Assembly: GCA_947306475.1 (NCBI GenBank) | Contig: CAMZGS010000003.1 | Coordinates: forward strand, 124,001 to 188,000 | Direction: 5' to 3' | Source of the DNA: an uncultured Comamonas sp. | GTDB taxonomy: Bacteria; Pseudomonadota; Gammaproteobacteria; Burkholderiales; Burkholderiaceae_C | DNA length: 64,000 bases | Part shown: positions 1-64,000 of the stretch, piece after piece | Layout: the number at the start of each line of letters is the position of its first letter | How positions within the stretch are numbered: the first letter of the stretch is position 1 | Translations under genes and position numbers: made by a program | Notes under the pieces: generated by a model | What the model saw: only the letters and a program-made list of their open reading frames with translations | Databases searched by the model: none | Told to the model about the DNA's origin: nothing

Positions 1-1
1 G

Positions 2-415
2 GGCTTCACCGACCGGGCGCTGGCGGCCATGCAGGCGCACCAATGGCCCGGCAATGTGCGCGAGCTGGAAAACTTGATTGAACGCGGCGTCATCCTCACC
101 GCCTCCGGGGAGGAGGTCGATGCCAGCGTACTGTTTCCCCACCTGAGCCTGCCCGAGGGCGCCACCGTGAACGCCCGCGGCGCGCTGGAAGCCACCCCCC
201 CGGCACAGACCGAAACCACCAGGCAGTGGTACGACCATCTGCAAGCCAGTGGCATGACACTTGAAACCCTGGAAAATCGGCTGCTTGCCGAAGCAGTGGA
301 ACGCTCCGGCGGCAATCTGGCCGCTGCCGCGCGCGCCCTGGGACTGACCCGGGCGCAACTGAGCTACCGCCTGCAACGCCTACAGGAACGCACCGCACGC
401 ACATCCCAACAATAA
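2..415 (+). CDS. C-terminal part of a sigma-54-dependent transcriptional activator (XylR/DmpR/AphR-like)
   Basis: The 5' end lies outside the window and the frame is open from base 2. What remains is the end of the AAA+ sigma-54 interaction domain, with the family motif [18 protein letters not shown] at about residues 14-31. A linker follows, then a Fis-type helix-turn-helix at the C-terminus ([22 protein letters not shown]). This tail is typical of the XylR/DmpR/AphR group, which activates phenol and aromatic catabolic promoters; the effector-binding V4R domain would lie upstream and is not visible. The GntR-family gene starting 8 bp downstream on the same strand recalls the aphR/aphS pair of Comamonas testosteroni. 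The family is clear; the aromatic-compound role is inferred. Confidence 0.85.
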
Positions 416-422
416 ACACGCC

Positions 423-1178
423 ATGGCCAAACGCAGCTTCTTGTCGCTCCCGCCGGACGCACCGAACAGCCACAGCACCCTGATGGACTCCGGCCACCCC
501 AGCCGCACACTCATCGAGCAGACCTACGCCACGCTGCGCGAGGACATCATCGAGGGACGCCTGACACCTGGCAGCAAGCTGCGCATCGAGCACCTGCGCA
601 CCCGGTATGCCGTGGGCGCCGGCACACTGCGCGAGGCACTGACCCGGCTGGTCAGCGACGCACTGGTCACCACCGAAGGCCAGCGCGGCTTTCGGGTGGC
701 CCCCATTGCGCTGGAAGAGCTGGAAGACATCACGCGCCTGCGCGTGCAGATTGAAACCGAGGCACTGCGCCAGTCCATGCGCCATGGCGATGCGCACTGG
801 CGCCAGCGGGTGGAACATGCCTATGCGGCCATCTCTGCCGAAGAGCCCATCGCACCGCAGCGCCGGCGCCAGTGGGAGCTGCTCAACATGCGCCTGCACG
901 AGGCCTTGCTCTGCGGCTACCCGTCGCCCTGGACGCTGCGCGTGCTGCGCCTGCTGTCACGCCACAGCGAACGCTACCGCTGCTACGCCATGACCCTGCC
1001 TGGCTGCGTGCGCGACGTGCACGCCGAACACGCGGCCATCGTCGAATACGCCCTGACGGGCCAGGAAGCGCGCGCCGCGCTGGCGCTGGAAGCCCACATC
1101 CGCACCACACCGGATCTGCTCATCCGCGCCCTGCGCGAAGGCCGTGCCGTACTGCCCGGCGACCAGCCCGCTCCTTAG
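423..1178 (+). CDS. GntR-family (FCD domain) transcriptional regulator, AphS-like
   Basis: A 251-residue DNA-binding repressor. An N-terminal winged helix-turn-helix covers about residues 35-100 (TYATLREDIIEGRLTPGSKL, then GAGTLREALTRLVSDAL). A helical FCD ligand/metal-binding domain covers about 105-235, including H-x3-H-rich helices such as NMRLHEALL and DVHAEHAAIVEYAL. It starts 8 bp after the upstream sigma-54 activator, so the two are probably co-transcribed. An internal ATG at 480 would remove 19 non-conserved residues and cannot be excluded. In Comamonas, AphS represses phenol-degradation genes; that equivalence is inferred from family and context. The stop overlaps the stop of the convergent gene by 4 nt. 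Confidence 0.85.
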   Translation: MAKRSFLSLPPDAPNSHSTLMDSGHPSRTLIEQTYATLREDIIEGRLTPGSKLRIEHLRTRYAVGAGTLREALTRLVSDALVTTEGQRGFRVAPIALEELEDITRLRVQIETEALRQSMRHGDAHWRQRVEHAYAAISAEEPIAPQRRRQWELLNMRLHEALLCGYPSPWTLRVLRLLSRHSERYRCYAMTLPGCVRDVHAEHAAIVEYALTGQEARAALALEAHIRTTPDLLIRALREGRAVLPGDQPAP

Positions 1179-1426
1179 CCCTTCTTCTTGGTGAGCAGCT
1201 CCCAGACAAACAGCAGCAGCACGGCCCCCACGACCGAGGCAATCCAGCCCGCCGAAGAGCCCGGTGGATACCAGCCCAGCGCCGCGCCACCATAGCTGGC
1301 GACCAAGGAGCCGACGATGCCCAGCAAAGTGGTCATGATGAAGCCCATGCTCTGATTGCCGGGCATGATGGCCCGGGCGATCAGCCCGACGATGAAGCCC
1401 ACGATGATGGTGACGAGCAAAGACAT
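1175..1426 (-). CDS. GlsB/YeaQ/YmgE family (transglycosylase-associated) membrane protein
   Basis: An 83-residue very hydrophobic protein with three predicted membrane helices and the family's glycine-rich pattern (GFIVGLIARAIMPG, then GIVGSLVASYGG). It ends in a basic KKKG tail. The start at 1426 is chosen because a GGAGGA Shine-Dalgarno lies 6-7 nt upstream; the open frame extends further upstream but that part has no conservation and covers the uspA terminator. The family is stress-induced in enterobacteria; its biochemical role is not established despite the 'transglycosylase-associated' name. It lies downstream of uspA on the same strand, separated by a terminator. Confidence 0.85.
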   Translation of the reverse strand: MSLLVTIIVGFIVGLIARAIMPGNQSMGFIMTTLLGIVGSLVASYGGAALGWYPPGSSAGWIASVVGAVLLLFVWELLTKKKG

Positions 1427-1450
1427 GGTGGAAATCCTCCGAGAGCAATG

Positions 1451-1475
1451 AAAAAGGCCACCCATTGTGGCCTTT
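1451..1475 (-). terminator. Rho-independent terminator after uspA
   Basis: A 9-bp stem (AAAGGCCAC / GTGGCCTTT) with a 5-nt loop, followed on the minus strand by five T residues. It lies 32 nt past the uspA stop codon and just upstream of the GlsB-like gene. Confidence 0.75.
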
Positions 1476-1506
1476 GCTGCCTGCCGGTGGTGGGCGAGGG
1501 GAATCG

Positions 1507-1932
1507 TCAGCGGATCAGCAGCACCGGCACGCTGCAATTGGCCAGCACCTGCGTGCTGACCGAACCCATCACCAGGCGCCCCAGCGCGCCATGGCCGTGG
1601 GTTCCCATGATGACCAGGTCGTACTTGCCTTCCTCGGCCACGCGCGCAATCGTCTCGCCGGCCGGGCCGATCTCCTGCTGCAGGGTGGGCGTGATGCCGC
1701 CCTGCTCCAGATACTTGCGCACGGGCTCGAGCACCTTGGCCGCTTCGTCGTTGTAGTACTCATCCAGCATCTCCTTGCTGAGCACGGCCCGCGCGCGCGG
1801 CGGCATGGCGGGCATCACCGTCAGCACCGTGAAGCTGTTGCGCCCGCCGCCCAGGAGCTCGTCGTGCGCGCCCAGGTAGGCCAGCATCTTCTTGGTGTAG
1901 GGACTGCCATCAACGGCCAGCAAAATCTTCAT
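1507..1932 (-). CDS. Universal stress protein UspA family
   Basis: A 141-residue single-domain Usp protein. The N-terminus MKILLAVDGSPY is the first beta strand with the conserved Asp. The C-terminus carries the ATP-binding signature G-x2-G-x9-G-(S/T) (GTHGHGALGRLVMGS), so it probably belongs to the nucleotide-binding subgroup. It ends SVPVLLIR, as usual for the family. It acts in the cytoplasm in stress survival; the exact stress is not visible. It is divergently oriented from the TonB-receptor operon across a 192-bp intergenic region and is followed by its own terminator. Confidence 0.92.
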   Translation of the reverse strand: MKILLAVDGSPYTKKMLAYLGAHDELLGGGRNSFTVLTVMPAMPPRARAVLSKEMLDEYYNDEAAKVLEPVRKYLEQGGITPTLQQEIGPAGETIARVAEEGKYDLVIMGTHGHGALGRLVMGSVSTQVLANCSVPVLLIR

Positions 1933-2099
1933 CGTTCCATCTCCAGTTCGTCTTCAGTCACGGCCAGTGCAACATGCCCGCCCTACTCGGGATCATAAGG
2001 GCAGGGCAGCGCCGGGGTGGTTGTTGTTTTTTGACCATTTCCAGCCCCGGACTCCCGAAAGGGTTTTGTGGGTGGCGGATTTGTGCATAATTGATAAAT

Positions 2100-2118
2100 A
2101 CAAACCATTCTCATTTGC
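2100..2118 (-). promoter_or_regulatory. Fur-box-like operator before the TonB receptor operon
   Basis: Read on the minus strand the 19-mer is GCAAATGAGAATGGTTTGT, which shares the AATGAGAATG core and 13 of 19 positions with the Fur consensus GATAATGAGAATGATTATC. It sits only 6 bp before the receptor start codon, so a bound Fur would block the start of the transcript or the ribosome site. Surrounding DNA (about 2081-2120) is AT-rich, as expected for a promoter. Binding is inferred, not shown. Confidence 0.65.
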
Positions 2119-2124
2119 ATCAGC

Positions 2125-4080
2125 ATGAATTCCGACACCACCTCCACGGCATGCCGACACCATCCTGTGGCCCTGGCTTCCCTGTTGTTTCTTGGCTCGC
2201 TGCACGCCCAGGTGACCGAGGAGGGCCCGGCTGCCCCCGCCACCCTCAAGGCCGTGACCGTGACCGCCACCATGAACGAGCAGGATGCCCGCACCGCCCC
2301 GGCCAGCGTCACCGTGATCACCGAAGAAGAACTGGCCGAGCGCAACGCCGCCAATCTGCTGGACGCCGTCCGCGGCACGCCAGGGGTGAGCATGCAGGCG
2401 CGCCAGGTGGGCGGGCGCAAGACCCTGGCGCTGCGCGGCATGGAGGGCAAGCACACGCTGACCCTGATCGATGGCCGGCGCATCAGCGCCAGCGACGACG
2501 TGATCGGCCACTCCGACTACCAGTACGGCTGGCTGCCCATATCGGCGGTGGAGCGGGTGGAGATCATCCGCGGACCGCTGTCGGCGCTGTATGGCTCCGA
2601 GGCGCTGGGCGGGGTGATCAACCTGATCACAAAGAAGCCCAAGGACCGCTGGATGGCCTCCATCGGCCTGTCCGGCAGCACGGGCCTGGACTCCGACACC
2701 GCAGCCGACGCCTGGCGCAGCTCGGTCTATGCCGCCGGGCCGCTGGGGGAAAGATTCACTCTGGCGATCAACGCAGAAAAGACCCACCAGGGCAGCACCT
2801 CCTTGCCGGAAGACCGTCTTCTGTCGGAAATCGAAGGCAACCGCAACCGCAGCCTGGGGGTGACCGCCAGCTGGCAGCCGGCGCAGGGGCATGAAGTGGA
2901 ATTGGGCGTGCAGGACGGCCTGGAAAAGCGCGACTCCGACGACATCGACCGCACCCGCACGCGCTACCACAACCGCTATGAGCTGGAGCGCTCGCAGCAG
3001 CACGTGAGCTGGAACGCCGACTGGGGCGGCTGGCGCAGCCAGCTGCGCGCCTACCGCAGCGACATCCGCATCCGCAACCACCGCAATCAGGGCGTGGCGC
3101 CCACCCGCCCGCAGGACATGCGCGACAGCGTGGTCGATGGCCATGCCACCACCCGTTGGGGCCAGCACCAGATCACCGTCGGCGGCGAGTGGCGCAAGGA
3201 GGAACTGGTCAACGCCGGCCTGAAAAACGGCCGCGACGACGCCACGCACCAGGCGCTGTTCGTGCAGGATGAGTTCGCCCTGGCCCATGACCTGATGGCC
3301 ACCCTGGGCCTGCGCGCCGACCACCACGAGATTTTTGGCTCGGAGCTGAGCCCGCGCGCCTACCTGGTCTGGGAGGCGCACCCCGATCTGGTCATCAAGG
3401 GCGGCTACGGCCACGCCTTCAAGGCGCCCACGCTCAAGCAGATCTCGCCCAACTACGTCGGTGCCGAGGGGCCGCACACCTTCCTGGGCAACGGCAACAT
3501 CCAGCCGGAAACCTCCAACGCCTTTGAGCTGGGCGCCAGCTGGCAGGCCCTGCCCCAGCTGGCCCTGCGCGCCACGGCATTTCGTACCGAGGTCAAGCAG
3601 CTCATCACCTACCGCCTGCTGCAAAGAATCGGCCCGCGCAGCATCTACCAGTACGACAACGTGGATGCCGCACGCATTCAGGGGCTGGAGGCCGGCTTCA
3701 CCTGGGACATCACCCCGCGCCTGCAATGGAACAACGATGCCACCTGGCTGCACACGCGCGACAAGACCACCGGCAAGCAGCTCAACGACCGCCCGCGCGT
3801 GGCCTGGAACTCCAGCCTGGTCTGGCAGGTGCAGCAATGGCGCACCCAGCTGGGCATGGAATACACCGGCAGGCAGCAAAGCGGCAGCGGCCGCCTGCCG
3901 GCCTACACCTTGTGGAACGCCAGCGTGGGCCGGGCCTGGAAGCTGGGCGAGCAGCGCCAGCTGCACCTGAGCGCCGGCATCCACAACCTGAGCAACGTGC
4001 GCATGCAGGAGGAATCCCCCAACTTTGGCTACGCCGAGCAAGGCCGGCGCTTCTTCGTCAACGCCCGCATGGATTTTTGA
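2125..4080 (+). CDS. TonB-dependent outer-membrane receptor (haem/siderophore type)
   Basis: A 651-residue receptor. A signal peptide ends near residue 29 (SLLFLGSLHAQ). A TonB box-like segment follows at about 41-48 (LKAVTVTAT). The plug domain (about 55-165) includes TLIDGRRIS and VEIIRGPLSALYGSEALGG. The beta barrel ends in a terminal phenylalanine (FFVNARMDF). The barrel contains HAFKAPTLKQ, the 'FRAP'-type segment of receptors such as HmuR, BtuB and CirA. An in-frame stop lies just upstream and the next ATG falls after the TonB box, so ATG 2125 is the only sensible start even though no good ribosome site precedes it. It is the first gene of a four-gene operon with a CobN-like chelatase; the Fur-like box suggests an iron-linked ligand (inferred). 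Confidence 0.92.
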   Translation: MNSDTTSTACRHHPVALASLLFLGSLHAQVTEEGPAAPATLKAVTVTATMNEQDARTAPASVTVITEEELAERNAANLLDAVRGTPGVSMQARQVGGRKTLALRGMEGKHTLTLIDGRRISASDDVIGHSDYQYGWLPISAVERVEIIRGPLSALYGSEALGGVINLITKKPKDRWMASIGLSGSTGLDSDTAADAWRSSVYAAGPLGERFTLAINAEKTHQGSTSLPEDRLLSEIEGNRNRSLGVTASWQPAQGHEVELGVQDGLEKRDSDDIDRTRTRYHNRYELERSQQHVSWNADWGGWRSQLRAYRSDIRIRNHRNQGVAPTRPQDMRDSVVDGHATTRWGQHQITVGGEWRKEELVNAGLKNGRDDATHQALFVQDEFALAHDLMATLGLRADHHEIFGSELSPRAYLVWEAHPDLVIKGGYGHAFKAPTLKQISPNYVGAEGPHTFLGNGNIQPETSNAFELGASWQALPQLALRATAFRTEVKQLITYRLLQRIGPRSIYQYDNVDAARIQGLEAGFTWDITPRLQWNNDATWLHTRDKTTGKQLNDRPRVAWNSSLVWQVQQWRTQLGMEYTGRQQSGSGRLPAYTLWNASVGRAWKLGEQRQLHLSAGIHNLSNVRMQEESPNFGYAEQGRRFFVNARMDF

Positions 4081-4088
4081 CGAGTCCT

Positions 4089-4175
4089 AAAACCATAGCT
4101 GCTTGCGCTGGATAGACAAGGATTTCAGTTGAAAAACCATCTGAAATCCTTTTCCTACAAGCGCCTGCAGCTCAT
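4089..4175. repeat. Dispersed ~90-bp nested inverted repeat, copy 1
   Basis: Outer arms TAGCTGCTTGCGCTGG and CAAGCGCCTGCAGCT enclose inner arms GATTTCAG and CTGAAATC. It lies between the TonB receptor and the cobN-like gene and would be transcribed as a long hairpin between them. Its presence argues against starting the chelatase at the upstream ATG 4129, which would place repeat DNA in the coding region. Confidence 0.85.
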
Positions 4176-4236
4176 CTTACTGATGTTGGCCGACCATGCT
4201 TCACGGTGTGGCAGGTCGGCACCGACGTTTGTGTTC

Positions 4237-7200
4237 ATGAAAAAACTTTTGCATCTCTGGCTGCTGGCACTGTGCTGTTGCACCACCTGGGCACAGGCGC
4301 CTGCCAGCAACAGCGCCGCCCCGGCTGGCGCGCCGCCGCTGTCCGTGCTGTTCATTGCCACCAGCAACGTGCCCGCCGGCAAATTCCGCCAGCTGGCCGA
4401 CATTGCCCGGCCCCACGGCATCCAGGTGCAGGTGCGCTACCTGCACCAGCTCCCCAAGAGCAGCGACGGTGGCCTGTGGCGGGGCCACGCGGCCGTGTTC
4501 TTCGACAGCTATCTGGTCAACGAGGTGCAGGAGCATCTGAGCAGCGCGCTGCCCGATCTGCGCCAGCCCTGCCTGTGGCTGTACGGTCAGCAGATCCAGG
4601 CCCAGGGCCTGCCGCAGCCTGTGGCGCAGCGCCTGCATCAGTACTACGTCAACGGCGGTCGGCAAAACTTCGAGGGTTTTTTTGCCACCCTGGCCGCCCA
4701 CCTGCGCGGCCTGCCGCCGCCGCAGACGGCGCCGCCCGTGCTCTACCCCAAGGCTGCCATCTACCACCCGCAGGCGCCCCAGCAGGTGTTTGCCAGCGCG
4801 CAGGAGTATTTCGCCTGGAAAGGCGTGACCGCCAGCGCCCCCCGCCGCCAGCGCCCGCCCATCATTGCCCTGGCGCTGCACCAGCAGTACCTGGCCGCCA
4901 TGCAGACCGCCTTTGTGGACGACCTGATCGCCCGCATCGAAGCCAGCGGCGCCACCGCCCTGGCGTTCTACACCCCGATGATGGAGCCACGCGGCTTTAC
5001 CCGGCTGCTGCAGGATGAGCACGGCAAGCCCCTGGCCGATGTGCTCATCACCACGCAGATCATGCTCAGCGCCGAACACCGGCGCAGCGAGTTTGCCGAG
5101 CTGGGCATCCCCGTGCTGCAGGCCATGCCCTACCGCCGTGGCGCAGAAGAAGACTGGGCCCAGGACCCGCAGGGCGTGCGCCTGATGGATGTGCCCTTCT
5201 ACCTGGCCCAGCCCGAATACGCCGGCGTGACCGACATTCAGGTGGCCGCCGCCACGCGCAAGAGCGACGAGCAGATCGTCGCCATCGCCGCGCAGGCGCA
5301 GGCCGTGGTGAACAAGGCCGTGCGACTGGCCAAACTGCAGGCCACGGCCAATGCCGACAAGCGGGTGGCACTGATGTTCTGGAACTACCCCCCGGGCGAG
5401 AAGAACCTGAGCGCCTCCTTCCTGAACGTGCCGCGCAGCCTGCGCCGCGTGCTCGACGGCCTGCAGGAGGCTGGCTACGACACCTCCACCCCCGGGGAAG
5501 AAGCGCTGGTGGCCCAACTGCAGCAGCTGCTGGCCCCGGCCTACCGCAACGACCGCCTGCAACCGCTGCTGAAGGCCAACCTGGCCGCGCTGTTGCCACT
5601 CAAGGACTACCGCGCCTGGCTGCAACAGCTGCCCAGCGCCACCCGGCAGGCCCTGGCTGCGGCCTGGGGCGATCCCGCGCAATCGCGCATGGTGCTGCGC
5701 CGCGCCGGGCAGGAGTTCTTCGTCATTCCGCGCCTGCAGCTGGGCCGTGTGCTCATCCTGCCGCAGCCGCCGCGCGCCGAGGGACAGGAGAACAAGGAAA
5801 AAGCCCTCTACCACTCCACCACCGCCCTGCCCTCGCACCACTACCTGGCCACCTACCTGTGGATGCGCCAGCACGCCGATGCGCTGATCCACTTCGGCAC
5901 CCACGGCACGCAGGAGTGGCTGCCCGGCAAGGAACGCGGCCTGTCCGTGTACGACCCGCCGCTGCTGGCGCTGGGCGACATCCCCGTGGCCTACCCCTAC
6001 ATTGCCGACAACATCGGCGAAGCCACGCAGGCCAAGCGCCGGGGCCGTGCCACCATCGTCAGCCACCAGACCCCGCCTTTTGCTCCCGGCGGCCTGCACG
6101 CCGCGCTCACGCACATGCACGACCTGCTGCACCAGTGGCTGGCGCAGGACGAAGGCGCCGTCAAGGATCGCCTGGCCGCCGATCTGCTGACCGCCACCCG
6201 CCAGGAGCGCGTGCTGGCCGACCTGGGCCTGACCGAAGCCCAGGCACAGGCCGACTTCGGTGCTTTCGTCCACCTGCTGCACGAGCACCTGCACGAGCTG
6301 GCGCAGACCGCCCAACCCCAGGGCCTGCACACCTTCGGCAAGGCGCCCGAAGAGCTGCACCGCCTGGGTACCGTGCTGCTCATGCTGGGGCAGCCCTTCT
6401 GGGAAGCGGCTGCCGCGCACGCCGGCGTCCCGACCGAGGACGTGGACGAAGCCCTCATCGGCCCCTGGGAGATCCTGCCCCAGACCACGCCCTACCAGCT
6501 GCTGCAGCGTCACGTGGTACAGGGCGAAAGCCTGGATGCACTGCCCGAAGCGCTACAGAAGTCCTTGCAGCAGGCGCGCACCGCCTACGACCACCTGGGC
6601 GCCCGAAACGAGATGGCCGGCCTGCTGGCCGTGCTGGACGGCAGGTACCTGCCCACCTCCTACGGCGGCGATCCGATCAAAAACCCGGACGCCTACCCCA
6701 CAGGGCGCAACCTCTATGGCTTCGACCCCTCGCGCGTGCCCACCCGGCAGGCCTGGGAGGCCGGCAGGCAGGCCGCTGAAAACCTGCTGAACGAACACCG
6801 CCGGCTGCACGGCCAGTTGCCTGAAAAACTCACCTTCAGCCTGTGGTCGGTGGAAACCATGCGTCACCAGGGGCTGCTGGAAGCGCAGGCGCTGTGGCTG
6901 CTGGGCGTGGAACCCGTCTGGGATGAAGGCGGGCGCGTCACCGGCGTGCATCTGGTGCCGCGCGCGCAATTGGGCCGCCCACGGGTGGACGTGGTGCTCT
7001 CGGCCACCGGCCTGTACCGCGACCACTTTCCCAACGTGATGAAGCAGCTGGCCCAGGCCGTGCTGCTGGCCAGCCAGGCCCGGGACGAGGCCGACAACCC
7101 CGTGGCACGCAACGCACAGCGCATTGCCCAAAAGCTCATCGCCCAGGGGGCCGACGCCCAGACTGCCGAGCGCGCCGGCGCCACGCGCATCTTCTCCTCG

Positions 7201-8355
7201 GCCAGCGGCAACTACGGCACCGGGCTGGACGATGCCACCCTGGCCACCGACACCTGGAGCGGCAAGGAAGAGGGCGACCGCAAGCTCGCCCAGCTGTACC
7301 TGTCCAGAATGCAGTACGCCTACGGCCCGGATGAACGGCACTGGGGTGCCGCCGGCGTGGATGGGCTGGACGACAAGGACATCAACCTGTACGCCGAACA
7401 CCTGCGGGGCACGCAGGGCGCCGTGCTGTCGCGCACCTCCAACCTGTACGGCATGCTCACCACCGACGACCCCTTCCAGTACCTGGGGGGCATTGCCCTG
7501 GCGGTGCACCACCTGGATGGCAAGGCGCCCGAGCTGTACATCAGCAACCTGCGCGGCGCAGGCAGCGGCCGGGTGGAGGGTGCCGCACAGTTCCTGGCCA
7601 AGGAGCTGGCCACGCGCCAGTTCCACCCCGGCTACATCCAGGGGCTGATGCAGGAAGGCTATGCCGGCACGTTGCAGGTGCTGGATGCCACCAACAATTT
7701 CTGGGGCTGGACAGCGGTGGCGCGCGAAATCGTGCGCGACGACCAGTGGCAGGAAATGGTGGACGTGTACGTGCGCGACAAGCACCAGCTGGGCCTGAAG
7801 CAATGGTTCGAGCAGCACAACCCCCACGCCCTGGCGCAGACCATGGAGCGCATGCTGGAAGCGGCCCGACAGGGTTACTGGCAGGCCGACGACGCCACCG
7901 TGCAGGAGCTGAAGACCCGCTGGCGCGAGCTGGCCCGCCGCTACGACGTGCGCACCGACAACGCCGCCTTTGCCGCCTCGGTCGGCGCCCGCGCTCTGCC
8001 CGGGGCCGGCTTTGGCATCGCCCCACCCAGCGCCACGGCCTCTGCCTCCCAGGGCGCCTCCAGCGCCACGCGCCCACTGCCCAAGCTGCCAGCAGCGCCT
8101 CCGCCCCCCGCCGAGGCACCCCCCGCGCCCGAGCACAGCCCGAAGCCGGAAGCAAAACCGCAGGCCGAGCCGGAGCCACCTCCCGTCACCGGGGTGGTGC
8201 TGCGTCCCGTCACCCCCCCCGAAGCACCGCCCCCCTCCTGGCCCTGGCGCAGCCTGGGGCTGGGGGTCGGGCTGGCCGCCATTGCCGCCAGCGGTGCCTG
8301 GCACCAGCGCCACCAGGCACGCCGGGGCAATCGACGCAAAAAACATAGCTCTTAG
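4237..8355 (+). CDS. Exported, membrane-anchored CobN-like chelatase (HmuS-like)
   Basis: A 1372-residue protein of the CobN/BchH family. The hallmark motif HFGTHGTQEWLPGK is at about residues 551-564 and the C-terminal half keeps CobN blocks such as NFWGWTAVAREIV. Unlike cytoplasmic CobN it begins with a Sec signal peptide (MKKLLHLWLLALCCCTTWAQA). It ends with a Pro-rich linker (about 1255-1330), one membrane helix (about 1338-1355) and a basic tail, so the catalytic body should lie in the periplasm. I start at ATG 4237 because the signal peptide follows directly; ATG 4129 lies inside a repeat. No CobS/CobT or ChlI/ChlD partners are nearby. The last residues (KKHSS) and the stop are encoded by the edge of another repeat. 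The context of TonB receptor, ExbB-like channel and DUF2149 resembles Bacteroidetes hmu loci, where HmuS removes iron from haem. Cobalt or another tetrapyrrole remains possible. Confidence 0.85.
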   Translation: MKKLLHLWLLALCCCTTWAQAPASNSAAPAGAPPLSVLFIATSNVPAGKFRQLADIARPHGIQVQVRYLHQLPKSSDGGLWRGHAAVFFDSYLVNEVQEHLSSALPDLRQPCLWLYGQQIQAQGLPQPVAQRLHQYYVNGGRQNFEGFFATLAAHLRGLPPPQTAPPVLYPKAAIYHPQAPQQVFASAQEYFAWKGVTASAPRRQRPPIIALALHQQYLAAMQTAFVDDLIARIEASGATALAFYTPMMEPRGFTRLLQDEHGKPLADVLITTQIMLSAEHRRSEFAELGIPVLQAMPYRRGAEEDWAQDPQGVRLMDVPFYLAQPEYAGVTDIQVAAATRKSDEQIVAIAAQAQAVVNKAVRLAKLQATANADKRVALMFWNYPPGEKNLSASFLNVPRSLRRVLDGLQEAGYDTSTPGEEALVAQLQQLLAPAYRNDRLQPLLKANLAALLPLKDYRAWLQQLPSATRQALAAAWGDPAQSRMVLRRAGQEFFVIPRLQLGRVLILPQPPRAEGQENKEKALYHSTTALPSHHYLATYLWMRQHADALIHFGTHGTQEWLPGKERGLSVYDPPLLALGDIPVAYPYIADNIGEATQAKRRGRATIVSHQTPPFAPGGLHAALTHMHDLLHQWLAQDEGAVKDRLAADLLTATRQERVLADLGLTEAQAQADFGAFVHLLHEHLHELAQTAQPQGLHTFGKAPEELHRLGTVLLMLGQPFWEAAAAHAGVPTEDVDEALIGPWEILPQTTPYQLLQRHVVQGESLDALPEALQKSLQQARTAYDHLGARNEMAGLLAVLDGRYLPTSYGGDPIKNPDAYPTGRNLYGFDPSRVPTRQAWEAGRQAAENLLNEHRRLHGQLPEKLTFSLWSVETMRHQGLLEAQALWLLGVEPVWDEGGRVTGVHLVPRAQLGRPRVDVVLSATGLYRDHFPNVMKQLAQAVLLASQARDEADNPVARNAQRIAQKLIAQGADAQTAERAGATRIFSSASGNYGTGLDDATLATDTWSGKEEGDRKLAQLYLSRMQYAYGPDERHWGAAGVDGLDDKDINLYAEHLRGTQGAVLSRTSNLYGMLTTDDPFQYLGGIALAVHHLDGKAPELYISNLRGAGSGRVEGAAQFLAKELATRQFHPGYIQGLMQEGYAGTLQVLDATNNFWGWTAVAREIVRDDQWQEMVDVYVRDKHQLGLKQWFEQHNPHALAQTMERMLEAARQGYWQADDATVQELKTRWRELARRYDVRTDNAAFAASVGARALPGAGFGIAPPSATASASQGASSATRPLPKLPAAPPPPAEAPPAPEHSPKPEAKPQAEPEPPPVTGVVLRPVTPPEAPPPSWPWRSLGLGVGLAAIAASGAWHQRHQARRGNRRKKHSS

Positions 8356-8400
8356 CGCTTGCCCAGAAAGCGCAAAAGGCAGATTTCATTCAGATTTTTC
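8338..8400. repeat. Variant repeat at the end of the cobN-like gene, copy 2
   Basis: The sequence begins AAAACATAGCTCTTAGCGC, as in the other copies, but then shows a short hairpin GCGCTTgcccagAAAGCGC instead of the long nested form. It is a shorter subclass or a half element. It supplies the stop codon of the chelatase gene. Confidence 0.6.
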
Positions 8401-8412
8401 AGGAGTCCATCA

Positions 8413-8970
8413 ATGACCAATCCCATCGAAGTGGCGATGTACGACATCAGCCAGTTCTTCCTCTACCCCGTGCTCATCGCCATTGCGGTGCTGTTCGTGC
8501 ACGCCTTCTTCGCCCTGGGCGCCTTTGTCTGGCAGGCCTGGCAGCGTGCCCGAGGCCACATCGCCGGGTTTGAGCTGCACGCCGTTCGGCAGGCCGATCC
8601 CGACATCGACCTGGTGGCGCTGGAGACACTGGCCGTCAAACGCCTGGAATTTGCCCGCATCGCCACCCGCGTAGCCCCCATGCTGGGTCTGGTGGCCACC
8701 ATGATCCCCATGGGCCCGGCCCTGAAGGCCCTGGCCGACGGGGCGCTGCAGGACGTCTCACGCAGCCTGATGATTGCGTTTTCCGCCGTCATCCTGGCGC
8801 TGCTGTCGGCGGCCATCAGCTTCACCGTGGTGAATGTGCGCAAGCGCTGGTACAGCGCCGATCTGGCCACCATCGAAGCCCGACTGGCCCACGCCACCCC
8901 ACAGGCCACAGCTCCAGTGCAGCCGCCTGCTGCCGCGCACGCTGCAGCGCTCCACGGAGCGCACGCATGA
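8413..8970 (+). CDS. MotA/TolQ/ExbB-type proton channel protein
   Basis: A 185-residue inner-membrane protein with three predicted helices: about residues 12-34 (FFLYPVLIAIAVLFVHAFF), 88-110 (APMLGLVATMIPMGPAL) and 120-145 (SLMIAFSAVILALLSAAI). The second helix region has the ExbB/TolQ core pattern. The start at 8413 is preceded by AGGAG with 7-nt spacing; the open frame begins earlier but inside repeat DNA. It overlaps the next gene by the ATGA arrangement, implying coupled translation. It probably couples proton motive force to the neighbouring chelatase or receptor, together with the DUF2149 protein in the ExbD-like role (inferred). Confidence 0.85.
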   Translation: MTNPIEVAMYDISQFFLYPVLIAIAVLFVHAFFALGAFVWQAWQRARGHIAGFELHAVRQADPDIDLVALETLAVKRLEFARIATRVAPMLGLVATMIPMGPALKALADGALQDVSRSLMIAFSAVILALLSAAISFTVVNVRKRWYSADLATIEARLAHATPQATAPVQPPAAAHAAALHGAHA

Positions 8971-9392
8971 GCACCGTCAACCCTCCCCAGCCACAGGGCA
9001 CAGCCCCCCTGCCCCACGCCAACCGCCGCCGCTTGCTCGAAGACAGCGATGAGGACGACCCCATCCTCTCCGTGGTGAACCTGATCGACGTGTTCCTGGT
9101 CATCATCGCGGCCCTGCTGCTGGCCGTGGCCCAAAGCCCGGTCAACCCCTTCACGGCCGCCCAGGTCACGGTCATCAGGAACCCCGGCCAGGAGAACATG
9201 GAAGTCATCGTCAAGGACGGCACCAGAATCGAGCATTACAAGGCCAGCGGCGAAATCGGCGCCGGCCAGGGAGCCAAGGCGGGGGTGGCCTACAAGATGA
9301 AGGACGGCTCCATGGTGTACGTGCCCGAAACCACGCCGCCGCCCACCGCCGCGCAGCAAGACCCAGCCCCCAGCCCGCCCGAGCGCCCCTGA
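8967..9392 (+). CDS. DUF2149 domain membrane protein (ExbD-like partner)
   Basis: A 141-residue protein with one membrane helix at about residues 36-54, in the DUF2149 signature DPILSVVNLIDVFLVIIAA. A small periplasmic domain follows (TVIRNPGQENMEVIVKDG) and the tail is Pro-rich. The topology (short cytoplasmic N-terminus, single helix with an Asp, periplasmic domain) matches ExbD/TolR, and DUF2149 genes are habitually found next to ExbB-like and CobN-like genes. The start overlaps the previous stop by 4 nt. It is the last gene of the operon and is followed by a strong hairpin. The molecular function is not experimentally known to me. Confidence 0.82.
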   Translation: MSTVNPPQPQGTAPLPHANRRRLLEDSDEDDPILSVVNLIDVFLVIIAALLLAVAQSPVNPFTAAQVTVIRNPGQENMEVIVKDGTRIEHYKASGEIGAGQGAKAGVAYKMKDGSMVYVPETTPPPTAAQQDPAPSPPERP

Positions 9393-9421
9393 CCCCTCTG
9401 GCCTTCGGGCTGGCCCCAAAC

Positions 9422-9450
9422 GACCACCCCCGCAAAACGCGGGGGTGGTC
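9422..9450. terminator. Strong 12-bp hairpin between convergent genes
   Basis: Perfect arms GACCACCCCCGC / GCGGGGGTGGTC with a 5-nt loop, lying between the DUF2149 gene and gldA, which converge here. There is no T-run, so termination may rely on Rho or the hairpin may mainly protect 3' ends. Confidence 0.6.
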
Positions 9451-9470
9451 CGTGGTGACCGGGGTGCGAA

Positions 9471-10574
9471 TCAGCGCCCGCGTGCCCGGAAGCGCTGGCC
9501 GATCTGGTCGGCCAGCAGCAGGGCGGCATAGACCTGCTCCGGCGTGACGCCACCGGGCATGTTGTGGATGGTCTCGCCCTCGGCACAGGCCAGCTCGGCC
9601 ACGGCCTGCATCTTGGCGGGGATGTCGCTGGTCACGCCCAGCTGCTCCAGGGTGATGGGCAGCCCCACGGCATGACACAGGCCCATGACGGCCTGCCATT
9701 CGTCTGCCGGTGCGTTTTCCAGCGCCAGCTGCACCAGCACGCCAAAGGCAACTTTCTCGCCGTGGTAGAGGTGGTGGGTCTCGGGCACCGCCGTCAGGCC
9801 GTTGTGCACGGCGTGGGCCGCACCCAGACCGCCGCTTTCAAAGCCGACACCACTGAGGTAGGTGTTGGCCTCCACCACACGCTCCAGCGCCGGTGTGACC
9901 ACCTTGGCCTGCGCGGCCAGCATGGCGTTTTCGCCTTCCTGCAGCAGGGTGTCGTAGCACAGCCTGGCCAGCGCCAGCGCCGTCTGCGTGGCCAGGCCCC
10001 CGGCCATGGTGCGGGCGTAGCTGCGCGAGGAAGCGCGTGCCTCGAACCAGGTGGCCAGCGCATCGCCCATGCCGGCAGCCAGCAGGCGCGCCGGGGCCTG
10101 GGCCACCACGCGCGTATCCACCAGCACCAGCGCCGGGTTGCTGGGCAGCAGCAGGTAGCGGTCGAACACGCCTTCGTCGGTGTACAGCACGGACAGGGCG
10201 CTGCACGGCGCATCGGTCGAGGCAATGGTCGGCACCACCGCCACGGGCAGCTTGCGCTCATAGGCCACGGCCTTGGCCGTGTCCAGCGTCTTGCCACCGC
10301 CCATGCCCACGATGGCATGGCAGCCCTTCTCTGCCGCCAGCGCGCTCAGGCGGGCAATCTCACCCTGCGAGCACTCTCCGTTGAAAACGACCACATCCAG
10401 CGCCACACCCGCGCGCTCCAGACTGGCGCGCACGGTGCTTTCGGCAAAGCCCAGCACCAGTTGGTCGGCAATCAGCAGCCAGCTGTCGGCCAGCGGCTTC
10501 AGGTACTCACCCAGGCGCTGCAGCACATCTGCGCCCTGCACGTACTTGCCGGGTGATTGAATAACGCGGTCCAT
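9471..10574 (-). CDS. gldA: Glycerol dehydrogenase (NAD-dependent, zinc)
   Basis: A 367-residue iron/zinc-type alcohol dehydrogenase, the same length as E. coli GldA and similar throughout ([32 protein letters not shown] for NAD binding). The metal ligands Asp171, His254 and His271 are in the expected contexts ([26 protein letters not shown]). It oxidises glycerol to dihydroxyacetone in the cytoplasm. Two ATGs are close together; the second, at 10574, is chosen because the AGGAGG ribosome site directly abuts the first but lies 6 nt before the second. No dihydroxyacetone kinase gene is adjacent. It is divergent from the metH module. Confidence 0.95.
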
Positions 10575-10600
10575 ATCCATCCTCCTTGTAAAACCCTGAC

Positions 10601-10618
10601 AGGCTCAGCATTGAGCCT
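10601..10618. promoter_or_regulatory. Inverted repeat between gldA and metH
   Basis: AGGCTCA-GCAT-TGAGCCT, a perfect 7-bp palindrome, 27 bp upstream of gldA and within the divergent promoter region. It could be an operator or a leader hairpin; I do not recognise the binding protein. Confidence 0.3.
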
Positions 10619-10784
10619 TACGACATTCTGACCTGTCCGGGCGGTGCTGGCAGCCCATTTTCCGAGGACGCAAAGCGCACCCGGCATGCGACGGCAACCA
10701 GCAACGGGCCGGACCCCACGGCCAATTGAGCGCACATCCCATTGCGCCAACAGAGACCCAGGCAACTTCCTACAATCTGCGCCC

Positions 10785-11819
10785 ATGACTTTGCCCACCT
10801 ACACCCGCGCCCAGCAGCTGCCTGCCATCCTGCAACAACGTATTGCCATCCTGGATGGGGCCATGGGCACCATGATTCAGCGCTTCAAACTCACCGAAGC
10901 CCAGTACCGGGGTGAACGCTTTGCCGACTTTGCCCACGATGTGAAGGGCAACAACGAGCTGCTCTCGCTCACGCGCCCGGATGTGATCCGCGACATCCAC
11001 GAACGCTATCTGGCCGCTGGCGCCGACCTGATCGAAACCAACACCTTTGGCGCCACCAGCATCGCCCAGGACGACTACCACATGGGCCATCTGGCCTATG
11101 AGATGAACCTGGAAAGCGCCAGGCTGGCACGCGCTGCCTGCGACAAGTTTTCCACGCCCGACCATCCGCGCTTTGTCGCCGGCGCCCTGGGCCCGACGCC
11201 CAAGACCGCCAGCATCAGCCCCGATGTGAACGACCCCGGCGCGCGCAACATCAACTTCGAGCAACTGCGCGCCGCGTATCTGGAACAGGCCCTGGGCCTG
11301 ATTGCCGGCGGCGCCGACGTGCTGCTGGTGGAGACCATCTTCGACACCCTCAACGCCAAGGCCGCGCTGTTTGCCATCGATGAAGCGTTTGAGCAGAGCG
11401 GCGAGTGCCTGCCCATCATGATCAGCGGCACGGTGACCGATGCCTCGGGCCGCATCCTCTCGGGCCAGACCGTGACCGCCTTCTGGCACAGCGTGCGCCA
11501 CGCCAATCCGCTGTCGGTGGGCCTGAACTGCGCACTGGGCGCCGCGCTGATGCGCCCCTACATCCAGGAGCTGGCCAAGGCCGCGCCGGACACCTTCATC
11601 AGCTGCTACCCCAACGCCGGTCTGCCCAACCCGATGAGCGACACCGGCTTTGACGAAACGCCCGACGTCACCAGCCGCCTGGTGCACGAGTTCGCCGCCG
11701 AAGGTCTGGTGAACATTGTCGGCGGCTGCTGCGGCACCACGCCCGACCACATTGGCGCCATTGCCCAGGCCGTGGCCCCGGTGCCTGCGCGCAAGCTGTT
11801 CTATCCCGAGAACGCCTGA
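10785..11819 (+). CDS. metH: MetH N-terminal module: homocysteine S-methyltransferase (split methionine synthase)
   Basis: A 344-residue protein equal to the homocysteine-binding domain of cobalamin-dependent methionine synthase ([11 protein letters not shown] at residues 20-30, then [10 protein letters not shown]). The zinc ligands Cys249 (GLNCALG), Cys315 and Cys316 ([10 protein letters not shown]) are intact. It stops at a natural C-terminus. The folate, cobalamin and reactivation domains of MetH are not encoded downstream or elsewhere in the window. Split metH is known in Comamonadaceae, usually with the second half adjacent. The start at 10785 gives the family's N-terminus; upstream codons of the open frame are not conserved. 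It is followed by a terminator-like structure, so it is transcribed alone. Confidence 0.88.
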
Positions 11820-11839
11820 CCCCCTCCCGACGGCCCCGC

Positions 11840-11900
11840 CACCCCTGAGCTCAGCCTGAGCCGCGCACCCGCGCGCGGGCAAGACGCCAGGGGTGTTTTT
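11840..11900 (+). terminator. Probable terminator after metH module
   Basis: Arms CACCCCTG (11840-11847) and CAGGGGTG (11888-11895) enclose a GC-rich region that itself can fold, and are followed by TTTTT. Confidence 0.5.
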
Positions 11901-11914
11901 GCGGGTCGCACCAC

Positions 11915-12003
11915 TAAAAACATAGCTGCTGCCGCTTGATTGGTATGGATTTCATGTAAAAAAGTACCTGAAATTCAATACTGACAAGCGGCAGTAGCTA
12001 TTA
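11915..12003. repeat. Dispersed nested inverted repeat, copy 3
   Basis: Outer arms TAGCTGCTGCCGCTTG and CAAGCGGCAGTAGCTA agree at 15 of 16 paired positions; inner arms are ATTTCATG and CTGAAATT. It lies immediately before the AlbA_2-like gene remnant. Confidence 0.9.
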
Positions 12004-12033
12004 CAAATCGCCAAAACAACGGTTTAAGCACAT

Positions 12034-12255
12034 ATGAACCCTCATCCCCTCTCCACAGCACAACTGCTGGAGCACATAGCGCTGGGCGAAGACAGCACGC
12101 GCCAGTTTCGGCGTACCGTCCAGCAGGCCGACACGCTGGCGGCCGGGCTGGTCACACGCACCATTCCCGACAAGCCCAACAGCCGCCTGCAAAAGTACCG
12201 CTGCACCGAAGCCGGACGGCAACAACTGGCGCGCATGGGCAAAGAGGGTTCATGA
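12034..12255 (+). pseudogene. Internally deleted remnant of an AlbA_2/RecG-like ATP-binding regulator gene
   Basis: The 73 codons join two recognisable ends of one family. Residues 8-40 (LLEHIALGEDSTRQF, then ADTLAAGL) look like the start of AlbA_2 (Schlafen-type) ATP-binding regulators. Residues 44-66 (IPDKPNSRLQKYR, TEAGRQQL) look like the extreme C-terminus of the same proteins. The intervening few hundred residues are missing but the frame is kept, so a small peptide may still be made. It sits between two copies of the dispersed repeat, in DNA that otherwise has no genes. The assignment rests on motif memory; a short genuine gene is the alternative. Confidence 0.5.
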
Positions 12256-12286
12256 TGTGGCCTGCTGCCTGCACCATGCTTGCAAA

Positions 12287-12374
12287 TACGTAGCTTTATG
12301 CGCTGAAAGAAAAATATTTTTTAGTTGAAATAAGCCTGAAATCTTTTACCAGTCAGCGCAAACAGCTATAAAAA
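12287..12374. repeat. Dispersed nested inverted repeat, copy 4
   Basis: Outer arms TAGCTTTATGCGCTGA and TCAGCGCAAACAGCTA pair at 14 of 16 positions and enclose an AT-rich centre with CTGAAATC. It lies just upstream of the CaiB/BaiF-family gene and may reach its promoter. Confidence 0.85.
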
Positions 12375-12416
12375 CCATTGCGGCAGGCACCACACACACC
12401 ACCACGAGGAGACAAC

Positions 12417-13529
12417 ATGCAAAAAGTTTTACAAGGACTGCGCGTACTGGAAATTGGCGGCCTGGGTCCCGGCCCCTTCTGCGCCATGCATCTGGCCGAC
12501 CTGGGCGCCGACGTCATCAGCCTGGTGCGGCCCGGCGGCAGTGGCGGCCCGGCCATCACCGGCGATCTGCTCAACCGGGGCAAGCGCTCGGTGTTCGCCA
12601 ACCTCAAATCGCCCGAAGGGCGCGACCTGGCACTGCAACTGGTGCGCAATGCCGATGTGCTGATCGAAGGCATGCGCCCCGGCGGCATGGAGCGCCTGGG
12701 CCTGGGCCCGGCGGAATGCCATGCCGTCAACCCCGCCCTGGTCTATGGCCGCATGACCGGCTGGGGCCAGCACGGCCCGCTGGCGCACACCGCCGGGCAC
12801 GATGCCAACTACGCCGCGCTGTCTGGTGCCATGTGGGGTTGCAGCCCGGCCGATGCGCGCCCGGTGCCGCCCTTTGGCGTGCTGGGCGATATCGGCGGCG
12901 GAGCGCTCTATCTGATGACCGGCCTGCTGTGCGGCGTGCTGCAGGCCCGCGCCACCGGTCAGGGCACGGTGGTGGATGCGGCCATCGTCGATGGCGCGGC
13001 GCACATGCTCAACCTGATGCTGAGCATGCGCGCCACCGGCCTGGTGGGCGATACGCGCGACACCAGCCTGCACACCACCGCACCGTTTTACGACACCTAC
13101 GTCTGTGCCGATGGCGAGCACATCGCCATCGGGCCGATCGAGCCGCAGTTCTACCAACTGCTGTTGCAGCGCCTGGGCCTGGAGCAGGATCCGGACTTCA
13201 CCGGCGATCAGTGGGACCGCAGCGCCTGGCCACGCCGCCGCGCACGCCTGGCCACCCTCTTCCTGCAGCATCCACAGGCGCACTGGCAGCGGCTGCTGGA
13301 AGGCAGCGATGCCTGCTTTGCCCCGGTGCTCAGCCCCCAGGCAGCAGCTCAACACCCACACCTGCAGGCGCGCGGCGTGTACGCCAGCCCCGATGGCACC
13401 TTGCAGGCCAGCCCGGCCCCGCGCTTTGGCACGACGCCCTACCCCATCAACCCCTGCAGCCCCGCCGGCGCGCACACCGAGGCCGTACTCCAGGACCTGG
13501 CCCGTGGAGGCCATGGCTGGAAGGGGTAA
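12417..13529 (+). CDS. CaiB/BaiF-family protein, probable alpha-methylacyl-CoA racemase
   Basis: A 370-residue class III CoA-transferase fold protein. The N-terminal Rossmann-like part shows LGPGPFCAMHLADLGADV. The region RMTGWGQHGPLAHTAGHDANYAALSG matches the racemase branch, where the His and Asp equivalents of the catalytic pair occur (GHDANY). It would interconvert the (R)- and (S)-forms of 2-methylacyl-CoAs in branched-chain or sterol side-chain degradation. The start at 12417 has GAGGAGA 5-6 nt upstream. Other CaiB/BaiF activities cannot be excluded. The gene stands alone and the next gene on the strand is unrelated. Confidence 0.82.
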   Translation: MQKVLQGLRVLEIGGLGPGPFCAMHLADLGADVISLVRPGGSGGPAITGDLLNRGKRSVFANLKSPEGRDLALQLVRNADVLIEGMRPGGMERLGLGPAECHAVNPALVYGRMTGWGQHGPLAHTAGHDANYAALSGAMWGCSPADARPVPPFGVLGDIGGGALYLMTGLLCGVLQARATGQGTVVDAAIVDGAAHMLNLMLSMRATGLVGDTRDTSLHTTAPFYDTYVCADGEHIAIGPIEPQFYQLLLQRLGLEQDPDFTGDQWDRSAWPRRRARLATLFLQHPQAHWQRLLEGSDACFAPVLSPQAAAQHPHLQARGVYASPDGTLQASPAPRFGTTPYPINPCSPAGAHTEAVLQDLARGGHGWKG

Positions 13530-13558
13530 CAATGCAGCCACCCCACGAAAGGACATCC

Positions 13559-13870
13559 ATGAAAAAAACCTGCCTCGCCCTGCTTGCCCTGACCGCACTG
13601 GCCGCCTGCAGCAGCCCCCCGCCCGCTGCCACGCCCTCAGCTGAACACCATGTGCGCTTTCTGTGCGACAACGGACAGACCCTGTCGGTGCGCTTTTCCG
13701 ACGCCACGGCGGTACTCACGCGCAATGGCAGCGACATCACCCTGCAGCAACAGCCCAGCGGCTCGGGCTTCATCTACAGCAACGGGCCCAACACCATCCG
13801 TGGCAAGGGCGACGACCTGACGGTGGAGATTGGCCGCATGGTGCCGCTGCAATGCCGGGTTCAGTACTAG
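13559..13870 (+). CDS. MliC/PliC-type C-type lysozyme inhibitor lipoprotein
   Basis: A 103-residue lipoprotein. The signal peptide ends in the lipobox LAAC with the acylated Cys at residue 17. The mature part has the MliC pattern: FLCDNGQTLSVRF, then SGSGFIYSNG and the paired cysteine near the C-terminus (PLQCRVQY). These proteins inhibit host or environmental C-type lysozyme at the cell envelope. It starts 29 bp after the racemase-like gene, preceded by AAAGGA, and is followed by an efflux operon 39 bp on. Confidence 0.8.
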   Translation: MKKTCLALLALTALAACSSPPPAATPSAEHHVRFLCDNGQTLSVRFSDATAVLTRNGSDITLQQQPSGSGFIYSNGPNTIRGKGDDLTVEIGRMVPLQCRVQY

Positions 13871-13909
13871 GCGCCATCCCCCACCCTGCCTTGCTGCGGT
13901 AACGTCCTC

Positions 13910-15091
13910 ATGCAACGTCGCGCCATGTGGATTCTGGGCAGCGCCACCCTGGTGGCTGCTGCCGGGTGGCTGGCCTTCCAGACGATGAGCGCTCCGGTGC
14001 TGGACGCCTACCAGGTAGTGGCCCAGCCGCTGGTGCAGACCGTGGTGGCCACGGGCCGGATCACGGCGCCCTCGCGCGCGCAGGTGGGCAGCCCCATCAC
14101 CGGCGTGGTGCTGGAGCGGCGCGTGCGCGAAGGCGACCAGGTGCGCGCCGGCGATGTGCTGGCGCTGCTGCGCGCCGACGATCTGCAGGCCGAGCTGCGC
14201 CAGGCACGCGCGGCCCTGGCCGAGCTGCAGGAATCGACACGTCCACAAGCCCAACTGGCCGTGCAGCAGACCCAGCGCCAGTGGCAGCAGGCCCTGCGCG
14301 AGCTGGAGCGCCGCCGCGTGCTGGCAGCGCAGCAGGCCATCACCCACGAAGAGCTGGAACAGGCCGAGCAGGCCGAAATCCTGGCGCGCACCGCCGCCGA
14401 GCAGGCGCAACTGCAGGCGCGCGCCCTGCAACCGGGCAAGGGCCAGGAGGCCGTCGCCCAGGCGCGTGTGGCCAGTGCCCAGGCCCTGCTGGACAAGGCC
14501 ACCATCCGCGCCGAATTTGCCGGCACGGTGCTCACGCGCAATGCCGAGCCGGGCGACCTGGTGCAGCCCGGCCAGACCCTGTTCGAGATTGCCCGCGACA
14601 CCGACACCGAGGTGCTGGTGGCGCTGGATGAAAAAAATCTGGAAGTGCTGGCCCTGGGGCAGACCGCGCAGTGCGTGGCCGATGCCTACCCACGCCAGCC
14701 CTTTGCCGCGCGGGTGAGCCAGATTGCACCCAGCATCGATCCACAGCGCGGCACGGTGGATGTGCGCCTGAGGGTGGCCGAGCCGCCCGCCTTCCTGCGC
14801 CAGGACATGACGGTTTCCGTGAACATCCAGACCGGCCAGCAGGAGCAGGCCGTGGTGGTGCCCAACGACGCCCTGACCAGCCCCGACAGCCTGCACCCCA
14901 GCGTGTGGGTGGTGGAGCAGGACCGCGCTGTGCGCCGCCAGCTGCAACTGGGCCTGCGCGGCATGGCGCAAACGCAGGTGACGGCCGGCCTGCAGGCCGG
15001 CGACTGGGTGCTGGCCAATGCCCAGGCCGCGCTGGAGCCAGGCCAGCGCGTGCGTGTGCGCAAGCGCCCGCTGCCGTGGCAACAGCCATGA
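13910..15091 (+). CDS. Periplasmic adaptor (HlyD/MacA family) of an ABC exporter
   Basis: A 393-residue membrane-fusion protein. One N-terminal membrane helix (about 6-24) is followed by a barrel-sandwich half motif (VGSPITGVVLERRVREGDQVRAGDVL), a coiled-coil hairpin of about 85-170 rich in Ala/Gln/Glu, the second half of the lipoyl domain (KATIRAEFAGTVL), and a beta-barrel with DMTVSVNI. It bridges the inner-membrane ABC permease to an outer-membrane channel. It precedes the permease gene (54 bp gap) and the ATPase gene, forming a MacA-MacB-like three-gene operon. No outer-membrane channel gene is present. The exported substrate is unknown. Confidence 0.9.
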   Translation: MQRRAMWILGSATLVAAAGWLAFQTMSAPVLDAYQVVAQPLVQTVVATGRITAPSRAQVGSPITGVVLERRVREGDQVRAGDVLALLRADDLQAELRQARAALAELQESTRPQAQLAVQQTQRQWQQALRELERRRVLAAQQAITHEELEQAEQAEILARTAAEQAQLQARALQPGKGQEAVAQARVASAQALLDKATIRAEFAGTVLTRNAEPGDLVQPGQTLFEIARDTDTEVLVALDEKNLEVLALGQTAQCVADAYPRQPFAARVSQIAPSIDPQRGTVDVRLRVAEPPAFLRQDMTVSVNIQTGQQEQAVVVPNDALTSPDSLHPSVWVVEQDRAVRRQLQLGLRGMAQTQVTAGLQAGDWVLANAQAALEPGQRVRVRKRPLPWQQP

Positions 15092-15145
15092 GGGCGGCCA
15101 GCCCCCGTTTCATGGCAAACAACCTGAAGAGAGGCGGTACCCGGC

Positions 15146-16340
<1,195 letters not shown>

Positions 16341-16348
<8 letters not shown>

Positions 16349-17081
16349 CCTCCAGCCTACCCACGACAGCCGCCAGGAGGTGCTGCGCCTGGTGGGCCTG
16401 CGCAAAAGCTACAACCTGGGCAAGCCGACCGAGGTGGAGGTGCTGCACGGCCTGGATCTGTGCCTGCAGCGCCAGGACTTTGCAGCGCTGGTGGGCAGCT
16501 CGGGTTCGGGCAAGAGCACGCTGCTGAACCTCATCGGCCTGCTGGATACGCCCACGGCGGGCGAGCTGTACCTGCTGGGCCAGCCCACCAGCACCATGAG
16601 CGATGCCCAGCGCACCGCCCTGCGCGGGCACAGCATCGGCTTTGTGTTCCAGTTCCACCACCTGGTCAATGCCTTTACGGCGCTGGAGAACGTGCTCATG
16701 CCGCTGATGCTGGCCCACGGCCGGCCCACACCGGCGCAGCAGGCACGCGCGCATGAGCTGCTTCGCCGGGTCGGGCTGGGCCAGTATGCGCACCAGCGGC
16801 CCGATCAGCTCTCCGGCGGGCAACAGCAGCGCGTGGCCGTGGCGCGCGCACTGATCACCCGACCGGCACTGTTGCTGGCCGACGAACCCACCGGCAACCT
16901 GGACAGCCGCTCCGCTGCCGAGGTGTTCGAGCTGTTTCGCAGCTGCAACCGCGAGCTGGGCTGCGCGGTGCTGATGGTCACGCACGACCCGCGCATTTCC
17001 GCGCAGTGCGACCGCACCATCGAGCTGGTGGATGGGCGCATCGCCAGCGACGTGCGGCAGACGCCCGCCACCGCCGGCTGA
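16341..17081 (+). CDS. ABC transporter ATP-binding protein (LolD/MacB-N type)
   Basis: A 246-residue ATPase with Walker [10 protein letters not shown] (about 52-60), Q-loop in FVFQFHHL, signature [15 protein letters not shown], Walker [14 protein letters not shown] and switch His in VMVTHD-type context (LMVTHDPR). The start at 16341 overlaps the permease stop by 8 nt; further upstream codons of the open frame lie inside the permease gene and are not used. It powers the exporter formed with the two preceding genes. Confidence 0.93.
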
Positions 17082-17099
17082 AAGCGGGTGCCCCTGCGG

Positions 17100-18536
17100 C
17101 TACACCCGGCTTTGCGCCCGGGCCACCGACCACAGGTAGTTCATCTCGGCACAAAACGGCTGGGCGCACACCGCTCGGCCCATGTACTGGCACCCCTCGA
17201 CCACGCACAGCCCAGGCTGCTCGCCCGCATGCTGTTGCTGGCGCCCCTGCTGGCCGCTGGCATGCAGCTGCGCCATCTGCACCCAGGGATCGGTCACACG
17301 GCCTTGCAGCAGGGCCTGCCACTCCTGCGGCACCAGCTGCGCCGGGGTGTAGGCCGCAGCCGCCTGCACGGCCTGCTGCGCTGCCTGATGGGGCTGCGGC
17401 TGCAGCTCCAGCTGCAACACGGCACTGGTGCGTAGCTGCTGCAATTGCGCCTGAATGGCCGGCGGCGTGCCGGGCAGCGCCTGCGGCTGCAACACCAGCC
17501 CAAAGGCCGAGCTGTTGAGCTGCTGCAGGCTGCCGGCAAACGCCAGCTGCAAACCCGGCAATTGCCAGCCTCCTGGCGGGGGCGCAGCAAAGCCCAGCGA
17601 TGTTGCAGGCGCCAGTGCGGCCCCCGGCGGCCCCCCTCCCCCGGGAATGCTGGCCGCCGCAGCGCCTGCCCTGGTACCGGCAGCCGCCAGGGCTGCGGCC
17701 AGCGCGGCCTGGGCCTGAGCCCAGGCCTGGGGCACTTTCAACGTCAGGCTCATGCTGCGCACACCGTCCTGCGCCTGAATGCTGCCCTGCAGCACCAGCC
17801 AGTTCTGCAAGGCAGGAATGGACACCGTCGCCCGCTGCCCGGCCCCGGCCTGTGCCGCATCGCCGGCTGGCGCTGCCGGCAAGGCGCTGGGCAAGACTCC
17901 CGCCGCCACCGCCGGACGTGCACTGCCGCCCTCCTGCCCCGCCTGCCCGGCCTGCAGCAACACCGCCTGCAACAGGCTTTGCGGCCATGCCTGAACGCTG
18001 ACCAGCTGCTGCGGCAGGGCCTGCACCGCCGTGGCCTGCTGCACCAGGCTGGAGAGCAAGGCCTGCACCGCTGGCGGCACGCCATTGGCCGGCCAGGCCG
18101 TGGCCGGCAATTGGCCGCCGCTGACCTGCTGCACCAGTTGCGCCACCAGTTGCGTGAAAGCTTCCACACGCACCGCCTGCTGGGCCTGGGGAGAAAGCTG
18201 CACCGAACTGGCCAGCGCCGCCTGTGCCGCAGCCACAGCCACCTGGGCTGCCTGGGCCACCGCACTGCTGGCGGTGACGGCGCTGGGGGCAGCCACGGCC
18301 TGGGCGGCGGGGGTGCCGGCTGCAGCCGTGTTTGCCGCTGGCGTGGCCGCGCCCGCCGCTGCGGGCTGCGCAGGCACGCCCTGGGCCTGCGCCTGGGCTG
18401 CAAAGCCCGTGCCCGGCGCGGTACCGGAAGTGGTGCCGGCAGGAGATGCCATCGGCACGGCCGAAGAAGATGCTGCCGCCGCAGGCGTGGCGCTTGCGGC
18501 GGCAGCGGTGCTGGGGGGAAGAAGATCGCTGCTCAC
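17100..18536 (-). CDS. Ala/Gln-rich protein of unknown function with a C-terminal four-cysteine motif
   Basis: A 478-residue protein that I cannot assign. The first ~110 residues are almost entirely Ala, Pro, Ser, Thr and Gln, and the whole protein is Gln/Ala-rich, as in flagellar hook-length (FliK-like) or surface proteins. There is no signal peptide or membrane helix. The last ~35 residues change character: a C-x4-C-x8-C-x4-C arrangement ([17 protein letters not shown]) with aromatic residues (EMNYLW), suggesting a metal- or disulfide-stabilised knob. The start is GTG at 18536; no strong ribosome site is seen. It lies 31 bp downstream of serA on the same strand and converges on the ABC operon. 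A distant FliK relation is possible but not supported by a recognisable FliK C-domain. Confidence 0.65.
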
Positions 18537-18567
18537 ACCGATATGTTGTCAGGCGGAAATGCCAGGC

Positions 18568-19797
18568 TCAAAACAGCACGCGGCAGCGCAGGGTTTCCGG
18601 AATCTGCGCCAGTTTCTCCAGCGCCAGGGCCGAGGAGCCCGGCGCCAGATCGATCACCACGTAGCCAAGCTTTTCGTTCGTGCGCAGGTACTGCCCTGCC
18701 ACGTTGATGCCATTTTCCGCGAACACCTGGTTGATGGCCGACAACACCCCCGGCACATTGCGGTGCACGTGCAGGATGCGGTTCTGGCCCGGGTGCTCGG
18801 GCAACGCCACTTCGGGGAAGTTGACTGCCGAGATGGTGGAGCCGTTGTCGCTGTAGCGCACCAGCTTGTCGGCCACTTCCAGACCGATGTTGGCCTGCGC
18901 CTCCATGGTGGAGCCGCCGATGTGCGGCGTCAGGATCACATTGTCCAGACCGCGCAGCGGCGAGATGAACTCATCCTTGTTGCTCTTGGGTTCCACGGGG
19001 AACACATCCACCGCCGCGCCCAGCAGCTTGCCGCTTTGCAGCGCCTTGACCAGCTCGTCGATCACCACCACCGTGCCACGCGAGGCGTTGATGAAGATGC
19101 TGCCCGGCTTCATGGCGGCAAATTCCTTTTCGCCCATCATCCACTGGGTCGAAGGCAGCTCCGGCACATGCAGGGTGACGATGTCACTGCGCGCCAGCAG
19201 GTCGTGCAGCGAAGCGGCCTGGCTGGCATTGCCCAGCGGCAGCTTGGCCACCACGTCGTGGAAGATGACGTGCATGCCCAGCCCTTCGGCCAGCACGGAC
19301 AGCTGCGTGCCGATCGAGCCATAGCCGACGATGCCCAGCGTCTTGCCGCGAATTTCAAAGGCGTTGTCGGCGCTCTTGAGCCAGCCGCCGCGATGCGCCA
19401 CGGCATTTTTCTGCGGGATGCCGCGCAGCAGCAAAATGGCTTCGCCCAGCACCAGCTCCGCCACCGAGCGGGTGTTGGAGTACGGCGCATTGAAGACAAC
19501 GATGCCTTTTTCCTGCGCCGCTTCCAGATCGACCTGGTTGGTGCCGATGCAGAAGCACCCGACGGCCACCAGCTTCCTGGCCGCCTCGAACACCTCACGC
19601 GTCAGCTGGGTGCGCGAGCGAATGCCGATGAAGTGCGCATCGGCAATCTTCTGCTTGAGCTCGTCGCCCTCCAGTGCCTGGGGCAGCAGCTCGACGTTGG
19701 TATAGCCCGCGTCCTTGAGCGTCTGTACCGCCGAGGCATGGATGCCCTCCAGCAGCAGGAATTTGATCTTCGATTTATCCAGCGAGGTCTTGGTCAT
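18568..19797 (-). CDS. serA: D-3-phosphoglycerate dehydrogenase
   Basis: A 409-residue enzyme, essentially the length of E. coli SerA. It has a split substrate domain, the NAD-binding motif GYGSIGTQLS (about 158-167), catalytic His in LTPHIGGSTMEAQ, and a C-terminal ACT domain (about 335-409) for serine feedback (HVHRNVPGVLSAINQVF). It catalyses the first step of serine synthesis from 3-phosphoglycerate. The promoter should lie in the 139-bp gap before tRNA-Thr, which is divergent. Confidence 0.96.
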   Translation of the reverse strand: MTKTSLDKSKIKFLLLEGIHASAVQTLKDAGYTNVELLPQALEGDELKQKIADAHFIGIRSRTQLTREVFEAARKLVAVGCFCIGTNQVDLEAAQEKGIVVFNAPYSNTRSVAELVLGEAILLLRGIPQKNAVAHRGGWLKSADNAFEIRGKTLGIVGYGSIGTQLSVLAEGLGMHVIFHDVVAKLPLGNASQAASLHDLLARSDIVTLHVPELPSTQWMMGEKEFAAMKPGSIFINASRGTVVVIDELVKALQSGKLLGAAVDVFPVEPKSNKDEFISPLRGLDNVILTPHIGGSTMEAQANIGLEVADKLVRYSDNGSTISAVNFPEVALPEHPGQNRILHVHRNVPGVLSAINQVFAENGINVAGQYLRTNEKLGYVVIDLAPGSSALALEKLAQIPETLRCRVLF

Positions 19798-19936
19798 GGC
19801 GCTTCTCCCAAGGGTTATGACTACATGTCATTACAGCCGATTGCCAAAAATGCCACTGCCAGCAGGTGCATGCAACAACGCGCGCAGGGCCGTCATACCA
19901 TCACACCGGAAAAATACCGTTATACTCGCGGGCTTC

Positions 19937-20011
<75 letters not shown>

Positions 20012-20017
20012 GATATG

Positions 20018-20052
20018 AAAAAACCGCCTGGCGCAAGTCAGGCGGTTTTTTT
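20018..20052. terminator. Bidirectional terminator for tRNA-Thr and the MFS gene
   Basis: Stem AAAACCGCCTG / CAGGCGGTTTT with an 8-nt loop, flanked by A-run and T-run so it works from both strands. It serves the tRNA on the plus strand and the MFS gene ending at 20066 on the minus strand. Confidence 0.9.
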
Positions 20053-20065
20053 ACGCTCTGTTCTT

Positions 20066-21325
20066 TTATGCCTGGGCGCGCTTTTTGTGGATGCCCGTGC
20101 CCACCGCGCCAGCGGCCAGCACACTCAGCACCAGTGCCAGACCGGCACCAAAGAACACCATGCCGGGCTGGCCCCGGTCCATCAGGCCCCCAAAGACGGG
20201 CGCCGCCACGCTGAAGCCCAGATCCAGCCCCGAATACACCGTGCCATACACACGTCCTGTGGCACCTGCCGGCGCGGCCTGCTTGATCAACATGTCGCGC
20301 GAAGGACCGGCCAGACCGTAGCCAAACCCGGCAGCAGAAGCCACCACCAGAGCCAGCTGCCCCGACAGCCAGCCCGTGCCCACCGTCACCAGCAACGCGC
20401 CGGCCAGCAGCAGAAACACGGTAATGGTGCGCTCCAACCGCTGCACGCGTGCAACCAGGAAGCCGCCCCCTACCGTCCCCACGGCGCTGCACAACATGAA
20501 GCCGGTGACCACCAGCGCCGTCTGGGCCACCGGCAGACCGTACAGCACCTGCATGGCCGGGCTGGCAAAGCTTTGCACGGCACTCATGCCCACCGTGGTG
20601 AAAAAGAAGAAGGCAAAGCACAGCCACACCGCAGGCAGTGCCAGAAAGGCAAAGGAGCTGCCAGCGGCGGCTGCCTGGGCCGGCTTGCCCGCCGCAGCGG
20701 GGTTGGCCTCTTGCAGCTCAGGCGCGCGGTCGTCCAGCCAGCGGCGCTGCCACAGCATGATGAGCAAAATCAAGGCCGCCAGGGTAGCACCACTCAGGCA
20801 GGCCAGGCGCCACGAGCCGGTCCAGCTGGTGATGCCGGCCATGAACACCGGCGCCGCCGCCCAGCCCAGGTTGCCCGAAAGGCCATGCACGGAAAACGCG
20901 TGCCCGATGTTCTTGGGCGAGACGCGCTTGTTCAGGATGGTGAAATCAACCGGGTGGAAAGGCGCATTGCCCAGCCCGGCAAACAGCGCTGCCGCCAGCA
21001 GCATGAGGTAGTTCTGCGCGGAGGCCGCTATCAGCCCGGCCAGCACAAAGCTGCCCAGCGCAAAGAACAGCACGGGCCGCGCCCCTACCCGGTCCACCAG
21101 AAAGCCGGCAAGCATCTGCCCCACACCCGAGACGATGAAGAACAGCGACACCATGGCGCCCAGCTGCACGTAGCTGTAGCCGAACTCGGCAATCAGCCAC
21201 GGAAACAGCGGCGGCAGCAACAGGTGGAAAAAGTGGGAAGAGCCGTGGGCCAGGCCAATCAGGCCAATGGTGCGCGCGTCCGAGCGCAGCGGCACGGCGT
21301 TGTCGGAAGAAGTAGATGTAGCCAT
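20066..21325 (-). CDS. Major facilitator superfamily transporter (Fsr-like)
   Basis: A 419-residue transporter with about 12 hydrophobic helices in two halves separated by a hydrophilic loop (about 190-225, rich in Ala/Glu). The first half begins with a His-containing helix (GLAHGSSHFFHLLLPPLFPWL) and has the MFS motif A-like loop DRVGARP. The first helix resembles the fosmidomycin-resistance (Fsr) branch. The substrate is not predictable. It is in the inner membrane, stands alone, and is followed by the bidirectional terminator. Confidence 0.88.
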   Translation of the reverse strand: MATSTSSDNAVPLRSDARTIGLIGLAHGSSHFFHLLLPPLFPWLIAEFGYSYVQLGAMVSLFFIVSGVGQMLAGFLVDRVGARPVLFFALGSFVLAGLIAASAQNYLMLLAAALFAGLGNAPFHPVDFTILNKRVSPKNIGHAFSVHGLSGNLGWAAAPVFMAGITSWTGSWRLACLSGATLAALILLIMLWQRRWLDDRAPELQEANPAAAGKPAQAAAAGSSFAFLALPAVWLCFAFFFFTTVGMSAVQSFASPAMQVLYGLPVAQTALVVTGFMLCSAVGTVGGGFLVARVQRLERTITVFLLLAGALLVTVGTGWLSGQLALVVASAAGFGYGLAGPSRDMLIKQAAPAGATGRVYGTVYSGLDLGFSVAAPVFGGLMDRGQPGMVFFGAGLALVLSVLAAGAVGTGIHKKRAQA

Positions 21326-21379
21326 GGGTCCGTATTAGAGCGTTTTCGCCCGCTCTGCGTGGTGCCCAGGCCATCGCGG

Positions 21380-21395
21380 TGTTTCACGTGGAACG
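21380..21395. other. parS-like site 1
   Basis: TGTTTCACGTGGAACG, one of four sites in the window close to the consensus TGTTTCACGTGAAACA or its TTCCACGTGGAA variant. It overlaps the stop codon of the methyltransferase gene. ParB is encoded 0.9 kb away. Confidence 0.8.
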
Positions 21396-22250
21396 TCGCC
21401 GTCCACCAGGGCGCTGCCGGATGGGGTACAGACGCTCGCCACGCACGATCACCCCCGGTGGCGTGACTTCGGCGCGCCGCCCGGCCTCGACATCGTCCTG
21501 CACGCTCTGGCGATCGACCTCGGCCACCGGACAGCGGTAGGCGTACACGTGGCGGCCATCGGGCAGCGGCAGGCAGTGTGTGGGCTCGACATCGGACAGC
21601 GGAAAGTTCAGGCTCACCAGCCAGGCACCGTCGGCCATCTCAGCCAGGGATTTGACGGCGGCGCGCGTCATGCTCTCCGGGCGCTGGAACAGATACACCA
21701 TGTCGTACGACGACCAGTCCGCAGCCCACATGTCACCCCGGCGCACCCTGGCCCAGGGACAGCGCACGGCACAGACCCAGCGCAGCACCCAGCTCCACTC
21801 CACCCCATGCAGCAACGCCTGCGGCCAGGCACGGTGCAGGGCCCGCAGGCCGTGGCCCAGGCCACAGCCGGCATCCAGCACACGTGCGCCAGCGGGCAAT
21901 GGCAACACCTGGGCCAGACCGTCCAGCGCGCCGGTGGGTGTGGGGAACACCGGCGCATCGCGCCAGGCGTTCAGGGGATAGACCAGCAGCAATGCCCCCA
22001 GCAGCAGCAACCAGCCCCAGGCCGGCAGACTGCCTGCTGCCAGCACGGCAAACGACAGCGGAAAGCCCAGCGCCAGCAGCACACGCCGCCACCAGGTACG
22101 TCCCCACAGGCTGGCGCAGACGCTGAACAACACCGCCAGCAAGGCCGCCCACCACCACGCCAGCCACGACTGCGCGCCCGCATACAGCAGCCAGGCGCCA
22201 CCCCAGACCAGCAAGGCGGGCAAAGGCCAGGGCAGGGATGGACGCGGCAT
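21384..22250 (-). CDS. Class I SAM-dependent methyltransferase with N-terminal membrane segments
   Basis: A 288-residue protein. Residues 10-93 are very hydrophobic (three or four membrane helices, e.g. LLYAGAQSWLAWWWAALLAV). Residues ~108-230 form a Rossmann methyltransferase domain with motif I VLDAGCGLGHG at 124-134 and acidic motif II (HGVEWS). The tail is basic. A membrane-tethered methyltransferase is implied but the substrate is unknown. It lies downstream of parB on the minus strand, and its stop codon is part of a parS-like palindrome. Confidence 0.8.
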   Translation of the reverse strand: MPRPSLPWPLPALLVWGGAWLLYAGAQSWLAWWWAALLAVLFSVCASLWGRTWWRRVLLALGFPLSFAVLAAGSLPAWGWLLLLGALLLVYPLNAWRDAPVFPTPTGALDGLAQVLPLPAGARVLDAGCGLGHGLRALHRAWPQALLHGVEWSWVLRWVCAVRCPWARVRRGDMWAADWSSYDMVYLFQRPESMTRAAVKSLAEMADGAWLVSLNFPLSDVEPTHCLPLPDGRHVYAYRCPVAEVDRQSVQDDVEAGRRAEVTPPGVIVRGERLYPIRQRPGGRRRST

Positions 22251-22292
22251 GAAAAAAGCTTTTCAGAAGGACAGATTCAGGGGCAACCAGGC

Positions 22293-23207
22293 TCAATGCC
22301 CGCCGCGCAGGCGCTCGATCAGGCCATTCAAGGCATCGAGCGAGCCAAAGTGGATCGCCAGCTCGCCCACGGCATCTTCCTTGCCGTGGCGCTGGCTGCG
22401 TTTTTTCAGGCGCACCTCCACCTGCGCCATGAGCAGGTCGGACAGCTCTTCCTCCACGCGCAGCACATCGCCCGATTTGGCCGGCGCTGCGGCAGCCTTG
22501 CCCGGCGTGCTGCGCTGCTCGGCCAGGCTTTTCTTCACCAGCGCCTCGGTCTCGCGCACCGACAGCTTGCGCGCCACCACCTGATTGGCCGTGGTGATCT
22601 GAGCGGCCTTGTCCAGGCTGAGCAAGGCGCGCGCATGGCCCATGTCCAGGTCACCTGCCATCAGCATGGTCTGCACCGGCGGCGCCAGTTGCAGCAGGCG
22701 CAGCAGGTTGGTGGCCGCCGAGCGGCTGCGGCCCACCGCTGTGGCGGCCTGTTCGTGCGTGTAGCCAAACTCCTGCACCAGGCGTTGCAGGCCCTGCGCT
22801 TCTTCCAGGGGGTTGAGGTCCTCGCGCTGGATGTTCTCTATCAGCGCCATGGCGGCGGCGGCCTCATCGGCCACGTCGCGCACCAGGACCGGCACCTCGG
22901 CCAGGCCCGCCAGACGGGCAGCGCGAAAACGGCGCTCGCCAGCGATGATTTCGTACCTGCCGGCATGCTCGCCCTGAGTCAGGCGCCGCACCAGGATGGG
23001 CTGCATGATGCCCTGGGCCTTGATGCTCTCGGCCAGCTCGTAGAGCGCGCCCTCGTCCATGTGGGTGCGCGGCTGGTACTGGCCGGGCACCAATTGTTTC
23101 AGCGCCAGGGTGTGGGGGGTGTCGCTGTTGGTGCTGCTCTCGCTCACTTTGGGGCCGAGCAGCGCCTCCAGGCCGCGGCCCAGTCCTTTGGGTTTAGCAG
23201 TTGCCAT
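22293..23207 (-). CDS. parB: Chromosome partitioning protein ParB
   Basis: A 304-residue CTP-dependent DNA clamp. The N-terminal ParA-interacting end starts [18 protein letters not shown]. The CTP-binding motif GERRFRA is at 90-96. The parS-binding helix-turn-helix follows ([17 protein letters not shown]). The C-terminal dimerisation region ends in a basic/Leu-rich stretch. It loads at parS and segregates the origin region with ParA. The start overlaps the stop of the upstream hydrolase by 14 nt, and four parS-like sites lie within 7 kb. Confidence 0.96.
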
Positions 23208-23787
23208 GGCAGGTTTCCTTCATCAAATCGAGCAGCAGGGCATGGCCGGCATCCCAGTCGCCCAGGCCGCTGGCGCTGTTGATATGGCCGGCAGCGCCTG
23301 CATCCACCCAGCGCGCACCCCAGGCCTGGGCCAGATGCCGGGCACGCGCCAGACTGCAATAAGGGTCGTTGTGGCTGCCCACCAGCACGCTGGCAAAAGG
23401 CAGACGCCGAAGCGCAATCGGCGCCCAGCCGGACAGCTGCGCGTGCACATCGGGCCGCTCCACATCGCCCGGCGCCACCAGCAGCGCCGCTCGCACCTTG
23501 GCCAGTGCCGCCTGTGGCGCATGTGCAGCCCACCAGGCGGTCAGGATGCAGCCCAGGCTGTGTGCCACCAGCACGATGGGACGCGGACTGTCCAGCACGG
23601 TGTCCTGCAAGCGCGCCGTCCAGTCGCCGCGCAGCGGATGCAGCCATTCGTGCTGTTGCAGACGCTCGTAGCCATGGCGCGCTTCCCAGCGGCTTTGCCA
23701 GTGCTCGGCGTCCGAGTTCTGCCAGCCAGGCAGCAGCAGCACGCGGCAGCCTGGCTGCGCGGCATCCGAAGTCTCTACTGTATTCAT
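23194..23787 (-). CDS. RBBP9/YdeN-type serine hydrolase
   Basis: A 197-residue alpha/beta hydrolase of the RBBP9 family. The N-terminus has VLLLPGWQNSDAEHW (oxyanion region), the nucleophile elbow is AHSLGC, an acidic residue lies in GSHNDPY, and the catalytic His is in GAAGHINS. The start at 23787 is the first ATG giving this N-terminus, and it lies inside a copy of the dispersed repeat (TAGCTGC edge). It overlaps parB, so the two are probably co-translated. It sits between parA and parB, which are directly adjacent in many other genomes. The substrate is unknown. Confidence 0.88.
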   Translation of the reverse strand: MNTVETSDAAQPGCRVLLLPGWQNSDAEHWQSRWEARHGYERLQQHEWLHPLRGDWTARLQDTVLDSPRPIVLVAHSLGCILTAWWAAHAPQAALAKVRAALLVAPGDVERPDVHAQLSGWAPIALRRLPFASVLVGSHNDPYCSLARARHLAQAWGARWVDAGAAGHINSASGLGDWDAGHALLLDLMKETCHGNC

Positions 23788-23875
23788 AGCTGCAACCGCC
23801 TGATAGACAAAGATTTCAAATAAAAAGCAGGCTAAAAACCTTGTTGGATCAGCGTAACAAGCTACCAATTTTTTA
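23783..23875. repeat. Dispersed nested inverted repeat, copy 5
   Basis: Outer arms TAGCTGCAACCGCCTGA and TCAGCGTAACAAGCTA, with an AT-rich centre containing GATTTCAAA. It fills the gap between parA and the hydrolase gene and contains the hydrolase start codon. Its centre is more diverged than other copies. Confidence 0.75.
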
Positions 23876-23889
23876 GCATGCAGCAACGC

Positions 23890-24660
23890 TCACATGGCCT
23901 GCACGCGTTGCACCATTTCCTGCGCAAACTGCACAAAGGCCTTGCTGCCCTTGGCAGAGGCATCGAACACCACACCGGGCAGCCCGTAGCTCGGGGCCTC
24001 GGCCAGGCGCACGTTGCGCGGAATGACGGTGTCGAACACCTTGTCGCCAAAGTGCTCCTTGAGCTGCTCGCTGACCTGCTGCTGCAAGGTGGTACGCGGG
24101 TCGAACATCACACGCAGCAGGCCGATGATCTGCAAGTCCGGATTCATGTTGGCGTGCACCTGCTTGATGGTGTTGACCAGATCGGTCAACCCTTCCAGCG
24201 CATAGTACTCACACTGCATGGGCACGATGACGCCATGCGCCGCACACAGACCGTTCAGGGTGAGCATGGACAGGCTGGGCGGGCAGTCGATGAGCACAAA
24301 GTCAAAATCCGCATCGGCGGCCTTGAGGGCGCCCTTGAGGCGCTCGGTGCGCCGCTCCAGGGTAACCAGCTCGATTTCTGCCCCACTGAGCTCACGGTTG
24401 GCCCCCAGCACGGAAAAGCCGCACTGCTCGGCAGCCACCGCCGCCTCGCGCACGCTGGCGGTTTCCAGCAGCACGTCGTACACCGACAGCCCCAGCGACC
24501 GCTTGTCCACCCCGCTGCCCATCGTGGCATTGCCCTGTGGATCCAGATCCACCAGCAACACGCGCTGACCGATTTTGGCCAGCCCTGCCGCCAGATTGAC
24601 GGCTGTGGTGGTCTTGCCGACACCACCTTTTTGATTGGCAATACAGAAAATTTTGGCCAT
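23890..24660 (-). CDS. parA: Chromosome partitioning ATPase ParA (Soj)
   Basis: A 256-residue Walker-type ATPase with deviant Walker A KGGVGKTT at residues 11-18, switch DLDPQGNATMGSG, and Walker B FVLIDCPPSLS. It uses the nucleoid as a track to move ParB-parS complexes. It has no N-terminal DNA-binding extension, as in chromosomal Soj proteins. It follows rsmG (87 bp gap) and precedes the hydrolase and parB. Confidence 0.97.
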   Translation of the reverse strand: MAKIFCIANQKGGVGKTTTAVNLAAGLAKIGQRVLLVDLDPQGNATMGSGVDKRSLGLSVYDVLLETASVREAAVAAEQCGFSVLGANRELSGAEIELVTLERRTERLKGALKAADADFDFVLIDCPPSLSMLTLNGLCAAHGVIVPMQCEYYALEGLTDLVNTIKQVHANMNPDLQIIGLLRVMFDPRTTLQQQVSEQLKEHFGDKVFDTVIPRNVRLAEAPSYGLPGVVFDASAKGSKAFVQFAQEMVQRVQAM

Positions 24661-24747
24661 GACAGACTTGCAATCCGGGTAAGAAATGGCGGTTAGTGTA
24701 TGCCAGCCTGTATGCCGGCCATTTGGCCGCCTGGCTCGGCACGCACC

Positions 24748-25437
24748 TCAGGCCACACTGGACGCTGCCACCGGGCGCATCCAGACGATGCAGCGCTCGG
24801 CATCCAGCCCAGGCACCTGCAATGGTTCCACGTGGAACACCTGCACCTGATCGGGCGCCAGCGCGGCAATTTCTTCCTGCGGATGTTTGCCCTTCATGGC
24901 CAGCCACACCCCAGTGGGGGCCATGGCGGCACGCGACCAGGTCGTGAAATCGGCCAGCGCGGCAAAGGCGCGGCAGCTGACAATGTCGTAGGGCTCCTCC
25001 AAGGATTCCACGCGCGCATGGATGCCGCGCAGATTGGGCAGCTGCAAGCTGGCTGCCACCTGCTGGATAAAGGCAGCCTTCTTGGCCACCGTATCCACAC
25101 AATGCACCTGCAACTGCGGGCAGCAAATGGCAAACACCACACCAGGCAGCCCGCCGCCCGAGCCCACATCCAGATGCCGCACGGGCTGCGCTGCCGGCAA
25201 GCTGGCCAGATGGCGTTGCAGGGGCTGCACCGCTGCCAGACTGTCGAGCATGTGGTGGGTGAGCATTTCCTGCGGATTGCGCAGCGCCGTCAGGTTATAG
25301 ACCTTGTTCCACTTGTGCAGCAGTTCCATGAAGCGCAGCAGGCGCTGCACCTGCGCATCGTCCAGCGCCAGTCCCAGGGCATGCAGCCCTTGCAACAAGC
25401 CGGGGCGCAGGTCTTCCACATTCAGCGCAGCGCTCAT
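24748..25437 (-). CDS. rsmG: 16S rRNA (guanine527-N7)-methyltransferase RsmG (GidB)
   Basis: A 229-residue methyltransferase. It has the RsmG N-terminal helices with [12 protein letters not shown], the SAM motif [11 protein letters not shown], the second motif [16 protein letters not shown], and VSCRAFAAL. It methylates G527 of 16S rRNA; loss gives low-level streptomycin resistance in other bacteria. It overlaps the mnmG stop by 4 nt. A parS-like palindrome lies within its coding region near the 3' end (24824-24839). Confidence 0.96.
24824..24839. other. parS-like site 2 (inside rsmG)
   Basis: GGTTCCACGTGGAACA, with the perfect 14-bp palindrome GTTCCACGTGGAAC. It encodes part of RsmG (FHVEP on the minus strand). 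Confidence 0.88.
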
Positions 25438-27401
25438 GCCTGCCCCTGCTCTGGCGCGGCCTTGGTAAAGCCCTTGAAGCCACCTTTCTTCAGGTGAATC
25501 ATGAGCAGCGACACAGCGGCGGGCGTCACCCCGGAAATGCGCGAGGCCTGGCCCAGCGTTTCCGGTCTGTGTTTTTCCAGCTTCTGACGCACTTCAATCG
25601 ACAGCGCCGTGACCTTGCTGTAGTCCAGATCGGCAGGCAGCTTCAGGTTCTCGTAATGCGCGGCGCGTTGCACCTCTTCCTTCTGCCGGTCGATATAGCC
25701 GGAATACTTGGCGGCAATTTCCACCTGCTCCACCACGGCGTCGTGCAGCTCACCCAGGGTTTCACGTGAAACATCGGCACTGGCGTACTTGCCGCCGTCC
25801 ATGCCCATCAGGTTGGCGTATTCCACGCCTGGCCGGCGCAGCAGGTCGAACAGGTTGTATTCGTGGTCGATGCCCTTGCCCAGCACGCGCTGCGCTTCTT
25901 CCTGCGACAGATTGCGCGGATTGACCCAGGTGGACTTCAGACGCTCGGTTTCGCGCGCCACCGCATCGCGCTTGCGGTTGAACAGATCCCAATGGGCATC
26001 GTCCACCACGCCCAGCTGGCGGCCAATTTCCGTCAGGCGCATGTCGGCGTTGTCCTCGCGCAGTTGCAGGCGGAATTCGGCTCGGCTGGTGAACATGCGG
26101 TACGGCTCGGTCACGCCTTTGGTGATCAGGTCGTCGATGAGCACGCCCAGGTAGGCCTCATCACGGCGCGGCACCCAGGGGCCCAGACCGCGCACCTGCA
26201 GACCGGCATTGATGCCGGCAAACAATCCCTGCGCGGCAGCCTCTTCGTAGCCGGTGGTGCCGTTGATCTGGCCGGCAAAGAACAGGCCCTGGATCTGGCG
26301 CGTCTCGAAGCTGCTCTTGAGCGCGCGTGGGTCGAAGTAGTCGTACTCGATGGCGTAACCGGGGCGCAGGATGTGGGCGTTTTCCAGTCCCTTGATGGAG
26401 CGCACCAGCGCGTACTGGATGTCGAAAGGCAGGCTGGTGGAGATGCCGTTGGGGTAGAACTCGTGGGTCGTCAGGCCCTCGGGCTCCAGGAAGATCTGGT
26501 GGCTTTCCTTGTCGGCAAAGCGGTTGATCTTGTCTTCCACGCTGGGGCAGTAGCGCGGGCCCACGCCCTCGATCCTGCCGGTGAACATGGGGCTGCGGTC
26601 AAAGCCGCTGCGGATGATGTCGTGCGTGCGCTGGTTGGTGTGCGTCACCCAGCAGGGCATTTGCCGGGGGTGCATGCTGGCATGGCCACGGTAGCTGAAC
26701 ACCGGCAGCACGCCCTCGTTCACACCACCGGGCATGCCATCGCCGGGCTGTTCGGTGCACTGGCTGAAGTCGATGGTGCGCCCGTCGATGCGCGGTGGCG
26801 TGCCGGTTTTCAGTCGGCCCTGCGGCAATTGCAGTTCCTTGAGGCGTTGCGACAGGCGCTGCGCGGGCGGGTCACCGGCGCGGCCACCTTCGTGGTTGCT
26901 CAGACCCACGTGGATCTTGCCGTCCAGGAAGGTGCCCGCCGTCAGCACCACGGCCCGGGCGCGAAACTGGATGCCGATCTGCGTGACGGCACCCACCACG
27001 CGGTCGCCCTCCACCATCAGGTCATCCACGGCCTGCTGGAAGATCCACAGGTTCTGCTGGTTCTCCAGCATCTCGCGGATGGCGGCCTTGTACAGAATCC
27101 GGTCGGCCTGGGCCCGTGTGGCGCGCACCGCAGGCCCCTTGGAGCTGTTCAGAATGCGAAACTGAATTCCCCCCTTGTCGGCCGCCAGCGCCATGGCACC
27201 CCCCATGGCATCCACCTCCTTGGTCAGGTGGCCCTTGCCGATACCGCCAATGGAAGGGTTGCAGCTCATCTGCCCCAGGGTTTCTATGTTGTGGGTCAGC
27301 AGCAGGGTCTTGCAGCCCATGCGGGCAGCGGCCAGTGCAGCCTCGGTGCCCGCATGGCCACCGCCAACCACAATGACGTCAAATTCTTGGGGGTACAGCA
27401 T
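25434..27401 (-). CDS. mnmG: tRNA uridine 5-carboxymethylaminomethyl modification enzyme MnmG (GidA)
   Basis: A 655-residue FAD enzyme. It begins with the dinucleotide motif [17 protein letters not shown], has the family blocks [13 protein letters not shown] and [21 protein letters not shown], and a helical C-terminal domain (about 550-640) that binds MnmE and tRNA ([11 protein letters not shown]). With MnmE it modifies wobble U34. It heads the mnmG-rsmG-parA cluster typical of origin-proximal DNA. A perfect parS-like palindrome is embedded in the coding region at 25758-25773. Confidence 0.97.
25758..25773. other. parS-like site 3 (inside mnmG)
   Basis: GGTTTCACGTGAAACA contains the perfect palindrome GTTTCACGTGAAAC, identical to the core of the widespread bacterial parS consensus. 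It encodes VSRET on the minus strand. Confidence 0.92.
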
Positions 27402-27603
27402 GATTCATTCACTCCAGAGCAGGTCAGGCCCGGCTGCCTGCGGCGCCCGCAGCTGCTGAAAGTAGGGGCAGTGACCACGGCGCACAGAAAAGCCGCAAAT
27501 TTTCCCATTCTTTTGCTTTTTCTGTCCGGGGCGCAGCCAAGCCCAGGGGCTGCACGCTTGCTCTACCATTGCAGGCTGTGTTCCACCCTTACTTTGGATT
27601 GTC

Positions 27604-28209
27604 ATGAAGCTTTACTACAGCCCCGGGGCCTGTTCCCTGTCGCCCCACATCGTTGCGCTGGAAGCCGGCCTCTCCTGCGAGCTGGTGCTGGCCAGCACCA
27701 AAACCCACAAGTTGCAGGATGGCACCGACTTCTACACCATCAACCCGCTGGGCTACGTGCCCTTCCTGGTGCTGGACGACGGCCAGACCCTGCGCGAAGG
27801 CCCGGTGATCGCACAGTACCTGGCCGACCAGGCACCTGAGAAAAAGCTGCTTGGCCCCGTCGGCAGCATGGAGCGCTACCGCGCGCTGGAGTGGCTCAAC
27901 TTCATCGGCACCGAACTGCACAAGGGCTTTGCCCCGCTGTTTGCCCCCGGTACACCGGAAGATTACAAACCCCTCGTCAAGGAGCGCCTGCTGCAACGCT
28001 TCACCTGGGTGAATGAGCAACTGGCCGGCAAGGACTACCTGCTGGGCGACCAATTCACCGCTGCCGATGCCTATCTGTTCACTGTGAGCAACTGGGGCAA
28101 GTTTGTCGGCGTGGATCTGTCCGGCTTTGCCAACCTGCAGGCTTACGTGGCCCGCGTGGCCAGCCGCCCTGCAGTACAGGCTGCTTTGCGCGCCGAGGGT
28201 CTGCTGTAA
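27604..28209 (+). CDS. Beta-class glutathione S-transferase
   Basis: A 201-residue cytosolic GST with the beta-class features Cys10 (SPGACSLSPHI) and His106 (GTELHKGF). The thioredoxin-like domain covers 1-77, with NPLGYVPFLVL before the cis-Pro and the EGP glutathione-binding turn. A helical domain (about 88-201) includes the N-capping box FTAADAYLF. It conjugates or reduces electrophiles using glutathione. It is divergent from mnmG and followed by a terminator that is also a parS-like palindrome. Confidence 0.93.
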   Translation: MKLYYSPGACSLSPHIVALEAGLSCELVLASTKTHKLQDGTDFYTINPLGYVPFLVLDDGQTLREGPVIAQYLADQAPEKKLLGPVGSMERYRALEWLNFIGTELHKGFAPLFAPGTPEDYKPLVKERLLQRFTWVNEQLAGKDYLLGDQFTAADAYLFTVSNWGKFVGVDLSGFANLQAYVARVASRPAVQAALRAEGLL

Positions 28210-28237
28210 GCCTGTGACCCGGCGCAGGCCTTCCCAC

Positions 28238-28266
28238 AAAAAAAGGTTCCACGTGGAACCTTTTTT
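28238..28266. terminator. Terminator containing parS-like site 4
   Basis: The perfect palindrome GGTTCCACGTGGAACC (28245-28260) is flanked by an A-run on the left and six T residues on the right. As RNA it forms a stem of about 12 bp with loop ACGU followed by U residues, i.e. a Rho-independent terminator for the GST gene (stop 29 bp earlier). As DNA it is one of the best parS matches in the window. The ParB role is inferred. Confidence 0.8.
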
Positions 28267-28375
28267 CATGCCCGCAGTACCTGGGGGGATGGTGGGGTGA
28301 CGATCAACAAGTCTGGTCCTGGCGCCATGTCATACTGAAAGACGCCTTTTTTCCAACCCAACAGGAGTTTTTGTT

Positions 28376-28573
28376 ATGGAACACGTTTTCCACGTCACCG
28401 GCATGACCTGCGGCCATTGCGAGCGCGCTGTCCAGCAAGCGCTGCTGGAGGTGGATGCCAACGCTCAGGTCAGCATCGACCGCGCTGCCAACCGGGTGGT
28501 GGTGCAGTCTTCCAACGCCAGCCGCGAAGCCCTGGCCCAGGCCATTGCCGAGGAAGGCTACACCGTCGCCTGA
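28376..28573 (+). CDS. Small heavy-metal-associated (HMA) protein, CopZ-like
   Basis: A 65-residue single HMA domain with the metal-binding loop GMTCGHC at residues 9-15 and a beta-alpha-beta-beta-alpha-beta length. Such proteins carry Cu(I) or a similar thiophilic metal in the cytoplasm and hand it to P-type ATPases. No ATPase or CueR-like gene is adjacent. The start at 28376 has AGGAG 9 nt upstream. It stops 12 bp before the convergent rdgC stop. Confidence 0.9.
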   Translation: MEHVFHVTGMTCGHCERAVQQALLEVDANAQVSIDRAANRVVVQSSNASREALAQAIAEEGYTVA

Positions 28574-28585
28574 CGACATGCAGCC

Positions 28586-29635
28586 TTAAAAAGGCGCTTC
28601 GTCCGGAGCACTGTCGGCCGGTGCCTGACGCGGCCCGGTCACAGTGCCTCGGGAGGCCTTGCTGCTGCGCCCACTGCCCGAGACCGGGGGCTGCTCCACC
28701 TGAATCAACGCAGCAGCAACAGCGGCGATGGGGGTACGCGCTTCCCCGCCCAGGGCTTGCAGCAGATCGGGCAACAGCTGCCCCAACTCACCAGTGACCA
28801 GGGCCACGTCGGCATCAAAGCCAGCATCGGCATCCGCCCCACCCTCGCCCTCTTCCAATACGGTGTCCAGCAGGGCGACCTTTTTCAGTTGCAGGGATTC
28901 GGTGAGCAGAAAGCTCACCCTGCCCTCCCAGGTCATGGCCAGCTTGGTGGGCAGCTTGCCGGCCTGCACGTGCTGACGCACCTCATCAATATCCAGCGGG
29001 TGGCGAGCGTAGCGCACCACTGCCCTGGACTCGTCGCCGGCCTTGAGCTCGCACTCCTGGTCGATGCTGAAGCCGGCCGGTGCCTCCTGGGTCAGCAGCC
29101 ACTGCGCCATGGCTGCCTGCGGACCGATGGCCGTATCCACCAGGGACAGCGCCAGTCCTGGCACATGCTCCACCAGCAAGCTCACCACGGCATCGGCCTT
29201 GCCCTGCGCGCTGGCATCCAGCACCAGCCAGTACGCCTGCGGATCGATCCACACCCACATCCCGCTCTGCCGCGTAAAGGCCTGGGGCAACAGATCCAGC
29301 CGCGCTTCCTCCTTCAGGTCACGCCGCTCCTTCTTGCCGGGCTGGCGGCCAGATTCGCGCTCTATTGCGGCACATTTTTCCTGCACCCGCTGCTGCACCA
29401 CGCTGGCTGGCAGCAGACGCACCTCCTGCTGGTAGCGCAGGATCCATTGCCCGCCCACACTTTCCACCAAGGCACCATGGGCCTCGCCACGGGGCGGCAC
29501 CCAGCCTGCCGATTCGGCCTGCGTGGCACCGCAGGGCGTGAATACCGCTGCCTGCAACGCCTGCTCCAGCTCATCCAGACTGCAACGCCACTGCGGATCG
29601 ATGCGGTACACGATCAGGTTCTTGAACATGAACAC
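28586..29635 (-). CDS. rdgC: Recombination-associated protein RdgC
   Basis: A 349-residue protein, somewhat longer than E. coli RdgC (~300) because of an acidic insert (about 270-285) and a Ser/Pro-rich tail. The N-terminus MFMFKNLIVYRI and the blocks VPPRGEAHGAL and RVSFLLTESLQLKK are family-typical. It forms a DNA-encircling ring and modulates RecA. Two near-adjacent start codons exist; the first has AAGGG at about 5 nt. It lies beside the candidate origin, with one Spy-like gene in between. Confidence 0.93.
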   Translation of the reverse strand: MFMFKNLIVYRIDPQWRCSLDELEQALQAAVFTPCGATQAESAGWVPPRGEAHGALVESVGGQWILRYQQEVRLLPASVVQQRVQEKCAAIERESGRQPGKKERRDLKEEARLDLLPQAFTRQSGMWVWIDPQAYWLVLDASAQGKADAVVSLLVEHVPGLALSLVDTAIGPQAAMAQWLLTQEAPAGFSIDQECELKAGDESRAVVRYARHPLDIDEVRQHVQAGKLPTKLAMTWEGRVSFLLTESLQLKKVALLDTVLEEGEGGADADAGFDADVALVTGELGQLLPDLLQALGGEARTPIAAVAAALIQVEQPPVSGSGRSSKASRGTVTGPRQAPADSAPDEAPF

Positions 29636-29645
29636 CCTTCAAAAA

Positions 29646-29706
29646 TCAAAACCATAGCTGCTACCGCTTGTGTATCAACGGTTTCAGCCACTTTTTATCC
29701 AAAAAA
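29646..29706. repeat. Half copy of the dispersed repeat, copy 6
   Basis: It has the left edge AAAACCATAGCTGCTACCGC and an inner GGTTTCAG block, but no right outer arm follows; the sequence runs into an AT-rich stretch. It lies just upstream of rdgC. Confidence 0.6.
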
Positions 29707-29834
29707 TTACTTTGCCTGAGCTTTACACAACGACAGCAAAGCGACATCGCAGACTTACACACGCCCAGCACAGTACAGGCTACGCACTGCGCACCAGTGT
29801 GTTCTGACTATCCCAAGCAAGAAAGGAATTCTCC

Positions 29835-30347
29835 ATGAACCGCTTCACCACTTCCATTTCCCGCTGGGCCGCTCTGGCCGCCGTGACCGCAGCCATGGCA
29901 GGTACCTCTGCCTGGGCCCAGAGCACGCCGCAGGCCACTCCAGAGACTGTCGTGCAACAGCAGCAACAGCCCATGCCCAAGCGCCACAGCCGCTTTGCCC
30001 AACCCCAGGAGAACATGCGCGAACAGCACCTGACGCGCCTGAAAAACCTTTTGCAAATCACCCCGCAGCAGCAGGCTGCCTGGGACGCCTACGTAGCGGA
30101 CGCCCATCCGGCCCCCAAGCAGATGAAGGGGGAGCAAAAGCTCGACTGGCGCAACATGAACACCCTGCAACGCCTGGATGCGCGCGCCCAGATGCGCAAG
30201 GAAAGGGCTGCCGCCGCCGAACGCCGTGACCAGGCCACACGCACTTTCTACAACAGCCTCAGCAGCGCCCAGCAAAAAGCATTCGACAGCCTGCCCGACC
30301 GCGCAGCGCCACACAGGAAGATGCGCAAGCACCCGCACCACTTCTGA
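29835..30347 (+). CDS. Spy/CpxP-like periplasmic LTxxQ-type protein
   Basis: A 170-residue protein with a Sec signal peptide cleaved after SAWA (about residue 28). A Gln-rich stretch is followed by a helical region with LTxxQ-like repeats: LQITPQQQAAWDAYVAD and SLSSAQQKAFDSL. The rest is strongly basic with a His-rich end. Spy/CpxP proteins are envelope-stress chaperones or metal-responsive periplasmic proteins. Its stimulus is not visible; no two-component genes are next to it. A clean terminator follows. Confidence 0.8.
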   Translation: MNRFTTSISRWAALAAVTAAMAGTSAWAQSTPQATPETVVQQQQQPMPKRHSRFAQPQENMREQHLTRLKNLLQITPQQQAAWDAYVADAHPAPKQMKGEQKLDWRNMNTLQRLDARAQMRKERAAAAERRDQATRTFYNSLSSAQQKAFDSLPDRAAPHRKMRKHPHHF

Positions 30348-30368
30348 TCCGGCACCAGCCGCTCCCCC

Positions 30369-30394
30369 AACAGACCTTCGGGTCTGTTTTTTTT
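30369..30394 (+). terminator. Rho-independent terminator after the Spy-like gene
   Basis: Stem AACAGACC / GGTCTGTT with UUCG tetraloop, followed by eight T residues, about 22 nt past the stop codon. Confidence 0.93.
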
Positions 30395-30459
30395 GCCCGC
30401 ATCCCGGCGCGGCACCCGGCATCCGCAGTAACCGATGCGCAACGCCTGTGAACAAACCT

Positions 30460-31170
30460 GGGGAAAATCAACGCGGAAAGCACGAGTTATCCACAAAGAC
30501 CAGCGAGGCAACCAAGTTACACCCATCGGGGCTGCAACTGTGCCCATCCCGGTGCACAGTGAAAAAAACTTCCCAAACTTCTGTTTTTCAATGGTTTTTC
30601 AGCTTTTCCACAGAAACCGGTCGTCCTTACTACTACCACTAATCAAAAAGATGATCTTAAGGAACAGTTGGGAATGTCGAAGAACTGCCGGCTGGCTGCG
30701 CCATGGCCAACAGGAAACTACGCAGGATCTTGTTCAGAGCGGGAACATGCGGCTGTAGAGGATCTATCCACAGCCCCGGCGGATCACTAAAAAGACAATA
30801 AAAACAAATGGCTAGAAGAGAAATGCCGATTTTTTGGCCTCACGGAGGCTGTGGACAGCTTCACGGAAAAGAAATGCTTATCCCCAGAAAAATCGCACCC
30901 GACAAAGTTGTGCCTGCCCCATGCAAGCTTTTCCACGGGTGCTGGACACAGCCTGGAGGATCGATCAAGTGCTTGAATTGAAAGCAGAAAAAATCTTATC
31001 CACAGAGCATGGGCGGCTCTATTACTACCCACTACTTTCTATAAGCAATCTAAAGAAAAAGCACAGCAGCAACAGCCCGCAAGACAGCCGCAGGAGGCTG
31101 AAAACCACTGAAAAACCAGACAGCCATCTGTGGATAGCTATCTGAAAATCTGTAGATAAGAGAAGCAGAC
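30460..31170. other. Candidate chromosomal replication origin (DnaA-box cluster)
   Basis: This is a gene-free, comparatively AT-rich stretch. DnaA boxes matching TTATNCACA: perfect at 30487-30495 and 30996-31004; one mismatch at 30604-30612, 30764-30772, 30878-30886, 31129-31137 (minus) and 31151-31159 (minus); two-mismatch sites at 30850-30858 (minus) and 30929-30937. Short AT-rich runs near 30640-30660 and 30785-30835 could unwind. The neighbouring mnmG-rsmG-parAB genes and parS sites are typical of origin regions. Open frames here are short and lack homology features. dnaA itself is not adjacent. Confidence 0.7.
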
Positions 31171-31240
31171 TGGAACTGCTGTTGACAAAACCCCAATCAT
31201 CCAAGTCTGAAAAGCTCTGTTTTCAGGAGCACTCCTCGTT

Positions 31241-33400
31241 TCAGGTTTGTGGGCAAGTTGGTGAAAAACGTTTTTCCAGCGCAAAGGGCGGCAGGCTTTT
31301 GCACAGTTGCTGGCCATAGCTGGTCTGGACCAGCCGTCGGTCGTAGCACACCACCCGGGCCTGATCGTGCTCGGTGCGAATGGCCCGCCCCATCCACTGC
31401 GCTAGGCGGATGGCGGTGGCGGGCACCACCAGATCATTGAAGGGGTTGCGCCCGTTGCTGCGCAGCCAGTCGGCACGGGCCTGGCCCACGGGATCGTCCG
31501 GGGGCGCAAAAGGCAGCTTGGTGATGAACAGGCTGGCACACAGGTCACCGGGCAGATCCAGGCCCTCTCCAAAGGACTGCATGCCGAAAATGATGGACAC
31601 CTGCCCGGCCTGGACACGCTCGCGATGCGTGGCCAGCAGGCTGGCGCGCGGCATGGTGTTCTGCACCAGCACCTGGCTGTGCATGTGGCTGGGTAGGGCA
31701 TCCACAGCCTGACGCATCTGCTCGCGTGAGGTGAACAGCACCAGGGCACCGGCCTGTACCTGGGCGATGTCGTGCAGCAGGGCCTGCACCATCTCCTGGG
31801 TGAAGGGGCCGGCATCGCGCGGATCGGCCTGGGTGTGGTGGGCGATCAGCTGCCCCTGGTGGGCGTAGTCGAACGGGCTGTCCACTTCCAGGGTGCGTGT
31901 CTGTGGCAGGTCGTGCAGGCCCACTTCGCGCAGGAAGAAATCGAACGCGCCACCGCTGGTGAGGGTGGCGGAAGTCAGCACCGCACCGCGTACCTGGCTC
32001 CACAGGTGCTGGCGCAGGGTGCTGCCGGGCAGCAAGGGGCTGGCGTGGGCGGTGATGGCGATGAATTCACCATCCATCTCGTGGGTGAACCATTTGGCCG
32101 CGGGCGCTGCGCCCGGCGTGCCGGGGGTGTATTGCAGCAGCTCGGTGGTGGCGTACACCGCTTCCAGGCGTGGGGCCAGACTGCCCAGCTGGGCGTACAT
32201 CTGTGCCAGTTGCCGGGCATCGTCCGGTTGCTCCTTGATGGCGCTGCGCAGCGCCTTGGCAATGGCCCGCAAGGCCTCCAGCAGGCCGCTGGCGTGCTCG
32301 GACATGGCGGCCAGGGGGGGCAGCAAGGCTTCGGGCAGAACGCCGCCTGGCACGCGTGCACAGGCCGGGGCAAAGCGTGTGGCCGGCGCCTGCAACTGCG
32401 TGCCGTACTCCTGCATGACAGCCTGCGCCAGTTGAGCCATGTGCTGACGCAGGCCGCTGCTGTGGACGGGGATGTCGGCAATGTCCTCCACTTCCAGCTG
32501 CTGGCCGATGCGCAGTGCCCGGCTGGTGAGCTTGTCCAGCCATTGCAGGCGCGACAAATCCATGCTGCTGGCAAATTGCGCCAGGGCGGTGGCAGGAAGG
32601 TGGTGTGCCTCATCCAGCACCAGCAGGCAGTTGTGCAACTCCGGCAGAAGCCGCGCCCCCAGGGACGAGAGCAGCAAGTCGTGGTTCACCACGATCACCT
32701 GGGCGGCCACCAGCTCCTTGCGCCGCTCGAAGTAGCTGCAACTGGCAAAGGCCGGGCAGTGCCGCCCGGTGCAGGAGCTGCCTTCGGCGGCAATGGGGGC
32801 CCATACCTCCGGTTCGGGCGGGGTGGGCAGGCTGTCGCGGTCACCGTCCCAGGTACTGCGCGCCAGAGCATCGGCCATGCTGGCATAGAGCCTGAGGCGC
32901 ACCTGCTGCTGTGCTGCCGACGGGGGGGCTGGGGCCAGATCGCCCAGCAGATCGTCCATGCTGTCCTGCGGATTGCTGCTGGAGAGACGCTCCAGCTTGA
33001 GCTTGCAGACAAAGCGTCCGCGTCCCTTGGCCAGGGCATAGCGAAAGGGCGTGGGCAGATGCTCGGCCAGTGCCGGCAGATCCTTGTTGACCAGCTGCTC
33101 CTGCAGGGCCACGGTGGCCGTGGAAATCAGCACCCGTGTGCCGCGCTCCAGTGCCAGGGCAATGGCTGGGGCACTGTAGGCCAGGGATTTGCCCACACCG
33201 GTACCTGCCTGGATGACGGCCACCCTGGGATCAGGCGGTGTTTGCCCCTCTTCGGTCTTGCCCAGTTCGGCGGCAGCCAGCGTTTCGGCAACCAGGGCTG
33301 CCATGGTGCGTTGGCCGTCGCGGGGACGCAGGCCGGGGGTGGAGGCAACGGCCGCATCGAAGGCCGCAAGGGCCAGCTCGGCCCATTTTTTGGTGTTCAT
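31241..33400 (-). CDS. dinG: ATP-dependent DNA helicase DinG
   Basis: A 719-residue XPD-like superfamily 2 helicase. Walker A is QAGTGVGKS (64-72). Iron-sulphur cluster cysteines lie in FVCKLKL and in CTGRHCPAFASCSYF, four in total as in E. coli DinG. The DEAH box is VLDEAHHL, and motif VI is QWMGRAIRTEHD. It unwinds R-loops and D-loops 5'-3' during replication-transcription conflicts. It lies between two AT-rich gene-free regions next to the candidate origin. Confidence 0.95.
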   Translation of the reverse strand: MNTKKWAELALAAFDAAVASTPGLRPRDGQRTMAALVAETLAAAELGKTEEGQTPPDPRVAVIQAGTGVGKSLAYSAPAIALALERGTRVLISTATVALQEQLVNKDLPALAEHLPTPFRYALAKGRGRFVCKLKLERLSSSNPQDSMDDLLGDLAPAPPSAAQQQVRLRLYASMADALARSTWDGDRDSLPTPPEPEVWAPIAAEGSSCTGRHCPAFASCSYFERRKELVAAQVIVVNHDLLLSSLGARLLPELHNCLLVLDEAHHLPATALAQFASSMDLSRLQWLDKLTSRALRIGQQLEVEDIADIPVHSSGLRQHMAQLAQAVMQEYGTQLQAPATRFAPACARVPGGVLPEALLPPLAAMSEHASGLLEALRAIAKALRSAIKEQPDDARQLAQMYAQLGSLAPRLEAVYATTELLQYTPGTPGAAPAAKWFTHEMDGEFIAITAHASPLLPGSTLRQHLWSQVRGAVLTSATLTSGGAFDFFLREVGLHDLPQTRTLEVDSPFDYAHQGQLIAHHTQADPRDAGPFTQEMVQALLHDIAQVQAGALVLFTSREQMRQAVDALPSHMHSQVLVQNTMPRASLLATHRERVQAGQVSIIFGMQSFGEGLDLPGDLCASLFITKLPFAPPDDPVGQARADWLRSNGRNPFNDLVVPATAIRLAQWMGRAIRTEHDQARVVCYDRRLVQTSYGQQLCKSLPPFALEKRFSPTCPQT

Positions 33401-34035
33401 GCAGACAGGAAAACGGTGTGGCCAGGGGATGGCACAGGCAATTTATAAGAATTTGAACAGGAGTTGACGTGCCAGGATTTGTATTTTTATACATGCCAGC
33501 ACGGACAGGACGATGGATGCATTCTCTCACTGTTGACAAAACAGTGGATAGTTTCTGTGCAATGTCGTTGGCCGTGTTGGAGAGAGCATGACGGTTGTGA
33601 TCAAGATCGTGGAGAAGATGTGAAAACTGTTTTTCAGCAAGCAAGGCAACCCATTGAAATTATGTTTTCATTCAGTCCGATCATGTGGTGGAGTGACATG
33701 CCTGTTTCTTGAGCAGCTTCAGGTGCGTTGCTGGAACAATCTTGTCCACTGGTTGTGCATAAGTTGTTGGTGCTTGATGGGTGAAGCACTTCCTGTGCTT
33801 GTTCAACAGGCTACAGAGCAAGTTTGTTTTGTATTTTTTATTACTTGATTGCCGGGTTGATTTAAAAAATTTTTTCTTCCATCAGGCGTTGTGTAATTTT
33901 TTCTTTTGGTATTGGCACCCGGATGGCGTTCAAGGGGCTTGCCGGGCGCCGTGCGAAGGGTGGGAGGGCTGGTCGTTACACTCAGCGGGCGTCTCATCGG
34001 CGCTTCTGACTTTCCCTCTGAACCCCCTCTTCCGT
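33401..34035. other. AT-rich gene-free region upstream of dinG and uppP
   Basis: 635 bp between divergent dinG and uppP. It is clearly more AT-rich than its surroundings, with T-rich runs around 33825-33910. It contains one perfect reverse DnaA box at 33754-33762 (TTATGCACA on the minus strand) and weaker ones near 33542 and 33742. Open frames across it lack any recognisable protein features. It holds the promoters of dinG and uppP and may be an auxiliary part of the origin or a recently acquired segment; I cannot say which. Confidence 0.5.
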
Positions 34036-34872
34036 ATGCACGCCACTTTTGGTTGGTTGGATGCCCTCATCCTGGGTCTGGTGCAAGGCCTGACCGAATT
34101 TCTGCCCATTTCCTCCAGCGCCCACTTGCGCATTCTTGGTCCTTTGCTGCCTGGCGGTGCCGATCCCGGGGCGGCATTCACTGCCATCACCCAGCTGGGT
34201 ACCGAGCTGGCCGTGCTGATCTACTTTCGCCGCGATGTGGCACGCATGCTGCTGGCGTGGTGGCGCAGTCTGTTCAGCCTGGGGCGTCAGCCGCTGGAAG
34301 TGGATGCCAGGGTGGCATGGCTGGTGATTCTGGGCACCATCCCGATCTGCGTGCTGGGACTGCTGCTGCGCGACTGGATCGAGACCACCTTCCGCACCCT
34401 GATGGTGACGGCGCTGATGCTGATGGTGTTTGGTGTCCTGCTTGGCTGGGCCGAAAGGCGTGGGCGCCAGACGCGCAGCATTGCCCAGCTCACCGTCAGG
34501 GATGGCGTCCTGCTGGGCCTGGCCCAGGCCATGGCCCTGGTGCCCGGGGTGTCGCGCTCAGGCGGCACCATCACCGTGGGGCTGCTGCTGGGTTTGACAC
34601 GCGATGCTGCTGCGCGCTTTTCCTTCCTGCTGGCCATCCCGGCGGTGTTGCTCTCGGGCTTTTACATGCTCATCTTCAAGCGCGAGCCCATGACCGGCGA
34701 GCAGTGGGCCATGACCCTGGCAGCCACGGCCGTGGCGTTTGGTGTCGGCTACGCCGTCATCGTCTGGTTCATGCGTCTGATTTCGACCCGTGGCTTTGGC
34801 GTGTTTGTGGCTTATCGCATTGCGCTGGGGCTGCTGATCCTGCTGGGCATTTACGCCGGGTGGATGCACTGA
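34036..34872 (+). CDS. uppP: Undecaprenyl-diphosphatase UppP (BacA)
   Basis: A 278-residue membrane phosphatase with about eight helices. The conserved motif EFLPISSSAH (residues 21-30, catalytic Glu and Ser) and PGVSRSGGT (Arg) are intact. It recycles undecaprenyl-PP to the lipid carrier for peptidoglycan synthesis. The start is set at ATG 34036 because the family N-terminus (WLDALILGLVQGLTEF) follows immediately; the longer upstream frame is non-conserved AT-rich DNA. Confidence 0.96.
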   Translation: MHATFGWLDALILGLVQGLTEFLPISSSAHLRILGPLLPGGADPGAAFTAITQLGTELAVLIYFRRDVARMLLAWWRSLFSLGRQPLEVDARVAWLVILGTIPICVLGLLLRDWIETTFRTLMVTALMLMVFGVLLGWAERRGRQTRSIAQLTVRDGVLLGLAQAMALVPGVSRSGGTITVGLLLGLTRDAAARFSFLLAIPAVLLSGFYMLIFKREPMTGEQWAMTLAATAVAFGVGYAVIVWFMRLISTRGFGVFVAYRIALGLLILLGIYAGWMH

Positions 34873-34938
34873 CCGGCTGGCCGGATACGGTACGAAATAC
34901 GAACACAGGTACGGATAGCAAACCACAGATAGGCCCTT

Positions 34939-36249
34939 ATGCAGGCACTGGTACTGATTGCGTTGATTGTGCTCAACGGCTTGTTTGCCATGGCGGAGAT
35001 TGCACTGGTGACGGCGCGCAAGGCGCGGCTGCAAAAGTGGATCGATGAAGGGGACAGCGCGGCCGAAGCGGCGCTCAAGCTGGGGCAGGACCCGACGGGC
35101 TTTCTGTCCACCATCCAGATCGGCATCACCACCATCGGCGTGCTCAATGGCGTCTTTGGTGAAGCAGCCCTGGCCCAGCCGCTGACCACCTGGCTGCAGC
35201 AACTGGGGGTGCCATCCCAGTACGCCGGGGGGATTGCCACCACCGTGGTGGTGGTGGGCATCACCTATGTGTCGATCGTGGTCGGTGAGCTGGTGCCCAA
35301 GCGCCTGGGCCAGTCCCACCCCGAGGCCATCGCCCGCCTGGTGGCGCGCCCGGTGCAGTGGCTGGCGCAGCTGACGCGCCCGTTTGTTTATCTGCTGTCG
35401 GTGGCCACGCAATTGCTGCTGCGCCTGCTGGGGGTGCGCGAAGGCACCGAGCCCGCAGTGACCGAAGATGAAATCCATGCCGTGCTGGCCGAAGGCACCA
35501 GCTCCGGCGTCATCGAGGTGCAGGAACACCGCATGGTGCGCAATCTGTTCCGGCTGGACGATCGGCAGATTTCCTCGATGATGGTGCCGCGCATGGACGT
35601 GGTGTGTCTGGACATCAACGACAGCCCCGAGCAGCAACTGGCCACCATCGCTGCGCACGACCACGCGCGCTTTCCGGTGATCGATGGCAGTCTGGAAAAA
35701 ATCGTTGGCGTGCTCAATACACGCCAATGGCTGCTGCATCTGAACCAGCATGGCCATGACCAGTTGCACGCCGAGCATGCGCTGCTGGAAAAGCCGATCT
35801 ACATCCCCGAGACCATCACCGGCCTGGAACTGCTGGAAAACTTCAAGCAGCACGGCGCGCGCATGGCCTTCGTCATTGATGAATACGGCGAGGTGCTGGG
35901 CGTGGTGGCGCTGCTCGATCTGGTGGAGGCCATCACCGGCGAATTTGCCGGTGACGATCCAACCGATGCCTGGGCGGTGCAGCGCAGCGATGGCAGCTGG
36001 CTGCTGGATGGTCACATTCCTGTGTTCGAGCTCAAGGACCGTCTGGAGCTCAAGCACCTGCCCGAAGAGGAAAAGGGTCGCTACCAGACCCTGAGTGGCA
36101 TGATGATGTTGCTCACCGGCCGTGTTCCCACCGAAACCGACAAGGTGGTCTGGCAGGGCTGGGAATTCGAGGTGGTGGACATGGACGACAAGATCATCGA
36201 CAAGGTCCAGGCGCGCAAGCTGCCGCAGGACCAGCCCCCCGGGGCATGA
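34939..36249 (+). CDS. CNNM/CorC-family transporter (hemolysin-like, DUF21-CBS-CorC_HlyC)
   Basis: A 436-residue protein. The N-terminal DUF21 membrane domain (about 1-170) has helices and NGLFAMAEIALVTARKARL. Two CBS domains follow (about 195-320; VPRMDVVCLD, RFPVIDGSLEKIVGV, FVIDEYGEVLGVV). The C-terminal CorC_HlyC domain (about 345-425) contains TLSGMMMLLTGRVP. Proteins of this family are implicated in Mg2+/Co2+ efflux or homeostasis; the 'hemolysin' name is historical. It follows uppP by 66 bp on the same strand. Confidence 0.9.
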   Translation: MQALVLIALIVLNGLFAMAEIALVTARKARLQKWIDEGDSAAEAALKLGQDPTGFLSTIQIGITTIGVLNGVFGEAALAQPLTTWLQQLGVPSQYAGGIATTVVVVGITYVSIVVGELVPKRLGQSHPEAIARLVARPVQWLAQLTRPFVYLLSVATQLLLRLLGVREGTEPAVTEDEIHAVLAEGTSSGVIEVQEHRMVRNLFRLDDRQISSMMVPRMDVVCLDINDSPEQQLATIAAHDHARFPVIDGSLEKIVGVLNTRQWLLHLNQHGHDQLHAEHALLEKPIYIPETITGLELLENFKQHGARMAFVIDEYGEVLGVVALLDLVEAITGEFAGDDPTDAWAVQRSDGSWLLDGHIPVFELKDRLELKHLPEEEKGRYQTLSGMMMLLTGRVPTETDKVVWQGWEFEVVDMDDKIIDKVQARKLPQDQPPGA

Positions 36250-36253
36250 TCAA

Positions 36254-36347
36254 GGTTTTAGTAGCTGCAAGCGCTTGCTGGTCAATGGTTTTGCATGAAA
36301 TTAAACCTGAAATCAAGTAAACAAGCGCGCAAGCAGCTATAAAAATA
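36254..36347. repeat. Dispersed nested inverted repeat, copy 7
   Basis: Outer arms TAGCTGCAAGCGCTTG (36262-36277) and CAAGCGCGCAAGCAGCTA (36322-36339), with inner CTGAAATC. It lies between the convergent CorC-like and secF genes, directly before their shared terminator. Confidence 0.88.
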
Positions 36348-36379
36348 AAAAAAGGACGCCTGTCGGCGTCCTTTTTTTT
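36348..36379. terminator. Bidirectional terminator between the CorC-like gene and secF
   Basis: Stem GGACGCC / GGCGTCC with loop TGTC, flanked by an A-run and eight T residues, so it can terminate from both strands. Confidence 0.93.
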
Positions 36380-36396
36380 CTGCCTGTGGCGTGGGC

Positions 36397-37347
36397 TTAC
36401 ACCACGGCACCGGCGTTGGGGTCGTTGGGATCGTGGTTTTCCTTTTTGGCTTTGACCAGATCCTCGCGCTTGACGCCCAGCCACATGACGATGGCCGAGC
36501 CCACGAAGATCGACGAGTAAATACCGAACACGATGCCGATGGTCAGCGCCAGCGCAAAGTAGTGCAGGCTGGGGCCACCGAAGAAGAACATGGCCAGCAC
36601 CACCGCCTCGGTCGAGGCGTGGGTGATGATGGTGCGGCTCATGGTCGAGGTGATGGCGTGGTTGATCACATCGGGCGTGCTGATGTTGCGCGTCTTGCGA
36701 AATTTCTCGCGAATACGGTCAAACACCACCACCGATTCATTGACCGAATAGCCCAGCACCGCCAGCACGCCAGCGAGCACCGACAGCGAGAACTCCCACT
36801 GGAAGAAGGCAAAAAAGCCCAGGATGATCACCACGTCGTGGAAGTTGGCAATGGCTGCCGACACACCAAACTTCCACTCAAAGCGAAACGCCAAGTAGAT
36901 GATGATGCCCGCCAGCACCACGGCCAGGGCCAGCAGGCCGTTGGTCATCAGCTCCTCGCCCACCTGCGGCCCGACAAATTCCGTGCGCCGCAGCGTCACG
37001 CTTTCATCTTGCGCGCGCAGCGCTTGCAGCACTTGCTCGCTTTGCTGGGCGGAGGTAACGCCCTTTTGCACCGGCAGGCGAATCATCACATCGCGTGCCG
37101 TGCCAAAGTTTTGCACCACCACGTCGCGGTAGCCCAGGCCGCCCACGGTGTCGCGCACCTTGGGCAGGTCGGCCGCCTGGGCGTAGGTCACTTCCATGAC
37201 CGTACCGCCGGTGAACTCCACCGACAGGTGCAGCCCGCGTGTGACCAGAAAGAACACGGCCAGCACAAAGGTGATGATCGAAATCACGTTGAAGACCAAC
37301 GCGTATTTCATGAAGGGAATGTCTTTGCGGATGCGGAAAAACTCCAT
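36397..37347 (-). CDS. secF: Protein translocase subunit SecF
   Basis: A 316-residue protein with helix 1 at about residues 17-38, a periplasmic domain with VEFTGGTVMEV, and five C-terminal helices including GYSVNESVVVFDRIRE and the DVINHAI...TLSRT-type segment. With SecD and YajC it uses proton motive force to complete Sec export. It follows secD by 11 bp. The sequence ends in a cytoplasmic tail of Asn, Asp and Pro. Confidence 0.97.
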   Translation of the reverse strand: MEFFRIRKDIPFMKYALVFNVISIITFVLAVFFLVTRGLHLSVEFTGGTVMEVTYAQAADLPKVRDTVGGLGYRDVVVQNFGTARDVMIRLPVQKGVTSAQQSEQVLQALRAQDESVTLRRTEFVGPQVGEELMTNGLLALAVVLAGIIIYLAFRFEWKFGVSAAIANFHDVVIILGFFAFFQWEFSLSVLAGVLAVLGYSVNESVVVFDRIREKFRKTRNISTPDVINHAITSTMSRTIITHASTEAVVLAMFFFGGPSLHYFALALTIGIVFGIYSSIFVGSAIVMWLGVKREDLVKAKKENHDPNDPNAGAVV

Positions 37348-37358
37348 GTCATCCTCCT

Positions 37359-39263
37359 TTATTTGGTTTCAGCCACCGAACTGGTCGCTGCAGGGGCCGA
37401 GGCATCGGGTTCCGGTTTCCAGACCTGGCCGATCGAGACGCTCTTGAGCTTCTTCTGGCGGCCATACCACAGGTTGACCAGACCGCGCGAGAAGAACACC
37501 GCCGAGAACATGCTGGTGGCAATCCCGATGCAGTGCACCACGGCAAAGCCGCGCACCACGCCCGAGCCAAAGGCCAGCAGCGCCAGACCGACAATCAGCG
37601 TGGTCAGGTTGGAGTCCAGGATGGTGGCCCAGGCGCGGTCGTAACCGGCGTGGATGGCCTGCTGGGGCGACATGCCGGCGCGCAGCTCTTCGCGGATGCG
37701 TTCGTTGATCAGCACGTTGGAGTCGATGGCCACGCCAATGGCCAGCGCCATGGCGGCAATGCCGGGCAGCGTCAGGGTCGCCTGCAGCATGGACAGCACC
37801 GCCATCAGCAGCAGCACGTTCACGCCCAGGGCGATGGTGGAGAACACGCCAAACAGTGCGTAGTACACGCACATGAAGGCGGCAATGGCCACCATGCCCC
37901 AGACCACCGAGTCGATACCGCGCTGGATGTTGTCGGCACCCAGGCTGGGGCCGATGGTGTATTCCTCGATGATCTCCATGGGCGCCGCCAGCGAACCGGC
38001 GCGCAGCAGCAGGGCGGTGTCGTTGGCTTCCATGGTGGTCATGCGGCCAGAAATCTGCACGCGGCCACCACCGATTTCGGAGCGGATCACCGGCGCCGTC
38101 ACCACCTCGCCCTTGCCCTTTTCGAACAGGATGATGGCCATGCGCTTGTTGATGTTCTCGCGCGTGATGTCCTTGAAGATGCGTGCCCCCTTGGCATCGA
38201 GCACCAGGTTCACGGTGGGCTCTTGCGTCTGGCTGTCAAAACCGGGCTGGGCATCGGTGAGGTTTTCGCCGGTCAGCACGACCTGCTTTTTCACGATCAC
38301 GGCTTGGCCATTGCGATCGAGGTAGCGCTCCGAGCCAAACGGCACGGGGCCGGTGCCCATTTCAGCGGCGCGTCCCTCGGTCGATTCATCGACCATGCGC
38401 AGCTCCAGCGTGGCGGTGCGGCCTAAGATGTCTTTGGCTTTGGCGGTGTCTTGCACGCCGGGCAGTTGCACCACGATGCGGTCCAGGCCTTGCTGCTGGA
38501 TCACCGGCTCGGCCACGCCCAGCTCGTTGATGCGGTTGTGCAGGGTGGTGATGTTTTGCTTGAGCGCTTGCTCCTGCACTTTGCGCAGCGCCTCGGGCTT
38601 GATGCTGGCGCGCAGGCGCAGATCATTGCCGCTGCCCAGTTGCTCCACTTGCAGGTCGGGCAGTTGATCGGCAATCAGGTTGCGTGTGGCCGTCACATCG
38701 TCGGCGCTGCGCAGGCGCACCTCCACGGTCTGACCTTCACGGTTGATGCCGCCGTGGCGGATGCCCTTGTCGCGCAGCATGGTGCGCAGATCGCCCGCCA
38801 GGGAGTCGGCCTTCTTGGTCAGCGCCGCCTGCATATCGACCTGCAGCATGAAGTGCACGCCACCGCGCAGGTCCAGGCCCAGGTACATCGGCTGGGCGCC
38901 CAGGGCAGTGAGCCAGGCTGGGGTGCGGGGCACCAGGTTCAGCGCCACGATGTAGGGCGCGTCCTCGGGATCGGCTATCAGGGCTTTCTGAATGACGTCC
39001 TTGGCCTTGAGCTGTTCATCGGGCGTGACGAAACGCGCACGCACGGAGTGGCCTTCCAGGGCCAGGGTCTCGGGTTGCAGGCCGGCGGTCTGCAAGGCGG
39101 TTTCCACCTGCTGCAGGGTGCTGGTGTCCACCTTGACGGTGGCTTTGGCTGAAGACACCTGCACGGCAGGCGCTTCGCCAAAGAAGTTGGGCAGGGTGAA
39201 GATCACCCCGATAAGTAACGCTATCCCCAGGATGACGTACTTCCAAAGCGGGTATCGGTTCAT
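37359..39263 (-). CDS. secD: Protein translocase subunit SecD
   Basis: A 634-residue protein. Helix 1 lies at about residues 8-27, the P1 domain contains GLDLRGGVHFMLQVD, the P4 domain follows, and six C-terminal helices include IGVAIDSNVLINERIREEL. It is the larger RND-like half of the SecDF motor. It lies downstream of yajC (75 bp) and upstream of secF. Confidence 0.97.
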   Translation of the reverse strand: MNRYPLWKYVILGIALLIGVIFTLPNFFGEAPAVQVSSAKATVKVDTSTLQQVETALQTAGLQPETLALEGHSVRARFVTPDEQLKAKDVIQKALIADPEDAPYIVALNLVPRTPAWLTALGAQPMYLGLDLRGGVHFMLQVDMQAALTKKADSLAGDLRTMLRDKGIRHGGINREGQTVEVRLRSADDVTATRNLIADQLPDLQVEQLGSGNDLRLRASIKPEALRKVQEQALKQNITTLHNRINELGVAEPVIQQQGLDRIVVQLPGVQDTAKAKDILGRTATLELRMVDESTEGRAAEMGTGPVPFGSERYLDRNGQAVIVKKQVVLTGENLTDAQPGFDSQTQEPTVNLVLDAKGARIFKDITRENINKRMAIILFEKGKGEVVTAPVIRSEIGGGRVQISGRMTTMEANDTALLLRAGSLAAPMEIIEEYTIGPSLGADNIQRGIDSVVWGMVAIAAFMCVYYALFGVFSTIALGVNVLLLMAVLSMLQATLTLPGIAAMALAIGVAIDSNVLINERIREELRAGMSPQQAIHAGYDRAWATILDSNLTTLIVGLALLAFGSGVVRGFAVVHCIGIATSMFSAVFFSRGLVNLWYGRQKKLKSVSIGQVWKPEPDASAPAATSSVAETK

Positions 39264-39338
39264 GTGGCGTTGGTTCCAGAACGCCGGCCGCGCGCTGCCC
39301 AGCAGCGCCCGTGCAGCGTGGTTGGTGTGTGAAGGGGC

Positions 39339-39668
39339 TTATTTGACAGTGCCCTTGGGCAGCACTTGGGTGACGGCGTGGCGCTGAAGTTGCACTTTCA
39401 CGCCGTTGGAGACTTCCAGGAACAGATATTGGTCGTCAAGATCGGCCACGCGGCCCAGCAAGCCCCCGGCGGTGACCACCTCGTCCCCCTTGGCTAGGGC
39501 GTCCACCATGGCGCGGTGTTCCTTCTGGCGCTTCATCTGGGGGCGGATCATGATGAAGTACAGCGCCACAAACATCAGCACCAGAGGCAGCATGCCGCTG
39601 ATCTGGCTCAGGAAATCACCGCCTCCGGCGGGTGCGGCAGCTTGGGCAAAGGCAGGGGAAATCAGCAC
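39339..39668 (-). CDS. yajC: Preprotein translocase subunit YajC
   Basis: A 109-residue protein, the usual length. It has one membrane helix (about 22-42, MLPLVLMFVALYFIMIRPQ) followed by a KRQKEH basic turn and the family's cytoplasmic beta domain (LAKGDEVVTAGGLLGRV). The start is a GTG at 39668, chosen because GGAG lies 8 nt upstream and the frame further up is not conserved. It is first in yajC-secD-secF. Confidence 0.92.
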   Translation of the reverse strand: MLISPAFAQAAAPAGGGDFLSQISGMLPLVLMFVALYFIMIRPQMKRQKEHRAMVDALAKGDEVVTAGGLLGRVADLDDQYLFLEVSNGVKVQLQRHAVTQVLPKGTVK

Positions 39669-39957
39669 GGGAGTCACTCCACAAAGAAAAAAGGGAAAAA
39701 GCAGGAATTGCAACCGCCGGCGCACAGGCACTGGGCGGCAGCCATGCGGTAGAGAGCCGGACATTGTATGGTCCCCCCCAGAGCTGCGGGCATGAGCGCG
39801 CAAAACCGGGGGCGGCCATGCTGCGGCTGGCGTGCGAAAAATGCGTTGTCCAGCCGGCATTTGTTTGTTGCATGGGGGGTGTTGGTCGCATACTTCGCGC
39901 CTATGTGTGGCATCGGAGCAGCGTGCCCATGGATAACAGGATGAGGAGACCCGACGC

Positions 39958-40632
39958 ATGCGTATCTTGATAGCGGAAGATGATCAGGTGCTGGCCGATG
40001 GCTTGCTGCGCAGCCTGAGAAATTCCGGGGCGGTGGTGGACCACGTGACCAATGGCACCGAAGCCGACACCGCCTTGCTCATGAACAACCACTTTGATCT
40101 GCTGATTCTGGATCTGGGGTTGCCCCGCGTGCATGGTCTGGAAGTGCTGCGCCGCCTGCGCAGCCGCAACGACAACCTGCCGGTGCTGATCCTGACGGCA
40201 GCGGATTCGGTGGAAGAGCGCGTCAAGGGGCTGGACCTGGGCGCCGACGATTACATGGCCAAGCCCTTCAGCCTGCAGGAGCTGGAAGCGCGGGTGCGCG
40301 CGCTCACGCGTCGTGGCATGGGCGGCACCAGCAGCACCATCAAGCACGGCCCCCTGGTGTACGACCAGGCTGGGCGCGTGGCCACCATCGATGGCCGTTT
40401 GGTCGAGCTATCGGCGCGCGAGTTGGGCCTATTGGAAGTGTTGCTGCAGCGTGCGGGGCGCTTGGTGAGCAAGGAGCAGCTGGTCGAGCGCTTGTGCGAA
40501 TGGGGCGAGGAAGTGAGCAACAACGCCATCGAGGTGTACATCCACCGCCTGCGCAAGAAGATAGAAAAAGGCCCCATCCGTATCGCTACGGTGCGGGGCC
40601 TGGGGTATTGCCTAGAAAAAATCCCTGGCTAA
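39958..40632 (+). CDS. OmpR/QseB/TctD-type response regulator
   Basis: A 224-residue regulator. The receiver domain has acidic pocket EDD, phosphoacceptor Asp52 (LILDLGLPR) and Lys102 (YMAKPF). The C-terminal winged helix (about 130-222) contains SNNAIEVYIHRLRKKI and TVRGLGYCLE. It is closest in feel to TctD/QseB/PmrA regulators. A GAGGAG site precedes the start. No sensor kinase gene follows, as would be usual; the next gene is convergent slyD. The signal and targets are unknown. Confidence 0.92.
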   Translation: MRILIAEDDQVLADGLLRSLRNSGAVVDHVTNGTEADTALLMNNHFDLLILDLGLPRVHGLEVLRRLRSRNDNLPVLILTAADSVEERVKGLDLGADDYMAKPFSLQELEARVRALTRRGMGGTSSTIKHGPLVYDQAGRVATIDGRLVELSARELGLLEVLLQRAGRLVSKEQLVERLCEWGEEVSNNAIEVYIHRLRKKIEKGPIRIATVRGLGYCLEKIPG

Positions 40633-40674
40633 GCGCTGGGGCAGATGCTGCCCCTGTACGCGTGGTGTGCAGCT

Positions 40675-41160
40675 TTAGTGGTGGTGACCATGGCCACCAT
40701 GCACGTGGCGGTGGGCAATTTCTTCGCTGTTGGCTGCACGCACTTCGGTGACGGTGCAGGCAAAGCGCAAGGCCTTACCGGCCAGAGGGTGGTTGCCATC
40801 GAGCAGCACCACCGGGCCTTTGATCTTGACCACGTTGTAGATCTGCGGCTCACCACGATCGTTGGTGCCGCGCAGCTGGCCGCCGACCTTCACGCCGGGC
40901 GGGAATTCCCCCTTGGGGATGGTGCGCTTGAGGCTGTCGTCCACCGGGCCAAAGGCATCTTCCACCGCCAGATCCAGTTGCACGCTGTCGCCCACGGACT
41001 TGCCTTCCAGGGCGGACTCCACCTTCGGGAAGATGTTTTCATAGCCGCCGTGCAGGTAGGCAGTGTGGCCTTTGTCCAGCAGTTTCAGGGCGCTGCCATT
41101 GGGCAGCAGTTCGTGCACGGTGTAGCGGATGGTGACGGCTGTGTCTTGGGTGATGGGCAT
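40675..41160 (-). CDS. slyD: FKBP-type peptidyl-prolyl isomerase SlyD
   Basis: A 161-residue isomerase. The FKBP domain (HTAYLHGGYENIFPKVESALEGKSVGD) is interrupted by the insert-in-flap chaperone domain (about 75-125), and a short His-rich tail (HRHVHGGHGHHH) can bind Ni2+. It assists folding and nickel delivery. The start at 41160 gives the canonical N-terminus MPITQDTAVTIRY; the upstream frame is not conserved. It converges with the response regulator across a 42-bp gap containing a 7-bp hairpin (40638-40654). Confidence 0.92.
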   Translation of the reverse strand: MPITQDTAVTIRYTVHELLPNGSALKLLDKGHTAYLHGGYENIFPKVESALEGKSVGDSVQLDLAVEDAFGPVDDSLKRTIPKGEFPPGVKVGGQLRGTNDRGEPQIYNVVKIKGPVVLLDGNHPLAGKALRFACTVTEVRAANSEEIAHRHVHGGHGHHH

Positions 41161-41252
41161 GGTGGGCAGGCGCACCGCAGTGCGCGTAACAGAAGGAAAG
41201 AAAGTCAAAGAAACCCATTGTCGCCGAGATGTTGCCCGGCAACGCGTGCCGA

Positions 41253-42305
41253 TCAGGCGGTGGCCGATGGCGGTAGCTCATCCTGGCCTTGCCCGGGACG
41301 GCGGGCAAAGCGGCGCGGCGTGGGACCATGCACCGGGGCATCATCGGGCCAGGGCCAGCCGCCGAAGCGGGTGCGGCGGTAGTCGTTGATGGCCTGGTGG
41401 ATTTCCTGCTCGGTGTTCATGACGAACGGGCCGTAGCGGGCCACTGGCTCGGCAATCGGGCGGCCTTGCAGCAGCACCAGCTCGGCCACGCTCGTGCCCC
41501 GGTTGTGCAGTGCAATGTCCTGCCCGGCCTGAACGTGCAAGGCGGCGTGTTCACCTAGGGCCTGGTTCTCCAGATGCAGGTCCTGCCCGGCAAACCAGTA
41601 CAGCATGCGCTGGGTGTGGGCGCCGGCGGCACGCGGCAGCGTCCAGCGTGCGCCGGGGGCCAGCTCGATGATCCAGACGGCCACATCGCTGTCCGCTTGT
41701 GCAGCCCACGAGGCCGGCGGTGGCGGCAGGGGAGCTGCCGTGCCAGTCAGCGGCCCGGCCACCACGGTGACGGTGGTGATGAGCCCATCCGCATCGCGGT
41801 GCTGCAGGCGCGGGATGGTCTCGTTCCAGTACATGGTGAAGTGCGCCGGCGCCATCTTGTGGGAGGCTGGCAGGTTCAGCCAGATCTGGAAAAGCTGTAG
41901 CGGGTTGGGCGCATCGGTATGGAGCAGCGGGAACATTTCCGCATGCTGCACGCCGCTGCCAGCGGTCATCCACTGCACATCGCCCCCGCCAAAGCGGGCC
42001 ATGGCGCCCAGGGAGTCGGCATGGTCGAGCATGCCCTTGCGCACCAGGGTGACGGTTTCAAAGCCACGGTGCGGATGCACGGGAAAGCCAGGCACGTCCT
42101 GCCCGTGGTACATGCTCCAGCCGTCCTGGGCGCTGAAATCGTTGCCGATATTGCGCCCGGTCAGCAGATCAGGGTGTGGACCAAAGGTGCCATTGCCAGC
42201 CGGGTAGGCATCGTTGTGGTGGGCACAGAACAGAAACGGATCCATGCAGGGCCACTGGTTGCCCAGCGGCAGGTGGCGCAGGATGGGAGAGGAGGTGGTG
42301 CTCAT
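41253..42305 (-). CDS. Pirin-family protein
   Basis: A 350-residue two-cupin protein, longer than typical ~290-residue pirins. The N-terminal cupin has the metal-binding pattern HPHRGFETVTLVRKG (His residues) and HAEMF with the Glu. The C-terminal cupin carries LALHNRG-like segments (DIALHNRGTSVAELVLLQGRPI). Some pirins have quercetinase activity, others are redox sensors; no specific function is claimed. An inverted repeat lies 32 bp upstream of its start. Confidence 0.85.
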   Translation of the reverse strand: MSTTSSPILRHLPLGNQWPCMDPFLFCAHHNDAYPAGNGTFGPHPDLLTGRNIGNDFSAQDGWSMYHGQDVPGFPVHPHRGFETVTLVRKGMLDHADSLGAMARFGGGDVQWMTAGSGVQHAEMFPLLHTDAPNPLQLFQIWLNLPASHKMAPAHFTMYWNETIPRLQHRDADGLITTVTVVAGPLTGTAAPLPPPPASWAAQADSDVAVWIIELAPGARWTLPRAAGAHTQRMLYWFAGQDLHLENQALGEHAALHVQAGQDIALHNRGTSVAELVLLQGRPIAEPVARYGPFVMNTEQEIHQAINDYRRTRFGGWPWPDDAPVHGPTPRRFARRPGQGQDELPPSATA

Positions 42306-42684
42306 GGGAGGATGGGGCCGGGTGGCCGGACAAGTTGCAGATGTGCTGCATCTGCGGCCAGAGGCGCGCTTTGCCAGTGCGCCTGGGAGCAACACAGTGT
42401 TGCCAAAGTGGGGCCTGTTGGGGGCCAGTGTCGGGTGGGTGGAGGACTGTGTCGAGTCGGGTCGTCTGGCCCAGAACGCTGGACGAGCACTTGAGTAAAT
42501 TGTCGTTATGGAAGCGAAAAATTACTTTATGCGTTGAACTGCATCCAAACGTTTTTATGTTGCACTAAAAGTTCCCATTTTTCGTTCTGGAGACAAATTA
42601 ACAAATGGCCGATGGGATACTTCTTACAATAGGGAAGTACGTAGTTTTCCCAATTTATTAAAGACCACATCTGTGGGAACCGTT
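42306..42684. other. Gene-free region between pirin and hemerythrin genes
   Basis: 379 bp without a supportable gene. The left part holds a perfect inverted repeat GCAGATG-TGCTG-CATCTGC (42337-42355), a possible operator for the pirin gene. The right part (about 42495-42670) is unusually AT-rich and has a TACAAT box (42625-42630), likely the hemerythrin promoter region. No FNR, NsrR or sigma-28 site could be recognised with confidence. Confidence 0.45.
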
Positions 42685-43215
42685 ATGACCCATCTCGTCT
42701 GGACTGCAGACCTGGACACGGGCATTGGCGAGATCGACCGCCAGCACCGTCGCCTTGTTGCCTACATCAATACCCTGTATGAGTTGCGCGCGTCACCGGA
42801 TCGGCAGGCATTGTCCCGTGTGATTGCCGATACTGCGGAGTACACCGAGTCGCACTTTGCCTTTGAGGAAGGTCTGCTGGAGCAGGCCGGTTACGAGTTT
42901 GCCGGGCCGCACAAGAAGGTGCATGAGCTGTTCATCCGGCGCATCGTCTCCATCCAGCAGCGTTTTGAATCGGGCGAGGATGTGGCCGAGGAACTGCACC
43001 AGGTGCTCTCGCGCTGGCTGTTTAGCCATATCCGCAATGAAGACCACGTTTACGTGGAAACGGTGAAAAAGTATTTGCAAAACACGCGCGCGGCGCAGCG
43101 CGCCAGCAACGCCGCCCGTGGGGGAGATGCCCGCACCGATTACGAAAGCATCATCCCCGAGATCGAGCAGCGCATCTCCAAGAAGGGCTGGCTGGCGCGT
43201 CTGTTCTCGCGTTAG
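42685..43215 (+). CDS. Bacteriohemerythrin
   Basis: A 176-residue protein whose first ~130 residues are a four-helix hemerythrin domain with all seven diiron ligands in place: His21, His57, Glu61, His76, His80, His115 and Asp120 (HFAFEE, HKKVHE, HIRNEDH). It reversibly binds O2, possibly also NO. The C-terminal ~45 residues are basic and end in IEQRISKKGWLARLFSR, perhaps a membrane-associating helix. The ATG at 42685 is preferred over the GTG at 42673 because GGAA is correctly spaced. The stop overlaps that of the convergent GST gene by 3-4 nt. Confidence 0.93.
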   Translation: MTHLVWTADLDTGIGEIDRQHRRLVAYINTLYELRASPDRQALSRVIADTAEYTESHFAFEEGLLEQAGYEFAGPHKKVHELFIRRIVSIQQRFESGEDVAEELHQVLSRWLFSHIRNEDHVYVETVKKYLQNTRAAQRASNAARGGDARTDYESIIPEIEQRISKKGWLARLFSR

Positions 43216-43916
43216 GCGGCAGGCACTGCCAGCCCATGCTGCACGGCGGGGCGGGCCACAAAGGCCTCCAGGGCGCGCTGCACGTGGGCAAATTCGTCCC
43301 AACCCACCAGGTTGCCTGCCTCGTAAAAGCCGACCAGATTGCGCACCCAGGGGAAGATGGCCATGTCGGCGATGGTGTAGGCATCACCCACCATCCAGGT
43401 GTTCTGGCTCAGGTGCCCATTGAGCACACCCAGCAGGCGGCGGGTCTCGGCCAGATAACGGTCGCGCGGGCGCTTGTCCTCAAAGTCCTTGCCCGCAAAC
43501 TTGTGGAAAAAGCCCAGCTGGCCAAACATCGGGCCAACGCCGCCCATTTGCCACATCAGCCACTGCAGGGTGGCGTAGCGCCGGGCCGGATCCTGAGGCA
43601 GGAACTGCCCGGTCTTTTCCGCCAGATAGATCAGGATGGCCCCTGACTCGAACAAGGCCAGCGGCTGGCCACTGGGGCCGTTGGGGTCCAGGATGGCGGG
43701 AATCTTGTTGTTCGGATTCAGCGCCAGAAAGGCCGGGTGGAACTGGTCGTTGCGGGCAAAGCTGATGGTGTGTGCCTCGTAGGGGATGCCCATTTCCTCC
43801 AGCGCAATCGACACCTTGGTGCCATTGGGCGTGGCCAGGGAATACAGCTGCAGACGGTCGGGGTGCTGCGGCGGCCAGTGGGCCGTGATGGGGTGGCTCA
43901 GGATGGGATGGCTCAT
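43212..43916 (-). CDS. YfcG/Ure2p-like glutathione S-transferase (disulfide reductase type)
   Basis: A 234-residue GST with the Ure2p-branch N-terminus LYSLATPNGTKVSIALEEMG, glutathione site NPNNKIPAILDPNG and FESGAIL, and the C-terminal helical domain with WMVGDAYTIADMAIFPWV. Family members such as E. coli YfcG reduce disulfides with two bound glutathiones. The start at 43916 has GGAG about 9 nt upstream; the open frame continues upstream only because it is antisense to nothing conserved. Confidence 0.92.
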   Translation of the reverse strand: MSHPILSHPITAHWPPQHPDRLQLYSLATPNGTKVSIALEEMGIPYEAHTISFARNDQFHPAFLALNPNNKIPAILDPNGPSGQPLALFESGAILIYLAEKTGQFLPQDPARRYATLQWLMWQMGGVGPMFGQLGFFHKFAGKDFEDKRPRDRYLAETRRLLGVLNGHLSQNTWMVGDAYTIADMAIFPWVRNLVGFYEAGNLVGWDEFAHVQRALEAFVARPAVQHGLAVPAA

Positions 43917-43974
43917 GCGGTGGATCTCCTTGTGTCCTTGGGCAAAACGTGGCGGGTGTTCGGGGCAGTTGCGG

Positions 43975-44751
43975 TCACGCCGCAGGCTCCAGGTAGCGCG
44001 CCCGCAGCTCCTGCAGCGCATTGGCATGCAGGCCCAGAGCGTCGCGCAGATAGGCATCCATGCCGCCGTATTCGCGCTCGACCAGCGCATAGGCGCTGTC
44101 CAGAAACGGCAGTTGCACCGTCCACAGCACCTGCAACACCTCATGGGGAACGTGGCCGGCAGCCTGGGCCACCAGGGCCGGCGGGCGCTGGTAGAGCTGG
44201 TTGGTGAGCAGGTAGTCGTGCTCGATTTGCGTGCGCTGCACGCCCAGGGCATGCAGCAGCAGTGCGGCGGCCCAGCCGGTGCGGTCCTTGCCGGCGGTGC
44301 AGTGAAAGACCAGTGGGCGATCGTCTTCCAGCAGCAGCGTCAGCAGCTGCGCGAAAGTGGGCGTGTACTCACGCACAAAGCTGCGGTAGGTTTCCTGCAT
44401 CAGCGCCACGGTATCGGCCACGCTGAGCTGGCCGCCGGACCTGAACAGGGCCACGGCTTCCTGCACCAGAGTGGGTTCGATGCACAGATGGTGCTGCTGC
44501 AACTGTGGCCAGTCGTAGTTGAGGTGGGCCCGCTCGCCGTGGCCGCGCAGATCGACCGCGCGGCTCAGACCCAGGGCCGCGAGCCGTTGCAGATCCTGCG
44601 GCTGCAGATCGGCCAGGTGGTCGGAGCGAAACACCTTGCCCCAGCGCAGCGCCCGTCCCTGGTGGCCGATGTAGCCACCCAGGTCGCGAAAGTTGCTGCT
44701 GCCTTGCAGGCGGATGTGGCGCTGGGCGGTGGTGGTGCGTGCAACGTCCAT
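43975..44751 (-). CDS. Tyrosine/phosphoinositide-type protein phosphatase (Y_phosphatase3)
   Basis: A 258-residue DSP-like phosphatase. It begins with the family motif SSNFRDLGGY and has the catalytic P-loop HCTAGKDRTG with nucleophile Cys151 and Arg157. The substrate could be phosphotyrosine or a phosphoinositide; family members include MptpB/LipA-like enzymes. No signal peptide. It is flanked by the GST and topB genes on the same strand, 58 bp and 5 bp away. Confidence 0.9.
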   Translation of the reverse strand: MDVARTTTAQRHIRLQGSSNFRDLGGYIGHQGRALRWGKVFRSDHLADLQPQDLQRLAALGLSRAVDLRGHGERAHLNYDWPQLQQHHLCIEPTLVQEAVALFRSGGQLSVADTVALMQETYRSFVREYTPTFAQLLTLLLEDDRPLVFHCTAGKDRTGWAAALLLHALGVQRTQIEHDYLLTNQLYQRPPALVAQAAGHVPHEVLQVLWTVQLPFLDSAYALVEREYGGMDAYLRDALGLHANALQELRARYLEPAA

Positions 44752-44756
44752 GCGCC

Positions 44757-47666
44757 TTAGCCCTGCGCCACCAGGTGCGGACCGATCAGGCCGGTGAGCT
44801 CAAACATGCCGGCCCGCTCCTTGCCGAGCACGGCGCGCAGCTTGTCGTCGGCGACGATGGTGCGCTTGTCCTGCGGGTCTTGCAGGTTGTGCGCCTTGAT
44901 GTAGTCCCAGAGCTTTTTCAGCGCCTCGGTGCGGGCAATGGCTTCATCACCAATCACGGCAGCCAGGGCGGCATCCGGACGGTAGTTGGCTGCTGTGGTT
45001 TTGCGAGCTGCTCCCGCTTTACTGGTGGTGGTTTTAGCTGCTTTTGTCTTTGAAGTGCTGGATTTGCCAGCGCCAGCAGCTACGGTTTTTGCTGCACGCT
45101 GTGGATACTTGCTTTCGCGCTGCTCAAACTCGAAGCCGACCTTGCCTGCGCTGGCATCCCAGACCAGCTGCGCCTTGAAGGGGCGGCGCGTGCGGTTGGA
45201 GATGAATTTTTCCAGCACATCGGTCTTGCCGGTGGCCAGCAGTTTTTCCATCTGCGCGCGCTCGATGGGCTGTTGCAGGATGACCTTGCCGCTCTTGAAG
45301 CTGCAACTGGGCTTGGGCTGTGTGGCGCTGGGCACCGCCTTGCTGCACACATAGTTGCTGCCATGCTCATAGACCGGCGCGCCGCAGGCCGGGCAGGCGC
45401 CCAGGCTGGTCTGCTGGCTGAAGTCGGCAGCCTCGGCAGCGCCTTCTTCGGCCTTGTCGTCGCCAAAGTCGAACTCCAGCTTGTAGTTGCCGGCCGCTTC
45501 GTCGCGCACGATGGCCACTTCGGCGCTGAAGGGCCAACCGGCCTTGGAGCGGAAGCCCTCCAGCGGGCCGATGCGCCGATCGCGCAGCAGCGCCTCGGCC
45601 TCGGCCACTTCAAAGGTGCGGCCAGCGGGCGATTTGGTGAAGGAAAAGCCGCAGCCCTCACCCTGGCCGTTGCTGCCGGTGCAGGCGTAGCGGCGGTAGT
45701 TTTCCTTGACGATGCCGCCGCACTGCGGGCAGGGTGCGCTCAGGGTGGCGTAGTTGCCGGGGATGGTGTCGCGGTCGTATTCCTTGGCCTTTTGCACCAT
45801 GCGCTCGGTCATGGCGGCAATCTGCTGCATGAAGCTCTCGCGCGAGAGCTGGCCGCGTTCCATCTGTGCCAGCTTGTATTCCCACTCGCCGGTCAGTTCA
45901 GGCTTGCACAGCTCCTTGACTTCCAGGCCACGCAGCAGCGTCATCAGCTGGAAGGCCTTGGCTGTGGGGATGATCTCGCGCCCTTCGCGCAGCATGTACT
46001 TTTCGGTCAGCAGCCCTTCGATGATGGCAGCGCGCGTGGCGGGAGTGCCCAGGCCCTTTTCCTGCATGGCGCTGCGCAGCTCTTCGTCCTCGACCTGCTT
46101 GCCCGCGCTTTCCATGGCGCCCAGCAGCGTCGCTTCCGTGTAGCGGGCTGGCGGCTTGGTCTTGAGGCCCTTGGGTGCCACCTGCTCTGTCAGCGGGCGC
46201 TCGCCGGGCTGCACGGCCACCAGGGGCTGGCCCTTGTCGCCGTCTTTGGAGCCTTCCACTTCGCTGGCCGCTTCCTTGCCGTAGATCGCCAGCCAGCCGG
46301 GCTGGATCAGCACCTTGCCTTCGGTCTTGAAGTGGTGCTGCTCCACCTGGCTGATGCGCGTGGTGACCTGGTACTCGGCGTTGGGGAAGAACACCGCCAT
46401 GAAGCGGCGCACCACCAGGTCGTAGAGCTTTTGCTCGGCTTCCGACAGACCCGAGGGCGCCTGGGTGGTGGGGATGATGGCAAAGTGATCGCTCACTTTG
46501 CTGTCATCGAACACCCGCCTGGTCTGGCGCACGTAGTTGTTTTGCAGCGCCTGCTGGGCGTAGGGCGCCAGATGCGCCATGTGCGAGTGGGCCAGCATCT
46601 CGAAGGTCTGGCGCGCCACGGGCAGGTAGTCTTCGGGCAGGGCGCGCGAGTCGGTACGCGGGTAGGTCAGCGCCTTGTGCTTTTCGTACAGCGCCTGCGC
46701 CAGGGCCAGTGTGGTCTTGGCGGAAAAGCCGAACTTGCCGTTGGCTTCGCGCTGCAGGCTGGTCAGGTCAAACAGCAGCGGGCTGGCCTGGGTGCTGGGC
46801 TTGGACTCCTCGCGCACGCTGGCGGGCTTGCCGCGCACGGCATCGGCAATCTGCTGGGCGGTCTGCGCGTCCCACAGGCGGTCGGCGCGCGCCTCGGGGT
46901 CGTCCGATTTCTTGAACTGCGGATCGAACCACTTGCCCAGGTACTGGCCCGCCTGGGCGGCAAAGCTGGCGTGCACTTCAAAGTAGTCGCGGCTGACGAA
47001 GGCGCGGATTTTTTCCTCGCGCTCGACCACCAGCGACAGCGTGGGCGTCTGCACCCGGCCCACGGTGGTCAGGAAAAAGCCGCCATCGCGCGAGTTGAAC
47101 GCCGTCATGGCGCGCGTGCCGTTGATGCCGACCAGCCAGTCGGCCTCGGAGCGGCTGCGCGCCGCATCGGCAAGGCCCTGCATCTGCTGGTCCGAGCGCA
47201 GCTGGTTGAAGCCATCGCGGATGGCCTGCGGCGTCATCGACTGCAGCCACAGGCGCGAAATCGGCTTGCCCAGCGTGCCCTTGGCGCCGCCGGCGTATTG
47301 CTCGATCAGGCGAAAGATCAGTTCCCCTTCGCGCCCCGCGTCGCAGGCGTTGATCAGGTGCGTGACGTCCTTGCGCCTGGCCAGCTTGACCACGGCGGCC
47401 AGGCGGCTCTTGGTCTTTTCCACGGGCTTGAGGTCAAAGCGTGGCGGAATCACCGGCAGATGCGCAAAGCTCCACTTGCCGCGCTTGACGTCGAACTCTT
47501 CGGGCGCCTGAATCTCCACCAGGTGGCCCACGGCGCTGGTGATGATGTAGCGCTCGTTTTCGAAGTGGTCGTCGTGCTTGTCGAATTTGCCCACCACGGG
47601 CGTCAGTGCCCGCACGATGTCCTGGGCGACCGATGGTTTTTCTGCGATGACGAGGGTTTTACTCAT
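44757..47666 (-). CDS. topB: DNA topoisomerase III
   Basis: A 969-residue type IA topoisomerase. The Toprim domain begins VIAEKPSVAQDIVRAL and has NACDAGREGELIFRL. The active-site Tyr335 lies in LTYPRTDSR. The C-terminal third carries a CPQCGG...C zinc finger, a second CPACGAPVY element and repeated topoisomerase C-terminal modules (LVWDASAGKVGFEFEQRESKY), making it much longer than E. coli TopB (653). A Lys/Ala/Thr-rich linker (about 858-890) precedes a final SWIB-like domain (about 895-960, ALAAVIGDEAIARTEALKKLWDYIKAH). It decatenates and relaxes DNA. The linker-coding DNA resembles the dispersed repeat. Confidence 0.94.
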   Translation of the reverse strand: MSKTLVIAEKPSVAQDIVRALTPVVGKFDKHDDHFENERYIITSAVGHLVEIQAPEEFDVKRGKWSFAHLPVIPPRFDLKPVEKTKSRLAAVVKLARRKDVTHLINACDAGREGELIFRLIEQYAGGAKGTLGKPISRLWLQSMTPQAIRDGFNQLRSDQQMQGLADAARSRSEADWLVGINGTRAMTAFNSRDGGFFLTTVGRVQTPTLSLVVEREEKIRAFVSRDYFEVHASFAAQAGQYLGKWFDPQFKKSDDPEARADRLWDAQTAQQIADAVRGKPASVREESKPSTQASPLLFDLTSLQREANGKFGFSAKTTLALAQALYEKHKALTYPRTDSRALPEDYLPVARQTFEMLAHSHMAHLAPYAQQALQNNYVRQTRRVFDDSKVSDHFAIIPTTQAPSGLSEAEQKLYDLVVRRFMAVFFPNAEYQVTTRISQVEQHHFKTEGKVLIQPGWLAIYGKEAASEVEGSKDGDKGQPLVAVQPGERPLTEQVAPKGLKTKPPARYTEATLLGAMESAGKQVEDEELRSAMQEKGLGTPATRAAIIEGLLTEKYMLREGREIIPTAKAFQLMTLLRGLEVKELCKPELTGEWEYKLAQMERGQLSRESFMQQIAAMTERMVQKAKEYDRDTIPGNYATLSAPCPQCGGIVKENYRRYACTGSNGQGEGCGFSFTKSPAGRTFEVAEAEALLRDRRIGPLEGFRSKAGWPFSAEVAIVRDEAAGNYKLEFDFGDDKAEEGAAEAADFSQQTSLGACPACGAPVYEHGSNYVCSKAVPSATQPKPSCSFKSGKVILQQPIERAQMEKLLATGKTDVLEKFISNRTRRPFKAQLVWDASAGKVGFEFEQRESKYPQRAAKTVAAGAGKSSTSKTKAAKTTTSKAGAARKTTAANYRPDAALAAVIGDEAIARTEALKKLWDYIKAHNLQDPQDKRTIVADDKLRAVLGKERAGMFELTGLIGPHLVAQG
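45005..45091. repeat. Possible repeat-derived segment inside topB
   Basis: The edges AGCTGCTCCCGCTTT and CCAGCGCCAGCAGCTACGG lie about 85 bp apart, the size of the dispersed repeat, and the right edge matches copy 9 (CAGCGCCAGCAGCTA) exactly over 15 nt. The inner arms are not conserved. Chance similarity from Ala/Lys codons is possible. Confidence 0.35.
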
Positions 47667-47812
47667 ACTTATGTTTTCGTGGCGCCCGCCAGGGTCTGGT
47701 GGCGATGCCGGGCTTCTACAATCTTTGGCTTTCCATTCCAGCTGGCGCGACTGCCTGTTTGTTGCTGTGCAGTGCGGCGAGCGGGCCTTTTTTCAAGGTA
47801 GCAGAATTTTTC

Positions 47813-48361
47813 ATGTCCGTTGCAGCCAAGTCTTCTTCCCAGGCTCCCCGGGGGCGGCGTATTCAGGTGCGTCGCTCGGGCGTGCATGGCAAGGGTGTGT
47901 TTGCGCTGCAGGCCATCGCTGCTGGCACGCGCATTATTGAGTATTTGGGGGAGGTGATTGACTGGGAGGAAGCCCAGCGTCGTCACCCACACGACCCGAG
48001 CCAGCCGCTGCACACGTTCTATTTCCACGTCGATGAAGACCGCGTCATCGACGCAGCCCACGGCGGCAACGCCGCGCGCTGGATCAACCACAGCTGCGCG
48101 CCCAACTGCTACGCGCTGGAGGAGGGGGGCCGCATCTTCATCACGGCGCTGCGCCCGATTGCTGCGGGCGAGGAGCTGTCCTACGACTACGGCCTGATGG
48201 TGGAGCAGCGCTACACCAGCAAGCTCAAGGCCGAGTACGCCTGCTTCTGCGGTGCACCCACCTGCCGTGGCACCCTGCTGGCACCCAAGCGCGGCTGGCG
48301 TCCGCCCCAGCCCGAGGACTTTGCCCACTGGCCGGCGCAGGAGGGCCCATGCGCCCCGTAA
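47813..48361 (+). CDS. SET-domain protein (putative protein-lysine methyltransferase)
   Basis: A 182-residue SET protein. It shows SGVHGKGVFA (23-31), NHSC (92-95), the catalytic YDYG (124-127), and a post-SET zinc motif C-x-C-x4-C at 144-151 (CFCGAPTCRG). These are the features of functional lysine methyltransferases; bacterial targets are mostly unknown. The start at 47813 avoids an upstream hydrophobic frame without conservation. It is followed by birA with a 13-nt overlap, so the two are co-transcribed. Confidence 0.9.
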   Translation: MSVAAKSSSQAPRGRRIQVRRSGVHGKGVFALQAIAAGTRIIEYLGEVIDWEEAQRRHPHDPSQPLHTFYFHVDEDRVIDAAHGGNAARWINHSCAPNCYALEEGGRIFITALRPIAAGEELSYDYGLMVEQRYTSKLKAEYACFCGAPTCRGTLLAPKRGWRPPQPEDFAHWPAQEGPCAP

Positions 48362-49194
48362 GACCCATGCCCTGGCCCGTCGAAGACCTGTGGCTGGCGC
48401 TGCAGCCCGTGCTGCCCGGCTTTACGGTCGAGGTGCTGGCGCAGATCGACTCCACCAACACCGAACTCATGCGCCGCGCCCACGCCGGACGCACCGAGGC
48501 CACGCTCCTGATTGCCGAGCAGCAGACGCAGGGCCGGGGTCGGCTGGGCCGCCCCTGGAGCAATACCCCGGGGGACAGCCTGATGATGTCCCTGGGGCTG
48601 ATGCTGGCGCCGCAGGACTGGTCCGGGTTGTCGCTGGCCGTGGGGCTGGCGGTGGTGGAGGCCCTGCACGCCTCGGGCATGGCCCAGTCGCAGCAGATCG
48701 GCCTGAAGTGGCCCAACGACCTGTGGCTGCGCGATGGGCGCAAGCTCGGCGGCATCCTGATCGAGACCACCAGTCTGGCGCACCATGTGCCGGGAGCATC
48801 GCTCCAGCAGCAGGCACGCTACGTGGTCATTGGCCTGGGGATGAACATTGTCCAGCCCCAGGCAGGCGCGGACTGGAGCACCCCACCCACGAGCCTGCGC
48901 GCCCTGGATACGCGCTGGACAGCACCGCTGGCGCTGGCGCAGATCCTGCCGCCGCTGGCGCATGCCGTGCTGGCGTTTGCCGCGCAGGGCTTTGCGCCGC
49001 TGGTGCAGCGTTTTGCGGCGGTGGACGTGCTGCGCGGCCAGCCCATCCACACCAGCGATGGCATTCAGGGTGTGGCTCAGGGCGTCGGCCCGGACGGGGC
49101 CTTGCTGGTGCAGACGGCCCAGGGCCTGCAGGCGCTGCACAGCGCGGATGTGAGCGTGCGTCCCCAGCACATGGCGCTGCCGCCGCAGCGCTAG
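48349..49194 (+). CDS. birA: Biotin-[acetyl-CoA carboxylase] ligase (class I, no repressor domain)
   Basis: A 281-residue biotin protein ligase without the N-terminal helix-turn-helix of E. coli BirA. It has IDSTNTELMRRA, the biotinyl-AMP loop GRGRLGRPW (62-70), KWPNDLW and GGILIETT, and the C-terminal SH3-like cap (about 230-278). It activates and attaches biotin to carboxylase subunits. The start overlaps the SET gene. It is followed by a SPOR gene 12 bp on. Confidence 0.94.
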   Translation: MRPVRPMPWPVEDLWLALQPVLPGFTVEVLAQIDSTNTELMRRAHAGRTEATLLIAEQQTQGRGRLGRPWSNTPGDSLMMSLGLMLAPQDWSGLSLAVGLAVVEALHASGMAQSQQIGLKWPNDLWLRDGRKLGGILIETTSLAHHVPGASLQQQARYVVIGLGMNIVQPQAGADWSTPPTSLRALDTRWTAPLALAQILPPLAHAVLAFAAQGFAPLVQRFAAVDVLRGQPIHTSDGIQGVAQGVGPDGALLVQTAQGLQALHSADVSVRPQHMALPPQR

Positions 49195-49206
49195 GAGAAG
49201 CCAGGT

Positions 49207-50073
49207 ATGTTGCGTTTTGTCTTGCTGTTGTTGGTCTGTGCCAACGTTCTGTACGGGGTCTGGAGCCAGGGCTGGCTGGCCGCCGTCGGTCTGGCGCCGC
49301 AGAACCAGTCCGAGCCGTGGCGTCTGGCGCAGCAGATGCGTCCGGAAACCATCACCCTGGTGCAGCCGGCTGCACCAGCTCCCCGCCCCGAAGCAGCGGC
49401 CCAACCCCCTGTGCCGGAGCGCGCGCCCGAGCCGGCACCGGAAGCTGTGCCACCAGCACGCCCGCAGCCTTCGCCCGCCGAGCCTGCCCAGACGCCGGAA
49501 CCGCCGGCTGCCACTGCCGCCCCCGCTTCTGCGCCGCCGGCCTCCACGTCCGCAGAAGCCGCCCCTGCGGCCCCTCCCGCGCTGTGCCTGCAGGCCGGCC
49601 CCTTCGACGAGGATCAGGCCAGGACCCTGCGCACGGCTTTGCGCAACCAGGAGTTCCCCTGGGAGAGCTACGAGCTGCGCGTGGGCGAGATCCCGGGGCG
49701 CTGGATGGTGTACCTGGGCAAGTTCCCCAGCCTGGAGGTGCTGGCGCAGCGGCGCAGCGAGCTGCGTGCGCGGGGCCTGGATACCGACCGTGCAGGTGGT
49801 TCCCTGGAGCCTGGGCTGTCGCTGGGGCGTTTTTCCACCGAGGAAGCCGCCACGCGTGAGCTGACGCGCATCCTGCGCGCCGGCGTGCGTGGCGCGCGCG
49901 TGGTGCAGGAGCGCCCGGCCAGCACGGTGTACACCTTGCAGCTGCCCGCCGTCAGCAGCGCGTTGCAGGCCAAGCTCAAGGCCATCGAGCCTGCCCTGGC
50001 GGGCAAGGCCTTGCGTGTGTGCAACAAGCCGGACGGGAAAACCGACGGCAAGCCAGAAAACAAGTCCGATTAA
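49207..50073 (+). CDS. SPOR-domain protein
   Basis: A 288-residue protein with an N-terminal membrane anchor or signal (LRFVLLLLVCANVLYGVW). A long Pro/Ala/Glu-rich linker (about 55-122) is followed by a SPOR-type domain (about 125-210, CLQAGPFDEDQARTLRTALRNQ ... WMVYLGKFPSLEVL) and a Lys/Asp-rich tail. SPOR domains bind denuded septal peptidoglycan, so a division-site role is likely. It is third in SET-birA-SPOR. The stop overlaps that of convergent rsmE. Confidence 0.82.
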   Translation: MLRFVLLLLVCANVLYGVWSQGWLAAVGLAPQNQSEPWRLAQQMRPETITLVQPAAPAPRPEAAAQPPVPERAPEPAPEAVPPARPQPSPAEPAQTPEPPAATAAPASAPPASTSAEAAPAAPPALCLQAGPFDEDQARTLRTALRNQEFPWESYELRVGEIPGRWMVYLGKFPSLEVLAQRRSELRARGLDTDRAGGSLEPGLSLGRFSTEEAATRELTRILRAGVRGARVVQERPASTVYTLQLPAVSSALQAKLKAIEPALAGKALRVCNKPDGKTDGKPENKSD

Positions 50074-50840
50074 CGCGCTGGCAGCGCCGGGCCAGGGACA
50101 TTGACCAGTGCCTCGACAATGGCCAGCGCCGCCAGCGGGGCGGTCTCAGCGCGCAGGATGCGCGGCCCCAGCGTCACGGGGGCGAAGCCGGCTTGCAGGG
50201 CCAGTGCTTCTTCTGCCGGGCTCAGGCCGCCTTCGGGGCCGGAGAGCAGCACCAGCGGCCCCTGCCCTTGGGCCAGCACCTGCGCCAAGGGCTGAGAGCC
50301 AGGCGCCAGCGAAAGCACCGCGCGGCGCGTGCTTGGCGTGTCCTGTTCCGCCGGGTGGGCTTGCAGCCACTGCGCCAGGGTGTGCGCCGGGTGGATCACC
50401 GGCACCTGATTGCGCCCGCACTGCTCGCAGGCAGCCACGGCCACGGCCTGCCAGTGCTCGCGCTTCTTGTCGGCGCGCTCGCCCTTGAGCTTGAGCACGC
50501 TGCGCTCGGCCAGCAGCGGCGTGAGGCTGGTGGCGCCCAGCTCGGTGGCCTTTTCCACTAGCCAGTCCATGCGCTCGTTGGCGGTGATGCCGGCGATCAG
50601 ATGCACCGGCTGGGGCAGCTCGCGCTCCAGCGCCTGGTGCTGCAGCACGCGCACGCGCACGTGGCTGCGGCCCATTTCCAGAATCTGCGCCTGCCACTGT
50701 CCGCCCCGGGGTTCACCGCTGAACAGCTCGATCACCGCGCCGGGTTGCAGGCGCAGCACCTGTATGTGGCGCGCGGCACCGGCGGGCAGCTCCAGCTCGG
50801 CATCGGCAGTCAAGGGAATGGGGCAGTGGAAGCGGGGCAT
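50070..50840 (-). CDS. rsmE: 16S rRNA (uracil1498-N3)-methyltransferase RsmE
   Basis: A 256-residue SPOUT methyltransferase. The N-terminal PUA-like part is MPRFHCPIPL ... HIQVLRLQPG. The trefoil-knot motifs are LSGPEGGLSPAEE and LGPRILRAETAPLAAL. It dimerises and methylates U1498. It is convergent with the SPOR gene and downstream of a repeat copy and purB. Confidence 0.95.
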   Translation of the reverse strand: MPRFHCPIPLTADAELELPAGAARHIQVLRLQPGAVIELFSGEPRGGQWQAQILEMGRSHVRVRVLQHQALERELPQPVHLIAGITANERMDWLVEKATELGATSLTPLLAERSVLKLKGERADKKREHWQAVAVAACEQCGRNQVPVIHPAHTLAQWLQAHPAEQDTPSTRRAVLSLAPGSQPLAQVLAQGQGPLVLLSGPEGGLSPAEEALALQAGFAPVTLGPRILRAETAPLAALAIVEALVNVPGPALPAR

Positions 50841-50869
50841 GCGGGGGAATCAGTAAAGATAAAAAAGAA

Positions 50870-50964
50870 TAAAAAAAAGAGCTGCTGGCGCTGGTGTTTA
50901 GTGGATTTCAAGGTGTTTTTGTCTTGAAACCCCTGCCAAATCAGCGCAAGCAGCTATCGTTTTA
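50870..50964. repeat. Dispersed nested inverted repeat, copy 8
   Basis: Outer arms AGCTGCTGGCGCTGG and TCAGCGCAAGCAGCT, inner arms GGATTTCAAG and CTTGAAACCC. It lies between purB and rsmE, which run in the same direction. Confidence 0.88.
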
Positions 50965-50989
50965 GCGCTTCAAGCCAGCGCCACGGCAT

Positions 50990-52570
<1,581 letters not shown>

Positions 52571-52666
52571 GCAAACCTAGAGGCTTTCGTGGGAGGAAGG
52601 GGGGCCGGGGAAAGTTCCGGCCTACAGCGCTTTTTTCATGCGTTTTGCGGCAGCTTTACGTGCTCT

Positions 52667-53863
52667 TTACAAATTGAGCAGCTTGTCCAGCGCCACATGC
52701 ACGCGGATGTCGCGGTGCGCCACCGGGCCGGTGATCTTGTAGGCCGGTTGAGAGGTGTCGCGCGGCAAGGGGTCGCAGGGCATGCCGTCGCGGTTGAGGA
52801 ACACGGCCACGCGCGGGGTGGCAGCATGCTGGCTGCGGCGCACGACGATGCCGCTTTCCTGGCTGGCCAGCTGCACCCAGGCACCAGGGGGGTAGATGCC
52901 CAGGGTCTTGACCAGGGCGGCGCCGGCTTCATCCACGGACTTGGTCTCGTCGTAGTAGCAGGCCTGCATGGCCGAGGTGACCGACATGGGCGTGCGCCCG
53001 ATGCGCGGTGCAATGCGTGCGCCAAAGATGTCGGCGCGCTGGATGATGCGGGCCATCTGCCGGCCCAGGGTCTTCTCGCCGAGCTTGCCCGGGTCGCGGA
53101 AGTGGTGGTACTTGATGGCTTCCAGCCACAGCGCATCGCCCACCCCCAGCTGGTGCAGCAGGGCGACGGAGCGCTCGGAGTGAAAGTCGATCTCCTTGGC
53201 CTGTTCGGTGCTCAGCGGCGAGCGCTGCTGCGCCAGATCGTCCTGCAGCTGGGTCATGGAGATGTTCATGGTCAGCGCCGCGCGCCCCAGGGTCTGCACG
53301 TGCTGCTCGGGCCAGCGCAGCGTCTCGCGAGTGACCAGCATGCCGATCACGGCCACCAGCATGGCGTGGGTGGCGCTGTAGAAGCGCACTTCCTCGGCCG
53401 ACAGTTGCACCAGCGCCAGCAGGGCGGCATCAGGGGTCTTCTGGCTGTACCTGAGCAGCGCCGTGAACATGCGCTCAAAACGCGCCTGAAAGTTTTGCGG
53501 ATCGGGCGCGCGCAGCAGCTGCGTCCAGTGCAGCTGCCAGTCGCCCCAGCGCGGGTGCGTGGGGGCTTCCTCCTGCGGCTCGGCCTGGCCCTTGGCCTGC
53601 ATGGTCATGTCGGCAATCTGGCCCAGGGGTTTGTTGGCGTGCAGCATGGACTGCAGCTGGGCGAGGTAGGCGCGGTAGCTCTCGCCCGACTCATCGGTAT
53701 CAACGTACAGCGTCTGTCCGCGGGCCAGCAGCGTTTTCAGATCCTCCGGCGAGCGGATGACAAAGCCTTTGTTGGCCAGCAAGGTGCCCCCGACCCCGCG
53801 CAGGGCGAACGGGATGGGAAGGCCAAAGGGAATGCTGCCAATATCCAGCTCAACGAGTTTCAT
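52667..53863 (-). CDS. Degenerate HD-GYP-type protein
   Basis: A 398-residue protein. The N-terminal ~100 residues resemble the DUF3391-like start of many HD-GYP proteins (DIGSIPFGLPIPFALRGVGG, GFVIRSPEDLKTLL). The second part follows the HD-GYP helical plan with HSERSVALL, EAIKYHHFRDPG and ARIIQRADIFGARI, but where the HD pair (HDIGK) is expected it reads ALTMNISMTQ, and a GYP motif is not visible. It is therefore likely a cyclic-di-GMP-binding or inactive regulator rather than a phosphodiesterase. Its start overlaps the glnE stop by 4 nt. Confidence 0.72.
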   Translation of the reverse strand: MKLVELDIGSIPFGLPIPFALRGVGGTLLANKGFVIRSPEDLKTLLARGQTLYVDTDESGESYRAYLAQLQSMLHANKPLGQIADMTMQAKGQAEPQEEAPTHPRWGDWQLHWTQLLRAPDPQNFQARFERMFTALLRYSQKTPDAALLALVQLSAEEVRFYSATHAMLVAVIGMLVTRETLRWPEQHVQTLGRAALTMNISMTQLQDDLAQQRSPLSTEQAKEIDFHSERSVALLHQLGVGDALWLEAIKYHHFRDPGKLGEKTLGRQMARIIQRADIFGARIAPRIGRTPMSVTSAMQACYYDETKSVDEAGAALVKTLGIYPPGAWVQLASQESGIVVRRSQHAATPRVAVFLNRDGMPCDPLPRDTSQPAYKITGPVAHRDIRVHVALDKLLNL

Positions 53864-56634
53864 GGTGCTTCACTAAAAACGGTACTCCACAGGCGCAATA
53901 TGGCCTGTCGCCAGGGTGTGATACTAAACGTATCAAGCACCCCTGAGTTCTCATTGAGGCGGGCAACGTGCTGCAGGCGGCGCAGCTCACGGTAGGCGTC
54001 GGCGGCCTCGCTGCCCACGCCCTTGGGCAGCAGGCCGGCGTCTTCTGCGCGTTGCAGCAGGGTAATGTTGCCCACATTGCCCAGCAGCTCGGGGTGCTGG
54101 CGGGCGTGGGAGAGCACCAGCAGCTGCACGGCGAACTCGGCATCGAGCATGCCGCCAGGGCTGTGCTTGAGGTCAAAGCGCCCCTCCGGCACGGGATGGG
54201 CCTTGCGCAGGCGCAGGCGCATGTCCAGGATTTCCTGGCGCAGTGCCGCCAGATCGCGCGGCGCGGTGATGACCGCCTGGCGCACGGCATCAAAGCGCGG
54301 TTGCAGGTCGGCGCGGCCCAGCACGAAGCGCGCACGCGTCATGGCCTGGTGCTCCCAGGTCCAGGCGGTGTTGCTGCCGCGCTGCTGCTGGTAGTTGGCG
54401 TAGGCCGTGAAGCTGGTGATCAGCAGGCCGGAGTTGCCATTGGGGCGCAACTGGGTGTCGATCTCGAACAGGTCGCCCTCGCTGGTCTTGACGGTGAGCC
54501 AGTTGATCAGCTTGCGCACAAAGGCGGCGTAGATCTGCCCGGCCTGTTCGTCGTCATCGTCAAACACAAAGACGATGTCCAGGTCGCTGCCGTAGCCCAG
54601 CTCCTTGCCGCCGAGCTTGCCGTAGCCAATGATGGCGAAGTTGGGTTCCTCGCGGTGGCGTTGCTTGAGGCGCTGCCAGCACCACTGGCTGGTGATGCGC
54701 AGCACGCTGTCGGCCAGGGCGCTCAGGTCGTCGGCCACCTGCTCGACGGTGATGGCGCCCTCCACATCGCGCACCAGGGTGCGAAAGACTTCGGCATGGT
54801 GGGCGCGGCGCAGCAGGTTGAGCAGGCTTTCGTCGTCGTCCTCGCCGGTGCGCTGCAGCGCTTGCAGGCGCAGTTGCAGCTCGTGCTCAAACACCTGGGC
54901 GTCGAAGCGCTCGTGCAGCAATTGCTCGCTGGCCAGTTCGTCGATCACGCCGGGGTGTTGCTGCAGGTAGCGCGCGGGCCAGGCAGCGGCACCCAGCATG
55001 TGCATCAGGCGCTCATGCACGTTGGGGCGCTCCAGCAGCAGGGCCAGATAGCTTTCGCGGCGCAGCAGGGGTTCAAGCCACTGCACAAAACGCAGTGCTG
55101 CTTCCAGGGTGGTCTTGTCCTCCTGCAGCCACTGGCTGGTGCGCTGTACCAGCCGGCCCAGGCGCTCGCGCGCGCTGGGGCGGATCCTGGGGTTGTGGTT
55201 CCAGGCCTGGACGCGCTCGGCCAGCGGCTGGGGCAGCTGGGTCAGCACCTCGTTCAGCTCTGTGGCGGGCTGGGGCGTGGGGGCCTTGCGGTTGCCCCCC
55301 TGACACAGGCCGCTGGGGCAGCAGGCCTTGTCCCCGCCCAGCAGGGCGTCGAACTCCTGGGCCACCAGCTCGCGCCAGGCATCGAGCTGGTGCAGGAAGC
55401 GGTGGGTGTCGGCGTAGCCCATGGTGCGCGCCAGCCAGGCCAGATCGTCGTCGTCGGTGGGCATCACGTGGGTCTGCTGGTCGTCCAGGTACTGGATGCG
55501 GTGCTCCACATTGCGCAGGAACACATAGGCCTGGGCCAGCTGCTCGGCCTGGTGTGCGGGCATGAGCTCGGCGCGCGCCAGACGCTCCAGTGCCTGCAGC
55601 GTCGGGCGGCAGCGCAGCTCGGGGAACTGGCCACCGCGCACCACCTGCAGCAGTTGCACCGTAAATTCAATTTCGCGGATGCCGCCGGGCGAGAGCTTGA
55701 CGTCGTTGCTGCGCCCGGGCTGGCCGCTGCTGCGGCGGCTGGCATGCTGGCGGATCTGGCGGTGCAGATCGCGCAGTGCATCAAAGACGTTGTAGTCCAG
55801 ATAGCGGCGGAACACGAAGGGCAGCACCACATGGCGCAGTGCCTGCACCTGCGGGCTGACCACGCAGGCGCGCGGCGCAATCACGCGGCTTTTCATCCAG
55901 GCAAAGCGCTCCCATTCGCGGCCATGGGTCTGCAGATAACTTTCCAGGGCGCTCAGGCACATGGCGGTGGGGCCGGAGTTGCCGTGCGGGCGCAGGGCCA
56001 GATCCACGCGGAAGACAAAGCCGTGCTCGGTGACTTCGCCAATCAGCTGAAAAATGATTTTCACCACGCGCGTGAAGTATTCGTGGTTGGTGATGCAGCC
56101 CTTGCCCTGGGCATCGCGCCCGGTGGTCTCGCCCTCGTGCTCGTAGATGTAGATCAGGTCGATGTCGCTGGAGACGTTGAGCTCGCGCGCGCCCAGCTTG
56201 CCCATACCGATGACCCACAGCTGCACCGGCTGCCCGTGCGGGCCTTGCGGTGTGCCGTGGCGCGCATCCAGGGTGGCGCGGGCATGGGTACAGGCCGCAT
56301 CCAGGGCCAGCTCGGCCAGGGAGGTCATGCAGGCGGTGACTTCCTGCATGCTGGCCTGGCCATTGCAGTCGCATTCCAGCAGTCGGGCCAGCACCAGCTG
56401 GCGCAGCACGCGCAGGGCCGCGCCCAGTTCCAGCCCCTGCGCCTGCAGCTGGGCCAGGCAGGCGTCCTGCTGCTCGCGCCGGGGCAGGCCGGGGGGCAGC
56501 AGCGTCAGTTGTTCGGCGTAGCGGCGCTGCACGCGCTGCCAGAAGCGGGAGTGGGAAGCCAGGTTTTCCGGGGGATGTTGCGCCTGGGGGCAGGAGGGCG
56601 CATCAGCGTGGACAGGAGCAAGTAAAGTCGACAT
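53860..56634 (-). CDS. glnE: Bifunctional glutamine synthetase adenylyltransferase/deadenylylase
   Basis: A 924-residue enzyme with two nucleotidyltransferase domains. The N-terminal one has GMGKLGARELNVSSDIDLIYI and the C-terminal one GYGKLGGKELGYGSDLDIVFV, each with the metal-binding G-S-D-x-D pattern, separated by helical PII-binding regions. It switches glutamine synthetase activity by (de)adenylylation in response to nitrogen status. It is divergent from yhdP and overlaps the HD-GYP-like gene at its end. Confidence 0.97.
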   Translation of the reverse strand: MSTLLAPVHADAPSCPQAQHPPENLASHSRFWQRVQRRYAEQLTLLPPGLPRREQQDACLAQLQAQGLELGAALRVLRQLVLARLLECDCNGQASMQEVTACMTSLAELALDAACTHARATLDARHGTPQGPHGQPVQLWVIGMGKLGARELNVSSDIDLIYIYEHEGETTGRDAQGKGCITNHEYFTRVVKIIFQLIGEVTEHGFVFRVDLALRPHGNSGPTAMCLSALESYLQTHGREWERFAWMKSRVIAPRACVVSPQVQALRHVVLPFVFRRYLDYNVFDALRDLHRQIRQHASRRSSGQPGRSNDVKLSPGGIREIEFTVQLLQVVRGGQFPELRCRPTLQALERLARAELMPAHQAEQLAQAYVFLRNVEHRIQYLDDQQTHVMPTDDDDLAWLARTMGYADTHRFLHQLDAWRELVAQEFDALLGGDKACCPSGLCQGGNRKAPTPQPATELNEVLTQLPQPLAERVQAWNHNPRIRPSARERLGRLVQRTSQWLQEDKTTLEAALRFVQWLEPLLRRESYLALLLERPNVHERLMHMLGAAAWPARYLQQHPGVIDELASEQLLHERFDAQVFEHELQLRLQALQRTGEDDDESLLNLLRRAHHAEVFRTLVRDVEGAITVEQVADDLSALADSVLRITSQWCWQRLKQRHREEPNFAIIGYGKLGGKELGYGSDLDIVFVFDDDDEQAGQIYAAFVRKLINWLTVKTSEGDLFEIDTQLRPNGNSGLLITSFTAYANYQQQRGSNTAWTWEHQAMTRARFVLGRADLQPRFDAVRQAVITAPRDLAALRQEILDMRLRLRKAHPVPEGRFDLKHSPGGMLDAEFAVQLLVLSHARQHPELLGNVGNITLLQRAEDAGLLPKGVGSEAADAYRELRRLQHVARLNENSGVLDTFSITPWRQAILRLWSTVFSEAP

Positions 56635-56694
56635 GCACAGCCATATACAAGAGGCAGGGAGGGGATAATTTGTGGCTCCTGCCTCACCCGCTGA

Positions 56695-59600
56695 ATGATC
56701 GAATCTGCACCGTCCCCTTCCCTGCGACTGCGCCTGCTGACCCTTGTTGCCCGCTGGGCGCTGCGCCTGACGGCGGCCGTCTGGTTGGTCTTCCTGCTGG
56801 TGTGGGGCGGACTACATTTATTGATTGTGCCGCGAATCCCCCAATGGGGTGCTCAGCTGGAGCGTTGGGCCAGTCAGGCCGTAGGGGCACCGGTGCGCAT
56901 CGGCAGCATCACCACCCACGCCGGGGGACTGTTTCCATCCCTGGAATTGCGCGGCGTGCAGGTGCTCGACAGCGCGCAGCAGCCGGCCCTGCAGCTGCCG
57001 CGCGTGGTGCTGACGCTTTCCCCCCAGGCCCTGCTGCGTGGCGGGCTGGAGCAGCTGTACATCGATGCCCCCAGCCTGGAGGTGGCGCGCCAGGCCGATG
57101 GCCGCTGGCAGGTGGCCGGGCTGGAGCTGACCGACCAGCAGGGGGGGGAGTCCTCGGCGCTGACGTGGCTGCTGGAGCAGCCCGAACTGGTGGTGCGTGG
57201 TGGGCAGTTGCACTTTGTGGATGCGCTGCGTGCCCAGGAAATGCAGCTGACCCAGGTGGATGTGGTGCTGCGTGGCGGCTATTTCCGCCATGGCCTGCGC
57301 CTGGATGCGCGCGATGCCCAGGGGCAGGCGCTGCACGTCAGCGGCCTGTTTCGCCGCTCCGTCCTGCCGGAACTGCCGGGCCGGGGGGAGGATGGCGCCC
57401 GTGGGCAGGAGCAGGTCTGGCGACGCTGGAGCGGCCAGTGGTTTGCCCAGCTGCAGCTGCAGCAGTTGCCGGTCATCGACTGGCCCGCCGCCTGGGGCAT
57501 TGCGCAGGCCCAGGGGCAGGGCCAGGTGCGCGTCTGGGCCGATGTGGTGCGCGGCCGGGTGGTGGGCAGCACGGCCGATGTGCATCTTCCCCAGGCCAGT
57601 GTGTACTGGAGTCGTGCACAGGGGCCGGACCAGCCCGACCTGCCCCCCCTGCAGCTGCGCCAGGTGCAGGGGCGCCTGTCCGCGCAGTGGCAGGCCCAGG
57701 CCTGGGCGGTGCAGGCCGAGCAGCTGGGCTTTGACTGGCAGCTCCCCCCGGAAGGTGAGCTGCGCCACTGGGCCCCCAGCAGCTGGTCGGTGGAGTCGGC
57801 CTCGGCAGCACGTGACGGCCAGCAGCACCTGCGCCTGCAGCTGCAGCAGGCCGATCTGGGTCTGGCCGGTGCGTTGCTGCAATCCCTGCCGGTGCCGCAC
57901 GCATTGCGCCAGCAGGCCGCGCGCTGGCAGCCGGCTGGTCTGCTGCAGCAGTTGCAGCTGCGCTGGAGCGCCGGCAGCGACCAACCCAGCTACCAGGCCA
58001 GCGGTCAGCTGCGCCAGCTGCAACTGCAGGGCCAGGCGGCCGAGCAGGGTGTAGGCACGCCCGGCGTACAGGGGCTGGATGTGGACTTCGACCTGAGCGA
58101 GCACGGCGGCAGCGCCCAGCTGCGCATGCGCCAGGGCGTGCTGCAGTTTCCCGGAGTGTTCGAGGAGCCGGACATCCCCTTGCAGCGCCTGCAGGCGCGT
58201 CTGCAGTGGACGCAGCGCCAGGGCGACTGGCAGTTGAGCGTCAGCGATGCCGAATTTGCCAATGCCGATGCCCAGGGGCGCCTGCAGGCGCGCTGGCGCA
58301 CCGGCCCGGATGCGGACAGCTTCTTGCCCGGCATCCTGCAGCTGCGTGGGGTGTTGACGCGCGCCGACGGCACGCGCGTGCACCGTTACCTGCCGCTGCA
58401 CATTCCCGCCGTGGCGCGCCACTACGTGCGCGACAGCGTGCTGGCCGGGCACAGCCGCCAGGTGGAGTTCGAGGTGACTGGCGACCTGCGCCACATGCCC
58501 TTCGATACGCCGGGCAGCGGGCGCTTCTACATCCGCGCGCCCATTGAGGATGCAGTGTACGACTACGTGCCGGCCTCCATCCGGCCCCGGACTCAGGCGC
58601 CCTGGCCGCGGCTGGAGCAGCTCTCCGGCACCCTGGTGTTCGAGGGCGCGGGCGTGCAGGTGCAGGATGCCAGCACCCGTTTTGCCAGCGTGCGCGGCGG
58701 CCCGCCCCAGGTGCCGTGGCACGACATCCAGGCCGAGATTGCCGACCTGAACGAGCCCACCGTGCGTGTGGCAGGTCGCAGCCGCGCGCAGCTGAATGCC
58801 CTGCTGGACGTGTTGCGTGGCAGCGCCGTGGAGCAGCTCACCCAGGGCGCCCTGGCCGAAGCCAGCGCGCACGGCCCGGCGGAGGTTCAGCTGCAGTTGC
58901 AGCTGCCCATCGACGCGTTGCAGCACAGTCGCGTGCAGGGTCAGCTCACGCTGCAGGGTAACCGGCTGCAGCTCAGTGCCCATAGCCCGGAATTGAGCCA
59001 GCTGCACGGCAGCATCCGCTTTCACGAGCAGGGCTTTGCCCTGGAGGGCGTACACGGCCAGAGCCTGGGTGGGCCGGTGCAGGTCAGCGGTGGTATGCCC
59101 AGCATTGCCGAGGGGGTGCACGTTCAAGCCCAGGGCCAGGCCAGCGCGCAAGGACTGGTGCATGGCGCCCCGCTGGACGTGGTGCGCCAGCTGGCTGCGC
59201 ATGCCAGCGGCGGCAGCGCCTATACGGTGCAGGTGAACTCCAGGGGTGGGGCACCGCAGGTGCTGGTGCGCTCGGACCTGCAGGGCCTGACCCTGCAGCT
59301 GCCCGCGCCGCTGGACAAGCCGACGGCAGACAGCACCCTGCCGCTGCTGGTGCGCTACACCCCCCAGCCTGAGCAGCGCGCCCAGCTGCATGTGTTGCTG
59401 GAGGGGCGCGGCCAGTTGCGCTACCTGCTCAATCAGGCCAGCGATCGGGTGGAGAGTGGCTTCATCGCCCTGGGCGAGGCTGAAATGCCCGCCCGCAGCA
59501 CGTCGGGGGAAGTGGTGGCCCAGGTGCGGCTGCCGTTGCTGGACATCGATGCCTGGCGGGCGGCGTTGGGCAGCACGCCCTCGGGCCACGCCGGCAGCGC

Positions 59601-60795
59601 AACACCGGCCAGCACGGGCGCTGGTGGTGCCAGCTTCCAGGACTTCCTGCCCCGGCGCCTGGTGCTGGATGTGCAGGATCTGCGCGTCAACCAGCGCCAC
59701 CTGGGCCCCAGCAGTGCCCAGCTCAGCCAGAAGAACGGTCTGTGGCGCGGCCAGCTGCAGGCCACGCAGTTTGCCGGCTATGTGGAATACCGGCCAGCCG
59801 ATGAGCGCCACCCCAGCGGGCTGGTGTTTGCTCGCCTGAATCATCTGTATCTGCCCAGGAGCGTTGCCGATGCCGAGGCACAGGTGACGCGGCCAGCGGC
59901 ATCGATGCCAGCCGAGCCGGAAGAAGGCCAGTGGCCCGCGCTGGACATCCATGTGCAGGACTTTCAGCTGGCCGACAAGGCCCTGGGGCAGCTGTCGCTG
60001 CTGGCACGCCAGCGCCGCGACGAGCATGGGCGCTATTGGGCGCTGGAGCGTTTTCAGCTGCTCACCCCGCAGACCCGCTGGCGGGCCAAGGGGCGCTGGT
60101 TTGCCCCCGGACCGCAACAGCCACGCAACACGCAGCTGGAATTCACCCTGGAGACCAGCGACGCCGGCGCCATGCTGGCCCGCCTGGGCATGCCCGGGGT
60201 GGTGGAGGGCGGCCAGGGCAGCCTGAGCGGCCAGGTGCTGTGGCGCGGCAGTCCGCTGGCGCCGCACTGGCCCAGCATGGAGGGCCAGATCCACATGGAC
60301 ATGGGCAAGGGCCAGTTCCTGAAGGTGGAGCCCGGCATGGGCAAGCTGCTGAGCGTGCTGAGTCTGCAATCGATTGGACGGCGCCTGAGTCTGGACTTTC
60401 GCGACATCTTCAGCGCCGGCTTTGCCTTTGACTTTGTGCGTGGCGACGTGGCCGTGCGTCAGGGCATAGCGCGCACCAACAATCTGCAGATGAAGGGCCT
60501 CAACGCTGCCGTGCTGATGGAGGGCGAGGCCAACCTGCAGGACGAAACCCAGCAGCTGCGCCTGGTGGTGGTGCCCGAGATCAACGCCATGACCGCCTCC
60601 CTGGTGGCCAGCGCCATCAACCCGGTTGTAGGATTGGGCAGCTTTCTGGCCCAGGCCGTGTTGCGCGGTCCGCTGATTGCCGCGGCCACGCGCAGCTTCA
60701 CCGTCACCGGCAGCTGGACCGATCCGGTGGTCACCCCCAGCAAGGACACCAGCCTGCCGCAGACCGCGCCGCAAGAGGTGCCCCCCATTCCCTAG
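56695..60795 (+). CDS. yhdP: YhdP-family AsmA-like envelope protein
   Basis: A 1366-residue protein with one N-terminal membrane helix (about 22-45). A long repetitive beta-rich body follows, starting with the DUF3971-type region (WGAQLERWASQAVGAPVRIG) and ending with the AsmA_2-type domain (SAGFAFDFVRGDVAVRQG, EGEANLQDETQQLRLVVVPEI). In E. coli YhdP works with TamB and YdbH in phospholipid transport to the outer membrane; that function is carried over by family. It is followed 10 bp later by the nitrilase-family gene, likely in one operon. The short P-rich end (PQEVPPIP) is not conserved. Confidence 0.92.
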   Translation: MIESAPSPSLRLRLLTLVARWALRLTAAVWLVFLLVWGGLHLLIVPRIPQWGAQLERWASQAVGAPVRIGSITTHAGGLFPSLELRGVQVLDSAQQPALQLPRVVLTLSPQALLRGGLEQLYIDAPSLEVARQADGRWQVAGLELTDQQGGESSALTWLLEQPELVVRGGQLHFVDALRAQEMQLTQVDVVLRGGYFRHGLRLDARDAQGQALHVSGLFRRSVLPELPGRGEDGARGQEQVWRRWSGQWFAQLQLQQLPVIDWPAAWGIAQAQGQGQVRVWADVVRGRVVGSTADVHLPQASVYWSRAQGPDQPDLPPLQLRQVQGRLSAQWQAQAWAVQAEQLGFDWQLPPEGELRHWAPSSWSVESASAARDGQQHLRLQLQQADLGLAGALLQSLPVPHALRQQAARWQPAGLLQQLQLRWSAGSDQPSYQASGQLRQLQLQGQAAEQGVGTPGVQGLDVDFDLSEHGGSAQLRMRQGVLQFPGVFEEPDIPLQRLQARLQWTQRQGDWQLSVSDAEFANADAQGRLQARWRTGPDADSFLPGILQLRGVLTRADGTRVHRYLPLHIPAVARHYVRDSVLAGHSRQVEFEVTGDLRHMPFDTPGSGRFYIRAPIEDAVYDYVPASIRPRTQAPWPRLEQLSGTLVFEGAGVQVQDASTRFASVRGGPPQVPWHDIQAEIADLNEPTVRVAGRSRAQLNALLDVLRGSAVEQLTQGALAEASAHGPAEVQLQLQLPIDALQHSRVQGQLTLQGNRLQLSAHSPELSQLHGSIRFHEQGFALEGVHGQSLGGPVQVSGGMPSIAEGVHVQAQGQASAQGLVHGAPLDVVRQLAAHASGGSAYTVQVNSRGGAPQVLVRSDLQGLTLQLPAPLDKPTADSTLPLLVRYTPQPEQRAQLHVLLEGRGQLRYLLNQASDRVESGFIALGEAEMPARSTSGEVVAQVRLPLLDIDAWRAALGSTPSGHAGSATPASTGAGGASFQDFLPRRLVLDVQDLRVNQRHLGPSSAQLSQKNGLWRGQLQATQFAGYVEYRPADERHPSGLVFARLNHLYLPRSVADAEAQVTRPAASMPAEPEEGQWPALDIHVQDFQLADKALGQLSLLARQRRDEHGRYWALERFQLLTPQTRWRAKGRWFAPGPQQPRNTQLEFTLETSDAGAMLARLGMPGVVEGGQGSLSGQVLWRGSPLAPHWPSMEGQIHMDMGKGQFLKVEPGMGKLLSVLSLQSIGRRLSLDFRDIFSAGFAFDFVRGDVAVRQGIARTNNLQMKGLNAAVLMEGEANLQDETQQLRLVVVPEINAMTASLVASAINPVVGLGSFLAQAVLRGPLIAAATRSFTVTGSWTDPVVTPSKDTSLPQTAPQEVPPIP

Positions 60796-60805
60796 GAGAT
60801 TTGCC

Positions 60806-61624
60806 ATGCAAGTTGCCGTCGTCCAAATGTGCAGCAGCCCCGATGTGCAGGCCAATCTGCACGCCGCGCAGACCCTGGTGGCCCAGGCCGCTGCCCAGGG
60901 CGCGCAGCTGGTGCTGCTGCCCGAATACTTTTGCGGCATGGGCCATGGCGACCGCGACAAGCTGGCCTGGTGCGAGGACTTTGGTCAGGGCCAGATTCAG
61001 GACGCGCTGGCGCAGTGGGCGCGCCAGCACCAGCTGTGGCTGATTGCCGGCACCATCCCGCTGCGCGCGCCGCAGCCCGAGCACGTGTTCAACACCAGCC
61101 TGGTGTTCAGCCCCGAAGGCATGTGCGCTGCGCGCTACGACAAGATCCATTTGTTTCGCTTCAGCACCGGCAGCGAGCGTTACGACGAATCGGCCGTCAT
61201 CCAGCCGGGCAGCACCCCGGTGTTGGCCGACATCACCGACCGCAGCGGCCAGCGCTGGCGCGTGGGCCTGAGCGTGTGCTACGACCTGCGCTTTCCCGAG
61301 CTGTACCGCCAGCACGCGCGCGCCGGTGCCGATATCTTGGTGGTGCCCAGCGCCTTCACCTTCACCACCGGCCAGGCGCATTGGGAAGTGCTGCTGCGCG
61401 CCCGCGCTATCGAGAACCAGAGCTTTGTGCTCGCCGCTGCGCAAGGCGGCAAGCACGACAACGGCCGGCGCACCTGGGGCCACAGCATGGCCATCTCCCC
61501 CTGGGGCGAAGTGCTCCAGCAACGCACCGATCCCACCCCGGGTGTGGTGCTGGCCGAGCTGGATCGCAATCTGCTCACGCAGGTGCGCAGCCAGCTGCCG
61601 GCGCTGGAGCACCGCGTACTATAA
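60806..61624 (+). CDS. Carbon-nitrogen hydrolase (Nit1-type, probable deaminated-glutathione amidase)
   Basis: A 272-residue nitrilase-superfamily amidase with the catalytic triad Glu40 (LLPEYF), Lys113 (YDKIHLF) and Cys158 (GLSVCYDLRFPELY). The sequence after the Cys is typical of Nit1/YbeM proteins, which repair deaminated glutathione. The start at 60806 has AGGAG 7 nt upstream; earlier codons lie in the yhdP end. The stop codon falls at the edge of a repeat copy. Confidence 0.9.
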   Translation: MQVAVVQMCSSPDVQANLHAAQTLVAQAAAQGAQLVLLPEYFCGMGHGDRDKLAWCEDFGQGQIQDALAQWARQHQLWLIAGTIPLRAPQPEHVFNTSLVFSPEGMCAARYDKIHLFRFSTGSERYDESAVIQPGSTPVLADITDRSGQRWRVGLSVCYDLRFPELYRQHARAGADILVVPSAFTFTTGQAHWEVLLRARAIENQSFVLAAAQGGKHDNGRRTWGHSMAISPWGEVLQQRTDPTPGVVLAELDRNLLTQVRSQLPALEHRVL

Positions 61625-61716
61625 AAACAAAAGCTGCTGGCGCTTGTTGCATCTGAATTTCAGGCATGAATATGCGTGAAATACTTGATACATCAGCGCC
61701 AGCAGCTATGTTTTTG
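61622..61716. repeat. Dispersed nested inverted repeat, copy 9
   Basis: Outer arms AGCTGCTGGCGCTTG and CAGCGCCAGCAGCTA; inner block GAATTTCAG and GTGAAATAC. It lies between the convergent nitrilase-family and OmpA-family genes and could act as a transcription boundary. Confidence 0.88.
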
Positions 61717-61756
61717 CGGTTTGTCCAGGATCCTGGCCGCCTGGGCAACGGGGCGA

Positions 61757-62419
61757 TCAGTTGGCCACTTCACCCAGATAGATTTCCACACGGCGGTTCT
61801 GCGCGCGACCAGCGGCGGTGGCATTGGTGGCAATCGGTTCGCGCGAGCCACGCCCTGCGGTGAAGATGCGCGAGCCATTGGCGCCACGGTTGACCAGGTA
61901 GCTGCGCGTGGCGTTGGCGCGGTTGAGCGACAGCGGGTCGTTGATGGCATCGTTGCCGGTGCTGTCGGTGTGGCCGATGATGTCCACCGTGTAGTTCGGC
62001 GTGTTGCGCAGGCCCTCGGCAAAGCGGTCCAGGATCGGCGCAAAGTTGCTCTTGATGTCGTAGCGGTTCGAGTCGAACGAGATGTCGCTGGGAATGTCCA
62101 GCTTCAGGCGGTTGTCTGCGGTCTTGCTCACATCAATGCCGGTGCCCTGGGTGGCGGCCTCCATCTCGCGCTTGCGCTTTTCCATGTTGGCCGACCAGAT
62201 GTAGGTGCCAATGCCGCCCACAGCGGCACCTGCGACGGCGCCCACGCCAGCCTTGCCGCCGGTGCCCTTGGCAATCACGGCGCCAGCCACGGCACCGACG
62301 GCGGTGCCAATGGCCGTGCGACGCTGGGTGTCGGTCATGCCACCGTCAGGGCTGGCGCAACCGCTGATGGTGAGTGCAGCGGCCAGCGCTGCCGTGGTAA
62401 CAAGCATCTGTTTACGCAT
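61757..62419 (-). CDS. OmpA-family peptidoglycan-binding lipoprotein (YiaD-like)
   Basis: A 220-residue lipoprotein. The lipobox ISGC places the acylated Cys at residue 21. A glycine-zipper region follows (about 36-75, GTAVGAVAGAVIAKG). The OmpA C-terminal domain (about 105-215) has IIGHTDSTGNDAIN and NRANATRSYLVNRG with the Asp and Arg that bind diaminopimelate. It links the outer membrane to peptidoglycan. The start at 62419 has AAGGAG upstream on the minus strand. It is divergent from mltA. Confidence 0.92.
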   Translation of the reverse strand: MRKQMLVTTAALAAALTISGCASPDGGMTDTQRRTAIGTAVGAVAGAVIAKGTGGKAGVGAVAGAAVGGIGTYIWSANMEKRKREMEAATQGTGIDVSKTADNRLKLDIPSDISFDSNRYDIKSNFAPILDRFAEGLRNTPNYTVDIIGHTDSTGNDAINDPLSLNRANATRSYLVNRGANGSRIFTAGRGSREPIATNATAAGRAQNRRVEIYLGEVAN

Positions 62420-62510
62420 AAAAAACTCCTTGTGGGAAAAGATGTGGGTGGGGGAGGAAACCACGCAAAGAACGCCAGGGGATGCGGCGCTTGCCGCACA
62501 ATCGCACGCC

Positions 62511-63677
62511 ATGATTGCGACTTTGTTGCCACGAGCAATACTGCTTCTCATTGTAGGTAGTTTGCTGGCTTGCTCCTCTCCGCCCAAGGGCTCCATAACC
62601 ATTACTGACAAAGCCCCGGCCGCAGCCTTGCCCGCCGGCATGGTGCCCGACACGGCCCCCCTGCCGGCGCCCATCGTGCGCCCCCAGAGCCGCTGGGTGC
62701 CGGTGCGCTGGGCCGAGCTGCCCGGCCTGGCCGAGGACGACATCCATCAGGCCCTGGGGGCCTGGCAACTGAGTTGCGAACGCCCGCCTGCGGCGCTGAC
62801 CACCCTGTGTGGCGACCTGCGGCGCCTGAGCATGGCCAGCCACGCCCAGGTCTGGCACTGGTTGCAGACCCACATGCAGCCCTACCGTGTGGAAAGCCAC
62901 AGCGGCCAGGCCGTGGGCATGCTGACGGCCTACTACGAACCCTTCCTGCGGGCGCAGCGCCAGCCCGATGAGCGCTTCCGCTACCCGCTGTATGGTCTGC
63001 CGCGCGGCTTTGGCAGCCGCAGGCCCTGGTACACGCGCCAGCAGATCGACACCCTGCCCGAAGCCCAGGCCGCCCTGGCCGGGCGTGAGCTGGCGTGGCT
63101 GGACAACCCGGTCGATGCGCTGGTGCTGCATATCCAGGGCTCGGGCCGCCTGTTGATCACCGAGCCCGACGGGCGCCAGCACCAGATCCGCATGGCCTTT
63201 GCCGGCACCAACGACCATCCCTATGGCAGCGTGGGCAAGTGGCTGCTGGATCGCCGGCTGGTGCGCGATGCCACCTGGCCCGGCATCAACGCCTGGGTGC
63301 AGGCCAACCCGCAGCGCGTGCAGGAAATGCTCTGGAGCAACCCGCGCTATGTGTTCTTCAAGGAAGAACCGCTCGAAGGTGTGGACCAGCAGCTGGGGCC
63401 GCGCGGCGCGCAGGGCGTGCCGCTGACGCCCGGGCGCTCGATCGCCGTGGATCGCTCCAGCATCCCCTATGGCACGCCGGTGTGGCTGCACAGCAGCGGT
63501 CCGACGCAAAAGCTCAGCCGCCTGGTGCTGGCGCAGGACACGGGCAGCGCCATCGTCGGTGCCGTGCGCGCCGACTACTTCATGGGCTGGGGTGCCGAGG
63601 CGGGTGACATTGCCGGGCGCACCAAGCAGGATCTACGTCTGTGGGTGCTCTGGCCCAAGGGAGCGCCTGCGCCGTAA
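62511..63677 (+). CDS. mltA: Membrane-bound lytic murein transglycosylase A
   Basis: A 388-residue lipoprotein with lipobox LLAC (Cys21). It has the MltA domain starting YYEPFLRA, and the 3D domain with the catalytic Asp in LAQDTGSAIVGAVRADYFMGWG. It cleaves glycan strands to anhydromuropeptides at the outer membrane inner face. The ATG at 62511 follows the lipoprotein signal logic; the longer frame overlaps the divergent OmpA gene. Confidence 0.95.
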   Translation: MIATLLPRAILLLIVGSLLACSSPPKGSITITDKAPAAALPAGMVPDTAPLPAPIVRPQSRWVPVRWAELPGLAEDDIHQALGAWQLSCERPPAALTTLCGDLRRLSMASHAQVWHWLQTHMQPYRVESHSGQAVGMLTAYYEPFLRAQRQPDERFRYPLYGLPRGFGSRRPWYTRQQIDTLPEAQAALAGRELAWLDNPVDALVLHIQGSGRLLITEPDGRQHQIRMAFAGTNDHPYGSVGKWLLDRRLVRDATWPGINAWVQANPQRVQEMLWSNPRYVFFKEEPLEGVDQQLGPRGAQGVPLTPGRSIAVDRSSIPYGTPVWLHSSGPTQKLSRLVLAQDTGSAIVGAVRADYFMGWGAEAGDIAGRTKQDLRLWVLWPKGAPAP

Positions 63678-63699
63678 CGCCTTGCTTGTGCAACGCAAT

Positions 63700-63738
63700 A
63701 AAAAAGCCACCACCTGCTGTTCAGGTGGTGGCTTTTTT
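63700..63738. terminator. Bidirectional terminator after mltA
   Basis: An 11-bp stem GCCACCACCTG / CAGGTGGTGGC with loop CTGTT, flanked by six A and six T residues. It serves mltA and the convergent dehydrogenase gene. Confidence 0.95.
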
Positions 63739-63754
63739 GTGGAGGCTGCGCGGG

Positions 63755-64000
63755 TCAGTCTTCCGTGTGGCTCAGGCTCAAACCCAGCATGGCGCGGCGG
63801 CGCAGCCAGGGGCTGGGGCGATAGCGCGGGTCGCCATAGATGGTTTGCAGGTTGTCGAGCACCTGCAGGATGCGCTCGGCGCCCCAGCGCTCGCCCATGG
63901 CCAGCGGGCCTTGCGGGTAGCCCAGGCCCAAGGTGACGGCCGTTTCCAGATCCTGCGGGCTGCAGATGCGCTGCTGGCAGATGTCGGCGGCAATGTTGAC
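63755..64000 (-). CDS. 3-hydroxyacyl-CoA dehydrogenase, C-terminal part
   Basis: Only the last 81 residues are in the window; the gene continues past base 64000. The frame reads VNIAADICQQRICSPQDL at its start, then TAVTLGLGYPQGPLAMGERWG and GDPRYRPSPWLRRRAMLGLS. This is the C-terminal domain repeat typical of PaaH/PaaC-type 3-hydroxyacyl-CoA dehydrogenases, which act in beta-oxidation or phenylacetate degradation. Which pathway applies cannot be judged from this end. Confidence 0.8.
   Translation of the reverse strand, partial: VNIAADICQQRICSPQDLETAVTLGLGYPQGPLAMGERWGAERILQVLDNLQTIYGDPRYRPSPWLRRRAMLGLSLSHTED

Follow-up and report, generated by a model that had tools for sequence, protein, structure and literature searches.

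Which metal and which macrocycle are handled by an operon in which a CobN-family chelatase lies next to a TonB-dependent receptor and a motor-type gene pair, and what could drive such a chelatase? The window analysed here is a 64,000-nt stretch of an uncultured Comamonas sp. (assembly GCA_947306475.1, contig CAMZGS010000003.1, positions 124,001-188,000), from whose sequence the gene set, a regulatory box, export-type ends, a juxtamembrane motif and motor-type residues can be read directly. The best explanation, which has about an even chance of being correct, is a Fur-controlled iron-acquisition operon with an extracytoplasmic, motor-coupled chelatase demetallating haem or another iron tetrapyrrole.

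Operon organization

A single operon on the + strand (2125-9392) encodes a TonB-dependent receptor, a CobN-family protein, an ExbB-like protein and a DUF2149 protein (Table 1). This four-gene set, already described in the original prediction, is borne out by open reading frame calls and Pfam matches and lies, as anticipated, outside any cobalamin operon; the sources that name the CobN-type protein do call it a cobaltochelatase, the label given as usual in this lineage. The hairpin said to close the operon has a stem but no T run, and it is absent from the terminator-scan listing. Absence of CobS and CobT had also been claimed; for CobT (PF06213), no match was found in the whole genome.

Table 1. 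Features of the operon and its promoter in the window
Feature	Position	Strand	Details
Fur-type operator (predicted), AATACAAACCATTCTCATT	2097..2115	.	Relaxed consensus 15/18; rank 1 with independent matrix
TonB-dependent receptor, CirA-like, class T1	2125..4080	+	651 aa; Pfam plug and barrel
Receptor His451, FKAP...N loop	3475..3477	+	His in aligned T1 relatives, Phe in two Zur-box relatives
CobN-family chelatase, exported and membrane-anchored (predicted)	4237..8355	+	1372 aa; PF02514, 1023.6 bits; tails compared; trees
Signal segment (predicted), about residues 1-21	4237..4299	+	Hydropathy; cleavage site judged by eye
His556 of HFGTHG (residues 552-557), equivalent to HmuS His538	5902..5904	+	Alignment
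Asp1078, aligned with HmuS His1209; Gln1081, aligned with Glu1212	7468..7470	+	Alignment
Juxtamembrane motif VTGVVL, [VI]xGxx[LM]	8185..8202	+	Motif count in exported CobNs
C-terminal transmembrane segment (predicted)	8251..8301	+	Hydropathy 1.47 over 17 residues
ExbB-like proton-channel subunit, TxIPMGPAL signature	8413..8970	+	185 aa; MotA_ExbB 27.7 (cut-off 22.9)
DUF2149 protein, ExbD-like subunit	8967..9392	+	141 aa; PF09919 99.8 (cut-off 27.1)
DUF2149 membrane Asp41	9087-9089	+	Asp in 53/54, Glu in one
Hairpin at operon end	9422..9450	+	12-bp stem, z -2.8; without T run

Regulation

A Fur-like box had been placed before the operon at 2100-2118; the site is present, but at 2097-2115. The strict E. 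coli-type Fur consensus failed to single it out, as the box scores 11 at best and the best match in the window (11/19) is located elsewhere. Under a relaxed consensus, the box has a p value of 0.01 (100 shuffles of the promoter) and is the sole site reaching at least 14/18 in the 64 kb, and 0 of 500 permuted consensuses attain its score of 15/18. This relaxed consensus was composed when the strict-consensus output and 16 promoters of the CirA class (T1) were known, so that p values for class T1 favour it; 24 promoters of a second receptor class (T2) were then unseen. The fair control is therefore a T2-only matrix applied to the window, together with the permuted consensus. A matrix built solely from 15 sites preceding second-class receptors, the window being excluded, ranks the box first of 63,982 window positions (27.3 bits; runner-up, 11.3). 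Of the two best matches of this matrix over 47.5 kb of other sequence from the same genome, one precedes a Bfd-like gene, itself located upstream of tonB/exbBD-type genes, and the other precedes feoA-feoB.

Among the related loci, Fur-type sites were found at p 0.05 in 9/16 T1 and 15/24 T2 promoters and Zur-type sites in 0/16 and 1/24, respectively, in a test that left out 8 of 47 loci and in which related loci are mutually non-independent. The 7/16 T1 and 9/24 T2 promoters lacking a Fur site at this threshold count against the iron reading. The sole Fur-family protein of the genome is Fur (177.2 bits; cut-off 146), which, together with the predicted box before the first gene, supports the iron-type control proposed originally.

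Zinc acquisition was considered because the gene content is similar to that of PA1922-PA1925 of Pseudomonas aeruginosa, where a TonB receptor, a CobN-like protein and a motor-type gene form one operon; the available text of PMC4542158 and PMC8531726 describes this operon as Zur-controlled, with a 147-fold induction of PA1922 and Zur binding. Zur sites also precede two Pseudomonas-genus relatives. However, the best Zur-type site in the window promoter (13/22, p 0.07) is not significant, the genome has neither a second Fur-family protein nor a match to ZnuA, and the cavity and receptor residues are unlike those of the two Zur-box forms, whose cavity reads DHPFE and whose receptors show Phe at the position of His451. 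A zinc role is thus very improbable, and Zur control of the window operon was excluded on the first three of these points. A first-pass Zur-type consensus had given 14/23 as its best match in the window.

The CobN-family chelatase

The chelatase was originally held to be exported and C-terminally anchored, and this agrees with its hydrophobic N-terminal segment and with its C-terminus, in which a Pro-rich tail is followed by a hydrophobic segment; both ends are predicted from Kyte-Doolittle hydropathy, not from a signal-peptide program. The juxtamembrane motif occurs in 53/57 exported CobNs, with 0.4 expected from shuffles, and its strict form is missing from three HmuS, a point against the favoured explanation; tail and motif counts exclude one locus with CobN in two pieces (L044) and one partial locus (L012).

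The protein shares the fold family PF02514 with canonical CobN (PDB 7c6o) and ChlH/BchH (4zhj). Its Asp/Gln cavity pair is also that of 6/7 canonical CobNs, and the best NCBI model for it is the cobaltochelatase NF004644 (1410 bits; cut-off 1248), two observations that count against the iron/haem reading. It differs from canonical CobN by its predicted export signal and membrane tail, in a genome that gave no CobT match. In contrast, neither a hydrophobic C-terminal tail nor a neighbouring ExbB/DUF2149 pair was found for the seven CobNs and one BchH compared. Trees group canonical CobN/BchH apart from the exported chelatases (support 91 and 93), near copies or fragments being omitted (seven loci from the first tree, thirteen from the second).

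Corrinoid or cobalt handling (B12 salvage), in which the chelatase would take out or insert cobalt, could account for the CobN-type pair, for the cobalamin riboswitch preceding one clade member (L017), itself a point against the iron/haem reading, and for the Trichlorobacter unit, which sits within a cobalamin cluster (context taken from the available part of PMC3403914). A gene for the N-terminal part of metH, 1.25 kb downstream of the window operon, is a weak B12 clue. This explanation is nevertheless unlikely: a Fur site is predicted, the receptor is far from BtuB cut-offs, relatives carry haem receptors and ChaN, and the Rfam scan of the window revealed no riboswitch, a result on which a cobalamin riboswitch there was rejected.

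Known parallels are provided by HmuS and the hmuYRSTUV genes of Bacteroidota, an iron-responsive operon with an exported, doubly anchored CobN-family protein and TonB receptor, ExbB-like and DUF2149 partners, as far as described in the available text of PMC12583661 and PMC13227078; the window operon is likewise preceded by a predicted Fur box. The proposed kinship to the hmu gene set is upheld, hmuU being ExbB-like and hmuV a DUF2149 gene. The HFGTHG of the window chelatase keeps the equivalent of HmuS His538, and Ser1014 and Ser1199 are retained, unlike in most canonical CobNs. However, (i) the Met-rich insertion (domain IV) is missing, with 0 Met in a 70-residue region versus 6-30 Met in 127-316 residues in three HmuS rows, (ii) His254 of the head/neck haem site is Ile, (iii) LSLDHxxEFMGG, with His1209 and Glu1212, is replaced by LTTDDPFQYLGG (Asp/Gln), a difference that counts against the iron/haem reading, (iv) Gln1198 and Trp1202 are also replaced, (v) HmuS is on a separate branch of the tree, and (vi) none of the four genes is HmuY- or HmuT-like. 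The column of HmuS Met79 is a gap in the window chelatase, in a head domain that aligns poorly and in which one of the three HmuS rows has Arg. The earlier description of a version of HmuS therefore fails on defining residues, branch and gene content, and HmuS membership was rejected since the Met-rich insertion, His254 and His1209/Glu1212 are all missing.

The receptor and its probable substrate

The best PDB match of the window receptor is CirA (2hdf, E 2.4e-88), although the receptor is below the CirA model NF007478 (318.5 vs 745). It is also under the cut-offs of the haem-receptor models TIGR01785 (231.6 vs 316.85) and TIGR01786 (210.7 vs 323.75), which counts against the iron/haem reading. 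Seven His are kept in at least 16 of the 17 T1 members aligned (L007, with a receptor split over two frames, was left out of receptor alignments).

As a catecholate receptor, CirA, is the closest to that of the window, a ferric siderophore could be imported, the CobN-like protein stripping iron from this non-tetrapyrrole chelate. To our knowledge, the class-I chelatases characterised so far act on tetrapyrroles, and this makes such an activity improbable. Moreover, the HmuS cavity positions proposed to hold propionates are partly kept in the window chelatase, and the available text of PMC12583661 is in line with tetrapyrrole substrates.

The sister loci give a strong haem context. Indeed, 26 receptors among the 47 related loci belong to the second class, 22 of the 23 tested exceed both curated haem-receptor models, the one searched matches PhuR, and a gene for the haem-binding ChaN is present in 11/26 of these loci. 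No His is conserved at 90% or more in haem-class receptors, which counts against the haem reading. Haem as the probable substrate thus has indirect support from the receptors and ChaN of the sister loci; the window receptor itself is under haem cut-offs, and several HmuS features are missing.

The ExbB-like/DUF2149 pair

The pair resembles ExbB-ExbD of the Ton system in its proton-channel family and in the membrane Asp of the small subunit, and differs by the TxIPMGPAL signature, whose Thr is present in 54/54 ExbB-like proteins, and by the DUF2149 periplasmic part. The relation of DUF2149 to ExbD is weak (hhalign probability 75% local and 25% global, with four ExbD sequences), which counts against the favoured explanation, the structure predicted for DUF2149 has a pLDDT (64) too low for a fold search, and the ExbD model does not match the DUF2149 protein of the window genome.

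The pair could instead power the TonB receptor, the chelatase needing no motor. This resemblance to ExbB/ExbD would fit, as would the presence of a receptor at nearly every locus with the pair (L050-L058, selected by DUF2149 matches, being excluded from the co-occurrence count). The available parts of PMC12583661 and PMC10100974 assign the HmuU/HmuV motor of Bacteroides to the receptor. Against this possible, though not favoured, role, the window genome holds three separate ExbD genes, the Trichlorobacter locus has the pair plus its own exbB-exbD-tonB, and at one ExbB-DUF2149-CobN locus none of the genes annotated within the 18 kb covered is a receptor. In a control search, Methanosarcina acetivorans, which presumably lacks an outer membrane, gave DUF2149 and CobN matches but no ExbD match. 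Furthermore, the conserved motif and the helix belong to the chelatase, and the evidence leans towards a pair serving the chelatase more than the receptor.

Proposed mechanism and distribution

For the favoured iron-acquisition operon, we infer the ligand, the direction of catalysis, the motor coupling and the FeoB step as follows. When iron is scarce, Fur would vacate its box and the receptor would carry an iron complex into the periplasm, with haem or some other iron tetrapyrrole as the likeliest cargo. The CobN-family protein, held by its C-terminal helix, would bind the macrocycle in its class-I chelatase cleft (His556, Asp1078) and take its metal, and the ExbB-like/DUF2149 pair could act on it as a proton-motive motor through the C-terminal helix and the VTGVVL motif. 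Such a motor would replace the AAA+ ATPases (CobST, ChlID), since these cannot work outside the cytoplasm. FeoB, which is encoded in the genome, would then take up the freed Fe2+. No match to heme oxygenase PF01126, one haem-degrading family, was found in the genome; haem may also be imported into the cytoplasm, given one FecCD permease.

The same unit is also found under Zur boxes in Pseudomonas, among nickel-hydrogenase genes in Runella and in the Trichlorobacter context mentioned above, and close relatives look to have switched to zinc, nickel or cobalt. We tentatively propose, with somewhat less than an even chance of being right, that extracytoplasmic class-I chelatases form a family driven by the proton-motive force. 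The motor would pull the C-terminal helix via [VI]xGxx[LM], doing the work of AAA+ ATPases, and changes in the operator, in the receptor loop (His451 to Phe) and in the cavity pair (from Asp/Gln to His/Glu) would have retuned the unit among iron, zinc, nickel and cobalt. The new element is the pattern across metal contexts plus the shared juxtamembrane motif. The proposal would carry periplasmic metal removal beyond Bacteroidota into Beta- and Gammaproteobacteria, in which the genes of such units are currently filed as vitamin B12 enzymes, and would offer testable answers on the role of PA1922-PA1925 and on how a chelatase is energised without ATP. The hmuV-type (DUF2149) genes, seen as diagnostic of haem transport in the available text of PMC10100974, become doubtful as such a marker, because DUF2149 genes are found in zinc-, nickel- and cobalt-type contexts.

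Organisation and distribution of the operon

The 2.92-Mb genome that holds the window (G000:C3:124001-188000) contains one PF02514 match and one DUF2149 match, and the four-gene set named in the original prediction is present (see the table). The neighbourhood survey proposed with it bore out the association, with both the ExbB-like and the DUF2149 gene (the motor pair) lying near CobN in 43 of 47 related loci, including L028, where DUF2149 is truncated at the contig end. Of the four loci without both genes, three (L003, L012 and L020) stop at contig ends, and in the L003 genome the pair sits on another small contig; at L017, neither gene was found nearby, though sequence is available, and that genome carries another CobN-ExbB-DUF2149 set (L079). 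The closest CobN relatives among the listed loci are two Comamonas records (83% in the best segment). DUF2149 was found in 24 of 150 sampled genomes of the same family, own genome counted, and not in the sole same-genus genome listed within that sample; the trait is therefore patchy.

Coordinates of the features in the window and in related loci
Sequence	Position	Strand	Feature	Remark
Window	2097-2115		Fur-type site	9 bases between its end and the receptor start
Window	2125-9392	one strand	TonB-dependent receptor, 1372-residue CobN-family protein, ExbB-like protein, DUF2149 protein	four genes
Window	10644-11819		frame matching methionine synthase	first quarter only (profile 7-337 of 1234)
L017	5215-5414		cobalamin riboswitch before a haem-type receptor	relative within the window's clade; motor pair missing there
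L022	7545-19269	opposite orientations	two adjacent CobN-ExbB-DUF2149 sets	Azonexus
L025	4213-5520		DUF2325-type gene	
L052	2671-16929		receptor, membrane protein, ExbB, DUF2149, CobN	Runella
L064	5395-9537; 10584-14483		exported motif-bearing CobN, then canonical CobN	Cupriavidus plasmid
L071	1170-18889		set with an extra receptor between CobN and ExbB	Acidovorax-type

The second CobN of the Azonexus locus L022 is 39.6% identical to that of the window. The L071 arrangement is shared by L007, L009, L033 and L047; a Crp/Fnr regulator, a cupin, ABC genes and NnrS lie around the L071 set. Ten of the compared loci have a DUF2325-type gene (Pfam check in one), and MetH appears to be split in the window.

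Export, phylogeny and cavity of the chelatase

As originally proposed, the chelatase is predicted to be exported and membrane-anchored. All 57 exported-type CobNs compared (the window, 45 of the 47 loci plus the second copy of L022, and ten named plasmid loci) extend past the conserved body in a tail that includes a hydrophobic segment (17-residue hydropathy 1.16-3.36); canonical CobNs (n=7) and BchH (n=1) stop 0-13 residues past the body. Of the 57, 53 carry a motif, [VI]xGxx[LM], in the stretch between body and helix, at a distance of 6-24 residues from the helix, against 0.4 expected by shuffling the same stretches; its strict form is missing in L019 and three HmuS-type proteins. It also occurs in Runella and in Trichlorobacter, where identity of the CobN body to that of the window is no more than 32% and 31%, respectively. 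Two exported-type proteins, L017 and the first copy of L064, have no motor genes nearby despite available sequence; neither ExbB nor DUF2149 was found in the L064 stretch.

In two quick trees of CobN-family proteins (59 and 57 rows), canonical CobN and BchH fell on the same side (with support of 91 and 93) and the window grouped with Comamonas (support 100). The window lay apart from canonical CobN, and HmuS, the haem de-chelatase of Bacteroidota, formed a branch of its own in both trees; deep placement is unsure because long branches meet.

In the cavity, HmuS His538 is retained as His556, and HmuS His1209/Glu1212 correspond to Asp1078/Gln1081 in the window as well as in each of the 47 relatives counted (L071 and 46 of the 47 loci), the pair also found in 6/7 canonical CobNs. 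Equivalents of HmuS Ser1014 and Ser1199, which are proposed to hold propionates, are retained in all 47 of these relatives, whereas canonical CobN has Gly at the first position in 7/7 and Ser at the second in 1/7. The cavity is therefore mixed, with a CobN-like metal pair and two HmuS-like serines.

ExbB-like and DUF2149 proteins

DUF2149 has a single predicted membrane helix (low-confidence structure model) with an acidic residue in 54/54 sequences (Asp in 53, Glu in 1), at the same place as in ExbD. Its match to the ExbD profile is weak and spans the membrane helix (local, E 2.7e-5, probability 75%; global, 25%). The ExbB-like protein has a signature of its own, TxIPMGPAL, with Thr in 54/54.

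The Bacteroides counterparts of the pair are assigned to the receptor by two papers (PMC12583661; PMC10100974). Several points speak against service to the receptor alone: the window genome has three separate ExbD genes, the Trichlorobacter unit is adjoined by an additional exbB-exbD-tonB, and one unit has no annotated receptor within the 18 kb shown. Furthermore, Methanosarcina acetivorans, which is not known to have an outer membrane, gives DUF2149 and CobN matches and no ExbD match. These points bear indirectly on the proposed coupling of the pair to the chelatase. Neither a proton-motive motor for the chelatase nor a Fur-controlled exported CobN in Proteobacteria is proposed in the portions of the literature surveyed, mostly outside subscription journals; a 2012 paper remarks on a CobN without CobST adjoining TonB genes (PMC3403914).

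Receptors and candidate ligand

The CirA-like receptor class of the window occurs in 16/47 loci, a second class in 26 (L011 weakly), and neither upstream of CobN in five. Both curated haem-receptor models are passed by 22 of the 23 second-class receptors covered (L011, L023 and L029 lay outside the test), L035 being the failure; the one compared with the PDB matches PhuR (1.6e-82). ChaN (haem-binding PF04187) is present in eleven second-class loci, all confirmed by Pfam, and absent from CirA-like loci by BLAST with one ChaN query. No His is conserved at 90% in second-class receptors, which counts against the haem reading. In the window's class, seven His are each kept in at least 16 of 17 members, among them His451 of the FKAP...N loop, where CirA, in contrast, has none; known haem receptors ligate haem through a loop His at such a position.

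The genome encodes FeoB and has no PF01126 heme oxygenase match. The single FecCD permease reaches the cut-off of none of the curated NCBIfam models; it adjoins a substrate-binding protein passing a general model only and a CobU-like protein just under its cut-off (156.2 of 161). This neighbourhood hints at B12 as a possible ligand.

Regulation

A Fur-like box had been placed at 2100-2118, and the predicted Fur-type site begins three bases earlier, at 2097. The strict E. coli-type consensus misses it (best match 11/19, elsewhere), while a relaxed consensus gives 15/18 (p 0.01) and no other site of at least 14/18 in the 64 kb. As the relaxed consensus had been composed after some promoters were inspected, a separate matrix was made from 15 sites before second-class receptors, leaving out the window and its receptor class. 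With this matrix, 2097 is the top-scoring of the 63,982 positions in the window, at 27.3 bits versus 11.3 for the next. Over 47.5 kb elsewhere in the genome, the top two scores are 24.7 bits, directly 5' of a bacterioferritin-associated-ferredoxin-like gene with a tonB-like frame after it, and 22.2 bits, 53 bases 5' of feoA-feoB (feoB named by Pfam, the other names assigned by eye); because this sample included iron genes, these matches show that the matrix recognises iron promoters, not that such sites are rare.

The sole Fur-family protein found in the genome is Fur (177.2 bits, cut-off 146), and ZnuA has no match there. Among 40 promoters (the window and 39/47 loci, which are related and hence not independent), a Fur-type site reaches p <=0.05 in 24, and one has a Zur-type site. 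In the window and 26/47 loci searched with Rfam, the only riboswitch above the gathering score is the cobalamin riboswitch of L017; none was found in the window.

Possible metal switching among relatives

In the genus of Pseudomonas schmalbachii, DUF2149 occurs in 4/25 genomes searched. Two operons have a Fur site (p 0.0066) and no significant Zur site, with cavity DDPFQ and His at receptor position 451; two have a Zur site (p 0.0033) and no significant Fur site, with cavity DHPFE and Phe at 451. The two forms are separate tree branches. Operator type may thus track cavity and receptor residues, a lead from two operons versus two and not a law. Published work places PA1922-PA1925 under Zur control and calls their role undecided (PMC4542158; PMC8531726). 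An Azospirillum unit near nikR has the His/Glu cavity pair too, and the Trichlorobacter unit lies inside a cobalamin cluster. The Runella set (L052) lies amid hypABF and hypCDE, genes of nickel-hydrogenase maturation, a setting that suggests nickel as its metal; its membrane protein is annotated 'urease accessory', with DsbD_2 and NicO matches below cut-off.
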